A stretch of DNA of 64,000 bases from Citrus sinensis. Taxonomy: Eukaryota; Streptophyta; Magnoliopsida; Sapindales; Rutaceae. The stretch is from NCBI RefSeq assembly GCF_022201045.2, contig NC_068564.1:29231001-29295000 (forward strand). Direction: 5' to 3'. Both the position numbers and the translations under genes were made by a program. This document shows, in pieces, positions 1 to 64,000 of this stretch. The notes under the pieces were generated by a model, which was not told where the DNA came from, did no database searches, and worked only from the letters and a program-made list of their open reading frames with translations. Each line of letters starts with the position of its first letter. Position 1 is the first letter of the stretch.

Positions 1-3000
1 CTTTTTTCCCTTTTTTTTTTTTTTTAATGGCAACAGAAATCACAGTAGAATTCAACAAGAATTACAATGCGATATATTGTATGCTGATATAAAAAATCTC
101 AATAGCATAGTTCAAAGCGCAAAGGTAATTTATCCAAAAGTATATATATAGACTCATCTCAAATAACAAATATTACAAAAACATCAAATGCCTTCAAATC
201 TCCTCTCAAAAATATATATATATATATATATATTAATAATTATGGAGTCATATAAACCAAACATTGAAGATAGGAAAAAAGATACATGTTTCCTCAAGAT
301 TTATAGAAATGGTTATGTAGACCCCAATAAGGTGTATTTCATAAATGAGAAAGAATCTCAACAAAAAGAGAGATGGCTACTCAAAAAAGATCTCAACACA
401 AATTAATAATTCTTTTAATTAATCAGTCAAGAGTTAGTGTAATATCACTCTTAATTAACTATCATTTTTATCTTTATTTTACACCTGAATTGGTTACCAA
501 TTGATATAATGTCGCTCTTAATCAAGGGTCATCTTTGTTCTTGAAATTCCCTTAGATGGTGAAGATTCACCTAAGAAAAAAGAACCCAAACTTTATAAAA
601 AGGCTATGAAATAATTTTAAGGTCAGAGGTCAATTTCTTAGTTGAGCTCCTATCATATCCGTAATTAAGTTGATCAACATCAAGTCATCAACCTAGTTTG
701 ATCTCAATTATTGGTCAAATTATATGTCAGGTTTCTATTCAATCATACACACAGTACGTAATTTAACCTTAAAAAATTAATATGCCAATAATTTATTAAT
801 TCCTTTTTTTTTTAATAATTATGTGCCAATTTGAAAGGTGCCAACCGGAACAAAACTCAATTACACATATCTTTTAATTTCCCGCTAGCTAGGAGTCAAA
901 ATGTAAGATATTAGTTAATAAGGAATCATTCATTTTTAATCCGTATGCTGCTAGCTAGGGTTGGTACGAAGATAAAAATAAAGTATACAATACAATAATC
1001 CAAGTTGAAATATAATTAACAACATGTAGATGTAGCTACTACTCGCATCCTTCCATTATTGATGCAACAACATGAAGGTTTTGGATTCATATACCTATAT
1101 ATATCCATTATGATCTAGAACTAAGTGACTAAGCAATAAAAATAACTTATCCAATAAACAATCAATGTTCTAGAACAATAAATAATTAAACATTCTACAA
1201 CAATTTTCTTAGTATAATGTAACGATCAATGATAATTTTCCAAAGTTCTCACTTATATTTTAATATTTTCTGATACTGAAACCGGCAGCAGATGAGCATG
1301 CAGTTGCGAAACAATTGGAGCTGATGCAGCTATAAGTCAAGGAATTATATAATTAATTATTTGTGAGATGCCATTGTGTATGCAAATGCAAGCAACGCAA
1401 GTAATTGTTAGTGAACTTGGAACTTGGAAGTATTATTTGAAAGGGGTTGAAAAGGGCAAAGATTATTAATTAGGTGCAGGCCGTGATTGGCAGAAATTAA
1501 TTATACATGTGCAGTGCACAGACTTATCCAGAGGTGGAGAGGTGCACACAATTATGTTAAATGGAAAATTTGTCTAAATCTCTCTTTTCAGAAATGAGAA
1601 ATTAGCTTTGCATGTGATGTTTTCTTGTCATCTTTGATGGAGATTTGAAGAAGATGACTGGGTGGGTTCTTCTCTCAACTGGATCTAAAACCACTTTTAT
1701 TTATCATGTGAAAATGAAATGAAAACAATGCAGAGACCATAGAATTGCAGACGTATTCTTGAAGCAAGCAAAAGAGCCTAAAAGTTCACAACTTCATCAC
1801 ATCAAAATGTGTGTTTCTTTGAGCTAATCGATAAGTGAAAAATAGGATTAAACGATGATGCAACGGTTGAAACGTACGACGACTTTTGTTTTTTTTTTGG
1901 TTTAAGTACAGAGCAGTCCTTCATGCTTTTTGTGAAATTAAAAAAGAAGCAGAGGTTTCAAATGTTTGCATATAAATCCTGTTTGGAGATGATTTGGCAA
2001 TTGAAAAGAGTCTTTAACTGCAGCCTAACACTCTTAATTCTTGAGTGATGATGATTGATGGCCGAGAGGAACGAAGAGGAGGCAACAATGACCCATTGAG
2101 TGCTAACTTTCTTTTATATTATACTCTTTTTTTTTTTTTCTTTTTTACTCAATCGATATAATTCTGTGGGCTATATTAGAAATTCAAAATGGCTCCATTA
2201 AATTTAAAGGACAATGTTGGTATTCTATAAGTAAACCAACAAGTTGTATGAACTAATAGATTATATGTCAATTAATATTAAAAACAAAAATATAATAAAA
2301 ATATATATATTTATAACAATAAAATAATTAACCTACAGCCTTATACTTTTCATATATAATTTTACTTTACAATTTTTTAAATACTAAAACGTTAATAACC
2401 CATATTTTTAATACGTATTTAATTTATCTATTTATATTAAATGTATATTATATAACAAAGAATCTTATTTACACATATCGATTTTTTTATGTGTTTAGAA
2501 ATTTTATGTGAGACTATATTGTTGTCTTAGATCATCACTCGTTTTATGGTTAATAGATCAAAGTTTAAAAACTTAAAACAATGCCAACTCATATCTGTAA
2601 ACATTTTAAAACATATTACTTTTATGATTTTACAATAAACAATAAGGACTACGGTGTTAATAACCAACTAAACATATCTTTAACCTTGAACAGTCTATTC
2701 ATTAAATCTATTGGCCGAACCAAAAAAAGAAGGTACCTTGCAACCGTTGCAAGGCAGCTTGATTCAAGTAAAGTTAGGGTGCCCAAATTTTAGAAATAGT
2801 TGGTCACTGCCACAAAATTGATGTATCACCTCCCATGTTAGATGTACGTGTACTGACTGGTTCCATCAAGATGACAAATTTCCCACTACTTGTTGAATAA
2901 TGGATAAGGAATAGTGCATGTGCTTTCACATTCATTTGCCGGCGGGAAGGCATTTATCAATTAATATGCCGTCCAAGTTCTCTTCATCTCTGCTTCCTTT

Positions 3001-4436
3001 CATGTTGTTTTAGTCGGCATTCGTGGCAAGTTATCTCAATCACTTTCTCTTTTCACTTTGCTGAAACCCTAAATCGCTCTTTCTGGTGTGTGACTTGTCG
3101 TGCCTGTCAATTATGTAACATCTCCAAGTGGGATGTTGAGCATCTTCCAACTTGTAATTTGTCCCTTATATCAAAATCGTGCACTAATGGAGGCACGTCT
3201 TTAGTTTTTAACTTCGTTAGGTCATTTTTCCTTTTCATTACAAACAATCCCCAGTTAATGAAGTTGGTTTTTATATTATTTGGTGTTGTCATAATTTAGA
3301 CGTGTTAATAAAAATTTTTAATATTAAAACGAAAAAAATTGCACTAGACTAACCATTCTTTAGTTAAGTGGTGGACATTTCTTTACTTTATTATTGAGAT
3401 CGAGTATTTAAATATTACCAGAACTAATTTTCTCCTTCTTTACGAGTTGATTTGGAGTGAGAGTTTAACTATGGGGTCCAGCTAGCTTGCAACCGTGATT
3501 TGGTACCCCATTTTTTGTCTTTTTGTGATCCAACCATTAGATCCAATCCAAAAGTTGTAAAAACTATTCCAACGGCAAAGATGCAATTACTTGGTTATTA
3601 ACGCTGCAGCCCCTCTTTTTTCATTAAAAAAAAAAAGAAAAGGTTAAATTTCAAGATTTTGACACATAAGTCCATCAAAATATTTTATGATTTTTATGAG
3701 TCCAGGTAATTTAATAAATGAATATATTTAGATATACAAAAATATGGATGGATTATTTTAACTTGCTAAAATACTCCCCTCATCCATTTATTTAAAATAT
3801 CAATTACAAAAAATCCCATTTTTTAGTATAATTTTTTTTTAAATAAAATACCCATTTAATGTTTTACCATTTAATATAGTGTTACTTATAAGGATAAATA
3901 ATTATTTTAACTAAAGAAATGAAACTTAACTTTTCTTTCTATAAATTTGCTCAACATCATATAACCTTATAATTGTTAGCATAAGATATAAATTTAGTCT
4001 AAAAAAATTATTCAAAGGGTCCCCTTAGGGCAAAAAATTAATTATCATATGATAATTTAGTTGGCACAAACTCTATTATTCTTAATTTACTTATCCATGC
4101 CAAACACTATATTGGAATTAAATTTTAATAAAATAAACACATGTCACCATCTTTAACCACATTCAACAGAACCTAATTGTTTAGATTTTGTTATAGAGAG
4201 CAAGATATAGTTCTTTTCTTATTATAGTAGTAAAAATAAATAAAAATAAACACAATAGATTTCTTTTAAGAGAATGTAAGCATTATTTTTATGAGATTTT
4301 GTGTTCAAGAAATTAATCTAATTATGTGGTTATAAGACTCTCTGTTTTTTGATATTTTAGAAGAATTATATGTTGGATAAATGAATAAATTAAGATCAAA
4401 GCAGAACAAAAATGATTGAGAAGAAAACCGAGAGAG

Positions 4437-4676
4437 AATAATTTTTTAGAATTTTAAAATTTTCATATTTTTATTGGGGTTTATTTTGTAAAATTTTTGA
4501 AATTTATAGTTTTTAATATTACCAACAACAGTAGAGATTGCTAAAGAAAATGCTAAATAAATTTTTTAGAATTCTAAAATTATTATATTTTTAATTAGGG
4601 CTTATTGTGTAAAGTTTTTAAAATTTATAGTTTTTATTATTTACCAAAAATAATGAGGACTGTTAAAGAAAATGTC
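4437..4676. repeat. Diverged tandem direct repeat, 120-bp period
   Basis: Two AT-rich copies lie head to tail (4437-4556 and 4557-4676). Landmarks such as the TTTTTTAGAATT block at 4442 recur exactly 120 bases later, with scattered substitutions between copies. Both copies share the block ending in AAATTTATAGTTTTTA and the GCTAAAGAAAATG-like end. No coding content or terminal inverted repeat was seen. Confidence 0.75.
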
Positions 4677-6325
4677 AAAATTGGGTGTTTGGTATAACGG
4701 AGGCAAGGTAGTTTCGTCCTTAACTATGATATATTAAGACAAATTTTATGGTTCCTAATATACCTATGAGTCTATTTGTCATATATCTTGTAAAATATTA
4801 TTAAAATAGAAATAAAGAAAGAAAGGCATTTTGTACAAAGACAGACTTGATTTTAGATGAGTCCCTTGATTCTCTCTTGGATTGGACTGATGATGTAGGA
4901 CATTTGCAATTTGCAATTCCTTTGGACAGACTTCAGACTCGACCCAACTAGAGCAACAGGCTTCAATTTTGGCCCAGATGTAATCAGATCAACTTGGTAC
5001 GCATTCAGTAACTATTTCCTGAATGATAGTATCATCTTCATAACGAAAGTGTCTTGGATATATGATTAATTAATTAATTAATTATATGTCTATGTATATG
5101 TTCTTATTAAAATTACCATCCGCTTGCTAGACATAGACAAAAACATAAAAATAAGATCGTATTATTGAGTAATTATATTACACTTGCGGTGTATCCGAAA
5201 CGACAAAACAAGAGGCCATTACCAGTACTCAGTAGCCAGAAGGGTACAGTATGGTGATATATAATAACACGTACATGTTACATATAATAAAAATAATGTT
5301 AGAGATCTTGGCATCCTCATGTACTTAATAAATAGATGTGTTGAGACTACAGTTAAAAATTAAATGTTGGTGTTTTAATTGGATTTTTGTTAAAATCTTA
5401 TTTGAATCATTAAGTGCTTGATCTCACCTGATCCAAGTCCAATTTGATTAAAATCAATCAAATTTATATTTTAGGAGAAGATAAAGCTAGTAAAGGTTGA
5501 GTTTTTTTTTTTTTTTTTTTTTTTTTGCTATTCGAGGCAGGAGGTATAGTTTAGGTGATCAAGGAAGTGAGCTAACGTAATTTGGGAGGTGAATTGAGAT
5601 GTTCTGAGTTTGGAATAATATGGAGAGATCTGCGGAGTTAATTTAGAGAGTTGACATGAGGATAATAAGAGAATTTAGGGGATAAGTTTGGTAAACTCAG
5701 GGACAACTCTAGAAATTTTATCTAAAGAGCTCAATCTAGCTCCTTTCATAACTCAGGTAAACTCATATAAAAAATGCGATCTAGACACCAAAACCATCAC
5801 AATAAAGAAGAAAATAATCATAAACAATAAAGAACACATAAGTTTTTACGCAGTTCATCCTTTTGGCTTACATCCATGAGAATAATTATCTCAAATCCAC
5901 TATGTATGAGAAGTATTATATGATTTGCTTTACAATAACAACAAAATCTTCTTAAAAGTTGTTTTTGGTGGATGATAATACGAGAGAGACATGGGTTTTA
6001 TGAAGACTAGAGAGTTTTTTAAGAGAAGAATAAAAAGCTTCTTCAAGAGAGGAGATGGCCAAAATCTTTCATGGAGCTGTAAAAATAGAGGAAGAAGAAG
6101 ATGAAGCAGCCTCTCAAGAAATCAAATATGGAAAAATCCCCTTAAGGTCAGATAGAGCAAAAGGTGGGAGAGAGAGAGAGAGAACCCCCTCAAGATTAAA
6201 CATATAAACCTTATATAAGAGTGTTCCTGAGGATATTTTGATAATTATGCACACATGACGTTCATTTAATGGCTAATCTACCTTAGGTGAGGGTATTTGA
6301 GTAATTTTATTTTGGTCCCTTGATG

Positions 6326-6333
6326 GTGACATT
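6326..6333. repeat. Target-site duplication of hAT-type element, left copy
   Basis: GTGACATT here pairs with GTGACATC at 7146-7153. One mismatch suggests an older insertion. Confidence 0.7.
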
Positions 6334-7145
6334 TAGGGATAGGCAAAACTGAACAAAAAAAAAAAATCGGTTCAATTTGATTTTTTCAATTTTGGTTCGG
6401 GATTTTTTAAGCTACAAAACTGAATAAATAAATACCAAACTGAATCGAATGGTTCGATTTGGTTTTGGATCAAAAGTTACAAAACTCAAAGCAAAACAAT
6501 ATCAATGTCGTTTTTGTAATTTCACAATATACATAGACACGCTAACGCTTGCTCCATGGCTGCACCTGCTCAATCACAAAATCGAACCCTAAGTTCCCAA
6601 CCCTTGTTGGCTGCTGCGGTGCTATTGATTGTCGACTACGACCCGCAGTGCCGCTGCCAACCACAACCTTTACTCCACCACTATCGTTACTGCCAGCCAG
6701 CCATCGGTGAGTTGCTTCTAGTTCGACGTCTATTGCTATTGTTGTTGCTATTGCTGTCACTACCAGATAATTTAACTTGTTATCTTGATGACTTTTTGAT
6801 AAGTTTCCAAGAAATTTACAAGCATTCTTTAACTTGCTAAGTTGTTGCCTTGTGTGTGTGTGTATTTGACTGTCTATTATTGATTGACAAAGTTAACAAA
6901 GTCTTAAGGTAAATTAAATTTAGGATGTTAAGCTGAACCAAAAAAAATTGATTTGTTAATTCGAATCATTATCGAAAAATCAAAATCGAGCCAAAAAAGG
7001 GACATTGAGCCAAAACTAAACCGAATTGAACTATCGGTTATGGTTCAATTTTTATTTCCCTTAAAGATCGAATGATTTTTTTTTTTTAAATTTCATACCC
7101 AAATTGAACCAAAACCAAATCGACTGAAAATGATGCCCACCCCTA
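6334..7145. mobile_element. hAT-type non-autonomous DNA transposon
   Basis: The ends form a short inverted repeat: TAGGGATAGGCA on the left and, reading inward from the right, TAGGGGTGGGCA. Flanking 8-bp copies GTGACATT (6326-6333) and GTGACATC (7146-7153) match at 7 of 8 bases, which is the target duplication size of hAT elements. Subterminal zones are rich in short GGTTCAATTT / AACCGAA-type words in both orientations, as in many plant hAT-like elements. The 285-base open frame inside is Leu/Ala/Gln-rich low-complexity sequence without transposase similarity, so the element looks non-autonomous. Confidence 0.75.
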
Positions 7146-7353
7146 GTGACATCCATGAGCTTGGGATGTAAGAAAACCTCAAAAGTCATTTTTTTATTTC
7201 CACAATTAAGCACGTGACAATCTCTCAATCTCTATTTTTTAGGGAATAGGAAGGGACAGCTGACGAGGTCCCTCCTATTACTTTACTCAAAGAATTTTCA
7301 TTCTCATGGACTCCTCATCCTAAAGAAGATATTTTCTAAGTAATATTTCGTGT

Positions 7354-7646
7354 ACTCGGCCTTTGGTCGAGTGGTCAGGATTTAGAGGGCAGCAGTTTGA
7401 ACCCCCACAAATATATTGTGTGGGTATTTCCTTCCTCAATTAAAATTGAGTGAATGTAGTCTTCTTCCTTACCCAAGAGTAAGAAGTAGACATCCCTCGA
7501 ATACTTGTGAGGGTTAAAATCTGGACAGAACTCCATTAGCATTGATGTAAGTTAGTCTCAATAATAGTCGAATTTGTAAATATCAGTTATAATCTCATAT
7601 AATATGAGTTGTAGTTGGAGTAATAGTCTCATGTAATAAAAAAAAA
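7354..7646 (+). mobile_element. tRNA-derived SINE
   Basis: A 293-bp unit is bracketed by a perfect 13-bp direct repeat TAATATTTCGTGT (7341-7353 and 7647-7659), the hallmark of target-primed insertion. Near its 5' end it has a tRNA-like A box (TGGTCGAGTGG, about 7365-7375) and a B-box-like GTTTGAACCCC about 30 bases on, an internal RNA polymerase III promoter layout. The 3' end is an A-rich tail (AATAAAAAAAAA) abutting the second repeat. The tRNA-unrelated body has no open frame. The perfect duplication suggests a fairly recent insertion. Confidence 0.85.
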
Positions 7647-7659
7647 TAATATTTCGTGT

Positions 7660-8509
7660 CAAAAACTACAAAACTATAATTTATTACTCGATTTGACTAC
7701 TGGCCAATAAATATCAAGGATGCAAATCAGATGAAGCAGAATTTTCTGTTGGATTTGGTTGAGTGTCGATTAATACAGTCGATGATGAGACAAAAGCCCA
7801 ACTAGTGATCCAAGCTGTTTCTGACGTGGCCGCTCGTTTTATTCATTTGCTTCTCTTTTAACTTCTTCAAAACCAAATTTGGGTCAATGCCACTCATCTG
7901 AAAAGTATTAATAAATTCCCAAATTCATTGAATGCCTGCGATTGCGTGAATCTGCTACATTTTTAGTAAGTGTATAATTAATTAAAAATACATGTACACT
8001 CCTACAATATTTGACCCTTTTTATTGAAAAGTCAACTTCAATCTTCATTTCCACGTCATTCCCACCTTTTTGTTTTTAACTTCACTTAAAATTAATGGCC
8101 GAACCTTTTTCATTCCGAAAGCTATTGGCAGATTTGGTTATTAACGAAGAAAAGTCAAAAGATTTTATTTACCCTCGAACCAATAATGTGTCGTCCTGTG
8201 TACTCGACCTCACGTGAGTTTTGACCTCATCGGGTTACCAGATTTTTTCCTGATCGAAAGATCAGAATCAAACGCTTTTCACGCATCTTCGGAAAGCCAC
8301 GTCGTCTCACTTCCCAGAAGCAGATATTTTGGAGCACCGATCCCCTGTTTCGCCAATCTTTCAAGTATCATGCTCTTTTCTTTTTCACATTTTCAATATA
8401 TTGCTTTAGCAAACCACTATTTAGCTCAATGATGAATATTATAGAAGTGATATTTTTTTTCTGTATATGAACAAATTTATATTACACTATTAAGTGTTAA
8501 TAAACAATA
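7660..8509. other. Intergenic, no gene seen
   Basis: Only AT-rich sequence and short frames of up to 72 codons without recognisable similarity were found between the SINE and the first Mutator-type MITE. The 9-bp TAAACAATA at 8501-8509 is the left target duplication of the next element. Confidence 0.6.
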
Positions 8510-9045
8510 AGGTAAAAGTTTATTTAGTCCCTGTATTTTAAGATTAATAATCATTTAGTCTTTGTATTTTTAAAAATTCTTCGAAATATCTCTGCCGTTA
8601 AATTATTAATACCCCTACCATTATTTTTTATTTTTTTGGCTTACTTTTACAATATTACCCTTTCGTAATAATTTTTTTATTTAGACATTAATAAAAAATA
8701 ATAATTAAATTACCAACTTAACCTGAAAAATGAAAATAAAAAAATTTATTTTAATTTTTAGTTGTCAAAAATTGTATGCAAACTATCAAGTGTGAAAATG
8801 GTACTTGCAAAAAAATTAATATAATTTTTTTAGGGTTAAATTGGTAATTTAAATATTTTCTTTTTATTAATATCTAAATAAAAAAATTATTATAAAATGA
8901 TAATATTATAAAAGTAAGCCAAAAGAAATAAAAAGTAAAGGGGTATCAATACTTTAAAGACATGAATGTTTCGAGGCATTTTAAAAAATACAGGAACTGA
9001 ATAGACATTAATCTTAAAATACAAGGATTAAATAAGCTTTTACCC
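8510..9045. mobile_element. Mutator-type MITE with long terminal inverted repeats
   Basis: This 536-bp element starts AGGTAAAAGTTTATTTAGTC and, read inward from the right end, GGGTAAAAGCTTATTTAATC. The inverted similarity continues well over 150 bp per arm; both arms carry the CTGTATTTTAAGATTAAT-like block and a TTACTTTTA block. The 9-bp direct repeat TAAACAATA at 8501-8509 and 9046-9054 is perfect, matching the 9-bp duplications made by Mutator-like transposases. The centre has no open frame. The structure implies a foldback hairpin mobilised in trans. Confidence 0.88.
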
Positions 9046-9245
9046 TAAACAATATTCTAATCAAAATTACCTTATAACAAAGATGTTTCTTATGTGTTTA
9101 ATGTTGCTACCAACTTCCGCTATTCTAATAAATTTAGAAGAGAAAATATAGAAACTTTCCTCAAAAGCAAGTTTTTTTTTAGTTTCAAATAGTTACATAA
9201 GTTGGAAAGAGTCAGAAAGTAAATTAAAAATCTAGGAAAATTTAT

Positions 9246-9447
9246 GAGTAATGATACAGCCACAAACTCTTGTACAAACTTATTTTGTACAAACTGACGT
9301 GGAATTAATTCATTGGTTGAATGAAAATATAAATTAATAAAAAAAAATCATGTGGGCCAAGTGATATTTAATTCAAGCAATCTTATTATGCCACATCAGT
9401 TTGTACAAAATAAGTTTGTACAAGAGTTTGTGGCTGTATCATTACTC
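9246..9447. mobile_element. Small Mutator-type MITE (202 bp)
   Basis: The ends are inverted repeats of about 57 bp with about one mismatch, beginning GAGTAATGATACAGCC and containing two copies of the word TTGTACAAACT. Perfect 9-bp duplications AAAATTTAT lie at 9237-9245 and 9448-9456. The loop between the arms is only about 90 bp and non-coding. The very high arm identity suggests recent activity or gene conversion between arms. The family is assigned by duplication length and inverted-repeat structure alone. Confidence 0.88.
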
Positions 9448-9456
9448 AAAATTTAT

Positions 9457-10039
9457 AACGTCTTGTCAAATAATATTGGTTTTAGAAGAAAAAGAACTCA
9501 ACAACAACGTTAATAATTACATCAAACACGACAACTTTTAATTATTAAAACAAGGAAAAGAAAAAAAAAACAAAACTATAAAAGAAAAATCAGAGATAAA
9601 AAACAATGAAAACTTCAAATTTTGCACTCCTCTCTTTTATTAAAAATAGATGACAGGTGGTGGCCCACGAATGGACCAACGATCAGGATTTCACCATGAT
9701 TGTCTAAGCTCACATGCATGATCGTGATGTATGGTCCCACACCCGCGAAAAAAGGAACCGTAAAAGTGATAACCTTTTCAATAAGACACGCAGCTACCTT
9801 ACATTGTGCGTGACATTATTATTAGGCAAATCATAACATAAAAAGTTAAAGTTAAAGTTAAAATTAAATGGCAGAGACGCGACAAAACTGGTTGATTCCC
9901 GCCACCAGTGCATGAGAACATAATAATAATATAGAACGTGAGAGAATTTTAGTATTTTTGTTTTACTTAAAAAATAATTCACGTAACCCGACGAAGAATT
10001 TTGCTCATCAGCCCACGCGCTAGCGCCTCCATTGCAATT
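9457..10039. other. Intergenic, no gene seen
   Basis: AT-rich spacer between the small MITE and the Pack-MULE-like element, with an imperfect GTTAAA hexamer run near 9846-9866. Positions 10031-10039 (ATTGCAATT) are the left target duplication of the next element. Confidence 0.55.
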
Positions 10040-10489
10040 GGGAAATTTACACTAATAACCATTAAAGTTTTGGTTTTTTTCATCTTAACCCCCCAAACAA
10101 ATTTCTATCAACATTAGCCATAAAACAAGCTTTGAGACCAAAATACCCCTCTCCCTCATCTCTCCCCCAACACTCCCTTTCACTCATCTCTCCCAAACCG
10201 AACCAACTCCCATCATCGGCGGCAACATCAGCCCTCGTCGGCGGTGGCTCCATCTTTCATCGACGTCCGATCTACAATCTACAACTTTCAACAAAACCTA
10301 GATTAGCCATTTTTTTTATTTTCATTAATTTCAAATGAAATTTTAGAATAATAATGGTTGTAGTTTGAGAATAATGGTGGTGGTGGTGGTGTTTGTGGTG
10401 GTTGGTGGTGTTTTGGGAGTATTGTTTTTGGATTTTTGAGTGTTGTGGGGAGGGAGGGGGGGTGGGGGGCAGCGCGGGCGCATGTGCGC

Positions 10490-10555
10490 CCCACTGTCGC
10501 ACCAATTTTGGTGCGACAGCGCCCTACTGCCGCACCAATTTGGTGCGACAGCAAG
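10490..10555. repeat. Inverted GTCGCACCAA words, relative of the satellite
   Basis: Two imperfect palindromes built from TGTCGCACCAA and TTGGTGCGACA sit side by side (ACTGTCGCACCAATTTTGG then TGCCGCACCAATTTGG). They use the same words as the main satellite but with the arms in the opposite order, so the element holds diverged dispersed units as well as the main array. Confidence 0.8.
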
Positions 10556-11207
10556 CCTCTCGCACCCTCTATTCTTTATGTTTTTGCATCCAGTTTTTCC
10601 AAATTTTGAATTTGTTGGTCTGCTTACGGGGTAAATGTCAGTAATATTGGTCTGCTTACGGTTGCTTCAAATTTTCAGGATGATATGTCTCGTAAAGACT
10701 GGAACTTGGTTAAGGTGCCGAAGAAAATTTTTAAGATACCATAAAGTGATGAATATTGTTCTATGAACGATTGGGCAGTTGAGTACTGCTCTTGGAATAA
10801 TGCAGTCAATCTTTCTTTCATGCTAAGTTTTGTTAATAAATTTTTCATAGATACTTTGAGATAATCGATAACATGAATCTTTTAATTTCTTCGGATACTG
10901 ATTCCAAATTCTGGGATTTTCTTCATCTTTCATTTGTTAGAAATTGGTGCCTGAAGCCTGAAGCCAAACGAACATATTGGCAGTTTTAAATCAAGTACCT
11001 TGGACAACCAATGATTCATTTAAAATAAATTTAAGAAAGAAAAAAAGAGAACAGTAACATATGACATCTCAAATACGGCCAAAGGTTCAAGCTACAAAAT
11101 GTGCCAAGCCATGTTGTTGAGCAAGCGTGCCTCTGGAACTTCCATCTTCATCAACTCTACTTTCTTCCAGCAAAACAATAACCAAGCAAATGCGATTAAT
11201 CCTCGAA

Positions 11208-11258
11208 TAAAACTTGGTGCGACAGGTTGCCTGTCGCACCAAGCTAAGTGCGACAGGT
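11208..11258. repeat. Isolated satellite unit (about 1.5 copies)
   Basis: One full TGCGACAGG-TTG-CCTGTCGCA unit plus half of the next lies immediately 5' of the captured F-box/LRR fragment. Preceding text (GCGATTAATCCTCGAATAAA) recurs just before the main array at about 11613-11632, so the block before the main array looks like a second copy of this junction. Confidence 0.85.
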
Positions 11259-11527
11259 TGGTTTGCAAATCGTTTTACATTACAGAATCAAAGCACTGCA
11301 AGAAACTGAAGCCTCTTCGCCAAGAGCACTTACCAGCTGTTCTCATTCGATATTCAAACACAACCCATCTTGATCTCAGTCTCTATCCACGCATAAATGA
11401 CCATTCTTTATTTGCAATATCGAAAATCACTAGCTTTACACTTCAATCTATTGATCTTTCACGTTCTTGGGGCTTTTCAAGTTCTGGGTTGCTGAGTTTG
11501 ACGTTGAGCTGTAAGAATTTGGAATGA
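11258..11527 (+). pseudogene. F-box/LRR-repeat protein fragment captured in MULE
   Basis: The open frame here reads KSFYITESKH, then KPLRQEHLPAVLIRYSNTTH, LDLSLYPRINDHSL and LQSIDLSRSWGFSSSGLL, ending SCKNLE-stop. This matches the end of the F-box and the first leucine-rich repeats of the plant F-box/LRR protein 3 type (FBL3/RAE1-like), which has ESKH..LKPLR...RYRNTTDLDL at this place. In the intact family an F-box precedes and over 500 residues of LRRs follow. Both are missing, so it cannot act as a normal SCF ubiquitin-ligase receptor. The 5' edge joins directly to one satellite unit (11216-11256). The family is identified from memory of FBL3, not a search. Confidence 0.75.
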
Positions 11528-11636
11528 TTTATGGCTTCGAAGTGACACAAAACCGAACTTGTTGAAGACTGGACCCTCTGTAGCTCGCACTTATGGAAAA
11601 GCAAAACTTGGTGCGATTAATCCTCGAATAAAACTT

Positions 11637-12085
11637 GGTGCGACAGGTGCCTGTCGCACCAAGCTAAGTGCGACAGGTTGCCTGTCGCACCAAGCTAAGT
11701 GCGACAGGTGCCTGTCGCACCAAGCTAAGTGCGACAGGTGCCTGTCGCACCAAGCTAAGTGCGACAGGTTGCCTGTCGCACCAAGCTAAGTGCGACAGGT
11801 TGCCTGTCGCTTAGCCCGGTGCGACAGGGTGCCTGGCGCACCAAGCTAAGTGCGACAGGTTGCCTGTCGCACCAGGCTAAGTGCGACAGGTTGCCTGTCG
11901 GACCAAGGTAAGTGCGACAGGTTGCCTGTCGCACCAAGCTAAGTGCGACAGGTGCCTGTCGCACCAAGCTAAGTGCGACAGGTGCCTGTCGCACCAAGCT
12001 AAGTGCGACAGGTGCCTGTCGCACCAAGTTTTTTTGCGACAGGCACCTGTCGCACCAAGTTTTTTTGCGACAGGCACCTGTCGCC
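11637..12085. repeat. Palindromic GCGACAGG satellite, 15 units
   Basis: About 15 head-to-tail copies, 30-32 bp each, follow the pattern TGCGACAGG + TG or TTG + CCTGTCGCA + CCAAGCTAAG. The two 9-base arms are reverse complements, so each unit can fold into a hairpin. The spacer also allows longer pairing between neighbouring units. One unit has lost its partner arm (about 11811-11820) and a few have single substitutions. The last two units have an altered form with T runs and a GGCACC centre. It is much more GC-rich than the surrounding DNA. Frames crossing it stay open only because of the repeat pattern. Confidence 0.92.
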
Positions 12086-12487
12086 ATATTCACCCACGAC
12101 TCAGTTCACTGAAACTCTCGAGCAAGTTCAAAAAATAACTCATGTGATGCCGATTAGTGTTGGATCCGGATAGATTATGATCAGATTTCACTTTTATCGT
12201 TGTCTTTTGCCGTCGCCGTTGGTTGATGATTAAAGAGTGGAAAGCTGCCTTTGGTTTGACGATATGTGAGAAAGAAAGTTGCTTTTGGTCTGTAAAGAAG
12301 GGTAATTTGGGGAGAAAAGCGTGTGTTTGGCTAATGTTGATAGAAAAAAGTTGAGAGGGTTAATTGTGAAAATAACAAAATTTTTATGGTTATTTTCGTA
12401 AATTTCCCATTGCAATTTGCAATTTATGATTTTTACAACTCCTTACGTCGTTAACATGTTCATGTGCTTCATGTCCTAACAATTTAC

Positions 12488-12494
12488 TATAAAT
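12488..12494 (+). promoter_or_regulatory. Putative TATA box of RFS1-like gene
   Basis: TATAAAT lies 118 bp before the chosen start codon and only 80 bp beyond the end of the Pack-MULE-like element, so the distal promoter is transposon DNA. Position and sequence fit a plant TATA box; no transcript evidence is available. Confidence 0.5.
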
Positions 12495-12611
12495 ACCCCT
12501 CAATTGTTAGCCCCTCTTCACGTCTCAAAGCACCATCATCATCATAATTGTTGTCACTGTTGTGTTATTACTTGTGTGTTTGTTTCTTTTTGTTTTAGTT
12601 ATTTTTTCAAG

Positions 12612-15600
12612 ATGACGGTTGGTGCTGGGATTAGTGTGAGTGATGGGAACTTGATGGTGAAGGGGAGCTGCGTGTTGGCGAATGTTAAAGAGAACATAGT
12701 GGTGACGCCGGCGGCCGGCGGCGCATTGGTCGATGGAGCTTTTATTGGTGTTACTTCCGATCAGCTGGGCAGTCGCCGAGTCTTTCCTGTTGGCAAACTT
12801 GAGTATGTAGAATTGATTATTTATTTATTATTGTTTCTTGAAGACATGAGTTACCAATTTGGGATGTGGGTTAAATTTTGATATGTCGTTATAATGATCT
12901 GACTAAATTAATGTGGTTGGTTGGTGGCCGCAGGGGATTGAGATTCATGTGTGTGTTTCGTTTCAAAATGTGGTGGATGACACAGAGAATGGGAAATTGT
13001 GGCCAAGATGTTCCCTTTGAGACTCAATTCTTGGTTGTTGAAGCACGGGAAGGATCTCATTTTGATGAGGGTAGTCAATATGGAGAGGAACAATCTGCAT
13101 TGTATACCGTGTTCTTGCCAATTCTTGAAGGAGATTTCAGGGCTGTTCTTCAGGGGAATGAACAAAATGAGCTGGAGATATGTTTGGAGAGCGGTATATA
13201 AAATATATGTAGAGATACATATTTCAACAATTTTTTTTTTAATCGAAATTTGAAGATTTTAAGGGCACGTTGATGGTTGTTACTTAGTTCTAGGAATTGT
13301 TTGTTGTGGGATTGCAGGTGATCCTGATGTTGATGAATTTGAAGGGAGTCATTTGGTTTTTGTGGCAGCTGGATCTGATCCTTTTGATGTAATCACTAAT
13401 GCAGTAAAGTAAGTATCAACACATCAACTTGAACTACGCATATTGATTTCCTTTTTAGATCATGTAGATTTATCAGGTTGTAAATTCAATTATTTACAGA
13501 ACTGTTGAGAGACATCTGCTGACTTTTTCCCATCGCGAGAGAAAGAAGGTAACATTTTTCGTTTCCTCTATTCTGTTTCCAGATTTCTGAATTGCAAAAT
13601 TTTATACCAAAAACACTGACATGATTTTTTAATGTTGTGATGGTTTATGGTTCAGATGCCAGACATGTTGAACTGGTTTGGCTGGTGTACATGGGATGCT
13701 TTCTACACTGATGTCACAGGAGAGGGTGTGAAGCAAGGATTAGAGAGGTATTGCTTTTTTAAATTCGGGTCCTTTTGAATCACGTGTTCTAACTTTGTCA
13801 AGGTGCTAATTATTAATTGTTGCAGCTTCGAGAAAGGCGGAATTCCTCCAAAGTTTATTATAATTGATGATGGCTGGCAATCAGTAGGTATGGATCCCAG
13901 TGGTTTTGAATTCAGAGCTGATAACACGGCCAAGTAAGCACTTAATCAGAGTTCTTTTTCAGTCTTTGTGGTATCTTCTCTTTTGTTTTCTAAAGATGCC
14001 CTTTTGCTCCTTCTCAGCTTTGCAAACAGGTTGACACATATCAAAGAGAATCACAAGTTTCAGAAAAATGGAAAAGAGGGTCAAAGAGAAGAGGACCCAG
14101 CTTTAGGACTTCGTCACATTGTCACAGAGATAAAAGAAAAACATGATCTGAAGTATGTATATGTATGGCATGCAATAACAGGCTACTGGGGGGGTGTTCG
14201 ACCTGGAGTTACTGGAATGGAACACTATGAATCGAAGATGCAATACCCTGTTTCATCACCTGGGGTTCAGTCTAATGAGCCTTGCGATGCTTTCGACAGC
14301 ATTGCAAAGAATGGACTTGGGCTTGTAAATCCAGAGAAAGTGTTCCATTTCTACGATGAGCTTCACTCATACCTTGCATCAGCTGGTATTGATGGTGTCA
14401 AAGTTGATGTCCAGAACATACTTGAAACTCTTGGGGCAGGCCATGGTGGAAGAGTGAAACTTTCTAGAAAGTACCATCAGGCATTAGAAGCCTCTATTGC
14501 TAGAAACTTCCGCAACAATGATATTATTTGTTGTATGAGTCACAACACAGATGGTTTGTACAGGTAATTCATTATATAATATTACAATCTTTTGATGAGA
14601 TTCTTAAAAGTTAAATGTTATATTGACCTTTAATATATGAATGCAGTGCAAAGAGATCAGCTGTTATAAGGGCCTCAGATGATTTCTGGCCAAGAGATCC
14701 AGCATCACACACAATTCACATTGCATCAGTTGCATACAACACCATTTTCCTTGGTGAATTTATGCAGCCAGATTGGGATATGTTTCATGTAAGCTAAAAA
14801 TTTTGATTTCTCTTTGAATTTTTAAGATTATGTTCTTAGTAGTTGGATGATAACCTTGAAATTAATTCTCATGGCAGAGTCTACACCCAATGGCTGAATA
14901 CCATGGAGCTGCTCGTGCAGTGGGAGGATGTGCCATTTATGTCAGGTATAATTTTGGATGATGGATATGTACCAGTTCATGTTCTCATTAGCCCTGTGAA
15001 TGTGTGTTTCTCATATCAATTTCTATGTCATGCAGTGACAAGCCAGGACAACATGACTTTAACCTACTGAGGAAGCTTGTACTTCCTGATGGTTCCATAC
15101 TGAGAGCCAAACTTCCTGGAAGGCCAACAAGAGATTGCTTGTTCTCTGATCCTGCTAGAGATGGAAAAAGGTAATTGCAGGAAGCCTTGCCTATTTTGGT
15201 ACTCATTTAATCATTTGCTCTGAAATAGAGTTAGTTTTTGGCTAAATGTTCTTTCGATTTTGCAGTCTTTTAAAGATATGGAATCTGAATGATTTCACTG
15301 GAGTCGTGGGGGTCTTTAACTGCCAGGGAGCTGGGTGGTGCAGAGTTGGAAAGAAGAACCTTATTCATGATGAACAACCTGGCACAACAACTGGGTTTAT
15401 TAGGGCAAAAGATGTTGATTATCTGCCAAGAGTTGCTGGTGATGAATGGACTGGTGATGCTATCGCATATTCTCATCTTGGTGGTATGTTCTGCATTCTA
15501 GTCTTGAGTGAAAGTACTTCAGAGAAATAATTGATAGCTAAGTTTTACTGATATACCTGTTACAATGCAAATTGCAGGAGAGGTAGCTTATCTTCCAAAG

Positions 15601-15954
15601 AATGCAACTCTGCCAATAACACTGAAGTCGAGAGAATATGAAGTTTATACTGTAGTGCCTGTGAAGGAGTTGTCCAGTGGGACTAGATTTGCTCCCATTG
15701 GTCTTGTCAAGATGTTCAATTCTGGAGGAGCTATTAAAGAGTTGAGATATGAATCTGAGGGGACTGCAACTGTCGACATGAAAGTCCGTGGATGTGGCGA
15801 ATTTGGAGCATATTCATCAGCTCGACCCAGGAGAATAGCAGTTGATTCAGAGGAAGTGCAGTTTGGATATGAAGAAGAATCTGGTTTGGTGACTCTCACT
15901 TTGAGAGTTCCAAAGGAAGAATTGTACCTTTGGAACATATCATTTGAGCTGTAA
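12612..15954 (+). CDS. RFS1: Raffinose synthase-like GH36 protein (SIP1/RFS1 type)
   Basis: Probable galactinol-sucrose galactosyltransferase / alkaline alpha-galactosidase-like enzyme of raffinose-family sugar metabolism, expected in the cytosol. Twelve exons join in frame: 12612-12802, 12934-13193, 13318-13408, 13500-13548, 13656-13747, 13826-13933, 14018-14563, 14647-14788, 14878-14945, 15036-15170, 15266-15483 and 15578-15954. They total 2277 nt, 758 residues, close to the roughly 754 of Arabidopsis RFS1. The start [14 protein letters not shown] matches that family. Visible family blocks are [36 protein letters not shown] with the likely nucleophile at about Asp394, and [11 protein letters not shown] with the likely acid/base at about Asp458. 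No break was seen. Whether members of this clade make raffinose or mainly hydrolyse galactosides is unsettled; sequence alone does not decide. Confidence 0.95.
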
Positions 15955-17181
15955 GGCCTAGAACTTTTGTACCACGTCTCATGATACTCTTGAGTTAGAG
16001 TTCTATTAATTTGTAGGAGGAAAATGGTGGTAGCTTCTTCTTGTATTCATCATGGCATAAAATTAACATTAAGGAGACAATGGAGATAGTTTCTTCTCTG
16101 CTATCTTTCCTCTTCTCATCATGAAAGGGCTCTACCAGCCACTATCCGAAATGTCCTTCTAAGCATTTAACTTATTTGGTTATTGTAGAATACCTATTAG
16201 TAATGAGAAAATAAGAAATCTAGAGGATTGTTGATTCATGTCCAGTTTTTCCACCATGATATGTATGTTCTTTCTCCAGCAATTTGAACTCATTTATCAT
16301 AGGGCAATTTTCATGTTCAAAGCGAATGGGTACCGTAAAGAGAAACAAAAGCCATTTATTTGCTTGTGAAGCAAAGGATTTAGGCATTGCAGCTGCTGTA
16401 ACGGCGTCATAGATGCTATCTGCAGATACTTTGCAATCTGCGTTAAAGAGCAGTGCCTCCAATTCCAAATTTAACATCATTAGTGACAGAAATGCTTGTA
16501 CAAGTATCTTTCCATTTCGTTTGCCACCATTAAGCAAGCGTTTTCCTGCACAAAAAGTTGGGTAAAATTGTCTCATTCACTTCATAATCAATGGCTGAGA
16601 AGAAACCATATCACCGGATTTAATTCATGGTATCACCATTTACAAATATCGTTCTGTGACTGTTAGATGTCCCTTGACCATCAGATAAAAGAAGACATTT
16701 ATTTTCTTAATTTTTATTGGTAAATATATGATCAAAATTTGAGTTATTAATTCCTTTTTATTAACTATCAATTATACTCAAAATTTCAAAAACAAATTAT
16801 ATACAAAATTCATGTAGGTAAGGAGGACTTATTATGATTCATTCACAAAAAGCATAGGAAGTCCAACGAGAAATTTTCAAAATACACTTTACGAAGGAAA
16901 GTGGTATAAGTAATAAATATATATGATACGAGGGAGGACACGGTGTCGTTTGAGTATTGGGGGACTATACTGCCAGGCCGTTATTTTCTTTCGGGTATAT
17001 ATAAAGAAATAAGAGAATTGAGACCCCATTATTGATAATTCTATATGACATAAAATTTGTATAACAGAATAATAAAAGGTCTCAAATTTGTGTATTTTGC
17101 AAAACGCCTCCTTTCCTCAAAAACCTCAGCACCTCACTAAACCCTGACTGAATCCTTCACACACAATCTCGAGAGGGCATC
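15955..17181. other. Intergenic between RFS1-like and COX15
   Basis: It contains the presumed 3' UTR of the upstream gene and the promoter of COX15. On the minus strand, 16220-16576 is open for 118 codons (contains AFLSLMMLNLELEALLFNA), with a splice-acceptor-like CAG inside. I do not recognise it; it could be a relic exon or chance. TATATATAAA at 16996-17005 lies about 180 bp before the COX15 start and may be its TATA box. Confidence 0.5.
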
Positions 17182-20100
17182 ATGTTTCAAAGCAGAGTGA
17201 TTTCTTTGATCCTAAAGAGAAATAAAGCTTCTCTGAACTCCATTTTAGCCAACTTCAAAGAAACGACTTCGTTTAGAGCTTCCTCTTCTTCATTATCTTC
17301 ATCTTCATCTACAGTTGCAAGGAGCTCCCTTTATGGCTTCAGATCCCTCTATAAGGTTCTTCAATTTTTATTTTTCTATTTTCACTATCTGGGTATTTCC
17401 ATCTTTGCCTTGTTTGCTTGATAATGGCAAAAAAAATTATTCTTCCAAATTGATCGTATGCTGATAACCAGCTGTGCACGATTGGTGAATTAGTGATTTG
17501 TTCACTTGGAAACTGATTTATAACGTCTTATTGTTATGTTTGAGTACAGTGAATATTGCGTTAATCGAAAATGAAGAATCTTAGCTAAGTTGAATTATGA
17601 TGATACCATTTGGTCTAACGCATTACATGTACACATAATTTGCTTTTTCAGGGTAGTGTCAAGGAAAATTTTGCATCTCTTAAGGAAAAGTTTGCATCTC
17701 TTTAGCTTTTTTATGAGTAGTATTGGATGGGGACATTAATGTTGGTGGCATTGATTGCATAAAATAATGTGTCTTAATGGCTGCTATTTTGTATGTTTAG
17801 TCTATTCACAAGGTGAATGTGTTCTGAAATTTCACAGAAAACACAATGATGGATGTGCGTATTGGGCAAACTTTATGTACAATAATATGTAACTAGGATT
17901 GTAAGGCATTTCTGTTGTGATTTTTAGGGTAATTATATGCCATCTTGGAGGAATATGTCCACTGCAGCAGCTGTCGGCATGGAAAATAAAGAGGGATTGA
18001 AGTTATTGGTAACTGGTGGACCTCGTGCTCAGAAAGCGGTGGGAATATGGCTTTTTGGATCGGCTGCATGGGTCTTTAGTATGGTGATACTTGGTGGTAT
18101 TACTCGGCTAACTCGATCTGGTCTTTCAATGACGGACTGGAAATTCACTGGCAGCCTCCCTCCCCTATCTGATGAGGAGTGGTTGCAGGAGTTTGAGAAA
18201 TACAAGCAGTCACCTGAATATAAGCGGTAACACGGACCTCAAGAAATGAGTTATTGTAGCATTTACATCTGTTTGTTCTGTTTAACTTTTGAAATTCACA
18301 ATAAATTAGAATTTAGCTTCTGCGATAACTTCAGTGGTAACTGTATGCTCCCTAACATTTCATAACTATTTAAATACCCTAGTAGTCAGTGATAGAAGAG
18401 GTGTTTTTGTTCTTTGAAAAGTTATCCTTGTTCTTTATTCGCTATGGTTTCTTGCGCATGTATGCTACATTAGTTATACTCGTGTCTTGGTTTGAATGTG
18501 TACATTCTTGAAGATATTCCCATTAATCATGGCTATATTTTTAACCACTGGCAGTGTAAACAAAGGGATGAGTCTTGAAGATTTCAAATTTATTTATTGG
18601 ATGGAATATGCACATCGTATGTGGGGAAGGGGATTGGGTATCATTTTTGCTCTACCATTTTCGTACTTTCTTCGTAAGGGATATATTACCTTACGGCTTG
18701 GACTGAAACTCTCTGCTCTTTTTGCCCTTGGTGCTGGTCAGGGTCTAATTGGCTGGTGGATGGTTAAAAGTGGTTTAGAGGTAAGAAGTGATGATTGCTT
18801 TTGTCATTGTGGTTGCATTTGAATTTCAAAACAATATTTGAGCACCTTGATTATTCCCTCTGTAGGAGCCACCCTCTGAATATGCTCAGCCCAGAGTAAG
18901 CCCCTACCGTCTAACAGCTCATCTGACTTCTGCATTTGTCATCTACACTGGCCTCTTTTGGACTGCTCTTTCGGTTGTCATGCCTGAACCACCTGCTGAA
19001 TCTGTTGCTTGGGTTCGTGGAGCAGCAAAAGTGAAAAAACTTGCCCTTCCTGTAAGCTTCATTGTAGGCATTACTGCTGTCTCAGGGGCATTTGTCGCTG
19101 GTAATGATGCGGTGAGTGACTATCTTTGTTCTCGTTTTGTTTCTGGTCTTTCAACAGAATCAATTAGATAGTGTGACTTTTCTACTTAGAATCAACCTTC
19201 AATTATATTGCATACTGATTTTCCAGGGGCATGCATATAATACTTTTCCAAAGATGGGGGATACATGGATTCCTGATGACATATTTAATATGAAGCCACT
19301 AATTCGCAACTTCTTTGAGAATACATCAATGGTGCAGGTATGTTCTCTATTCTAATCTTGCATCCTGTGTGCTTGCATCCTAAGTTTCATGGTTTTCCAG
19401 AAGATCATATATAAATTTATTGTAAACAAACTAAAAGTAAGCTTGAGGGCAGGGTAAGGGGATTATATATAAATTTTTGTTCTCAGATAAACATTTACTT
19501 GAAGGAAAACTTGCTTTTTAAGGATTGAATCCTTTAAGAATAAGTGTCCTTGTAGTGAATACACTAGTTTTCCAAGAAACCACTTCAATCCATACAAGTT
19601 GACACTTTTGCTCCTTTTTTTGGAAAAAAAGTAGAGGGGTGGACAAACCTCAAGTCAATTTTTTATCCCTCTACCTCTCCCACGATTCAAATTCGGGTTG
19701 GCCAACCAAATAAAGATGTTTGAAACCACTTATTCAGGCCCCTGTGGGCTGATACTTATTCCATTTTGAAATAAGAGACCTGCTAACTGTTCTTTAACAT
19801 ATCAGTTAGATATCAAAATTTTTTATAAACTACAATTTGGAACTCAAAATATTCAAATGAAATATTTCGCCACTGACATAACTATTCTCATAAAGAGATA
19901 TGTCAAACAATGGTTTTACAGTTTTCTTTATGTGTGCAGCTTGACCACCGTATCCTTGCAACTACTACCTTATTATCAATTGGTGCTCTATGGTGGTCAA
20001 CAAGAAAGTTAGACATACATCCTGCAATTCGATCTTTGATTGGAAGCACGGTCGGCATGGCTGCACTTCAGGTAATTGTTTGTGTCTTTGCCTCTTGTTC

Positions 20101-20392
20101 CTAGACTCACTTTTCTGACCCTATCTAACAAGTAGAATTTTGTTATTTTAAATCTTAATTAGGAGTCTAGCACCCATCTCTTACCCGTTAACAAATCTAA
20201 TAATCGTCACTATTGCAGGTCACCTTGGGGATTTCAACACTTCTCTCGTATGTGCCTGTGTCACTTGGCACCGCACATCAGGCCGGGGCGTTGACTCTTC
20301 TGACTCTCATGATCTTATTAAATCACACAACCCGGAAGCCTTCGGTGTCTCTTCTAAAATCACTACCACAAGTCGCAAAAACAACTTTTTAA
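17182..20392 (+). CDS. COX15: COX15, mitochondrial heme A synthase
   Basis: Inner-membrane enzyme that oxidises heme O to heme A for cytochrome c oxidase. Exons 17182-17355, 17928-18226, 18555-18780, 18866-19111, 19227-19337, 19940-20071 and 20219-20392 total 1362 nt, 453 residues. The N terminus is Arg/Ser-rich and acid-poor (MFQSRVISLILKRNKASL), as in a mitochondrial presequence. Family blocks are GGITRLTRSGLSMTDWKFTG, YWMEYAHRMWGRGLG, LTAHLTSAF, LDHRILA and GTAHQAGALTLL. The conserved heme-ligand histidines are visible in EYAHR, TAHL, DHR and TAHQ. Hydrophobic segments fit about eight membrane helices in two four-helix halves. Upstream exon 1 is a separate targeting exon. The intron at 19338-19939 is the longest after the first. 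Confidence 0.96.
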
Positions 20393-21090
20393 CACTCCAG
20401 AGTTTGGAAGGAGGATTAGGAAGATCAAGTAAATGCAAAATTGATTATTGTATTTTCATATCTCATGTCATGGTTTCATGTCTAATTCTTCTGGGTCCTA
20501 TATGCTAGTGGAAAGCAAAATGCGGCTTCTTGTATTTGCTCATTTTGTATTTTCTTGTAGACGGACGCCTCATCCCCATTATTTCTATTATAATTGAAAG
20601 GCAAGACTGCTGAGCTATTCGAGAATTGACTAATGTCTCTCTCAGATTTCACTCAGCAATCTAAGCCCTTAAAATTTCTTTACACCTTGCATTTAAACTC
20701 GCGAAGGCTTGTCTGTTGTCTCCATTGTTAACACAACCAGCCAATGGACTTGTAATGTACGTATATGCACAGTTGATGATTTATCATGCGTTCCCATCCA
20801 AAAAGCTCCATATGGGGATATTGTGCACTAATAGGAATGGCTTCTTTCAAACTTGTAAGCACACACTTATCCACAAAAGAAGGATGACCGGTCCAGTAGC
20901 TAACGTGGCGCAATTTCAAATCAATACATTCCACATAACACATAGAGCCGCCACCTAAGCTCACAACACTCAGCCTTAAAACAACACGTCTCTCACTTTC
21001 ACTTCCTGTACGAATACTATATAATTATTGTTACCTCCAAAGCAAGCAAAAGCTAACAAAGCAAACAACAAAGACGCAAGGCCAAGAACA
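20393..21090. other. COX15 3' end and oleosin-like promoter
   Basis: No gene is seen. TATATAA at 21018-21024 lies 67 bp before the oleosin-like ATG and is a plausible TATA box. Short frames on both strands at 20716-20964 overlap each other and lack similarity to known families. Confidence 0.5.
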
Positions 21091-21565
21091 ATGGCTGATC
21101 ACCAACAGGAGGACCAGCAGGCAGCAGCCAACCACCACCACCACCACCACTGGAGGAAGAACCCTAACCCACCATGTCTCCGGAAAGTCGATGCTGTGCG
21201 CCTCACTGGCCGGCGCAGCCATTGGGGGCCCGCTGTTCGGTATGATGGGGTTCAGTTTCTTGGCAACGGTTACACTTCTACTCATAAGCTCACCAGTTCT
21301 CCTCATATTCAGTCCCTTGTTGGTGTCGGCTGTGTTTGTGCTTGTCGGGGCCTTGACTGGCTTCACTGCGGCCATAGCTATGGGAATTGCTGGTGTTTTT
21401 ACGCTTGCATGGATATGCAGGGAGGTTAGAATGCATATACGGTTAGGGTTTAGAGGTTACAATTATGTGAGAGTGAAGGAACAAACGCAGGATTTTGCAG
21501 GATATTTACAGCAAAGGGTTGATGAAAATTCTACTGATCACGAAGATAGGTTAATAAAAAAATGA
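21091..21565 (+). CDS. Oleosin-like protein, apparent 1-nt frameshift
   Basis: Oleosins coat seed and pollen oil bodies through a long hydrophobic hairpin. ATG 21091 starts a typical hydrophilic N terminus (MADHQQEDQQAAANHHHHHH WRK), but this frame then leaves the family and runs to 21429. The oleosin core sits one frame over: THHVSGKSMLCASLAGAA, about 70 hydrophobic residues, then ICREVR and a charged tail ending at 21565. That frame has no upstream ATG before 21191. Dropping one base in the AAGAACCC stretch near 21157-21162 would join the two. Alternatively translation starts at ATG 21191, giving 124 residues. The proline knot reads PVLLIFSPLLVS, with Ser where most oleosins have the third proline. 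No intron is needed. Confidence 0.8.
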
Positions 21566-24333
21566 ATAGTAGTTTCTTGTTTTAGATTTGGTTACTTTGC
21601 TTTGTTCTAGCTATATCTCTTGTGAATATGTTACCGTCTTTTCAAATTTCTATGAGCACATTTTATCAGTGTGTTGCAAATTTAATATTTTAAGCATGCA
21701 CGTATTAAAAATTAGTAATGCATGTATTAATCGTGTGTGTGTGCGCGCGCGCACATACTTATGTACTTTTCCTCTCACGTCTTTAACCCTTTTTTATTGC
21801 TTAAAGGTGGAAAGACTAGAGGTCCTCATCTGGGTAGTTGAGGTTTCCTGTCAGCAGTCGCTTAATTTGAAAAAATATGCGGGAAAATGAAAAGAAAAGA
21901 AAAGAAACAGCAACTTAATGAGATCTAACGTCACAATAAATTCTAGAATAGTCAATCATACCATGCGCAGATGATGATGATATTATATTATGTGTGTATG
22001 TATTTTAAAATTTTAATATGTAATTAATAGTTATATAAAATTCAATTACGCGTATCATACATGTATTATAATATATTAGTTATTATCTCTAATCTATTCT
22101 AAAATATCCCGTAAGGTACGTAGTTGGATTTTTGTAACTTTGATTATTAATAATTAATTAAGTCTGTAAAAATTTTCTTGAGTACAATTTTTCTTTTATC
22201 TTGTGAAATGTAGATTTAAATTAATTAAGACCTTAACAAATAACGTCATATTGCTAGCCATCGTCCCAAGTCCAGTCCAGACCTGCAATTCTTTTCAACA
22301 TAATTTTTTGATTTTATGCTACATGATGTTGATGAAGCACGAAAAAGAGTCGACAAAGGATCGCTATGACTAAAATTGGATTGAAAAGGTGTTCCCGCAG
22401 ACATTAATTTCCTTGGGAGGAAATAGTTGAGAAATTTCTTCAGCTTCCGGGACAACAAGCAACTTTGAATTGTAACCAAAGTTTTGTGAACCAAATTGGA
22501 AATTTCTTTATCTTGCCATCAATTTTGAGTCCGAAGGATAAGCAAATGCAAAATACACGCAATGTCGTGGGGTTTGAACTCGTCTTACATACTTAAGAGA
22601 ATTTATTTTCCCTTGATCTCCTTAAACTGGCAGTCTTGACTTTCATGCCATAGCGAAGAACCAATTATGCTGTATGTTAATTGTTTGAGATTAAGGTGGT
22701 ATTTGTTTTTTTTTTTTAATTTAAAATCTGAATAGATTTAAATTTGCATAAAGTTTGAATGAATATGAACATAAAATGTTTGGATGGTGTGTTTCGTTTT
22801 GTTTTCTCAAAATCTGAAGAAGTATCTTATATGTTTTTATAGATAAAACATTATTTCAAATATAGTTATTTGATATTATGTTTTCATAAGTGAAAGTAGG
22901 ATTATGTTAGATATGCTTATATCATATATATGTATATATTTTTTCAAATAAAATATTTACTTTCCATTACTTTTTTTTATTTTGAAAAAAAATTAAAATT
23001 CACTTTTCTAATTTAAATATAAATGTCTAGATATTAGTCATAAGTTATAAAATAAAAGAAAAAAATATTTCTTTTTCTATTCTTTAGGTTCGAAGTTACG
23101 CATTGGATCGTTGGACAAGAATTAGAGAGAAAATATAATATCTACGTCAATATAGACTTGTGGTACACTCTGAATATAATATAACTTTTAATTTTTCCTC
23201 TCAAGAAAAATAATATACATAAACTAATGGCAATCAAAGTTTTTTCCACTACTGGTTTCATGGGAAGAAGATAACATTGTATGATCATCATCATATATGT
23301 GCTTATATAGATTTACAATATTATTGAGATAAAAGATTTTAAAATGTCACTATTTACAAGTAAACGGTTGAGGGACTGGGCCATAGGATTTTTAAGTGTG
23401 TAATTTAAAGAAATAGTATATTAAGTGGAGGGATATATCCTAAATATAAATTCAACTCTAATTTATTAATCAATATGAAACATAATTCAACATAAATAAT
23501 AAAAAAATATTAATTACTAAATACATAGTTTGGAAAGGAAATTAAATGTTATTTCTTTCATTAAACCTATTATAAGGTTTGAGACAAGAATACTCCGTCA
23601 CATTAACCTTTTTTTTTCCTATAATTGTACACTTTTTAATAATAACAATCAATTTCTATATTATTGCCATAAAAAAATATTATTATATTAATTTGATCCA
23701 ACTATAATGCCTCAAAGCTATCGTACTTCACCGTTCGAGATACGTGATTAGAAAATTAATAATACTCTTCATTTGAGCCCACAGTATTAGAAACACTGAA
23801 AATATAATAATTCAATAAATAAATATATATATCTGAAAAAGACAGTATAATAATTTAATATCTATTAGTAAAATGTTTTTTAAACCGGCCTATACTGTAG
23901 TAAAAAAAAAAACCAAAAGATTTTGTGTACTTGCAATTTCAGCATCCGATTTAAAGAATGTATCTTTTTTTTTTCAACTATCTTGTCCTGGAAACTGCCT
24001 CGAAGGACGAAGATGACTTATTTGGACTAAACAAAAAAAATAGAAACCTTGAATATTTAGATCGGGCATTTGAGCACAGTTTAATTGGACATGACGGTAC
24101 TTGAGATTTGAAAAAGAAAAAATTTTTCTAATGATAGTAAACTCTTCTTACAACCTAAAAACCCACGAAGATTTCGGAGAAATCTAAGTTCCATATCTTT
24201 TCGTACAGCCATCTTTTGAACACTATTTTGTTCGTTTATTTTTCTTTACCAAACTGTTGTATTTTTTTTCCCTTTCTTTCTTTTTTCAGTTTTTTGATAT
24301 TTTTGTCAGATACCCATTTATGCCGGCGTCAAG
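21566..24333. other. AT-rich intergenic region
   Basis: About 2.8 kb holds no supported gene. A GT/GC dinucleotide run lies near 21735-21755. A minus-strand frame at 22246-22494 (82 codons, containing LPRKLMSAGTPFQSNFSH) is not recognised and could be a decayed transposon or gene scrap. The last few hundred bases are probably the promoter and leader of the CAX gene. Confidence 0.55.
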
Positions 24334-24596
24334 GTTAGTTCTTTCTTCGATCTGATTCGTCAAGTTTTCATTTTTCTATAGTGGTTTTTGTGTTGTGGTT
24401 GAAAGAGTTGATCTTTTTGGTGCAAGATCTGATTTTTAGAGTTAAAAATTGGTTCTTGTTTTTCTTTTTTGGTTGTTGACTGGGATTTGGGTTTTGGGGT
24501 TTTAGTTTTATGAGCGCCCAGAATCTGATTTCATTGAAAGATTTTGGTCTGTGTAGTTCTGATGTTAATTTGATATTTTTGTTGGATTTCTTGTAG
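24334..24596 (+). other. Possible 5'-leader intron of the CAX gene
   Basis: A GT donor after GGCGTCAAG and a TTCTTGTAG acceptor bound a T-rich 263-bp stretch ahead of the CAX coding exons. Leader introns are common in plant genes; this is inferred from splice-like signals only. Confidence 0.35.
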
Positions 24597-24796
24597 GAAT
24601 TCATTATTAGAAAGCATTGATCTTGGGAGTGCTTTGTAGGTGGTCGATGCTGTTTTTTGTTCTGTTTTGCTGCAACAACTTCATTTCTCGGACTTTACTT
24701 TGTCGGTATTGAGGAAAGTGTACAATGAGCATTCAATGTGCTCATGGTTGTTGATGGATACAGACAAGTTATCTTGCATTTAGAGTATAACTAGAG

Positions 24797-27700
24797 ATGG
24801 ACATTAAGTTACAGTTGGAGGGAGCCGAATCCAATCTTGAAGTAAGTTTTTGCTTTGCTCATTATTTAATACTTAAGCTATTGAATGACCTAGGCAATTG
24901 TTTGTGGAAGTGATGTTTTTTAACAAAGAGATATTTGATTTAGCAGATGGGATCGTTGGATGATAGATCGATGCATGAGTTTGAGGATGAGAGTCTCTTT
25001 ACTCCGGAAGCAGAGTCTGAAAAGATACAACGTGTGCATGGACTTCAAAATGGATCAGTTTCTGGGGATTTCCCTTCTAGTGGGAACAAAATTTTGCAGA
25101 ATAGTGTATGTAGGAGTATAAAGACTGTAGTTTTTTCAAATAAACTGAACTTGCTTATGCCTTTTGGCCCTCTTGCAATCATGGTTCACAATTTGACTGG
25201 TCATAAAGTGAGTTCAATCATCTACGTTTGTTGGTTGGATTTTTCGCTCATTGCTGCTTAGTTATGATTTTGTTAACTTGTTGAGGTGGATTACAGGGAT
25301 GGGTGTTCTTTTTGAGCTTGCTGGGTATAACACCTTTGGCAGAGCGTTTAGGGTACGCTACAGAGTAAGGATTGACATATCTCTCTCTTAATTATTTTGT
25401 GATTTTATGGTTTCTCTAGTAGTTAATATGAGTTATCTATTTCTACGATACAGGCAACTGACTTTCTTCACCGGAGCCACAGGTATAATTTGTCATATTT
25501 TAATATCGTAGGTTTATTCAGTTGACAAAATGTTTACTTTTCTTATGATTGACTAAGAGTATATTTAATCTTTTGTTTGTTTTCTCTTAGCAGAAGTAAG
25601 TGTTTGCTTTTCGTGCTGTCATTGTTTGTTTTAAAGTGTTGTTAGGTCATTGCAACTTCGTTATTTCTTCCTTTTTTACTGCATGACAATAGTGATCATT
25701 TCTACTAGAAATGCTTAGTAAACTTGTAGAGGTTTTTTTAGATTCATGTTCACCATACTGTAAATAGATCTCTATTAATGAATGTGTCACTTAACTGTTA
25801 TAGAGAGAATCTCTTTTTTCTTTTTATGAATTTTCTTCCTTCTCTTTCAATGGTTTCTAATATATTGTTTTCATGGCATTTGGTGCATTCTTAAATGATT
25901 TCTCTAGTTCTTACACTAAATCAATTGTGTGTTTGGCTTGAATCTTTAATCACTGATTACATATTGCAATTTCTTTTACTAATTCCTTTTTGTCTGGTTG
26001 TTTAAATGGAATTTGCAGTCGGAGGCCTTTTAAATGCTACATTTGGAAACGCAACGGAGCTGATTATATCAATTTATGCACTGAAAAGTGGTATGATACG
26101 TGTTGTTCAGCTGTCATTATTAGGTTCAATTTTATCGAATATGTTGCTGGTGCTTGGATGTGCATTCTTTTGTGGTGGGCTTATCTGTTGTAAAAAGGAA
26201 CAGGTGTTTAATAAGGTAGGTGTACAAGCGTCTTTTTGTAAAGATTCTTTTCACATTTTATCCTGTCTTTTTGAATACTATCACTGAGCCAAGTAATCAT
26301 GCAGGCATCTGCGGTTGTGAATTCAGGACTGTTGTTAATGGCGGTCATGGGCCTAGTCTTTCCTGCTGTTCTTCACTACACACACACTGAGGTGCATTTT
26401 GGAAAGTCAGAGCTGGCTCTTTCAAGATTTAGCAGTTGCATTATGCTAGTGGCATATGGTGCTTATCTTTTTTTCCAATTAAGGGGTCAAACGGAGCTAT
26501 ACGTTCCTCTGAGCGAGGTTGGTTACAATTTTCTTTTGGAATTAAATGTTTGTCCAGTTTGTCCTTTTTGTTTAGAATAACTATTGGTGTGGTACTATCT
26601 GCGAACTTAGGATGAGAATCAGACTGGGAATGATGCAGATCATGGTGGTAATCATGATGATAATGAAGCTCCAGAGATCTCTAAATGGGAATCGTTGATT
26701 TGGCTTGCAATAATGACAGCTTGGATCTCTATCCTATCACAGTATCTAGTTGATGCCATAGAGGTAACATTTGGTTTTTCAACTTCTCTTTGTTGTTCAG
26801 ATGTTTATCATAAAATTTCCATGGTTTATGACTTCATGGACAATTGTCAGCCATTGTTCATTATTAGCGATGGAAAGTGGGTCTTACGATTAGGAAATAC
26901 CTGTTTCCCCCCGCCCCCTCTTTCTGTGTTATGCTGTGAATGCCTTTTAGTGCTTATGGTAATTAAGAGCTGGTTTGGCACATATGAATACATGTCTCAT
27001 GTTTACAAGCAACAGAAGAAAGGACTTGGTTCAATGAGGATAACAGCTGCACTAGGCCTATATTGAAACCAACCCTGAAGACGTATCTCTGGGATGTATT
27101 GTATGTCAGATAGTAAATTAGATTCAGATCAGACCTTTTCTTGCTTCCCACCACACAATTTGATATTGATTCTCTTTATTATCATGCTATTGCTTGGGAT
27201 GTAATCAGATAGTAGATCTTGATTCTGTAAGATTTCAATGATGTGTTACCAAGAGTGTCTGTGATAACTTTTTACTGATAATATGCTTCTTTTGTAGGGA
27301 GCGTCGGCTACATGGAACATACCGATTTCGTTTATAAGTGTTATCTTGCTTCCAATTGTAGGGAATGCTGCGGAGCATGCCAGTGCTATTATGTTTGCCA
27401 TGAAAGACAAGCTTGTGAGCAACTCTTCTAACTCTTTTTCTTTCATTTCACTGTACTGTTACAGTGCTTGCTATAATGTATACATTTTCTGCAGGACATA
27501 TCTTTGGGAGTGGCAATAGGGTCATCGACACAGATATCTATGTTTGGGGTATGTGTTGAATATCAGATGGTCCCTTCTGATTGCATTTTAGTTTTTTATT
27601 TTGATTGCATCGGCTCTGGGTTTCTTTGCACTTTCGTGTAGACTTTTTGATTGTTACAATCAATTTTGTGTTATGGACAAGCCACCATTTATTATATGGA

Positions 27701-28787
27701 AATTTCCAATGGGAGTCAAATGTAGTTCTGGAGCTTTGAGTAACTTGAGTTTGGAGATAAAATTCACTACATTTGTTTAATCTGATTTGCCTTTAAGAGA
27801 TTCTCATTCTCATTTGATTGTGAAGGTCAACTTTGAATAGTTTTGTGATTGTGAAAAGTGCAACTTTTCTTGAAGTAGGTTTGTTTAAAATTTTTTACTT
27901 ACAAATTATTTAAAAGTAACGGTTATGAGAACTTGAACCTAGCACTCAGGAAAAGAAGAAGAACCCAAAAGGAATATAGGTAAAAGGTGAAATGGACTGA
28001 GAGAAAAGGGTAGAAAGAAGTTATTGCATCTAGCTTGCATTGATTGCATTTGCAAATTGGTACATTTCACAAAAAAGCTATGCCCATCCATTCTTTAACA
28101 ACTCTTTCTATCAAGACAGCAAATCTTTTATGGTATCAATATGAGTTCTTCCAATATACCCTTTTTCGCCCATTCTTTCTTTCCACTTAATGATTGGTGC
28201 TTCATGTATTGATGAAATGTTTTGCTTATTCTCTAATTGATTGCCGTGCTGATCGTTGTCACTTGCATTTTATCCTTTTGCTCTTTTTGGAATAGTGTAC
28301 TCAGAACCCTGTGTTATTGTTGTGATTACCACAGATCCCATTTTGCGTGGTTATTGGGTGGATAATGGGTCGACCTATGGACTTAAACTTTCAACTTTTT
28401 GAGACGGCAACTCTTTTCATAACTGTTATAGTTGTGGCATTCTTTCTGCAGGTTTGTACTTTCATAACCTGTATGGTGTCTGTACTTTTGCATAGAGTTC
28501 CATGATTTTCCTCTTGACTGTTGCTGTTATTATGTTTGCAGGAAGGAACTTCTAATTACTTTAAAGGACTCATGCTGATTCTTTGCTATCTGATTGTAGC
28601 TGCTAGTTTCTTTGTGCACGAAGATCCTACTTCAGGTGGTAATTTCTTGATCAAAACTTGCATTCACATTTTTGCAATTTCTTCCTGTGCATTATCATTC
28701 TTTGAACGTAGTGATATTATGTTGTGGAAAGTGGCCATAACTTGAAGGAATTATGATTTGGCAGATGATAATCAAGTAAAAACTTAG
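24797..28787 (+). CDS. CAX2-like: Vacuolar cation/proton exchanger, CAX2 type
   Basis: Tonoplast antiporter that loads Ca2+, Mn2+ or other divalent cations into the vacuole against protons. Exons: 24797-24841, 24947-25207, 25297-25364, 25454-25482, 26019-26215, 26305-26517, 26611-26763, 27298-27414, 27495-27548, 28335-28451, 28542-28635 (or -28638) and 28765-28787, about 456 residues. Both CAX ion-selectivity repeats are present: [20 protein letters not shown] and [19 protein letters not shown]. Between them lies an acidic loop ([20 protein letters not shown]). The tail [20 protein letters not shown] and HEDP closely match Arabidopsis CAX2/CAX5. Exon 1 adds [15 protein letters not shown] in frame before the family-like MGSLDDRSM, so ATG 24947 is the alternative start, giving about 441 residues, the usual length. 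The exact isoform is not resolved. Confidence 0.93.
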
Positions 28788-29924
28788 TTCACGAAAGCAG
28801 CATATCGGCTTATGAGATGTATTTCCTGAAGCTACGGATCAACTTGGGGGCTGCTGTATATATTTATATATTCAGCTTCGAAATGCAGACAAGCCATTAT
28901 CTTGACTTCCCTAGCTCTTGCTCAGTAACATATTGTGCGGGTTTCTTGCTGTTTTTTGTGCTCTATCCTTTCAATACCTGCTTTGGTGCTAAATGCTTAT
29001 GACGAGTAAGAAAAATTGTGTATATCACAGAGAAAAACGGTTCATTTCTCTTTGCCTTGTAACTCTTTCTCAATTCTTTTTGAAGAGATTTCCATTTGTT
29101 GCTTCCACTTTGTGGCACACTATTTCAATGACTGCCAATTAAATGGAAGATTTATAACGCCAGCAGCAATGGAGTGCAAGAAAATCAATCTTGTTATATT
29201 CCCTGGGTGTAGATTTTCGACTTTTTTTTGGGTTATAGATTTTCGACTTTTTTTTGGGTTATAGATTTTCGACTTTAATACTCACAAATCTCCCAATTAT
29301 ATTAAAATTAAAAGTGTCTATGTCTAAAGCTTAAGTAGAGATCAAAATGTAATATTTATAAAATAAAATTATTGAAAAAAAAAATCTTATTATAAACGTC
29401 AGGTGGGGGCGTCTGACCTCACTGAGCCCTGGTAAGTGACAACAGTGGAGTGCAAGAAACAACACTTGGAAAATAAATGAATCTATAAATTGCAACCTGG
29501 TAGTTATGTGTTAAATCAGAAATTCACCTCACATGTTTTTCACTATAGGGGAAAATGTCCCAAATTCAGGTAATATTTTCTATGTAAATTGATCATTTCT
29601 TGTGGGTGCTTTCTTCTGTCACTAGCAGTCTTAACTGCTTTCTTGAAAATCAGCCAACCGTTTGTACGCAAATAATACAAACTAATTATGACTTCTAGTT
29701 TTGGTAAATTTCAATGCAGTACACGGTTGCAGCTGACCAATAATCCATACATAACATTTATTTATGATTAAACGTCACTTTCCAAGCTCAAATTTTTGAC
29801 TTGATGTTTTTGAGGATTTTTTTTCTCAATAACTGACGGTAACCCCCATGATGTGGCTCTTGTTTTCTTTAAGTGTTGCAAGACATCTAAAGAAAAAATC
29901 TGAGAAATCTTGAAGAGGAGAAAC
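28788..29924. other. Intergenic between CAX and the AAP cluster
   Basis: No gene is seen. A short tandem repeat of the 26-bp unit AGATTTTCGACTTTTTTTTG + GGTTAT occurs about 2.7 times near 29211-29276. The rest is AT-rich and presumably holds the CAX 3' UTR and the upstream region of the first permease copy. Confidence 0.6.
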
Positions 29925-31382
29925 ATGGGTAGTGTAGAAGAAGAGCATCAGTCACCATTAGTTGGAAGTTTTTCTTCATCTGATCATGAGTCCGGAAAGC
30001 CTTTTGAAAGAACTGGTAATTTTATCTTTCTTTTTTTCCTCTCTGGTGCTTTGTACGTTTGGTTTCTATTTCATGCTTTTTCCTTTAATAAAAAAATTCA
30101 TTAAATTTTCAGCCTAAGCATGAGGGAATATTTCTGCTTATATATCTTCCTTTTATCTTTGTAATAGAAGACAAGGATTATTATATATAGCGTTGAAACT
30201 ATCTGGCTTTTGGGCCCTTTTGATACTCTTAGCATCAGGACATTTTACATGTCAAAGCTAGTGGAAAAATTGAACCCAGCATCCGAATTTAGGTGATACA
30301 TGTCTTTCTGCAATACTCATATACTGTTAAAGTTCTGATAAGCCAAAATAATTTACTCTTGCATGTGATTGGCTCAAGAGACAAGTAATTGCTTTTCCTT
30401 TAATTCCGGAAAGTGTCTTTAATATGTAACTAGTGCACAGTGAATGTTCAATTTTATAAAGGATTCATTTTATGACGCACTTAGAATTAATTTCAGTAGT
30501 CTTATGAAATTCGCATACCAACAGTTATGATAATTTTATAATATTCTATTAAAGAGTAATTTGTTTTCTCGTTAGGGACCATATGTACTGCATTGGCGCA
30601 CATTATAACAGGAGTGATAGGAGCAGGAGTTCTATCTCTGGCATGGAGTATGGCCCAGCTAGGCTGGATTGCAGGTCCATTATGCATGATAGCCTTTGCT
30701 TCTGTCACCATTGTTTCTTCATCACTTCTCTGTGACTGCTACAGATTTCCTGATCCTGAAGTTGGCCCGAACAGAATCAGATCCTTCACGCAAGCTGTGA
30801 AATTGTATCTTGGTCAGAACTTATGCTTCTTCTTCTTCTGCTTCTGCTGCTGCTGCTGCTGCTTCTTTTAGCTTAGCTTGCAAGTTATATCTCACGAAAT
30901 AGACATAACATCATTATGATGACTTACAGCTTACTTCAATTACAATAGTTCCATAATGTGGGTCCACTGTGCAACGATCATTCAAGCAAAGTTGATATTT
31001 TTCCCCTCTTTTATAGATGCGACAAAATGCATGGCATCTCAATCTCAATCATGCCCATTTCTGCTCAACCTCACATGTGAATAGAAGTATAAAAAAATAA
31101 TAATGATGATACAAATGCATGGGATTTCTATCTCAATCATGTGAGTTGAAAAATCAACATATTGATATACTGTGCACATTGCCTAAGAATATGTCCCGCA
31201 ATGCGGGCAAAAAATGTGATATTATGGGCATTTTTGACTGATATTTACAGCATTGATGGTGTATATAATAAAATACTGGATGCTACAGGAGACAAGAATC
31301 AAAAGGTGTGTGGAATATTTGTTCAAGAAAGTTTGTATGGCGCCGGAATTACTTATACCTTTACAACGGCTAATTGCCTAAG
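29925..31382 (+). pseudogene. Truncated amino acid permease (AAP7-like), first 3 exons
   Basis: Three exons (29925-30015, 30576-30812, 31289-31382) splice in frame and match the first three exons of the two intact neighbours in length and phase (237 and 94 nt for exons 2 and 3). They encode an acidic N tail, ALAHIITGVIGAGVLSLAWS and the motif QLGWIAGPL, then KVCGIFVQESLYGAGITYTF and NCLR. Exons 4-7, over half of the protein, are absent from the 2.3 kb before the next gene. The residual protein, about 140 residues, would have only about three helices and no transport path. The surviving frame has no stop, so loss of the 3' half looks recent, or the 5' part may still be transcribed. The sequence is closest in feel to Arabidopsis AAP7. 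Confidence 0.85.
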
Positions 31383-31853
31383 GTATGAATCTTCAATCTC
31401 CTCGTGTGCCTGCTTCATTCTCTTCTATTTAATGAATCATTGCATCTTTCAAATCGGACCGCCATGTTCCTCCTCACTTGTTCTTTTTGTGTTAGGTGAT
31501 TTCTTTTTCTTTTTTTTCTTTAATATTATTTTCATTTCTATTTTTTTGCCTTTTTTTTTTTAATGAAGCATTTACATAAATATTAACCAAGCCCCTCAAT
31601 CCTAATGTTTTTGGCACCCACAATGAAGTATGCTTTGGGGGTTCTGGGTTATTTCTGCATCGCTGCAAATGGGTGAGAAGTATGCTTGAAAAGTTTTTCT
31701 TGTTTTCAGTGCTTTAAGATGGCTCTTAAACTCTCTCTTTGGATAAGATTGTTGAGATGTGATAAGATCGTATAGAAGCCATATTTAATTGGTTCCATTT
31801 GTCAAGTGAGTGGCAGCTGGCACATGTATGAGCAACTTACAAGGTATAAAGAC
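31383..31853. other. Intergenic after the truncated permease
   Basis: Sequence searched by eye for permease exons 4-7 (landmarks SNCYHREGH, FIGFGLG, QDTLKSPPP) without success. T-rich stretch near 31503-31561. No gene seen. Confidence 0.55.
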
Positions 31854-32226
31854 TGTTGTAACCCTATTAGCGTATTGAATCTAGAAAGAACTAATCAAAG
31901 CAAGCTAATCAAGAAAGAAATAGAAAAGAACTTGAACAGAGCACAGTTTCAAGTAGTCAACTTGTAGAAGGAAAAACTGCTCTTTTATTGATCTCCATAA
32001 TCGAATTACAAGCTGATTCTATAGAAGAGGTTACAAGGATCACAAAGAACCAAATAGCTAACTAAATGACCAAGAAATGAAAAAGATTACAATGCCATAT
32101 CAGAGGCTAAAACACACGTATTTATATTCTGGTGTTTCTGGGAAATCATAACGAACTCATAACGAATTCTGCCACATCAGCTCGAATATTTCAACTAGAC
32201 CCCTCCAGCTGAAGTCGATCTGCACA
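31854..32226 (-). mobile_element. LTR of a retrotransposon, probably Copia-type, remnant
   Basis: Read on the minus strand, a 373-bp unit begins TGTGCAGATC and ends GGGTTACAACA, giving the TG..CA ends of an LTR. Inside are a TATA-like ATATAAATACG about 130 bp in and a CAATAAAAG polyadenylation-like signal further on. Directly before its 5' end is a purine-rich tract (GAAGAAGTCTGGGGGCAT) resembling the polypurine primer next to a 3' LTR. The flanking 5-mers differ (AAGAC versus the tract), so it is not a clean solo LTR; the internal part is cut off or decayed. The minus-strand frame at 32256-32468 may be internal sequence but has no recognised motif. Confidence 0.55.
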
Positions 32227-33655
32227 ATGCCCCCAGACTTCTTCAAATCTTTCATTTAAACCCAACGACCATTTGTTGACGAGCAGCTTATTTCCTCACA
32301 AAGACAAAGGATGATTCTCACCGATTCACCTATTCGTGGGATCTTCAGAGATACAAACATAATTACAATTGCAAGCAATGCTGGTTGACTAAAAAGCAGA
32401 TACAAAAGATCTTTGCTCTGTTTTCCTTTCGGAGCCATCGCCTTTTTTACTTTGGCACGTAGTGACATTGCTTTATCTTTTCCTGATTTTTTTTCTTCTT
32501 TTTGTTGCTTTCATACTTTGGCATCCGAAGTTTTCATAGAAGAACAACTTGTGAACTACAGACATTGAAATCCAGAAGTATCAATTAGTAGACCCAAGTG
32601 ATTGCTTTGCGAAGCCAGATGACTACTGGAAAAGTAAAAGTATAATAACTATCAAATTGCACTGAGATTAGAATTAGGGTCAGGAGTTTCCTTAGCTGAG
32701 AATGGTCACCAATAAAGTGTAGGCATCTTACATCAATTATACAACTAAACCTCTATAAATATGTGATTTATTCTATGGTAATGAAATGAAAAGTCAATTA
32801 CCAAACTGCTCTCATTTATCTCCACTTCTGTTTTCTTCTTTCTTAATCCTTTGGGTTAATAACACTGCCCTTATCTAAATGCAGTTAGACATTCAAGTCA
32901 CCCATTTGTTGAGCCTTGAATGAAAGTATCACCAATTTCCTTGAGTGATGGAATCGGAATACAAGTACTCAGGTCAGAAGTTCCTTGGACTTCTCTTAAG
33001 AAATGAAAGTCCTAAAAATTACGAGCTCTTAAGAGTGGCAAACTTCTTCTTATTCTCATAAAACTTTTGTTAGTCTGTGGTGATTATGATGTAACCTGGT
33101 ACTGCCTAAAAGTTGTATTCATGTAACTTTTGAGGAGATAACCCTTTTGGACAAAAAGAGAGACAAGAATGGCTAATGTGAACATGCTTGTCATTGCTCC
33201 ATTATTGAGGTGGACCGATATTGAATGCTTCATATTGTCCTGCTGCCTTTGGAAGAATACTTACTTCTTTACTTAAAACAAAGCACCGTATTGTAAGCAG
33301 CTACTCAATTTCATGCACATGACATGATTCCGCTTTTTGCAATTGCTCCTTCGACAACCTACTAGTTGCAAAGTAAGTTTATTGTTTTATCCTATGCCCA
33401 TATTCAGTTGGCATAAAAAGACATTTATCCTTTTTTTTTTCCCTCTCTCTCTTTTAAACTTTTGCTGGACATAGAAATTGGCATTTATAAGGTTCTGATA
33501 GCTTTGGCGAAGCTTGATGTCATTTAAATCCATGAGCTCATTCATTGCATAGTCACTGTTTTTCAGATGTAGCCGGCCTTAGGTCCTTGTATTTGGTATA
33601 CAGGTTGCACACTTTCACCAAATTTCATCGCCTACTGTGAAATTTCTGGATAAAC
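32227..33655. other. Intergenic, retrotransposon flank and AAP upstream region
   Basis: No gene is supported. The first part may be internal sequence of the truncated retrotransposon. The remainder is presumed upstream region of the second permease. No clear TATA box was chosen. Confidence 0.5.
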
Positions 33656-35829
33656 ATGGCGGTTGATCACTCTCTTGAACTAGCTGATGGTTCCAACGAT
33701 GATGATGGACATCTCAGAACTGGTAACAAACTTTCAGGACTGATGTCTAGACTACCCTTTTTTCTACTTTCTTTCAATCCAATCTTGAATCTACTGCCTA
33801 TCGGCAACTCAACCAGGAACCTTGAGGAGTTGTGTCGCCCATATAATTACTGCTGTTATCGGCTCTGGAGTCTTATCTTTGGCATGGAGTACCGCACAGC
33901 TCGGATGGATAGCAGGACCAGCTTCCTTGCTTTGTTTTGCAATTGTCACCTATGTCTCTTCTTTCCTTCTTGCAGATTGTTATAGGTCTCCTGATCCAAT
34001 AAATGGCAAACGAAACCGCTCTTACATTGATGCTGTTAGATTGAATCTTGGTTAAGTAGAACACCAGTCTCTTCTCAAAAATCTCTGTAAAATTTGAGTC
34101 CAGATATTTCTCTTGGAAATAGTTCTTTTAATATGTGTCCTGATTTCATTTAGTGATAGTTCAGGTAAAACTCAAACATGGTTTTGTGGTTTGCTTCAAA
34201 ATCTGACCTTTTATGGGACTGCTGTTGCTTATGTTATTACTACTTCCACCAGTATGAGGTACTTTCCTCTGCGAATGCCATGATTTACGTATTTAAACTA
34301 TCCCACGATATTGCATACTAATACTTTGTGTGGGGGATTTTCACTACTTCGTATTCTTCATCTTTTGTTCATGTTCATTTCTAGTTGTTTTGAAATCAAG
34401 AAAGGTTATTATTTTATTTATTTATTTACCCATTTCCTATATTGATTGACGCAGAGCGATTCAAAAATCAAATTGTTACCATAGAGAAGGACACAATGCT
34501 CCATGTGCATATGGGGATACTAAACACATGCTGCTGTTCGGAGCAGTTCAGGTTGTTATGTCTCAGATACCAGATTTTCACAACATGGAATGGCTCTCAG
34601 TTATTGCTGCAATCATGTCCTTTGCCTACTCTTTCATCGGATTTGGACTTGGCTTTGCTAAAGTGATAGGCAAGCTTTGAGTTTCGCTTATTGTCTTTCA
34701 ATTCATATTAACACCCTCTACTTTGGAAAGCATTAACCATGTGACCAGTCTCATTAATTTGTTTCATTATAGTTACCAAATGGAGTAACAAAAAGAAAAT
34801 TTGAAATCATCTGCATGAGAGCAAATTGCTTTGTCTTAGAGACTCATGTTTTTAACTGCAGAGAATGGGAGGATTAAGGGGAGCATTGCTGGAGTCCCGA
34901 CTGCTAACCTTGCTGATAAATTGTGGTTAGCATTCCAAGCGCTAGGGGACATTGCTTTTGCCTATCCTTACTCCATCATTCTTCTCGAGATACAGGTATG
35001 GCTAGTGAAACAAAACTATGATTGGACTTTGGAGCAACAAATACTTACAAATTAAATTGAATAATTTTTTTTTTTTTTGGTTTGAATTAAGGATACTCTG
35101 AAGTCACCTCCACCCGAAAACAAGACAATGAAGATGGCATCGATGATTTCAATATTTATTACAACTTTCTTCTACCTCTGCTGTGGATGCTTTGGATATG
35201 CAGCCTTCGGCAACGACACGCCTGGAAACCTCTTGACAGGATTCGGATTCTACGAGCCCTACTGGCTGATTGACTTGGCTAATGCTTGCATTGTTCTTCA
35301 TTTGGTGGGAGGATATCAGGTAATATTGCCTCAAAACACATACAATACATTCTATTTTTACCCTGATAAAGTTCCTCAGTTTAGTCTCATTGTTAACATT
35401 TCTTTTCATGTTTCTTATCTACTACAGATTTTCAGCCAGCCAGTATTTGCATTTGTGGAAAGATGGTTTACTAGAAAGTACCCGAGCAGCGGATTTGTGA
35501 ACAATTTTTACACTTTCAAGCTACCATTACTGCCACCCTTGAGAGTGAATATTTTGAGGCTGTGCTTTCGAACTGCGTATGTGGTGTCAACAACTGCCGT
35601 TGCAATAATATTCCCGTATTTCAATCAAGTGTTGGGAGTGTTGGGGGCATTGAACTTTTGGCCACTGGCTATATATTTTCCAGTGGAGATGTACTTTGTG
35701 CAGAAGAAAATTGGAGCATGGACGAGAAAATGGATTGTTCTTAGAACGTTCAGCTTTATTTGCTTGCTGGTGACGATAATCGGATTAATAGGATCAATTG
35801 AAGGCCTTATTAGCGCCAAACTTGGCTGA
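33656..35829 (+). CDS. Amino acid permease, AAP7-like (second of cluster)
   Basis: Plasma-membrane proton-coupled amino acid importer of the AAP branch of the AAAP family. Exons 33656-33722, 33817-34050, 34165-34258, 34455-34669, 34862-34995, 35092-35319 and 35428-35829 sum to 1374 nt, 457 residues, in frame. Family blocks are VAHIITAVIGSGVLSLAWST, QLGWIAGPA, SNCYHREGHNAPCAYGD, FHNMEWLSVIAA, FIGFGLGFAKVI, ALGDIAFAYPYSIILLEIQ, DTLKSPPP, GYAAFGNDTPGNLLTGFGFY and the C-terminal FPYFNQVLGVLGALNFWPL; hydrophobic segments fit about 11 helices. Intron 4 (34670-34861) must use a GC donor (ATAG/GCAAGC) to keep the frame; GAG (Glu) is formed at the join. Exons 6 and 7 equal those of the next copy in length. 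Confidence 0.93.
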
Positions 35830-38200
35830 AGATGGACTTGATATTAATCTGCCAATATGTGTTTTACTTGAATTAGGAGTGTGTGCTCATGTATTATTAA
35901 TGTTTATTGTGTTATGATATATGTAGGCAAGATCAAGGAATTTCTTGAACTAGGAAGAAGATTCTGTTAAAATGAGATTAAGAGCAGCTTAAGACCCCAA
36001 TGGTCACCAATGGTGTTAATTGTGGATGCACTTTTTACAACGCTGTAATTCTGTAAATGACCTTTTACGTCACTCTACACTGCGTAAAATTACGAGACAA
36101 ATATTTTGACGTAACATTCGCAGGAAATAAAATTCATTAATAAACAGTGAAATAAGTGAGATGTTCATCAAACAATAAGATAATGCGAAATAAGCCAACA
36201 CGACTCTTGTATTTGTCTTGTCTTGTGCAAGTATATTTTCCAGGAAAATTATCAGAGAAAATCTTAAAGATAGATTTGAATAAGGATGCCAGGTCATGGC
36301 ACAATCATTGTCCTATTTTGGTGCACCCCGAAATAGTATGGATAAGATAAGATCATCGACAAATATTTTTTGAAAGAATTAAAAGAAAAAAAGTGTTTGT
36401 GAGATAAATCATAAATTTAGTACATACTTTTTTTGGTGGGGGGGGGGGGGGGGGGGGGGGGGTTTGGCACAATTCTTATTGACTTTTTAATTATTGTCTC
36501 CTTTAATAATTAAATTTAGGGATTAGTTAAAAAAATCTACTTAAAAATTATTTAATCAAAGAAAATAATAAAAAAAATTAAGAAAACAACAAATGCCATT
36601 ATAGCTGCCAAAACAAATATTAGTTAACGGTCCAAATGAGTTTCCAAATTATTATTAAAGTATTAGTTATACGATTCAAATTTTTTATATATGTTTTTTT
36701 TTTAATTATGAAAAGCGATTCATATGAAATTTATTTTAAATATTAATGAGCCCCACAATATTACTATGTATTTAGAATTTTTTTTTCTTTTACCAATTAC
36801 GTTACATACGACTCTTTTTAGGTATTGCCTTAGGTTTGAGCTCTTATATTCTTGTATATTATTATTATTATTATTATTATTTAATCTAGTGGGAGTCTAA
36901 TTATATCTCCGTCCATGTGAGTTGATTTAAATCCTAAAACTCTTATTTTCAAGATAAAAAATTTTACTATCGTAATTAAAGGACACTCACTTAACTTCTT
37001 TTAACTTACTTTAAAATAAAAAATTTACCAATCGAGCTATACTTTGGGAAAATGATTTAGAAGTTTTTTCTCTGAGATTTTATGTACAATCTAATTGATA
37101 ATAAGGAAACCTAAGTTCTGTTTCCTTTCAAAATTTAAGATTCAAATTAAATATTAAAGAATTTTCCACAAAAATTCTGCTATTCTAAAAGTCCACGTAT
37201 TTATAATGCAATATAATTGCTATTAATTGACAGAAAACAATGAATCTAGTTCCGCATGATATAATGTGAGACAGCAGACGTTTTGTCGTCTTTCAAGATA
37301 AACGTGCTTAAATTTTTCTCCATCATCGAGAGAGAGAAGAATATAGAGTCTTGAATAGTTCTGGAAATGACGAAATTAGAATTCAATTTTCCTTTTTTTT
37401 TTTTTCTCTTTTTTCTGTAATTTTTATTATTAACTGTATTACAATTTTACGATCTACTAATATCCAAAAATAAAAAAAATAAAAAAATTTGACTGCACTC
37501 TCTGTTCAAATAATTTTATACCAGTGAAGTAATTTAATACCTGAATCCAGAACTAAATAAATCAATCACCAAATAATAGTAATTTCCAGATTTTACATGA
37601 GAACAACAACAATCATCACTATTTCATTCTCCGTGGCAGAATCAACAGATTCTGACTCACTCAGCAAAATTTGATGCTTATTTGGGGGGAAAAAAACAGA
37701 AAAAATAATAATCAAAGTTTAAAGAAGATTCTCAAAACTTCTCCACCCCCCCACCTAAAAATAAAAAAAAAAAAATGAAATTGAAAATAAAGAGAAAAAA
37801 AAAAATCTAAAAAAAGACATCGCGTTGTCTGTCGTTACATGAATATGCACACACAGACACAGCTAGAAGTTACGGACCAACTGTTGGCCACAAGCCAAAA
37901 ACAAAGTATCAGACACATAAAATCCGCGGACCCCACAGACAGCCTATAAATGGTCACTATCTGGAAGCTGCTTGTACCGCAAGCGAAAAATTTCTCTTAT
38001 CAGCCCAATAAGTGGACTTTTCAAACCCCTGTTACCTCAACTCCACCTATCTATCACCCAATATAAATTGTAGTATTTTTTTCTCCACCCCGAGGAAAAC
38101 GGAGGGAAAAAATTAAAAAAGGAAAAAAAAAAGCTTCCTCATAATCTCATATCATCTACACGCAGCAGAAACTAAGAATTGATTGTATGCCACTGCCATC
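35830..38200. other. Intergenic between permease genes 2 and 3
   Basis: About 2.4 kb of AT-rich DNA without a gene. It holds an uninterrupted 25-base G run at 36438-36462 and an ATT run at about 36858-36881. TATAAAT at 38062-38068 is a plausible TATA box for the third permease, 133 bp before its start codon. Confidence 0.6.
36438..36462 (+). repeat. Poly-G tract, 25 bases
   Basis: Twenty-five consecutive G follow TTTTTTTGGT. This is strikingly long for an AT-rich plant intergenic region. It could fold as a G-quadruplex, and its true length is hard to sequence. Confidence 0.95.
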
Positions 38201-41200
38201 ATGGTACTCTCCTCCGCAGATAAAAATCATGAGACACCGTTGTTGCCCGAACAAGATCCCGAGCCTTTTATCAAGAGAACAGGTTTTTTTTTTCTTCCTT
38301 TTTTTTTGCCCCTGCCATTTGAATATTTGTACTTGAAGAAATATTATTGGTGGGGGTTTGATTTTGCTTTGTTTATAATGTTGTGTGAGATTAACTGCGT
38401 ATGTGCTGATCGATGATGAGTGATGACTTTGAAGGAACTCTATGGACTGCCGTGGCGCATATAATAACTGGGGTGATAGGCTCGGGGGTGCTGTCTTTAG
38501 CATGGAGCATGGCTCAGCTCGGTTGGATTGCCGGTCCTTTGGCAATGGTGATCTTTGCTTCTGTCACCCTTTTCGCTACATTTCTTTTATGTGACTGTCA
38601 CAGGAGCCCTGATCCTGAATATGGCCCCGGCCGTAACCGGTCTTATCTTGAAGCTGTTGACATGTGTCTAGGTAACAATTTACATAAATCTCTGCTCTCT
38701 CGAAGCCCCAGTTTTCAATTTTTTTTATTTTTTATAATGATTCTTTCATATGGTCTTTGATGATGCTATATATGTTTGATAAGCATAAATGGGATTACTC
38801 AATTTTGTAAGCATTTTTTCCTGATGAGCTTAGATTTTAAAGTTGTACGTGAATGGGCCCCAAATCTCCATCTCATAATCTGAAGAAAGAAATTATAAAC
38901 GTTTCAGGTAATATGAAAACTCAGACGTTGGTGTTTCTCTCCCTTTTTGTTTTTTTTTTCGTTTGAGAAGACGTTTGTGTTTTGATTGATGATGAATGAA
39001 TTTTGTGTTTGATCGGGTGACACCTGTGAGGATTTTGATAAATATAGTTTGGATGACGCATCCCAAAAAAAAACATAAAATATCTTTATTGGCAAATTTG
39101 ATTCCGTCACGGTATCCTCCAAGTTTTATTAAATTAGCCAATTAATTACTCAACTTTAATCGGAGGCGCAGTTAAGAGTCCCTGATATACGGTTTGATTG
39201 ATATGCGGTTTGATTGATCTGTGAAAGTAAATCAGATGATGACACCTGGGGGGATTCTTAATAAATATATTTTTGACTGAAACATACTTCCGAGTCCGCC
39301 GTGTCCACATGAATCATGGTTCTTTATTATGTTCTATCTCTAAACAAAGGCAGTAAAAATTTCTTTATTGCAAATTTGTTCCGTCCCGTCGCGTTTTCCT
39401 CTACTTTCTACTTTAATAAAATTAACCAAATAATATTCAGCTTCGGATTTTAGATTTTTTTTTTTTCCCCAGTGTTGACCAACCCGTGAATCGAACTATT
39501 TCTCTTGCTTAATTAATTATTATTACCCATAGCTTTAAAGATTCAAATGCACCATATGGTCTGCATGCTTGAATGAGATGATCACTCTTCTTTAATGATA
39601 TTTTAAGTGGACATGGGGTCGAAGCTCAAGATTAATTTGCCATAAAATGATTCGAGCACCATTCAAATAATTTTGCTGTCTTTAGTATTCTGACAGAAAT
39701 TGGTAAAAACATAAGCAGTACTAGAAACTACGTGCTTGAGGATTTTCACCTGAAAAAATTGCTAATTGTATATGATATGATAATCGTTTGGTATTAGGTT
39801 CATGTCAGTCACCATTCCTTTTTATTTTTACCTGCCTGATAAATTTGATGCTTCACATGGATTTTCAGGGAAAACAAATGCCTGGGCATGTAGCTTTTTC
39901 GTACATGTAGGCTTGTACGGGACGGCAATTGCCTATACCGTGACATCTGCTATTAGCATGAGGTATGTTGTTGACATTGCCATATGCTATGGACTCAAAA
40001 AATCAAGGATTTTGTATTGCTTGTCTTTTCTCAACTTTCAGAAATTCTTCTCTTTTCCGTTAATGGGCACAGGGCAATTCAGAAATCAAACTGTTACCAC
40101 AGAGAAGGGCACGAGGCAGCATGTGAATACTCTGATACTTACTATATGCTGATATTTGGAGCTGTTCAGTTAATACTATCTCAAGCACCGGATTTCCACA
40201 ACATACAATCACTGTCAGTAATTGCTGCAGTCATGTCATTTGCCTATTCTTTCATCGGATTTGGACTTGGTGTTGCCAAAGTCATAGGTATGGCAGTGAA
40301 TCTCCTATTCTTTCAATATGCTGTTTCGTTAATTTACTGGCGCACTAAATGTGTAGATGCTTAAATTGCAGGAAATGGATTTGTTATGGGTAGCTTTTCA
40401 GGAGTTTCAACTACTACTTCAATTGAGAAAATGTGGTTGGTCGCTCAAGCACTCGGCGACATTGCATTTGCCTACCCGTATTCCCTCATACTCATTGAGA
40501 TTCAGGTGTGTTATTCATAGTCTTCGACTGGAAAATTTAGTATTAAAGAAGCTTATACGAAAATCTAATCACTTTAGAGGCTGACATTAATTATGAACAT
40601 TGTAAAAAATGAAGGATACTTTGAAGTCGCCTCCACCGGCAAACCAGACCATGAAGAAGGCCTCAACAATGTCAATCATCACCACAACCATTTTCTACCT
40701 TTTCTGTGGAGGATTTGGGTATGCGGCTTTCGGGGACAATACCCCAGGGAACCTCCTAACAGGATTCGGATTTTACGAGCCATACTGGCTTATTGACTTG
40801 GCTAATACTTTTATCGTGATTCATCTAGTTGGAGGGTATCAGGTAATTATGCAAAATAAATTGTGATGGAACCGTTATGCGGATGGTATCATTGTTTATG
40901 ATAAATTTTTTTCTTGGCAGGTTTATAGTCAGCCAATATTTGCCCATTTTGAAAAATGGATTTGTGAGAAGTTTCCAGAGAATGGATTCTTGAATAATGA
41001 GTTCTTCTTGAAACCACCGCTGATGCCAGCTTTCAGATGGAACCCTCTGAGACTGTGTTTCCGAACTGTTTATGTTGTGTCTGTGACGGCAATTGCAATG
41101 AGCTTCCCTTACTTCAATCAGGTTCTAGGAGTGATAGGAGGAGTGATATTTTGGCCCTTAACGATATACTTCCCTGTGGAGATGTACTTGAAGCAGATGA

Positions 41201-41322
41201 ACATTGAAGCTTGGACAAGAAAGTGGGTAATGCTTCGAGTTTTTAGCTACGTGTGCTTCATTGTGTCAACTTTTGGGTTGGTCGGATCAATCCAAGGAAT
41301 TATAAGTGCAAAATTAAGCTAA
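38201..41322 (+). CDS. Amino acid permease, AAP7-like (third of cluster)
   Basis: Seven exons, 38201-38282, 38435-38671, 39869-39962, 40073-40287, 40372-40505, 40615-40842 and 40921-41322, total 1392 nt, 463 residues. Domain order is as in other AAPs: TAVAHIITGVIGSGVLSLAW, MAQLGWIAGPLAM, SNCYHREGHEAACEYSDTYY, FIGFGLGVAKVIG, VAQALGDIAFAYPYSLILIE, DTLKSPPPANQTMKKASTMS, GYAAFGDNTPGNLLTGFGFY and FPYFNQVLGVIGG. The 1.2-kb intron 2 (38672-39868) is much longer than in its neighbour and contains a diverged direct repeat. All introns use GT..AG, including intron 4, where the neighbour has GC. Substrate range cannot be read from sequence. Confidence 0.95.
39005..39450. repeat. Diverged direct repeat inside permease intron 2
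   Basis: Two similar blocks, starting near 39018 (GTGACACCTGTGAGGATT) and 39239 (GATGACACCTGGGGGGATT), share in the same order an AATAAATAT stretch, a TTTATTG.CAAATTTG stretch, a TTCCGTC block and a final AATTA.CCAA.TAAT block. Spacing is about 220 bp, and small insertions or deletions separate the copies. This accounts for part of the length of the intron. Confidence 0.6.
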
Positions 41323-42409
41323 GAAAAGGTACGGTTCATATAGGCTTATGTAATATAAGATGAATAATAGCTGAAGATTTAGTGATGATGGATCAGATTT
41401 TATTGGTCATGATGCAGGCATCTCTAAATTTTAATGGAGAAGCCATGTAATATATCAGTGTCTTTTCAAGTCTTAAGAGTCGGGATGTCTTTTCAGAGGT
41501 GGCGATTGTTGTATTGCATTGTGTCAAGTGTCGGCCAATGGCTTGTTGGTCGGCTTGTAGTCTTCCCTTCATTCTGTTTCAAAGAGTGCTATTTGTTTAT
41601 TCAAAACCAAAACTCGATCAAAATAATGAGTTAGATCTAGTGCCCAATTTGTTGAAGTTAAGAATTACTATTGGGACCTAATTATGATTGTTGTTATTAT
41701 TATATAGTTTTTGAAGAATACTAAAATTGGGTATCGCGCCACACGTGGACGTGTAACGTTTTGTGTGCTGAAGTAGTTATAAATTGCACGCGCAGTTAAG
41801 ATTTTGCTTGCAGTATAAGCAGATGGGACCGGCACGTGCAACTAACTTCTAACTGTTCTAATGTAACTTGGAACGATTACGAACTCCGTGTATGGGTTTG
41901 TGTGAGCAGAGCAGAAATATACCCAACATTTGCAAAAACCTTAATACAGTCAACGAGGAAGAGCATGCGCGCACACACACACGCACGCACACAGAGATGT
42001 GAGAGAGAGGGAGAGTTGACCGGGCGTCTTGCGGGTGAGCTACCGGCCATCTCTCACACGCTCAATAGCGTTGAATTCTTTAATAAAATCACGCACCTTT
42101 GGTGTCTTATGACACCACCCCCCCCCCCTCCCAAAATGCCATATGTAACCATTTTTCCCAATATATATATAAGGATATACCCGTCATCCATTTCTTTTCT
42201 AACTGAACATCAAACAAATATTTCGCCCCACATTTCTTAACCATAGCTCTTCAAAACACAGCAAGAACTTCTGTTTTTATTCTCTTCTTTTATTCTACTT
42301 TTTCTTTCCTTTTATTGGCTCATTTTGATTTTGATTTTTGAAACTAAAAAACTGTTTAAAAGAAAAAGAAAAAGAAAAGAAAGAAAGAAAGAAAGAAAAA
42401 AGAGTAGAG
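41323..42409. other. Permease 3' flank and MYB80 promoter region
   Basis: No gene is seen. A CACACGTGG G-box core lies near 41744, and a second GCACGTGC near 41832. Mixed CA/GC microsatellites lie near 41970-41995, and a C run lies at about 42117-42128. An alternating AT run ending ATATATATATAAGG (about 42160-42173) lies about 240 bp before the MYB start and may be its TATA region. An AGAAA-rich leader directly precedes the start codon. Confidence 0.5.
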
Positions 42410-43582
42410 ATGGGACGCATTCCATGTTGTGAGAAGGATAACGTGAAAAGAGGACAATGGACACCCGAAGAAGACAACAAGCTCTCTTCTTACATTGCCC
42501 AACACGGCACCAGAAACTGGCGCCTCATCCCCAAGAATGCTGGTTTGTACTTTTGCTCTGATGATAAAATTTTCAATACGCAATTTCTAAACTCTACTTA
42601 CAAAGTAAGTGTTCTGTTTTATTTTCGCATGTTAGGCCTCCAGAGATGCGGGAAGAGTTGTAGGCTGCGGTGGACTAATTACCTTCGTCCTGATCTTAGG
42701 CGCGGCCAGTTCTCTGACACTGAAGAGCAAACAATTATTAAGCTACATTCTGTTGTTGGCAACCGGTACATTGACGCATTTCCCCTTTAATATTAACTTG
42801 ACAAAACTGACACTGACAGATAAGGTAAATTTAGTGCAAAAACTAGATGATTGATTCAGAAATGGTATTGCAGATGGTCACTGATTGCAGCTCAGTTACC
42901 CGGCAGGACCGACAATGATGTAAAGAATCATTGGAACACCAAGCTGAAGAAGAGGCTTTCAGGCATGGGCATTGATCCGGTAACCCATAAGCCTTTCTCC
43001 CATCTTATGGCGGAAATCGCCACCACACTGGCCCCACCACAGGTGGCTCACCTGGCAGAAGCTGCCCTTGGTTGCTTTAAAGATGAAATGCTTCATCTCC
43101 TCACTAAGAAACGCATAGATTTCCAGCTCCAGCAAACAGCACCAGGGAATAACTCTACTACTTACATTACCAATAAAAGTGATGAAAACAATGATACCAT
43201 TGAAAAGATCAAGCTCAATTTATCAAGGGCTATACAAGAACCTGAGATGCCACCTTCAAACAAGCCATGGGACACCATGGAGGCAATACCTACAAACTTT
43301 GCAGGGACTTGCAGTGCTTTCCCAGCATCTGCTCCCGGATTTCAGTATGGCTCGTCATCATTTGGCCATGATGGGGCTGCATCACCATGGAGCCAAAGTA
43401 TGTGTACTGGAAGCACATGCACGGCTGGGGAGCAGCAAGGCCAGTTGCATCAAAAAGTAGAGCATGACAATGGAGAGGAGTCTGAAGGAGGAAAAGGAAT
43501 GAGGAATGGATCCGCCATGTTCAATGCAGATTGTGTCCTGTGGGATTTACCATCTGATGATCTAATGAATCCCATGGTTTAA
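42410..43582 (+). CDS. MYB80: R2R3-MYB transcription factor, MYB80 type
   Basis: Nuclear DNA-binding regulator. In Arabidopsis MYB80 (once called MYB103) controls tapetum degeneration and pollen wall formation. Three exons (42410-42542, 42636-42765, 42874-43582) give 972 nt, 323 residues, with introns at the two positions usual for R2R3-MYBs. The R2 repeat starts [20 protein letters not shown] and carries the regular Trp spacing; R3 carries [20 protein letters not shown]. After the repeats, [20 protein letters not shown] and [20 protein letters not shown] match MYB80 specifically, and the C terminus [15 protein letters not shown] matches its final activation-like segment. No frame problem was seen. 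Expression in anthers is inferred from the family. Confidence 0.95.
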
Positions 43583-43754
43583 GGAGGCTTACAGAAACAG
43601 GAGACAAGACTTCCAACTTTACGATATAATAATAAACACCTTATGGCAATGATTTAAGATGCAATTGTAAATAAAATCAACAATTAACTAAGGTAAAATT
43701 TATTATAAAATTCAATATATCTCACTATCATTGTGTTTCTATTACATGTGCATA

Positions 43755-46700
43755 TCAAGCAAAATATGATGATGATGAGGATGTATCAGCCAAAACCTGC
43801 AAGCATTAATAAGAATAATAAACAAAATTACAATTGATTTCTACAATTTGAGAAGCTGTAAGTTTCCAACCCGGGGGAAAAAAAAAAACACTTTTTTACA
43901 AGAATTACCTCTAGTTGCTCTTCTGTAAATGAATCTTTCTGAAGATTCCACGTGTCAGCATGAGTACGACGGAATTCTGCAACTGCTTTTGTCACTGTAG
44001 ATTTAACGGGTGTCGCCTCCCCACTAAAACGTGCCAATAATGTAACATGCTCAGGCAACCAACTGAAACAGGGGGAAAATGTGAAGAAATGAATCAGCTC
44101 AATCACTGTCATGAGAAAGAGACAACATGGTTGAAGTTGTGATTCTTCAAATGTTTTTGGAAAAAAAAAAAAAAATTCAAATCCAAAGTACTCCGGACTC
44201 TCAAGTATAATAAGAAACCATTTTGATAAACAGTTGTCTATACTGAAGGCAGCAAACCTGGGCATATCGTAAGGGACTGATAACACAGAAGCAACCAAAG
44301 CAAGTACAGCACCATGTCTAGAAGCTACTGACTGACTGAAGCTCGAATTTCTACATTCACAAATTATAGATCTCAGATCAGAATGAAAGATTTCTCCATT
44401 GGGAATCTAAGCCAAGAATAAAGTAGAATGTACAAATATGTCTAAGAATACATGCACTGAAAACTTATCCATAAAGCATGGGCATTCCAATAATCCAATG
44501 TGCATTATAAGCATAGATGATAAGAGAATCCTAATAAAACCCGTGATTTGTGCATTCATTAAAGTAAAAAAGGTGACCCCCCCCTCCTCCACCTTCCCTT
44601 TCTTCATTTGAGATCTAATATATAATATTTAACATATGTCAGCAAATTAAAATGACCTCTTATTCTGCCTTTGAATCATATTGGCCTCCTTGTAAGCTCT
44701 ATCGCGGAAGTCCTTGGCTAACTTTTCATCACCCCCCTTCATTAAGCCTGCCAGAACAGCTGCAGCATGCTCCCTTACCTGAACAAGTTGTACATCTTTC
44801 AGTTAAAAAAGCACAAAATCCTATCCAATGTGAAAGGACTCTAGTCCGCATAAACTATAACCAACAACATCCATAAGATTGGACTTTATAAAAAATGTAT
44901 ATATCATTTAAGCTTTGTGTTTTTGGTACTTCAAATCAAGGGTCAAAATCACAAATCTAAGTCGGTCATATTAGCATTGTTGTTAAAAGAATGAAACACA
45001 CTCTTAACTAATGTATAAATTGTTGTATCCTAATCTCTAGACGAGATGTAGTGAGAACTTGCCTCCACTTGATTGTCCGTTAGAAGCTTCTCCACTGTAT
45101 TCCAAATATCTTTTTTTTCTGTGTCTGGGAGTATGAACGTGTGCCTGTTGTAAAAAACTATATTAGCATCCATGTTATCACAAATATTCTTAGCCTGCAT
45201 GCTGGCACTGACCTCCTAAACTGTCTTGTCAAAGTAAGATCATCATGGAAAACAAGAAAAAGTGGAAAGTGAAAAAAGGAAAAAGGAAAAAGGATTATAA
45301 AATGTGAAATGGAAGAAACAAAAGCAAATTACAGAAGCAAGGTGGCTATTCTTTCTCTATAAATGTCAACTTGTGGAGAATACAGATTCTGTTGTAACTA
45401 TTCACATTTTCCAAATGAATTTAAGCAGCATTGCTCTGAAAAAGTTATGAGAAACAGTTTCATTTAAATAATAATAATAATTGCAATGCATTTAAAAGCC
45501 ACTCGAAAGATCATTACCTATACATAAAAGTTCGCAGATACGTCAGAGTAGCAGATCTTGTTCTCCAGTTAGAATCATCTGCAGAAGATAGAATTATGCT
45601 AACAGCTTTCTGAAGATGAGGTTCCCAGAAAACCCTCCATTTGAGCAATTCAAAAGCTGCCTTGGCCAATGTTGACAAATCTTTATTTGATGTTTCCTTC
45701 AAAAGAAAGATAAGAGTTTTAGGTTTAAAAATGAGATCCGAGATTTTAAATTTACTTTAAAATTTAAAAAAAAAATGTCAGTAGAGTTCTATACATCAAT
45801 TTGCTCCAAGTAACTAAAATATATTGTATAGAAATGCAAGAAACTATAGTGTATTTAAGTGATACCTCTCCAAGTAAGAAAAGAAAAGGGCATCACAGTC
45901 TGTTAATTTCAAATGTGATTAAATTACTAGAAATCAGGCAGTAGTCATCTCATAAGCATTAAGGCCCACCAAATTCAGTGCTTTCTCCCATTGCAAACTC
46001 ATTAAAAAAAGATAAAATGGAAAATTTTAATTCCTGGAGAGTTAAGATTCATGTTCTGAACAAATTCTGAAATCTGCACAATCTGTGTATACCCATAACA
46101 GTAATTCTGTTCTTCTTCCACTGTCTGAACAAATATTACTTCCAAAATCGTAACTCTAAAATTATAGCGAACCACACCAATTGATTACACAAAGAGTAAA
46201 CTGATACTAATGGACCCAGATGCAGCAGAATGAACTACAGAATGTCAATAACAAGATGAAACTTCAGATAAATAATTTAAGTTATATAACCAAAATCAAA
46301 TTTGTGTTTCGCATACCTGCAAGGATATTACAGGATAGAGAAGTCCCACAATTATGTCCAGCAAACATGAAGATCTTCCAGACTTCAAAGTTGATATGAT
46401 AAAATGAAATAACTACACATTTCAGGAAATAAGAACCGATCAGTAAAGGATATAAAACCAGAAGTAGAGTTTACTCAAAAAAATAATAAAAATCAATACC
46501 GATTCCATCCATTTGACATCATCTTGCGAATCCCCTTTCAAATGCCCATTTTGAGTACTACAATTTGCTGACACCTCCAAATTGTCAGAATGATTATTAT
46601 TTTGAATATTCGTCACTGACTCTGAAGCTCTTTCAGTTAGAAACTGAACCCATCTTTCCTCTTTAAGATAATTGTCAATATCACTATTTACCCCTTCATG

Positions 46701-49700
46701 TGAATACTCATGAGAAAATGATGCATGGAGCCGAATGTTTGAGCACAACACAGAGAGGGTAACACCTATAGCTTCTCTTACCTGTTGGAAAATAAATTTG
46801 CATTAAAAACAAGCAAAACGTCATGGTAACATGAGGGTCAGTAACATAATTAGAGTGTTCTGTTACCAACATCAGAAACTGCATAAAGCTTTCATAGCCC
46901 TTATAAGATTGAGAAGAAGAAAGAACAAAGAAGAAACCAAATGCATGTACACATACATGAGCTGATGAATGGCACATATTATTCAGTAACTCCTCCAAAA
47001 GTCCAATATGTAGCTGTATTTCTGGCAGAGTCATCTTTTGAGGGGATATTTCTATGAGGGCAGCTGAAAGGAAAGCATAGCGTTTTGCAACCACAGTAGT
47101 AGTTACAGTTGGAGGTAAAGGAGTAACCAAACAATTCAAAATTTGTTGCCTCAGAAGAGGAACTCTTGTTCCATGCTTCCCTTTTCCTGTAACAGCATAG
47201 CGTATACAAGCTGCCCACTCAGGTATGGATTCCACTGATGGAGCAAGAATGATACTCTTCAACTGGATCATCATCCAGCTGTCCCATGCCCCTAAAAGAC
47301 CATCAACATCAGAATGCAACACCCCAGCCAATGCTTCAGCAGCAACACATTGCTTGGACCGCTCCTTTGCATTTGCAAACTCCTCCAGCGTACTTTTAAT
47401 CGCCACTATCATAGGCATGCCGCATTCTTGTATTAGCCGCTTGAAAATCCGTGCAAAGTTTGAGTAAAACGTATCACTGCCTAATAGGGAGATCCAACTA
47501 GGAGTACGTGGCCATGAAGCTGAAAAGTCAAAATAAAAACGGGTAATTGATTTATCTGCTAGGCTCTGAAAGGAAGAATTTCCATGACTTCCTCTGGAAG
47601 ATGTGCTCTCGGTATCTGCGATTATATGAACATGTGAAAGACTATTAAACGTCTCATCAAAAAATCCATCTTCCTGAAAAATTTCACTCAAAGCTCCTTC
47701 CAAGGATGATTTGCTATTTCCTTGTGAATTCTCAGACAATAATGGCCGATCCTCCAATGATGTTTTGTAAGGTGATTCTTTCAGTAGCGTATTTAGAGCA
47801 GAGATTGCAAGTATTCTGGTTTGGGGAAGTTGACTTTTTAAATTCTTCAAGAAGTGACCTGAAATGGCACCAAAAGAACGCTTAAAAGCAGGACTAATCA
47901 CTGTAGCTTCACTACCAGAAAAGAGTTACGTACTAAAGATACTCATTAAAAGAACACAAACCAGCAGTTTCACTGAGGATCTTTGAAGAGACATTTGGAT
48001 CACTTCTGGATGCCATAGCTAACAAGAGCAGAACTCTATTAGCCATTAGATTATACCTGATGCAAGGTAACAAATAAGTGAAAATGTTCGGAGAATTAAA
48101 GAATTATAAAATTTCTGTCAAGGTAAAGGTATCGGCAATTTTGTTTCAGAGACAAGCATCAGTACAATTTATCAAGCCATTAAGCAACACGCAGGAAAAA
48201 ATTAAACAAGCAGTGTTCCAACTACTGATATCAAGATACCAAACAGCTAAATAATTACCGCCAGTGCAAGCGAGAGGCATCGGAACTCAAAGAACCGATC
48301 TGAGAAATCAAATCTGAAAAATCTGATCCATCTTTATGATTGTCCATTGTCTTCAATATGCTTCTAGACACTCCAGAGAAAAGGATGTTGTATTTGACAA
48401 AGAGCTGCCAGAAAAACACAAGTTTAATTAGAAGAAATTGTAATATGTGGTTCTAGATCATACAGTGAGAGATCTACCTCATTGATTGCTTTCTGCGCTT
48501 TCAGTGATTCATGATGGGAACTACATGGGGGGAAAAAAAGAATAAATATAAAGGTCATATGCATACAATAATTTTCTGTGACAAATAGTAATCACACTAT
48601 TGCTAATGAAAATAGTGCCATGTATATGAATTTAGGATACCTTGAGAGAATCCCAAGGAGAAATGAAGAGAATGCCTTTTGATCCTGGAACATAGAAAGA
48701 TATGTAAGAGAGCAAACTTGTTAAATATGTTTGGAGCTCTTTGCTTTGAAAGACCTACCGTGGTCAAATGCTTCAGGACGGTCTGTGTAGAAAGGACTGC
48801 ACAAGAACCTAGGACCACATACTCTGGTGTGTTTGGAATCCTTAAATTCTCAGCAAGAGAGAGCACACACTTTGAAATCAAAGATGGCCACCTCTTGATC
48901 ATCTTCAATAGAGATTTACCAGCAAGTCTAGGAACCAAACCAACATTTCATACATACATCAGTAGAAATAATTTTGCTATGACAGAGTAGATAATCTGAA
49001 TCAGATAAAGTAAAATACAAAAGAAATTAACCTAAAACAATTTGATCAGAAACAATAGCATGGAATAAAAGTTGCATTAAAAAGATGAACCATGAGTTAC
49101 GTTAGAAGACACAACAAAATGCCAAACTGCTTTTCTCATAACAACCCAAACCCAGCTCGAAGGAGAAAACGGAAGATGGTTAGGAATCCCGGATGTTCAA
49201 ATGCCTCTTACATTGTTAAGGAACTTACACCCATTGGCAGATGTGGTTCAAAGATATGCCAATATCAAGAAAAATATAACATGATAGCTTGTACAGACCA
49301 TGGATCCAAATCAAGGGTGGAAATGAAGATTTCCTTATAAAAGTAGAGTACTCCTATAAGGTAAAATTGCTGGCCAAATTATCCAAAAAAATGCTTTTAT
49401 CAAACTTTAGAAGAAAAATGTGCATCACATGCTTCTGTGCAACATACAGCCATAGACTCACAACAGTAAATTCAAGACGAATTTCTTTTCTTTTATGGTA
49501 GGTTCAGGTCTACACCTTCCATGTGCCTAATTTCTGCTCTTCAATATCAAAATTACTTGTTTACCAAAAGGAATAACGTTAATTAAAATAACAAACAAAT
49601 TGTTTGATCATATTATAACTCACTCATAGCAGATCAGGGTACTCACATGCGGACAGCTTCATAGCTATGCAAAGATAGGTTTAGGAGATCATCCATCAAA

Positions 49701-52700
49701 AGTTTCACATGGTCTGGTGGGGAGAAATCCCCTGTTGTACGAAACAGATAATAGGATGACTGAGATGATCTCCATGTACTGTGCATGTATGCCTTGTCAA
49801 TAAGTGCCCATCTAGGTCTGCAAACCAAGAATGGAATTGGAATTGAAATATAAATACCGAATAATGCAGTTCCATGATGATGACCTAATGATCAGATGCT
49901 TTACCTTCTCTTTCCTTTAGAATGGGAAGACACAATAAAATTTACAGGAGGTTCTACAATGGCAGCAGATTCCGACTTCCAATTCTGCCTGTGATTTGAC
50001 CACTCGTCATATTCCAAACTTCCTATATCACAAAGTTCAAGGAAAATTAATGTGAGGCGCATATATGCATGGAATAGAAAAATAGTTTCTCTATTCTATA
50101 TAATTTATCTTTTCAAAAGAGAAAAATGGGAGAAGAAGAAGAAGATTGTTCAAAAAAGTAATCAATGCAAGTTGCTCGAAGAGATAAAATAAATTCAATT
50201 AATCTGGATGTTGTATTAATTACCATAGTTCCCTAAAGCATCCATAATGCGAATAAGGAGTATCAATAGTATGCTGTCATCTGATTTCTCCTCTAACAAG
50301 TATCTGCCCATATTGCAAATGTCACTGATGTTCGGCTACAACCACCAAAACAGAGATATCTAGATCCATAATAACAATAAAAATATAAACATTACTTGCA
50401 GGCTGCATGTGTAATCTCAGCAGCTTTTTCCCGCAATTCAGTGCCCCCAACAATTGACCCTGACGATCCAGCTATTAAGAAGGAAGTATAACCAGGATCT
50501 CCCATCACCCCACTCTGAAAGGATGGCCTAAAATCAGGCAAGCAAGATAAAACACCTTGCAAGGTAGACTGAATACGCAGAAGAGTCACTTTCAAGTGCT
50601 CTTTCTCATTCCCTGCATCACAAATTGTATCGCCAGAAATTTTAATTTTGCAAAAATGAACCCTCAAACTAATACACACCAAGACACCCATCTGTCTACA
50701 TTAAAAAAATGTGTATGTACAGTACCTGAATCAGAGTGCAATTTAGTTTTACATATTCTCAGTAGATCATCCAAGGCTGACTGAAAATGGAGGTTCAATA
50801 GCTCATTTGCAAATTGAACTTCATTATCACTTGGAACATGCCACTTGGGACCTGTTAATAGTTCATTATCAGAAGAATTTTTGGTGCTGATCCATTCCTC
50901 TAATGTAGCAGCAGCAGGATGACGCAAAACGCACCTAAGATACCAGAATTTTCATTTTTCATACAATTAAGAGAGGAAAAACGAATTCAATGATAATTGT
51001 GTATGCTTAAAAGGTTATACTTGTACTGGTCAATGGGATAATAGAGAATCAGGCTTCCAAGAAGAGATCTTAGAAGATGATCACCGGCTATGTTAACCTG
51101 CATGTGATTTAAAAAAAAAAGTATTAACAAACAAAATAAATAATAAAATCAGAAATCAGTTTTAAAAATCCAACACTACATATCCATTTAAACATAGTTC
51201 ACGTTAGGAAAAAGAATGCAAGACCTTCCAAGACGGGGAGTCAAATGCAGAAAAAATAGCCTCTTTCAATTGATCCTTGTAATGAAGAAGTGCAGGACCT
51301 GCATAAGTGATCGCAACTGATAATACTTTCAACTGATAATCAATAGCTGCTTCAAGCGCAGGGGAAAGAGTAGGCTTTTCCTGAGAAGGCTTTTCCTGAG
51401 AATGGGTGAAAAGAAACAACCAATTACAACCATAACAGTCCAGAACTAAGGGAAATAAATGCTAATATCAAAACTAGTCAAAAAAGAAAGACCTTTGCTA
51501 AAACTGAGGCATCAGTGATTCCTCTTCCTCCAAATCCAGTACTAGGTGTTCCTTCCAAAGAGGATATAGCAGACAACAAAACTGGTTGAACAAGGTGAAA
51601 AACTGCCTCCTCTGGGTTTGAATGAACACATGCGCAACAAAGCACTCCGACCTCAGCAATTGCCCCAGGAAGAATATTTGTTGTAACAAACTTGGAAATC
51701 TTCTTCAAAGCCTGTTAATGATATGAAAAAATATTTCATAACATCTTTGTCCAGAGAGGAAATATTAAATTCACACTCAGCATTTTATGCCTACAATTGA
51801 TACCTGATTATACAGTGACTTTGAAAGTTTCCCAAGCAAAATTTCAAGCATGCAATAGTAGTATGGACCATCATCAACCAGAAAAGTTCCCGATGTTGCT
51901 GATGAATGTAGATCTTCATTCCTGCAGCACCAGTAACATATCATCTTAAGGGGAAAGTGAACTGCAACTCTTACAATTAATGAAGATGAGGAGAGCTGCA
52001 CAACCACACTTACAGAACACTGCTGGGCTCCAAATGTTGAAGTAATGAAAATAAACGACACAAGAATTCATCTAGCCATTCTGAAAACTGGATCATTGGC
52101 ATGAATGATAACTCATCACTGTTGTCATCCAGAGTAGCTATCTGCAATCATAAGTGGAGAAGCATAAGCCATGTGCTAACAATCTAGGAGCATATCAGTC
52201 ATTTTTGCTATGAAAATGGAGGGCTATGAACTTACGTTGGAAAATATGGAACCAATTAATTGCATGGTTGCCAAGGTTTTGGGGGGATCATTAGCATCCA
52301 TACCAGCTAATGCATTCGATAATGATATCATCAGAAGTTCAATGAAAGCGACACCACCACCACCAAGATCAGCCGGTTGCACCGAAGAAGTTGATAGAGA
52401 AGTGAGGAACAGCGAACGCCCAGCAAAAGCTACAGACGTCACAGCAGTTTTCAACTGGTGCGTGGCAGTCATCTGACTTAGACACAATTGATAAAAAGGA
52501 AGTTAATTTGACGAAGTAGTCCCAACTTAAAAAGTACTGAATACTTCCAGCCGTCGTATCAATTAGACAAACTTCCAAATTCTAAATGGTAATCTTTTGT
52601 AAAGATAGGAATGAACACAGCTGAACAATATCAAATATATATAATTCTAGCATTTAAGGAATATATCCAACAACACCAACCGTCTCCAAGGCTATATGGA

Positions 52701-55700
52701 ATCTAGATGCTAGAAATGGAAGAACTGAAGAAGGATCCACGTATGACAAAATAGAAGTTGCAGCAGCAACCGTCTCCGAAAGATGTTCATTCTTGCTATA
52801 TTGACCACGATCAATTAACTTCAGCACCACGTTGACAAAAAATGTCCTCTCTGATTCTCCTAGATAGAGTTCAGCCTGTGTATTGTTATCAGCTTTCCTG
52901 TAATGACAGTATTCGAGTAGAATGAGTATAAAATTTGCTTTTACTGAATCCAGCTGTATGTTCGTCATTAAATTGGTGAATTCTTACTGCTGCTCATGCT
53001 GCAAGCGTTTCTGGAATGTAATTACCAAATAGAACAAAAATCTCTCCAAAGAATAAGTCCAGCGACCACCATTAGAAGGATGGTAATACCTACAACAATA
53101 AATATCAGAAATGAAAAACAAAAAAAGGCACTTAGAAACTATGAATAACTCTTTATAATCAGAAACCAAAACTGTAGCATCAAAATGTCAGTAAACAAAC
53201 TGTTCTAAAAGGTTGACCAATTTTTCAAAGTGCTCCTGTGCTGAACTACCAGGTCTTAGTAGATACACCTGAAATTTTGATTGTAAAAGACAGCACAATT
53301 AAAACCTAGGAACTATCTATATTTCCCTCTAAAAGCAATTGAGATGAAGGCAAAAATCTATCTCTTACAACTGATTTTGCAATGGCCTTTGCTGGGGTGA
53401 GTGTCTTATTGGAGAACAAGAACCTCGTATATCTCGGAACATCCACAGAAAAAGGATATGATCCACTTCCATTTGCCACAGGTACCTGCAAACCAGATAA
53501 CAGCAAAAGGTTAGCACAAGAAAGACACAAAGGGAAACAAAACAGACAAATTCATCAGCACCAAAAATAGAACCAAATGAACCACAGGCAAAAGAGCCTG
53601 AGCCACATTAAAGAAACACCAAGTATAATATAAGGCATAAAATGTACATGTGATATCCTCTTAAATATATTTTTGTAATAAGCATTTTTGCTTCAATTGA
53701 TCTAAAAATATCACACTCACCTCGAACATGTTCAAGTATCTCGTGAAAAGCATGGGTATGAAACACTCCCAATCAATAAAGTTGTAGTTCTTTATAGCAC
53801 GAGCTATAACAGCTGTCCACTGACAATTCCAGAATTGACAATTTGGAACAGAGTCCCACAAGTCTAAACACTCTCTAATCCAATTTCTGCCATGCAATGG
53901 AAAGAATATGCTCCAGTAAGGGCATTTTGCATAACCGATAACAATTCCCAAAAATATGAATCCCATTCCTTACTCTGAAAAGAACTCTTGGTTGTCCAAG
54001 TTTGTAGGAAGAAACAGTCTCATAAAGCCAGATCCTTCAAAGGAAGAGTTATGCCATGGATTTTCCAAAAGAGATCTGCAGGAAGGCATGAAATTTAAAA
54101 TTTCAGAACGAAAACCCCAAGAAATTCACTATTGTTGCCTTGGCACCAATTCAATTTAATCAACATATCTGGAGATCCTAAGCCCATCATTTCTGTGAAG
54201 AATATACAGCAGAACGGGAAGAAGGTTCAAGAATTTCAAGCCTCGAAAAATCAAATTGACCTTCTTTCTTCCTTCTCAGGTGTACTTAAGTTTGGAAATT
54301 GGTAGGTTTCCAGGCGACTTTGTTAAATATCACATTGAAATGATTAAGTCAAAACTTTGAATTTTCAATTGTATTTGCAATGGAAAAGAAACAATTTCCA
54401 TAATTTTTTAAACTTAAGTTTGACATGACATTAGAAAATTTCCATACTACTTTTCTTAGTTTCAAATCTTGTAGGAAATGACAGAGAGAATATGTGAGTA
54501 GATCCAAAACAAAGCCAATCATAAACAGTGTCATTGCTTGCACTTTAACAGCAAAAAGATCAACTAAAAGAAAATAGAAAACTTTACCTAAACTCAGACC
54601 ATATCTCAGAGGCAGAACCTGGAGGAAAGAATCTCCGGCAGGATCTAACAAGAGAAGTAACTGCTTCAAAATGTCGTTGTCTCAATCTCCAACCCTCTGG
54701 ACCTGTATTCCTGTAAGATGTACAGAACCCAAAGTCAAGAGAATTAGAAGGTGACAAAACTTGAAAAAGAGTAGGAAAGAACAGAAACGGTTTAACACAA
54801 TGACAGTTTAAATACAAAGATGATACACCATATATACAGTAATTCAATTAGTTTATATTAGAAATACATCTGAAAGAGACGAAAGTAAAACTCACCTTGT
54901 AAAATGTGTGTGAATCAGAGTATCATAAAAAGGCCGCCAAGGAACTTTCAAGGACAACTGTTTTCGATACTTATTGAGCAACTTGACTAAGAGATTTCCC
55001 CATCTAACCTAATACAAAGAAACAAAACATACACACACACACACACATATACGTATTAGGAAAAAGACAAAGAATGATGGAAAACATGAAAAAATAATTA
55101 TTTCTCATATGATGTAGCACCTGGACGTAAAGTTTATTCTGTGAAATATTGAACAATTCTAACCCAATTTCCACAAGTGCACCCACATCTTCTAAAGATA
55201 ATTCACTTTTAGCCTTTATGAATCTGCAGAGCCATGAACAAGAAGTCAGAATCCACTTCTGTCACCATCCTCTAACAGTCAGATATGGTGTGATTGATAC
55301 ACCGACACTCACTTAAGCTGAAAACTCTACATTAAGTCAAAATAACAGGTGGAAAACCAGTGAAAATAAAACAAGGACCATTCCCAAATATTTTACCAAA
55401 GAAGAAACAGATGCATACAGGTGATTTCAAATAGGACTTAATCAACTGTAATACATAGATGTAATGTGTATGAACAATAATAAAAGGAAAGTGAATTTCC
55501 ATAAAAGACTACCAAATAGGCATCAAGCCAATAGTTATAATTCACATCAACAGATCTTTGAAGAAATGTTCAATGGTGAACAATTTACAAGTAAAGCTTC
55601 TACTAGTGTTCTTCTTCCATCAAAAGCTGAATCAGCGGCTAAAAATTAACTGCTGCAGTCCGATCCAATGTCCAATCCTAATCACATTCTAGCCTCACCT

Positions 55701-56488
55701 CCAATGTATTAACCCTTCTATTGTCTGTTATCAATAACCAAGCAGTCCTTACAAAGATCATGTTTGTAACAGTTACACTACAGTTTTCAAAAGCACAGCC
55801 ATTACAGAATTAGTAATTACCTACTAATACTTGGCAGTTAATGTTTACTTAACAGTTGACACCTACCAATTCCATTCTAGCACGATTTTTGCTTAAAATC
55901 CACAACATTTAAATCCCAAACATACTCAAACTCAACAGCTTTCAATATCAAACTGAGTCAAAATTCAATCTCCTTTCATACTAAAATCACACTCTAAGAA
56001 ATTGAATTGCAGGAAACCAGCATTATCTGGACATCAAAACACGATCATCATTTCAATCATAGTGATCATGCCGCCACTCATTACTGACACGTGGCAACAA
56101 CCTATGCACTACAAAACACACCTAACCACCTTACCGACGGTTTCATACTCGCAATTCATTCAAACTGAAGTCAACAGTCAGAGCTAAAACAAAATAATAA
56201 TAATAATAATTAATAGTAACAGAAATAGAATTCAAATTTCAAAAACAACAAAAGCAGCGGCTAAATGAAAAAAATAAAAAAGAGAAGTGAATATTAATAG
56301 AAATGAATCGAGTGGAAGTGAGCTCACAAGTCGATGACGGAGATCCATTTGAGAGTAGAGTAAACAGATTCAGGATCGTCGGCTCGGTACGAGTCCTTAA
56401 CAGACTTTACAACATCAGCAAACGATTCCTTCTCTTTCTTCGTCTCCGCCGCCACCGGTGGCGGCAACCACGCATTGTACAGATGCAT
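43755..56488 (-). CDS. PA200: Proteasome activator PA200 / PSME4 (BLM10 family)
   Basis: Large HEAT-repeat cap that binds the ends of the 20S proteasome and stimulates peptide and acetyl-histone degradation, largely nuclear. The start MHLYNAWLPPPVAAETKKEK (56488) and the end VLADTSSSSSYFA (stop at 43755-43757) match the plant protein of about 1,810 residues. Many short exons over 12.7 kb follow the family in order: exon 1 56328-56488, exon 2 about 55121-55223, GPEGWRLRQRHFEAVTSLVR near 54600-54710, PVANGSGSYPFSVDVPRYTR near 53400-53485, SALDDLLRICKTK near 50750, WALIDKAYMHSTWRSSQSSY near 49740-49810, a long exon about 46960-47860 (GHFLKNLKSQLPQTRILAIS to NNMCHSSAH), and REHAAAVLAGLMKGGDE near 44720-44780. 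The last residues resemble the C-terminal anchor used on the 20S alpha ring. No stop or frameshift was noticed, but not every exon was checked. TATAAAA (minus strand, 56601-56607) is a likely TATA box. Confidence 0.95.
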
Positions 56489-56600
56489 GTCTGCTCTTCT
56501 TCTTTAAAGTCGCCGAATTGAAATGGGAACGGAAATGAAACTAAACGTAAACGGAGCAAATTGATCGAATAATAATCGAAGTAAGGTCTTTGCAGAGAGT

Positions 56601-56607
56601 TTTTATA
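56601..56607 (-). promoter_or_regulatory. Putative TATA box of PA200
   Basis: TATAAAA on the minus strand lies 113 bp upstream of the PA200 start codon, a usual plant distance including the leader. Assigned by position only. Confidence 0.45.
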
Positions 56608-58298
56608 GACGATGTCGTGTAGTGTTTCTTTTTCGACAAGAAAATGTTTGTTTTTAATTTTTTTTAAGGAAAGGAAAGAAATGAGTTGATTTTGTGCTGG
56701 GGGTTGACTGGAAACCGGCTGCTAATAATCAATACATGATTAAATATTTATTCTTTTTAATATATATTCTGGTTGTGATTTTGTACTGTAAAATTCACAC
56801 GCAATACTTAAAATGCAAATAACATATTGAAATTTAAATAAGAAAAATACAAGTTTATTATTTTTTCCAAAGAAAATAAATCCTAGGACCAGGAATGGGA
56901 AAATTAAATGAGATTTTTTTTTGAATTACATCAAATTACTAATAAATATTTGAAGGAATAGGATGTCATTAATTTAAATTTAATAAAATATTATCCTCAT
57001 TTTTCATAAAAAAATATATATATATCTCTACTCATATTATACAATATAATAAAAAATAGAATTATTTTTTTTAGAATTCGAACTGTTGTGGCAGCAGCAG
57101 CCTGACAACGAGGAATTTGTTGAAAAAATAAAATAAACAAGAACTTGGTTAGGAAGTTAAGAGTTGGGGGGAGTGTGTGGTCATACGTGGCTAGCAATAT
57201 GGCCGTCAAATCTTTACCAATTTACATTTTGGCCCCCTAAAAATTGACTTGACGTCACCACTTTGCACCCGAGACAAAACACTTTTGACATGAATCTAAG
57301 CGTTCACATACAAATAGTGGGCCCAGACCCTCAGTCCGACTCGTTCAAGCCAAGCACTGAGTTCCCACTAGAGAATAGATGCTGGAATTGGGCCGTCTGT
57401 TTCATTATTGTTATTTGAAGGGGAGTGTGTATTATTAATGAGTTAATGATGATTTTATCGAAGATATAAACCAAGTAGCAGCTGATTCAATCATAACGTA
57501 GCTGCTACTGATTCTTCAATCTATTAATTTTTAGAACATTCGGAAGCTCAAAAAATTGACAGTGCTTTGGGATAACTCCACTTTATTGACATGGAATTTG
57601 CAAAGTATCTCACTTTATAGTTTTATTAATTGAATCTGTTTATTTGGGGGGAATAAATGCTCTTGTCTCTTGTTGCGCCCTGTAATTTTCTTTTGATGTT
57701 TTACGTGGAACCTAGGAAAGGAAGGAATAAAGGATTTGTTCACTCACTCTCTTAAATTGATAACTCTTTAAACCTTTATTTATTATTATTTTTTTTTTGG
57801 GTTCTTTATTACGAAACAGTGTAAATAAATTTAAATATCAACACTAATTACATTTTTTTTAAATCAATAAAAATGTATTATAGCTGAAGTCCAATTGAAA
57901 AATATACCACAAAATAAAACTTAATCCTAAGGAAAAATTGTAAACCAAATTCAATAATTCAATATTAAATTATTTTTTTAATATAATTCAACGTTAAATT
58001 AAACACGACGAGACCGACGTTTTATAAAATGACGACTTTTTCGTTTCTAACGTGCTCCACTGGGGAAAATCTGACCGTTGGGGAAGAAATTTATCCGTTG
58101 AGACTCTTCTGGCGTTTTAACAACAATTTAAATATCCAACGATCCCTTCGTCTTTGGCCTACAAAATCTTCATTGCGTTCTTAAGTATCTAACGATCTGC
58201 AATACTCAAAGCTCTCAGTTTCAATTCATTTTTGGCATCCATTGTTTTATTTTTATTTTATTTATTCATTGTTGTTTGTTTTTGTTGAATTATCAAAT
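56608..58298. other. Divergent intergenic region PA200 / membrane protein gene
   Basis: About 1.7 kb between two divergently oriented genes, with no supported coding sequence. A minus-strand frame at 56997-57209 is low complexity. Upstream of the membrane protein gene there is no obvious TATA box; AACGATC occurs near 58139 and 58190. Confidence 0.55.
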
Positions 58299-58961
58299 AT
58301 GGCTGAAATGAAAGATGCCCATGTTGTTGAAATCCCAGTAGACGAAGAGCACCAACAGAAAGTGTTGTGTTGCATGAACACAACCACAGCAATTCAACAC
58401 CACCCATTAATGGAAATTTCTCAAAGTCCTGGCCATCTTCTGCTTCTCAAATTGTGGCAAAGAGAAGAAGACCTTTTCGGTCGAAGAATTTCTTTGAAAG
58501 AATCGAGAATGGATTCTATCAAAAGAGAAATTTTCCAACTCTGTTGCTTCTTTTTAGTCTTTCATGGGTTCTTCTTAACATTGTTGTTTACTTCTTCTGT
58601 CAGTCCCAAATATGAACATACCTGTAGGAAATGGTGGATACCCTCTATTTTATCTTTGTCAACTTCACTCGTGTTTGTGTTTTTGGTTCAGTTTAAGCTT
58701 TACAGGTACTGGAAAGTGTGCAGGCAATTACAAAGAGAGAAGAACGATAATAGGGCACTTACTAGATGCATTCAGGAACTGAGGATGAAAGGGGCTAGCT
58801 TTGATTTATCGAAGGAGCCACTGAGTGGAAAGAGGATGAAAAGCTCAAGCGTTGAGATCAAGTGGAAGCCCCTAACATGGTGTTCTCAGAATGTGATCAC
58901 TATTTGTCTTCTTTGTTTCTCAGGTTTGGTGTTTCCTGCTAGCAAGTTCATTCTCTGCTAA
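58299..58961 (+). CDS. Unassigned plant membrane protein, three helices
   Basis: A single-exon frame of 220 residues. ATG 58299 is preferred over 58242 because the first 19 residues of the longer form (FYFYFIYSLLFVF) come from T-rich leader sequence, while AEMKDAHVVEIPVDEEHQ looks like a true hydrophilic N terminus. Hydrophobic segments lie at about residues 78-99, 113-134 and 196-214. Between the second and third is a charged, helix-prone stretch (YWKVCRQLQREKNDNRALTR) that could be a coiled coil. The extreme C terminus ends SKFILC. I have the impression of similar uncharacterised proteins across plants, but know no function and propose none. Membrane location is inferred from hydrophobicity. 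Confidence 0.8.
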   Translation: MAEMKDAHVVEIPVDEEHQQKVLCCMNTTTAIQHHPLMEISQSPGHLLLLKLWQREEDLFGRRISLKESRMDSIKREIFQLCCFFLVFHGFFLTLLFTSSVSPKYEHTCRKWWIPSILSLSTSLVFVFLVQFKLYRYWKVCRQLQREKNDNRALTRCIQELRMKGASFDLSKEPLSGKRMKSSSVEIKWKPLTWCSQNVITICLLCFSGLVFPASKFILC

Positions 58962-59244
58962 TTCTGATCGCAGAGGTTATGCACATTCTCCAGATTGAGG
59001 GTTCGCAGATATACTCTCTGCTCCAGTGCTTTTCTAAGGTAGATTTAACAGCTATTAGCTTAGTGTTTGTGATATTATTCTTTATGAATTGAAACTCAAT
59101 ATGCTTGTTCTTGTCGCGCTTGTCGGATATTGAAGGCATCATCAGGAGCAATTGGAATATCTCAGAGTTACCCCTCACATGACTCTGAATACGTATTTTT
59201 TGAGCTCTTCAAGGGGATGAAGCATTTTGGTCCGATCATCACAA

Positions 59245-59337
59245 CACAACTTTTTGAAGTTATCCTCTGCAGATGGCACTCTGCATTTCACACAACTTTT
59301 TGAAGTTTATCCTCTGCAGATGGCACTCTGCATTTCC
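59245..59337. repeat. 46/47-bp tandem duplication
   Basis: Two adjacent copies of CACAACTTTTTGAAGTT + ATCCTCTGCAGATGGCACTC + TGCATTTC differ by a one-base T insertion. They lie about 290 bp after the stop of the membrane protein gene, so they may be in its 3' UTR. Confidence 0.85.
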
Positions 59338-59505
59338 GCCGCTGAAGCTGAAAAGAGATTCCAGAAAGACATAGGCTTTTTAAGCTTCAGCATTGCGAAG
59401 CCATCTCCCTGTGTCTGAGGCAGAGTAGATCTGCTCCAATGCGTGAAGCCGCCTCTCTTCCTATCTCGTACTTGGTGCCAAGCATTATGAACTATGAAGT
59501 GGTTT

Positions 59506-59947
59506 AGAGCAACAGTTCTGCTGCAAGTGCAGATACTATTCTTCTGCATTTAGACGACCAGACAACTGATGTTTTTTGAAAGAAAAAGCCGCAACACACA
59601 CCTCTTGTGTGCTCAGATTTTGCTGCTATACAAGCTTTGTTTATCAATAATAAAACATCTTTTTCTTTTTATCCACAACTTAAAAGATCTCAGCTTCTCC
59701 CACAAAAAGGTTGTTGCATAAAATAAAGAGCAACAGTTCGGCTGCAAGTGTAGATACTATTCTTCTGCATTTAGACGACCAGACAACTTATGTTTTTTGA
59801 AAGAAAAAGCCACAACATACACCTCTTGTGTGCTCAGATTTTGCTGCTATACAAGCTTTGTTTATCAATAATAAAAGATCTTTTTCTTTTTATCCACAAC
59901 TTAAAAGATCTCAGCTTCTCCCACAAAAAGGTTGTTGCATAACATAA
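59506..59947. repeat. 221-bp tandem duplication
   Basis: Two head-to-tail copies (59506-59726 and 59727-59947) start AGAGCAACAGTTC and match almost base for base. They differ at about seven sites, for example ACTGATG versus ACTTATG and AAACATC versus AAAGATC. Each copy holds one AATAATAAAA polyadenylation-like signal. High identity suggests a recent event. No open frame spans it. Confidence 0.93.
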
Positions 59948-60260
59948 AGACAGACAGCATTTGTGTTGAGCACAAATTGTTTTCATTTCATTCACCTCAA
60001 AAAAACAATGTAACAAGCAAAAAAAATAAAGTTTCAAAGATATGCTGCAGGGATAAACAGTTTAAAAATGTCCAGAAGAAATAAATAAAATATGAGATTA
60101 AATAACTTCTTCCTTCGGCAAGAAATCAAACTCTTCGACAATGCTTCCATTATGTAATTTCCATGTGCTCTCAGAGCCGCATCACAAGTCTAAGAAGGTA
60201 TACATTAAATTACCCATAGATCAAGGAACCCTTCAACTTCGACAGTGACGTTCTCTAATT

Positions 60261-63131
60261 TCATGCGTTCTCAAAGCCATATATTCGGAAAACACCTGAA
60301 ACAAGAAATACAAATTAGAACAATATAAAAGCAAACTTAATGAACAATCTCAAAAATTTACCTTCATCAGCCTGATATTTATTCTTGTCATCCCCTGCAT
60401 ATGCAAGTAGATTGTATTTTGGATTCCATTCAACACTATTCATTGCAGCTCGACATGGAATTTGATGCACTGTTCGTCCGGTGTGAACATTTGACTAATT
60501 CACACAGCAGGAATTGGCACAAAGACATTGCATGAGCAAATAAAAAGATTATGGAAAAAAGATAGATCAAATAGGACAGACAATGATAACCAAATAACAA
60601 TTCACTGGTCTGAGTCAGAAAGTGAGTCCAATCATCAACCTTCCTTCAGTCCAAAGGGTTATCCCTTTCTCAGGGAAAAACATTTCCTAGAAAATGGAAA
60701 ACGAAAATGACAAAGTTTGAGGGCACATACTATATCTATAAATAAGTCTTCGCTGGCAGAAGCAATATAATCTCCTGTATGACTGAAGCTAATTGTCCTG
60801 ACAGGCCACCTGAGAAAATACAAACAGAACATTTAATAGAAACTTATCATTTAAACATCATCGAAACTTACAGAAAGAACATTTTAAACAGTTTATCGTA
60901 GAAACAAGCACAAAATGTTAGGTAATATGCAATTATCATAAACACTTACTCGAGTTTGGTAAACGTTCGTACACAGAGCATCTCTGAGATATCCCAAAGG
61001 CTGACTAAGGAATCGGCACTTCCAACAGCAAAATATCTGCCGTGACACAGAGAATTAGTTGCATGAGTTACAGACTACACTTTCAATAAGTTGATCCACA
61101 ATTGACATGTGAATAGCTTGAAAAGGTCAAAACAGCTTTCAAACACCTTCCCATTGGATCAATAGCAATGCAATAGCAACCAGCTGTATGAGCCACAACA
61201 GTGTCAAGTGGACGAAGAGAAGGGTATGTTAGTACTTCAACAGTACCTGAGAAGAACAATGCACAATCAACACATATAAAATCAATAATCTAGTGAAAGC
61301 ATGACTATATTCAATTTAACTTAAAATAAGCATTTTCCAGCATTTAGAGTGAAGCTTCAATCCAACAGTTACTTCTCACCATTTCCAGTTGTCAAAAAGA
61401 ACATTTCCCCTGTCATGTTCCAAGCAATCTCATTTACCTGGAAAATATAGTAAGTAGGGAAAAAATTCAAGAAGCAATCGATAAATGGATAAGATGAACA
61501 CAAATACATGCTTAAGGCATCACACAAAAGTAGGTAAGATGGTTCACAAGGATTATAATTTGCCTTTTCTTTTGTAAAAACTCAAGTGTCAAAGTTTAAT
61601 CTTTTTCGAGGTGTGTTTCAACTTGGCTTTCTTCCCCCTTGCCTTGAAGGAAGACTCACAGGTCACAGCATAAGCCACAGAAGTAGACATAGTTAGAATA
61701 AACTTTCGTCTGGTCTAAAGAGTACCTCATAACCAAATTTGCGCCTATGAATTGGCTTGAATTTCCGAACGTCCAATATTGTTAATTCATCATCCTGCAA
61801 TAAGTAACAAAACAGACAGCCAAATGATTCAGTGGACACCGATGACCCCCCTATTACTTGATTATACTACGGCTTTGAATGCAAATATTTTGGAGAGAAA
61901 ACCTCAAATTTTTGCCAAGAGATAGAGGACTGTAAGACATACCCTATTGCCAACAGCAATGTGTGTCCCGTCAGGTTTGTAAGTGATGTTGATGTTCTCA
62001 CCACTGAGTTCTGCCTGCTGGGAGCATTTTCCACCTGAACAGCACAAAGGAAACATACTGACAAATTACTAGTATTCCAACTAATTATCCTTTCTTTAAG
62101 CAGCTCTTATAGGGAACGTTCTACTGAACAGTCATCAATTAACTTTCATAGGTGATATCTACAAAAAACAGATCATTCAAACTCAGCTTCTTAAATACAA
62201 AGCATAATTCACTGGCAACTAAAACTTATCATTACCATGAAGATAAAACTTTCTTTGATCACTTACAGGACTAACCACTCAATTCATTAGCATCACCTTT
62301 TTTAATTTTTCCAACTAAAGAAGTTAAGAAGTCAATTTAGGAATGCATTCACTTACTTCGAGCATCCCATAAACGCACGGTCTTGTCACCTGATGCTGTA
62401 GCAATTAGATCAGCATGTTTAGGGTCCCAACATAGCTGATCCACACTATCTGCATGCCCCCTCAATTCAATATCTTTCACCTTTCCCTGCAACAAACACA
62501 TCGAAAACGTCAATAACAATGACAAAAATCCATATACCCTAAATCAATATCCACACATCCAAATTGAAGAACTTACGGCAATGCATATTCAATTTAGTCT
62601 AAATTCACTAAGTTTCAATGTTCCTCCAGTGCATATCAAAACTTTGATATAAAAAATAATAATAATAATAATAACAAGACAGGAAAGCAACCGTATTTAA
62701 CTCAAAACAATCCTCAAAATTTATAAAATTTAACTGCTTACTCAATTACTCCATCTAGCTGAAACACCCCCCCCCCCCCCCGCCCCCCGCCAAAAAAAAA
62801 AAAAACCCATTGCACTATCAACCAAAAGGCATATTATAAAAACGAGAAATTTTACATGACCATGGGGCTCAATGTGCCAAACTCGAGCAGTTTGATCGAC
62901 CGAACCCGACGCAAGCTTCGTGCCCGTGCAATTCCAAGCCACCGAGTGTACCTTTCAGTAACTCCCACAATTAAACAAGATTAAAAAGATTGTTTTTAAA
63001 CGAAAAAAAAAAAAACTTCAATTTATTTGAGAGAGAAAATCAAAGCAAATAATTTGAAGAGAAACCTTTTTCTTGTGACCAGTGTACTCTCTGCTGTGGA
63101 GGTTTTTGAAGGGTATAGAGCTTTCTCCCAT
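60261..63131 (-). CDS. THO3: THO complex subunit 3 (THO3/TEX1), WD40 protein
   Basis: Component of the nuclear THO/TREX complex that couples transcription to mRNA export; in plants TEX1 is also linked to trans-acting siRNA production. The minus-strand start reads MGESSIPFKNLHSREYTGHK (63131) and the end GVFRIYGFENA-stop (60261). Exons in between give WD-repeat segments: VHSVAWNCTGTKLASGSVDQ, WDPKHADLIATASGDKTVRL, SGENINITYKPDG, FKPIHRRKFGYE, NEIAWNMTGEMFFLTTGNG, GCYCIAIDPMGRYFAVGSAD, ISFSHTGDYIASASEDLFID and MNSVEWNPKYNLLAYAGDDK. This fits a seven-blade propeller of about 315 residues, the usual THO3 length. The intron between about 62480 and 62850 contains a 15-base C run. Exon borders were not all fixed to the base. 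Confidence 0.93.
62767..62791. repeat. C-rich run in THO3 intron
   Basis: About fifteen C, then CGCCCCCCGCC, then a run of A. On the transcribed sense strand this is a T run followed by a G-rich tract inside an intron. It is simple sequence and a likely site of length polymorphism or sequencing uncertainty. Confidence 0.9.
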
Positions 63132-64000
63132 CTTCTGCGACTCCGATTGATGATTTTCGCGGAAATCCAGCGAAAAACAAATAAGTAAAGACGAAAGTCA
63201 ATGGCTGATGCAGAGACCTTGAGATGGACGTTAGGTAATTATGCGGCAAAACGGAATAAGATGAACTCGCCTGCACTAGAATATATGGTAACTCGCTTTT
63301 TATTTTTGAGGAATAATAAATTTGGGTTTTCGGTATCGTTATATTTTCTAGTATTCACATTTGTTACTCGATTAGATTGATTAGGATAAGATATGATTGG
63401 ACTAAATTTTTTTTTTTTTTTTTACTGTGTCTTGTGTAGTATGGATTATGGAAATAAACTCGAAAAAAAAATAAATAAATAAATATGGCATACTCATGAC
63501 TACTTCATTTATAATAATTTATAGAAAGGATTATTATAAATTCAGAAAATAGATAATGCAGAGTAAGAATTCTACTTCATAGTAAAAATGTATGACTTGT
63601 GGTCTATACATTTATCAGGTAGATTGACATCTCATATAATAATAAAATTATGTATGATAAACCATTTAATACTTTAAAATATGGATGATATGCTGGGATA
63701 ATCCTACTCCAGAATTATAACTGTATGAAATTTCATTTATAAATTCATCAATTAAATTTAGATGTTTCTATTTAATATTTTAATTGTTTGATAAATAGCG
63801 AAGGTAATCAAATATCTAAATTTTCGTTATAATATACATTGGCGATAAGTTATCTTAGTTGGTAACTCATTTTATTTGCACCAAGCATGATTTGTAAGCA
63901 GAATTCAATGTCAAGCTTTTTATCCTTGAGCCAAATGCATCCATTGTGGTGGACTAAGGGTGCATTTGGGATTGAAGTGCCGCAATTTTTAAGTTATAAT
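63132..64000. other. THO3 upstream region, right edge of window
   Basis: AT-rich sequence with no gene seen. It begins with the presumed leader and promoter of the minus-strand THO3 gene; no clear TATA box was chosen. A T run lies near 63407-63423 and an AAAT run near 63465-63484. Confidence 0.55.

Follow-up and report, generated by a model that had tools for sequence, protein, structure and literature searches.

A non-autonomous Pack-MULE of sweet orange with a palindromic array as a possible address for a DUF1985 anti-silencing protein

Pack-MULEs, reportedly described by Jiang et al. in 2004, are among the systems closest to the element considered here. For the VANDAL/VANC anti-silencing system of Arabidopsis, passages of two papers describe DUF1985 proteins that bind family-specific tandem motifs (PMC5735166, PMC10398659). 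Ulp1-carrying MULEs are discussed in part of a review (PMC13317346), and an excerpt of PMC9832951 counts MULE insertions among the main sources of the structural changes that sweet orange has recently undergone. We analysed a window of 64,000 nucleotides of the sweet orange genome (C9:29231001-29295000); positions given without a contig (C1, C2 and so on) are those of this window. Among the literature matches listed, judged by titles and abstract openings, none described the MULE family reported here or its palindromes.

Borders, copies and captured DNA of the element

We observed that window positions 10040-12408 form a 2,369-bp non-autonomous Mutator-like element (MULE) with a perfect 9-bp duplication (Table 1). 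The two copies of ATTGCAATT lie directly outside the element ends GGGAAATTTAC... and ...GTAAATTTCCC. The inverted ends (113 bp) are 77.4% identical across 115 alignment columns, or 82 nt at 78% according to a repeat finder, and the likeness of the left to the right end fades inward past the inverted repeats. Among stop-to-stop frames of at least 40 aa, judged by reading, none was transposase-like, and the two element frames submitted to Pfam matched no family. A sequence-only reading had reported perfect duplications, diverged inverted ends, a host gene fragment and a satellite inside, and no transposase, all of which were borne out. Its interpretation as a Pack-MULE also stands, on the basis of the ends, the 9-bp duplications, captured pieces with parents, the lack of a transposase frame and multiple copies. 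It is almost certain that 10040-12408 is a non-autonomous Pack-MULE belonging to a large MULE family.

Table 1. Features of the element and its surroundings in the window.
Feature	Positions	Strand	Remarks
Target-site duplication, left copy	10031-10039	.	ATTGCAATT
Whole non-autonomous MULE (Pack-MULE), 2369 bp	10040-12408	.	Basis: duplication; interior at seven genome places
Left degenerate terminal inverted repeat	10040-10152	+	DUF1985 side in coding relatives
Left subterminal palindrome cluster	10494-10566	.	CTGTCGCAC / GTGCGACAG half-sites; cluster at about 420-550 in 15/16 elements
Captured piece, putative eIF5B-like gene	10562-10616	+	93% to C5:29885128-29885182 (-)
Captured piece, putative eIF5B-like gene	10626-10950	+	96% to C5:29883423-29883747 (-)
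Captured piece	10951-11203	+	93% to C5:29882698-29882962 (-); ~460 bp of parent absent before it
Lone palindrome unit	11217-11256	.	Adjoins the F-box fragment
Captured F-box/LRR piece	11258-11521	+	99.2% to C6:17482095-17482358 (-)
Captured 70-bp piece	11520-11589	+	97% to C5:37397205-37397274 (-); third locus
Palindromic 30/31-bp tandem array, right subterminal, expanded	11638-12059	.	GTGCGACAGGT(T)GCCTGTCGCACCAAGCTAA; 13.9 copies
Right degenerate terminal inverted repeat	12296-12408	-	Transposase side in coding relatives
Target-site duplication, right copy	12409-12417	.	ATTGCAATT
Neighbouring host gene, raffinose synthase / seed imbibition protein (SIP1) type, stretch seen here	12612-14567	+	PF05691, 2e-06 and 3.2e-75 (two frames)

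The genome (299.7 Mb, 11 contigs) was searched with the left end (161 bp; 531 first-look candidates, 40 scored) and the right end (139 bp; 710 first-look candidates, 40 scored). A pattern of the outer 27 end bases, allowing at most 2 mismatches, matched 285 times forward and 309 times in reverse, compared to 0 and 0 for the reversed control. We assembled 30 complete elements, namely 16 with left and right end matches paired within 10 kb, 13 from palindrome loci (see below) and the C3 copy. Exact 9-bp duplications flanked 26 of them; three had 8 of 9 matching bases and one (L035) had 4 of 9. This confirmed the expectation that other genome copies would share these ends and duplications. The element interior was found at seven places (C9:29241040, which is the window copy, C9:27107229, C6:22065672, C4:24584598, C1:14411007, C5:32806112 and C3:45433089), each with its own, different, exact 9-bp duplication.

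We aligned the six window-type copies over their full length, leaving out the C3 copy. The window, C9:27107229, C4 and C1 copies showed zero substitutions outside the array over about 1,880 bp, with one 1-bp gap in a G run, and the C6 and C5 copies had a common set of changes. The C3 copy (C3:45433089-45447650; L027, L028) is split by an apparent LTR retrotransposon, identified by reading, whose direct repeats of 1,365 bp are 99.85% identical (2 differences). We joined the flanks of 11 elements and searched five of these for empty sites, the last one being short. One of the five, the C9:27107229 copy, gave an empty site: C9:27163480-27163713 is 100% identical to its joined flanks, joint included, and a wider alignment there is identical at 597/600 positions with a single AATTTCCTG. 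A second paralogous match of these flanks, C9:27135473-27135708, is 97% identical across the joint (581/594 in the wider alignment) and has no exact copy of AATTTCCTG. For the window copy and three others, the joined flanks matched their own flanks alone. The empty sites come from three related segments at C9:27107k, 27135k and 27163k, ~28 kb apart. Movement as a unit is indicated by the seven copies together with the paralogous empty site for the C9:27107229 copy. Since four copies lack substitutions outside the array, movement appears to have been recent despite the array, and we infer that the Pack-MULE used transposase supplied in trans.

Identifiable host parents account for the captured pieces: an F-box/LRR gene at 99.2%, an eIF5B-like gene at 93-96% and a third locus, over 70 bp, at 97%. 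Frames of the C6 parent of the F-box/LRR piece (element positions 1219-1482) matched LRR_6 (6.2e-16 and 1.6e-06), with F-box_5 below the cut-off (0.0072). Three pieces are collinear within C5:29882698-29885182 at 93-96%, and two stretches of the parent are missing between them. Frames beside the C5 parent pieces matched GTP_EFTU (8e-24) and IF-2 (1.2e-17), and we read this parent as a putative eIF5B-like gene. A diverged element, L030 (C3:45738480), has the C5 piece with an identical right junction and lacks the F-box piece; for this reason, the eIF5B-like piece was probably captured first. L030 also retains more of the parent after the first eIF5B-like piece and has the second gap in common with the window element, so that the gaps are best read as stepwise deletion. 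A spliced eIF5B-like transcript was considered as the source and rejected, as just one of the break points looks like a splice site.

Some 195 bp separate the right duplication from the probable start codon of the neighbouring raffinose synthase/SIP1-type gene. Switching of methylation at the array could, at this distance, influence the host gene. In window 12417-12612, a TATA-like CTATAAATAC (about 12487) lies ~70 bp downstream of the insertion. Elsewhere in the window, 59506-59950 contains two tandem copies of a 221-bp unit with 96% matches.

Coding relatives and DUF1985 genes

Ten elements (L029-L038), 1.7-8.4 kb in length, have ends as in the window element. Domain searches covered part of their frames. 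Transposase domains (DBD_Tnp_Mut, MULE, Transposase_mut and SWIM) were found in L032, L033 and L034, and SWIM alone in L038. The DUF1985 domain was found in L031 and L029, and Peptidase_C48 in L033 and L038; these last two elements thus combine both gene kinds, with the Peptidase_C48 and transposase domains on opposite strands. These results show a MULE family whose coding members have MuDR-type transposase domains and opposite-strand DUF1985/Ulp1-protease domains, of the Kaonashi/VANDAL type. A partner sharing the ends, which the earlier reading had proposed to look for as an autonomous element, is present in the form of coding relatives with MuDR-type transposase domains. No intact autonomous copy was identified among them; in all three with DBD and MULE domains (L032-L034), these domains lie in separate frames, for which an intron and a break are both possible.

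We searched the genome for DUF1985 and obtained 332 candidates, of which 150 were scored and all matched, many with open frames; 0 of 14 control genomes were positive. At C4:19391872-19401900, seven successive DUF1985 matches with a period of 1,607 bases and one TAA in each are a tandem array of a DUF1985 piece.

The palindromic array and its proposed role

Half-sites GTGCGACAG/CTGTCGCAC, counted with at most 1 mismatch, occur 36 times in the element compared to 0.27 expected from resampled sequence, and twice in the remaining window. Across elements, the same count ranged from 2 to 36 against 0.07-0.77 expected. Among the 16 elements picked by their ends, half-site clusters were present at the right end in 16/16 and at the left end in 15/16 (L035 has no left cluster); with the window copy and its five siblings left out, the figures were 10/10 and 9/10. 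The 500-bp flanks of the 16 elements contained 1 half-site in all. Captured host DNA was rejected as the origin of the satellite because half-sites are found at the right end of all 16 end-chosen elements, and on this distribution the array is read as belonging to the transposon family rather than to the captured cargo. The right end has 1-4 forward half-sites in L029-L038 versus 5-15 in the six window-type copies. With the palindrome common to the family's elements, this supports the suggestion made from the sequence alone that the family carries an expanded palindromic satellite.

We counted the palindrome genome-wide with at most 3 mismatches and found 262 forward and 266 reverse matches, compared to 0 and 0 for the control. 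We then took the first 20 distinct exact-palindrome loci listed, at 1.9 kb each and with window-type copies left out. All 20 contain an end of this MULE family, and 13 are complete elements of 0.97-1.6 kb with an exact duplication. These loci (L046-L065, e.g. C3:18568258-18569281) represent a second non-autonomous group, mostly 1.0-1.2 kb long, which shares these ends and has a palindromic array of its own; in one element, L061, the left end is present twice. The view of the satellite as a passive, functionless minisatellite would fit the length variation among otherwise identical copies. It would not account for a similar place near both ends in elements sharing little else, nor for family ends at 20/20 sampled palindrome loci, and we consider it very improbable.

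The array itself varies among copies. Between the C4 and C1 copies, we counted 12 substitutions in 391 bp (8 transversions) and none outside. True hypermutation was rejected as the cause of such differences, with assembly error at least as likely, and the array centres may contain assembly errors. Counting distances of 16-70 bp, same-strand half-sites are spaced 30-33 bp apart in 147/155 pairs from the 16 elements and in 149/160 from 12 short elements. This spacing is near three helical turns, though the tandem unit alone gives such spacing.

We examined the position of the half-sites relative to the genes in six coding relatives (L031-L034, L037 and L038). In 3/6, an ATG beginning MAKSES..., on the DUF1985 side, is located 551-604 from the left end, and in 3/6 an ATG beginning MDS..., on the transposase side, is located 415-460 from the right end, in each case with a half-site cluster ahead; the remaining ones have no listed ATG of that kind. 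In view of this arrangement, half-site GTGCGACAG, which precedes both start codons in the coding members, might serve the family's own DUF1985 protein as an address. Like VANC of Arabidopsis, this protein would demethylate the DNA of any copy bearing the address. The more repeats a non-autonomous copy had, the better it would compete for the protein, and the expansion of the array would be explained in this way. We lean, on a modest balance of probability, towards the array being an address for a DUF1985 anti-silencing protein; that this holds and that the element is a Pack-MULE is, jointly, only just on the favourable side of even.

Subterminal repeats of En/Spm or Ac are transposase binding sites, and the palindromes might likewise bind the transposase or an accessory protein, with more sites leading to more frequent movement of non-autonomous copies. 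Clusters near both ends of end-chosen elements (right 16/16, left 15/16) are consistent with this. However, right-end half-sites range from 1 to 15 while the ends are little changed, and they sit ~135-800 bp inside. Moreover, the distant family described below has a mid-element array between its genes with no obvious use for end recognition. We regard binding of this kind as unlikely.

The 422-nt array folds as one hairpin at -196.4 kcal/mol (DNA parameters) versus a mean of -85.4 for 100 shuffles (z -22.5). In maize, Mu killer gives rise to hairpin RNA and to siRNAs that silence a transposon family. The array could similarly yield a hairpin RNA, one long duplex, and siRNAs silencing the family, with array growth a neutral or harmful slippage; the strong predicted fold speaks for this. 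Nevertheless, such a role would leave unexplained why the same palindrome stands ahead of both genes in coding members and why the distant family carries a different palindrome at comparable positions, and the copies free of substitutions beyond the array suggest recent movement. We therefore hold a hairpin source of silencing to be quite unlikely.

To return to the DUF1985 address, we examined ~1.6 kb upstream of each of eight other DUF1985 matches, hand-picked as one per apparent score group. Tandem arrays (period 20-130, score at least 100) were present upstream in 5/8 (L066, L068, L069, L070 and L071); L067, L072 and L073 had no array of the chosen kind in this 1.6 kb. In each of the five, at least 1 array unit exceeds most of 300 shuffles in palindromicity (uncorrected p up to 0.02), and several units in L068, L069 and L071 are no more palindromic than shuffles. 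In control stretches from the window, not matched for composition, we found arrays in 3/37, of which 0/3 were palindromic. L070 has the left end of the window element's family (89%) and L071 part of that end; L068 and L069 are 75-80% identical to the family over ~80 end bases and contain 6 and 4 of its half-sites, respectively. Because L068-L071 resemble the family's own ends, L066 is the one family to provide a case for an entirely distinct palindrome.

L066 (C8:3212200-3221800, after an 8 kb extension) is a distant DUF1985 MULE whose transposase frame, of 755 aa, is open (PF10551, 1.1e-20). Compared to the window element's family, its transposase is 44% identical over 284 residues and its DUF1985 protein 38% over 95. 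Its palindrome CGACTRYAGTCG, chosen from L066's own arrays before being counted there, occurs at 15 places with at most 1 mismatch, versus 0.0 expected. In the 9.6 kb locus, these places are at 932-1170, 2921, 5161-5449 and 8797-8908, and the frames are at 1278-2027 (DUF1985) and 6082-8346 (transposase, minus strand); CGACTRYAGTCG thus precedes each of the two genes and also lies between them. It was found 0 times in 6 sequences of the window element's family, and that family's half-site occurs once in the L066 locus. Ends flanked by a 9-bp duplication were not detected at this locus.

A DUF1985 protein and family-specific tandem motifs in non-coding regions are present here, and, as far as sequence can tell, the anatomy agrees with VANDAL/VANC, except for the three of eight other DUF1985 loci without an upstream array. 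More tentatively, and at somewhat less than even probability, the genome may contain several parallel anti-silencing systems. Each DUF1985/Ulp1-type protein would read its own palindrome of ~30-bp period, probably as a dimer. Non-autonomous copies, here one carrying host gene pieces into a promoter region, would have multiplied the address and gained a larger share of the protein. Three themes that usually stand apart, MULE gene capture, Ulp1/DUF1985 MULEs and tandem-motif anti-silencing, are here joined, and the array provides a compact and well-defined DNA sequence with which to ask whether DUF1985 anti-silencing operates in another plant.

Comparison with described systems

Like CitMule of Citrus, as described in part of PMC4334395, the present family consists of plant MULEs that have degenerate ends and are flanked by 9-bp duplications. 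In contrast, a FAR1 domain is described for CitMule and DUF1985 is unnamed in that part of the text, which also lacks the string GGGAAATTT (PMC4334395); the two are set apart by description only. With Pack-MULEs, as treated in the review passages (PMC13317346), the window element shares MULE ends, 9-bp duplications, several host gene pieces, the lack of a visible transposase and insertion near the 5' side of a gene. It differs in its degenerate ends and in the long palindromic array of transposon-family origin.

Kaonashi/Ulp1 MULEs of Arabidopsis, melon, rice and grapevine, according to the same passages (PMC13317346), resemble the coding relatives, in which the same pair of ends encloses transposase domains and a gene with an Ulp1 domain. 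The window copy, however, has neither gene. In the present family, the two genes lie in opposite orientation. With regard to VANDAL/VANC, the unit here is a near-palindrome of ~30 bp, and the term "palindrome" is absent from the VANC text consulted (PMC5735166). What the two have in common, going by the passages available, is a DUF1985 protein and a fast-changing repeat number (PMC5735166, PMC10398659).
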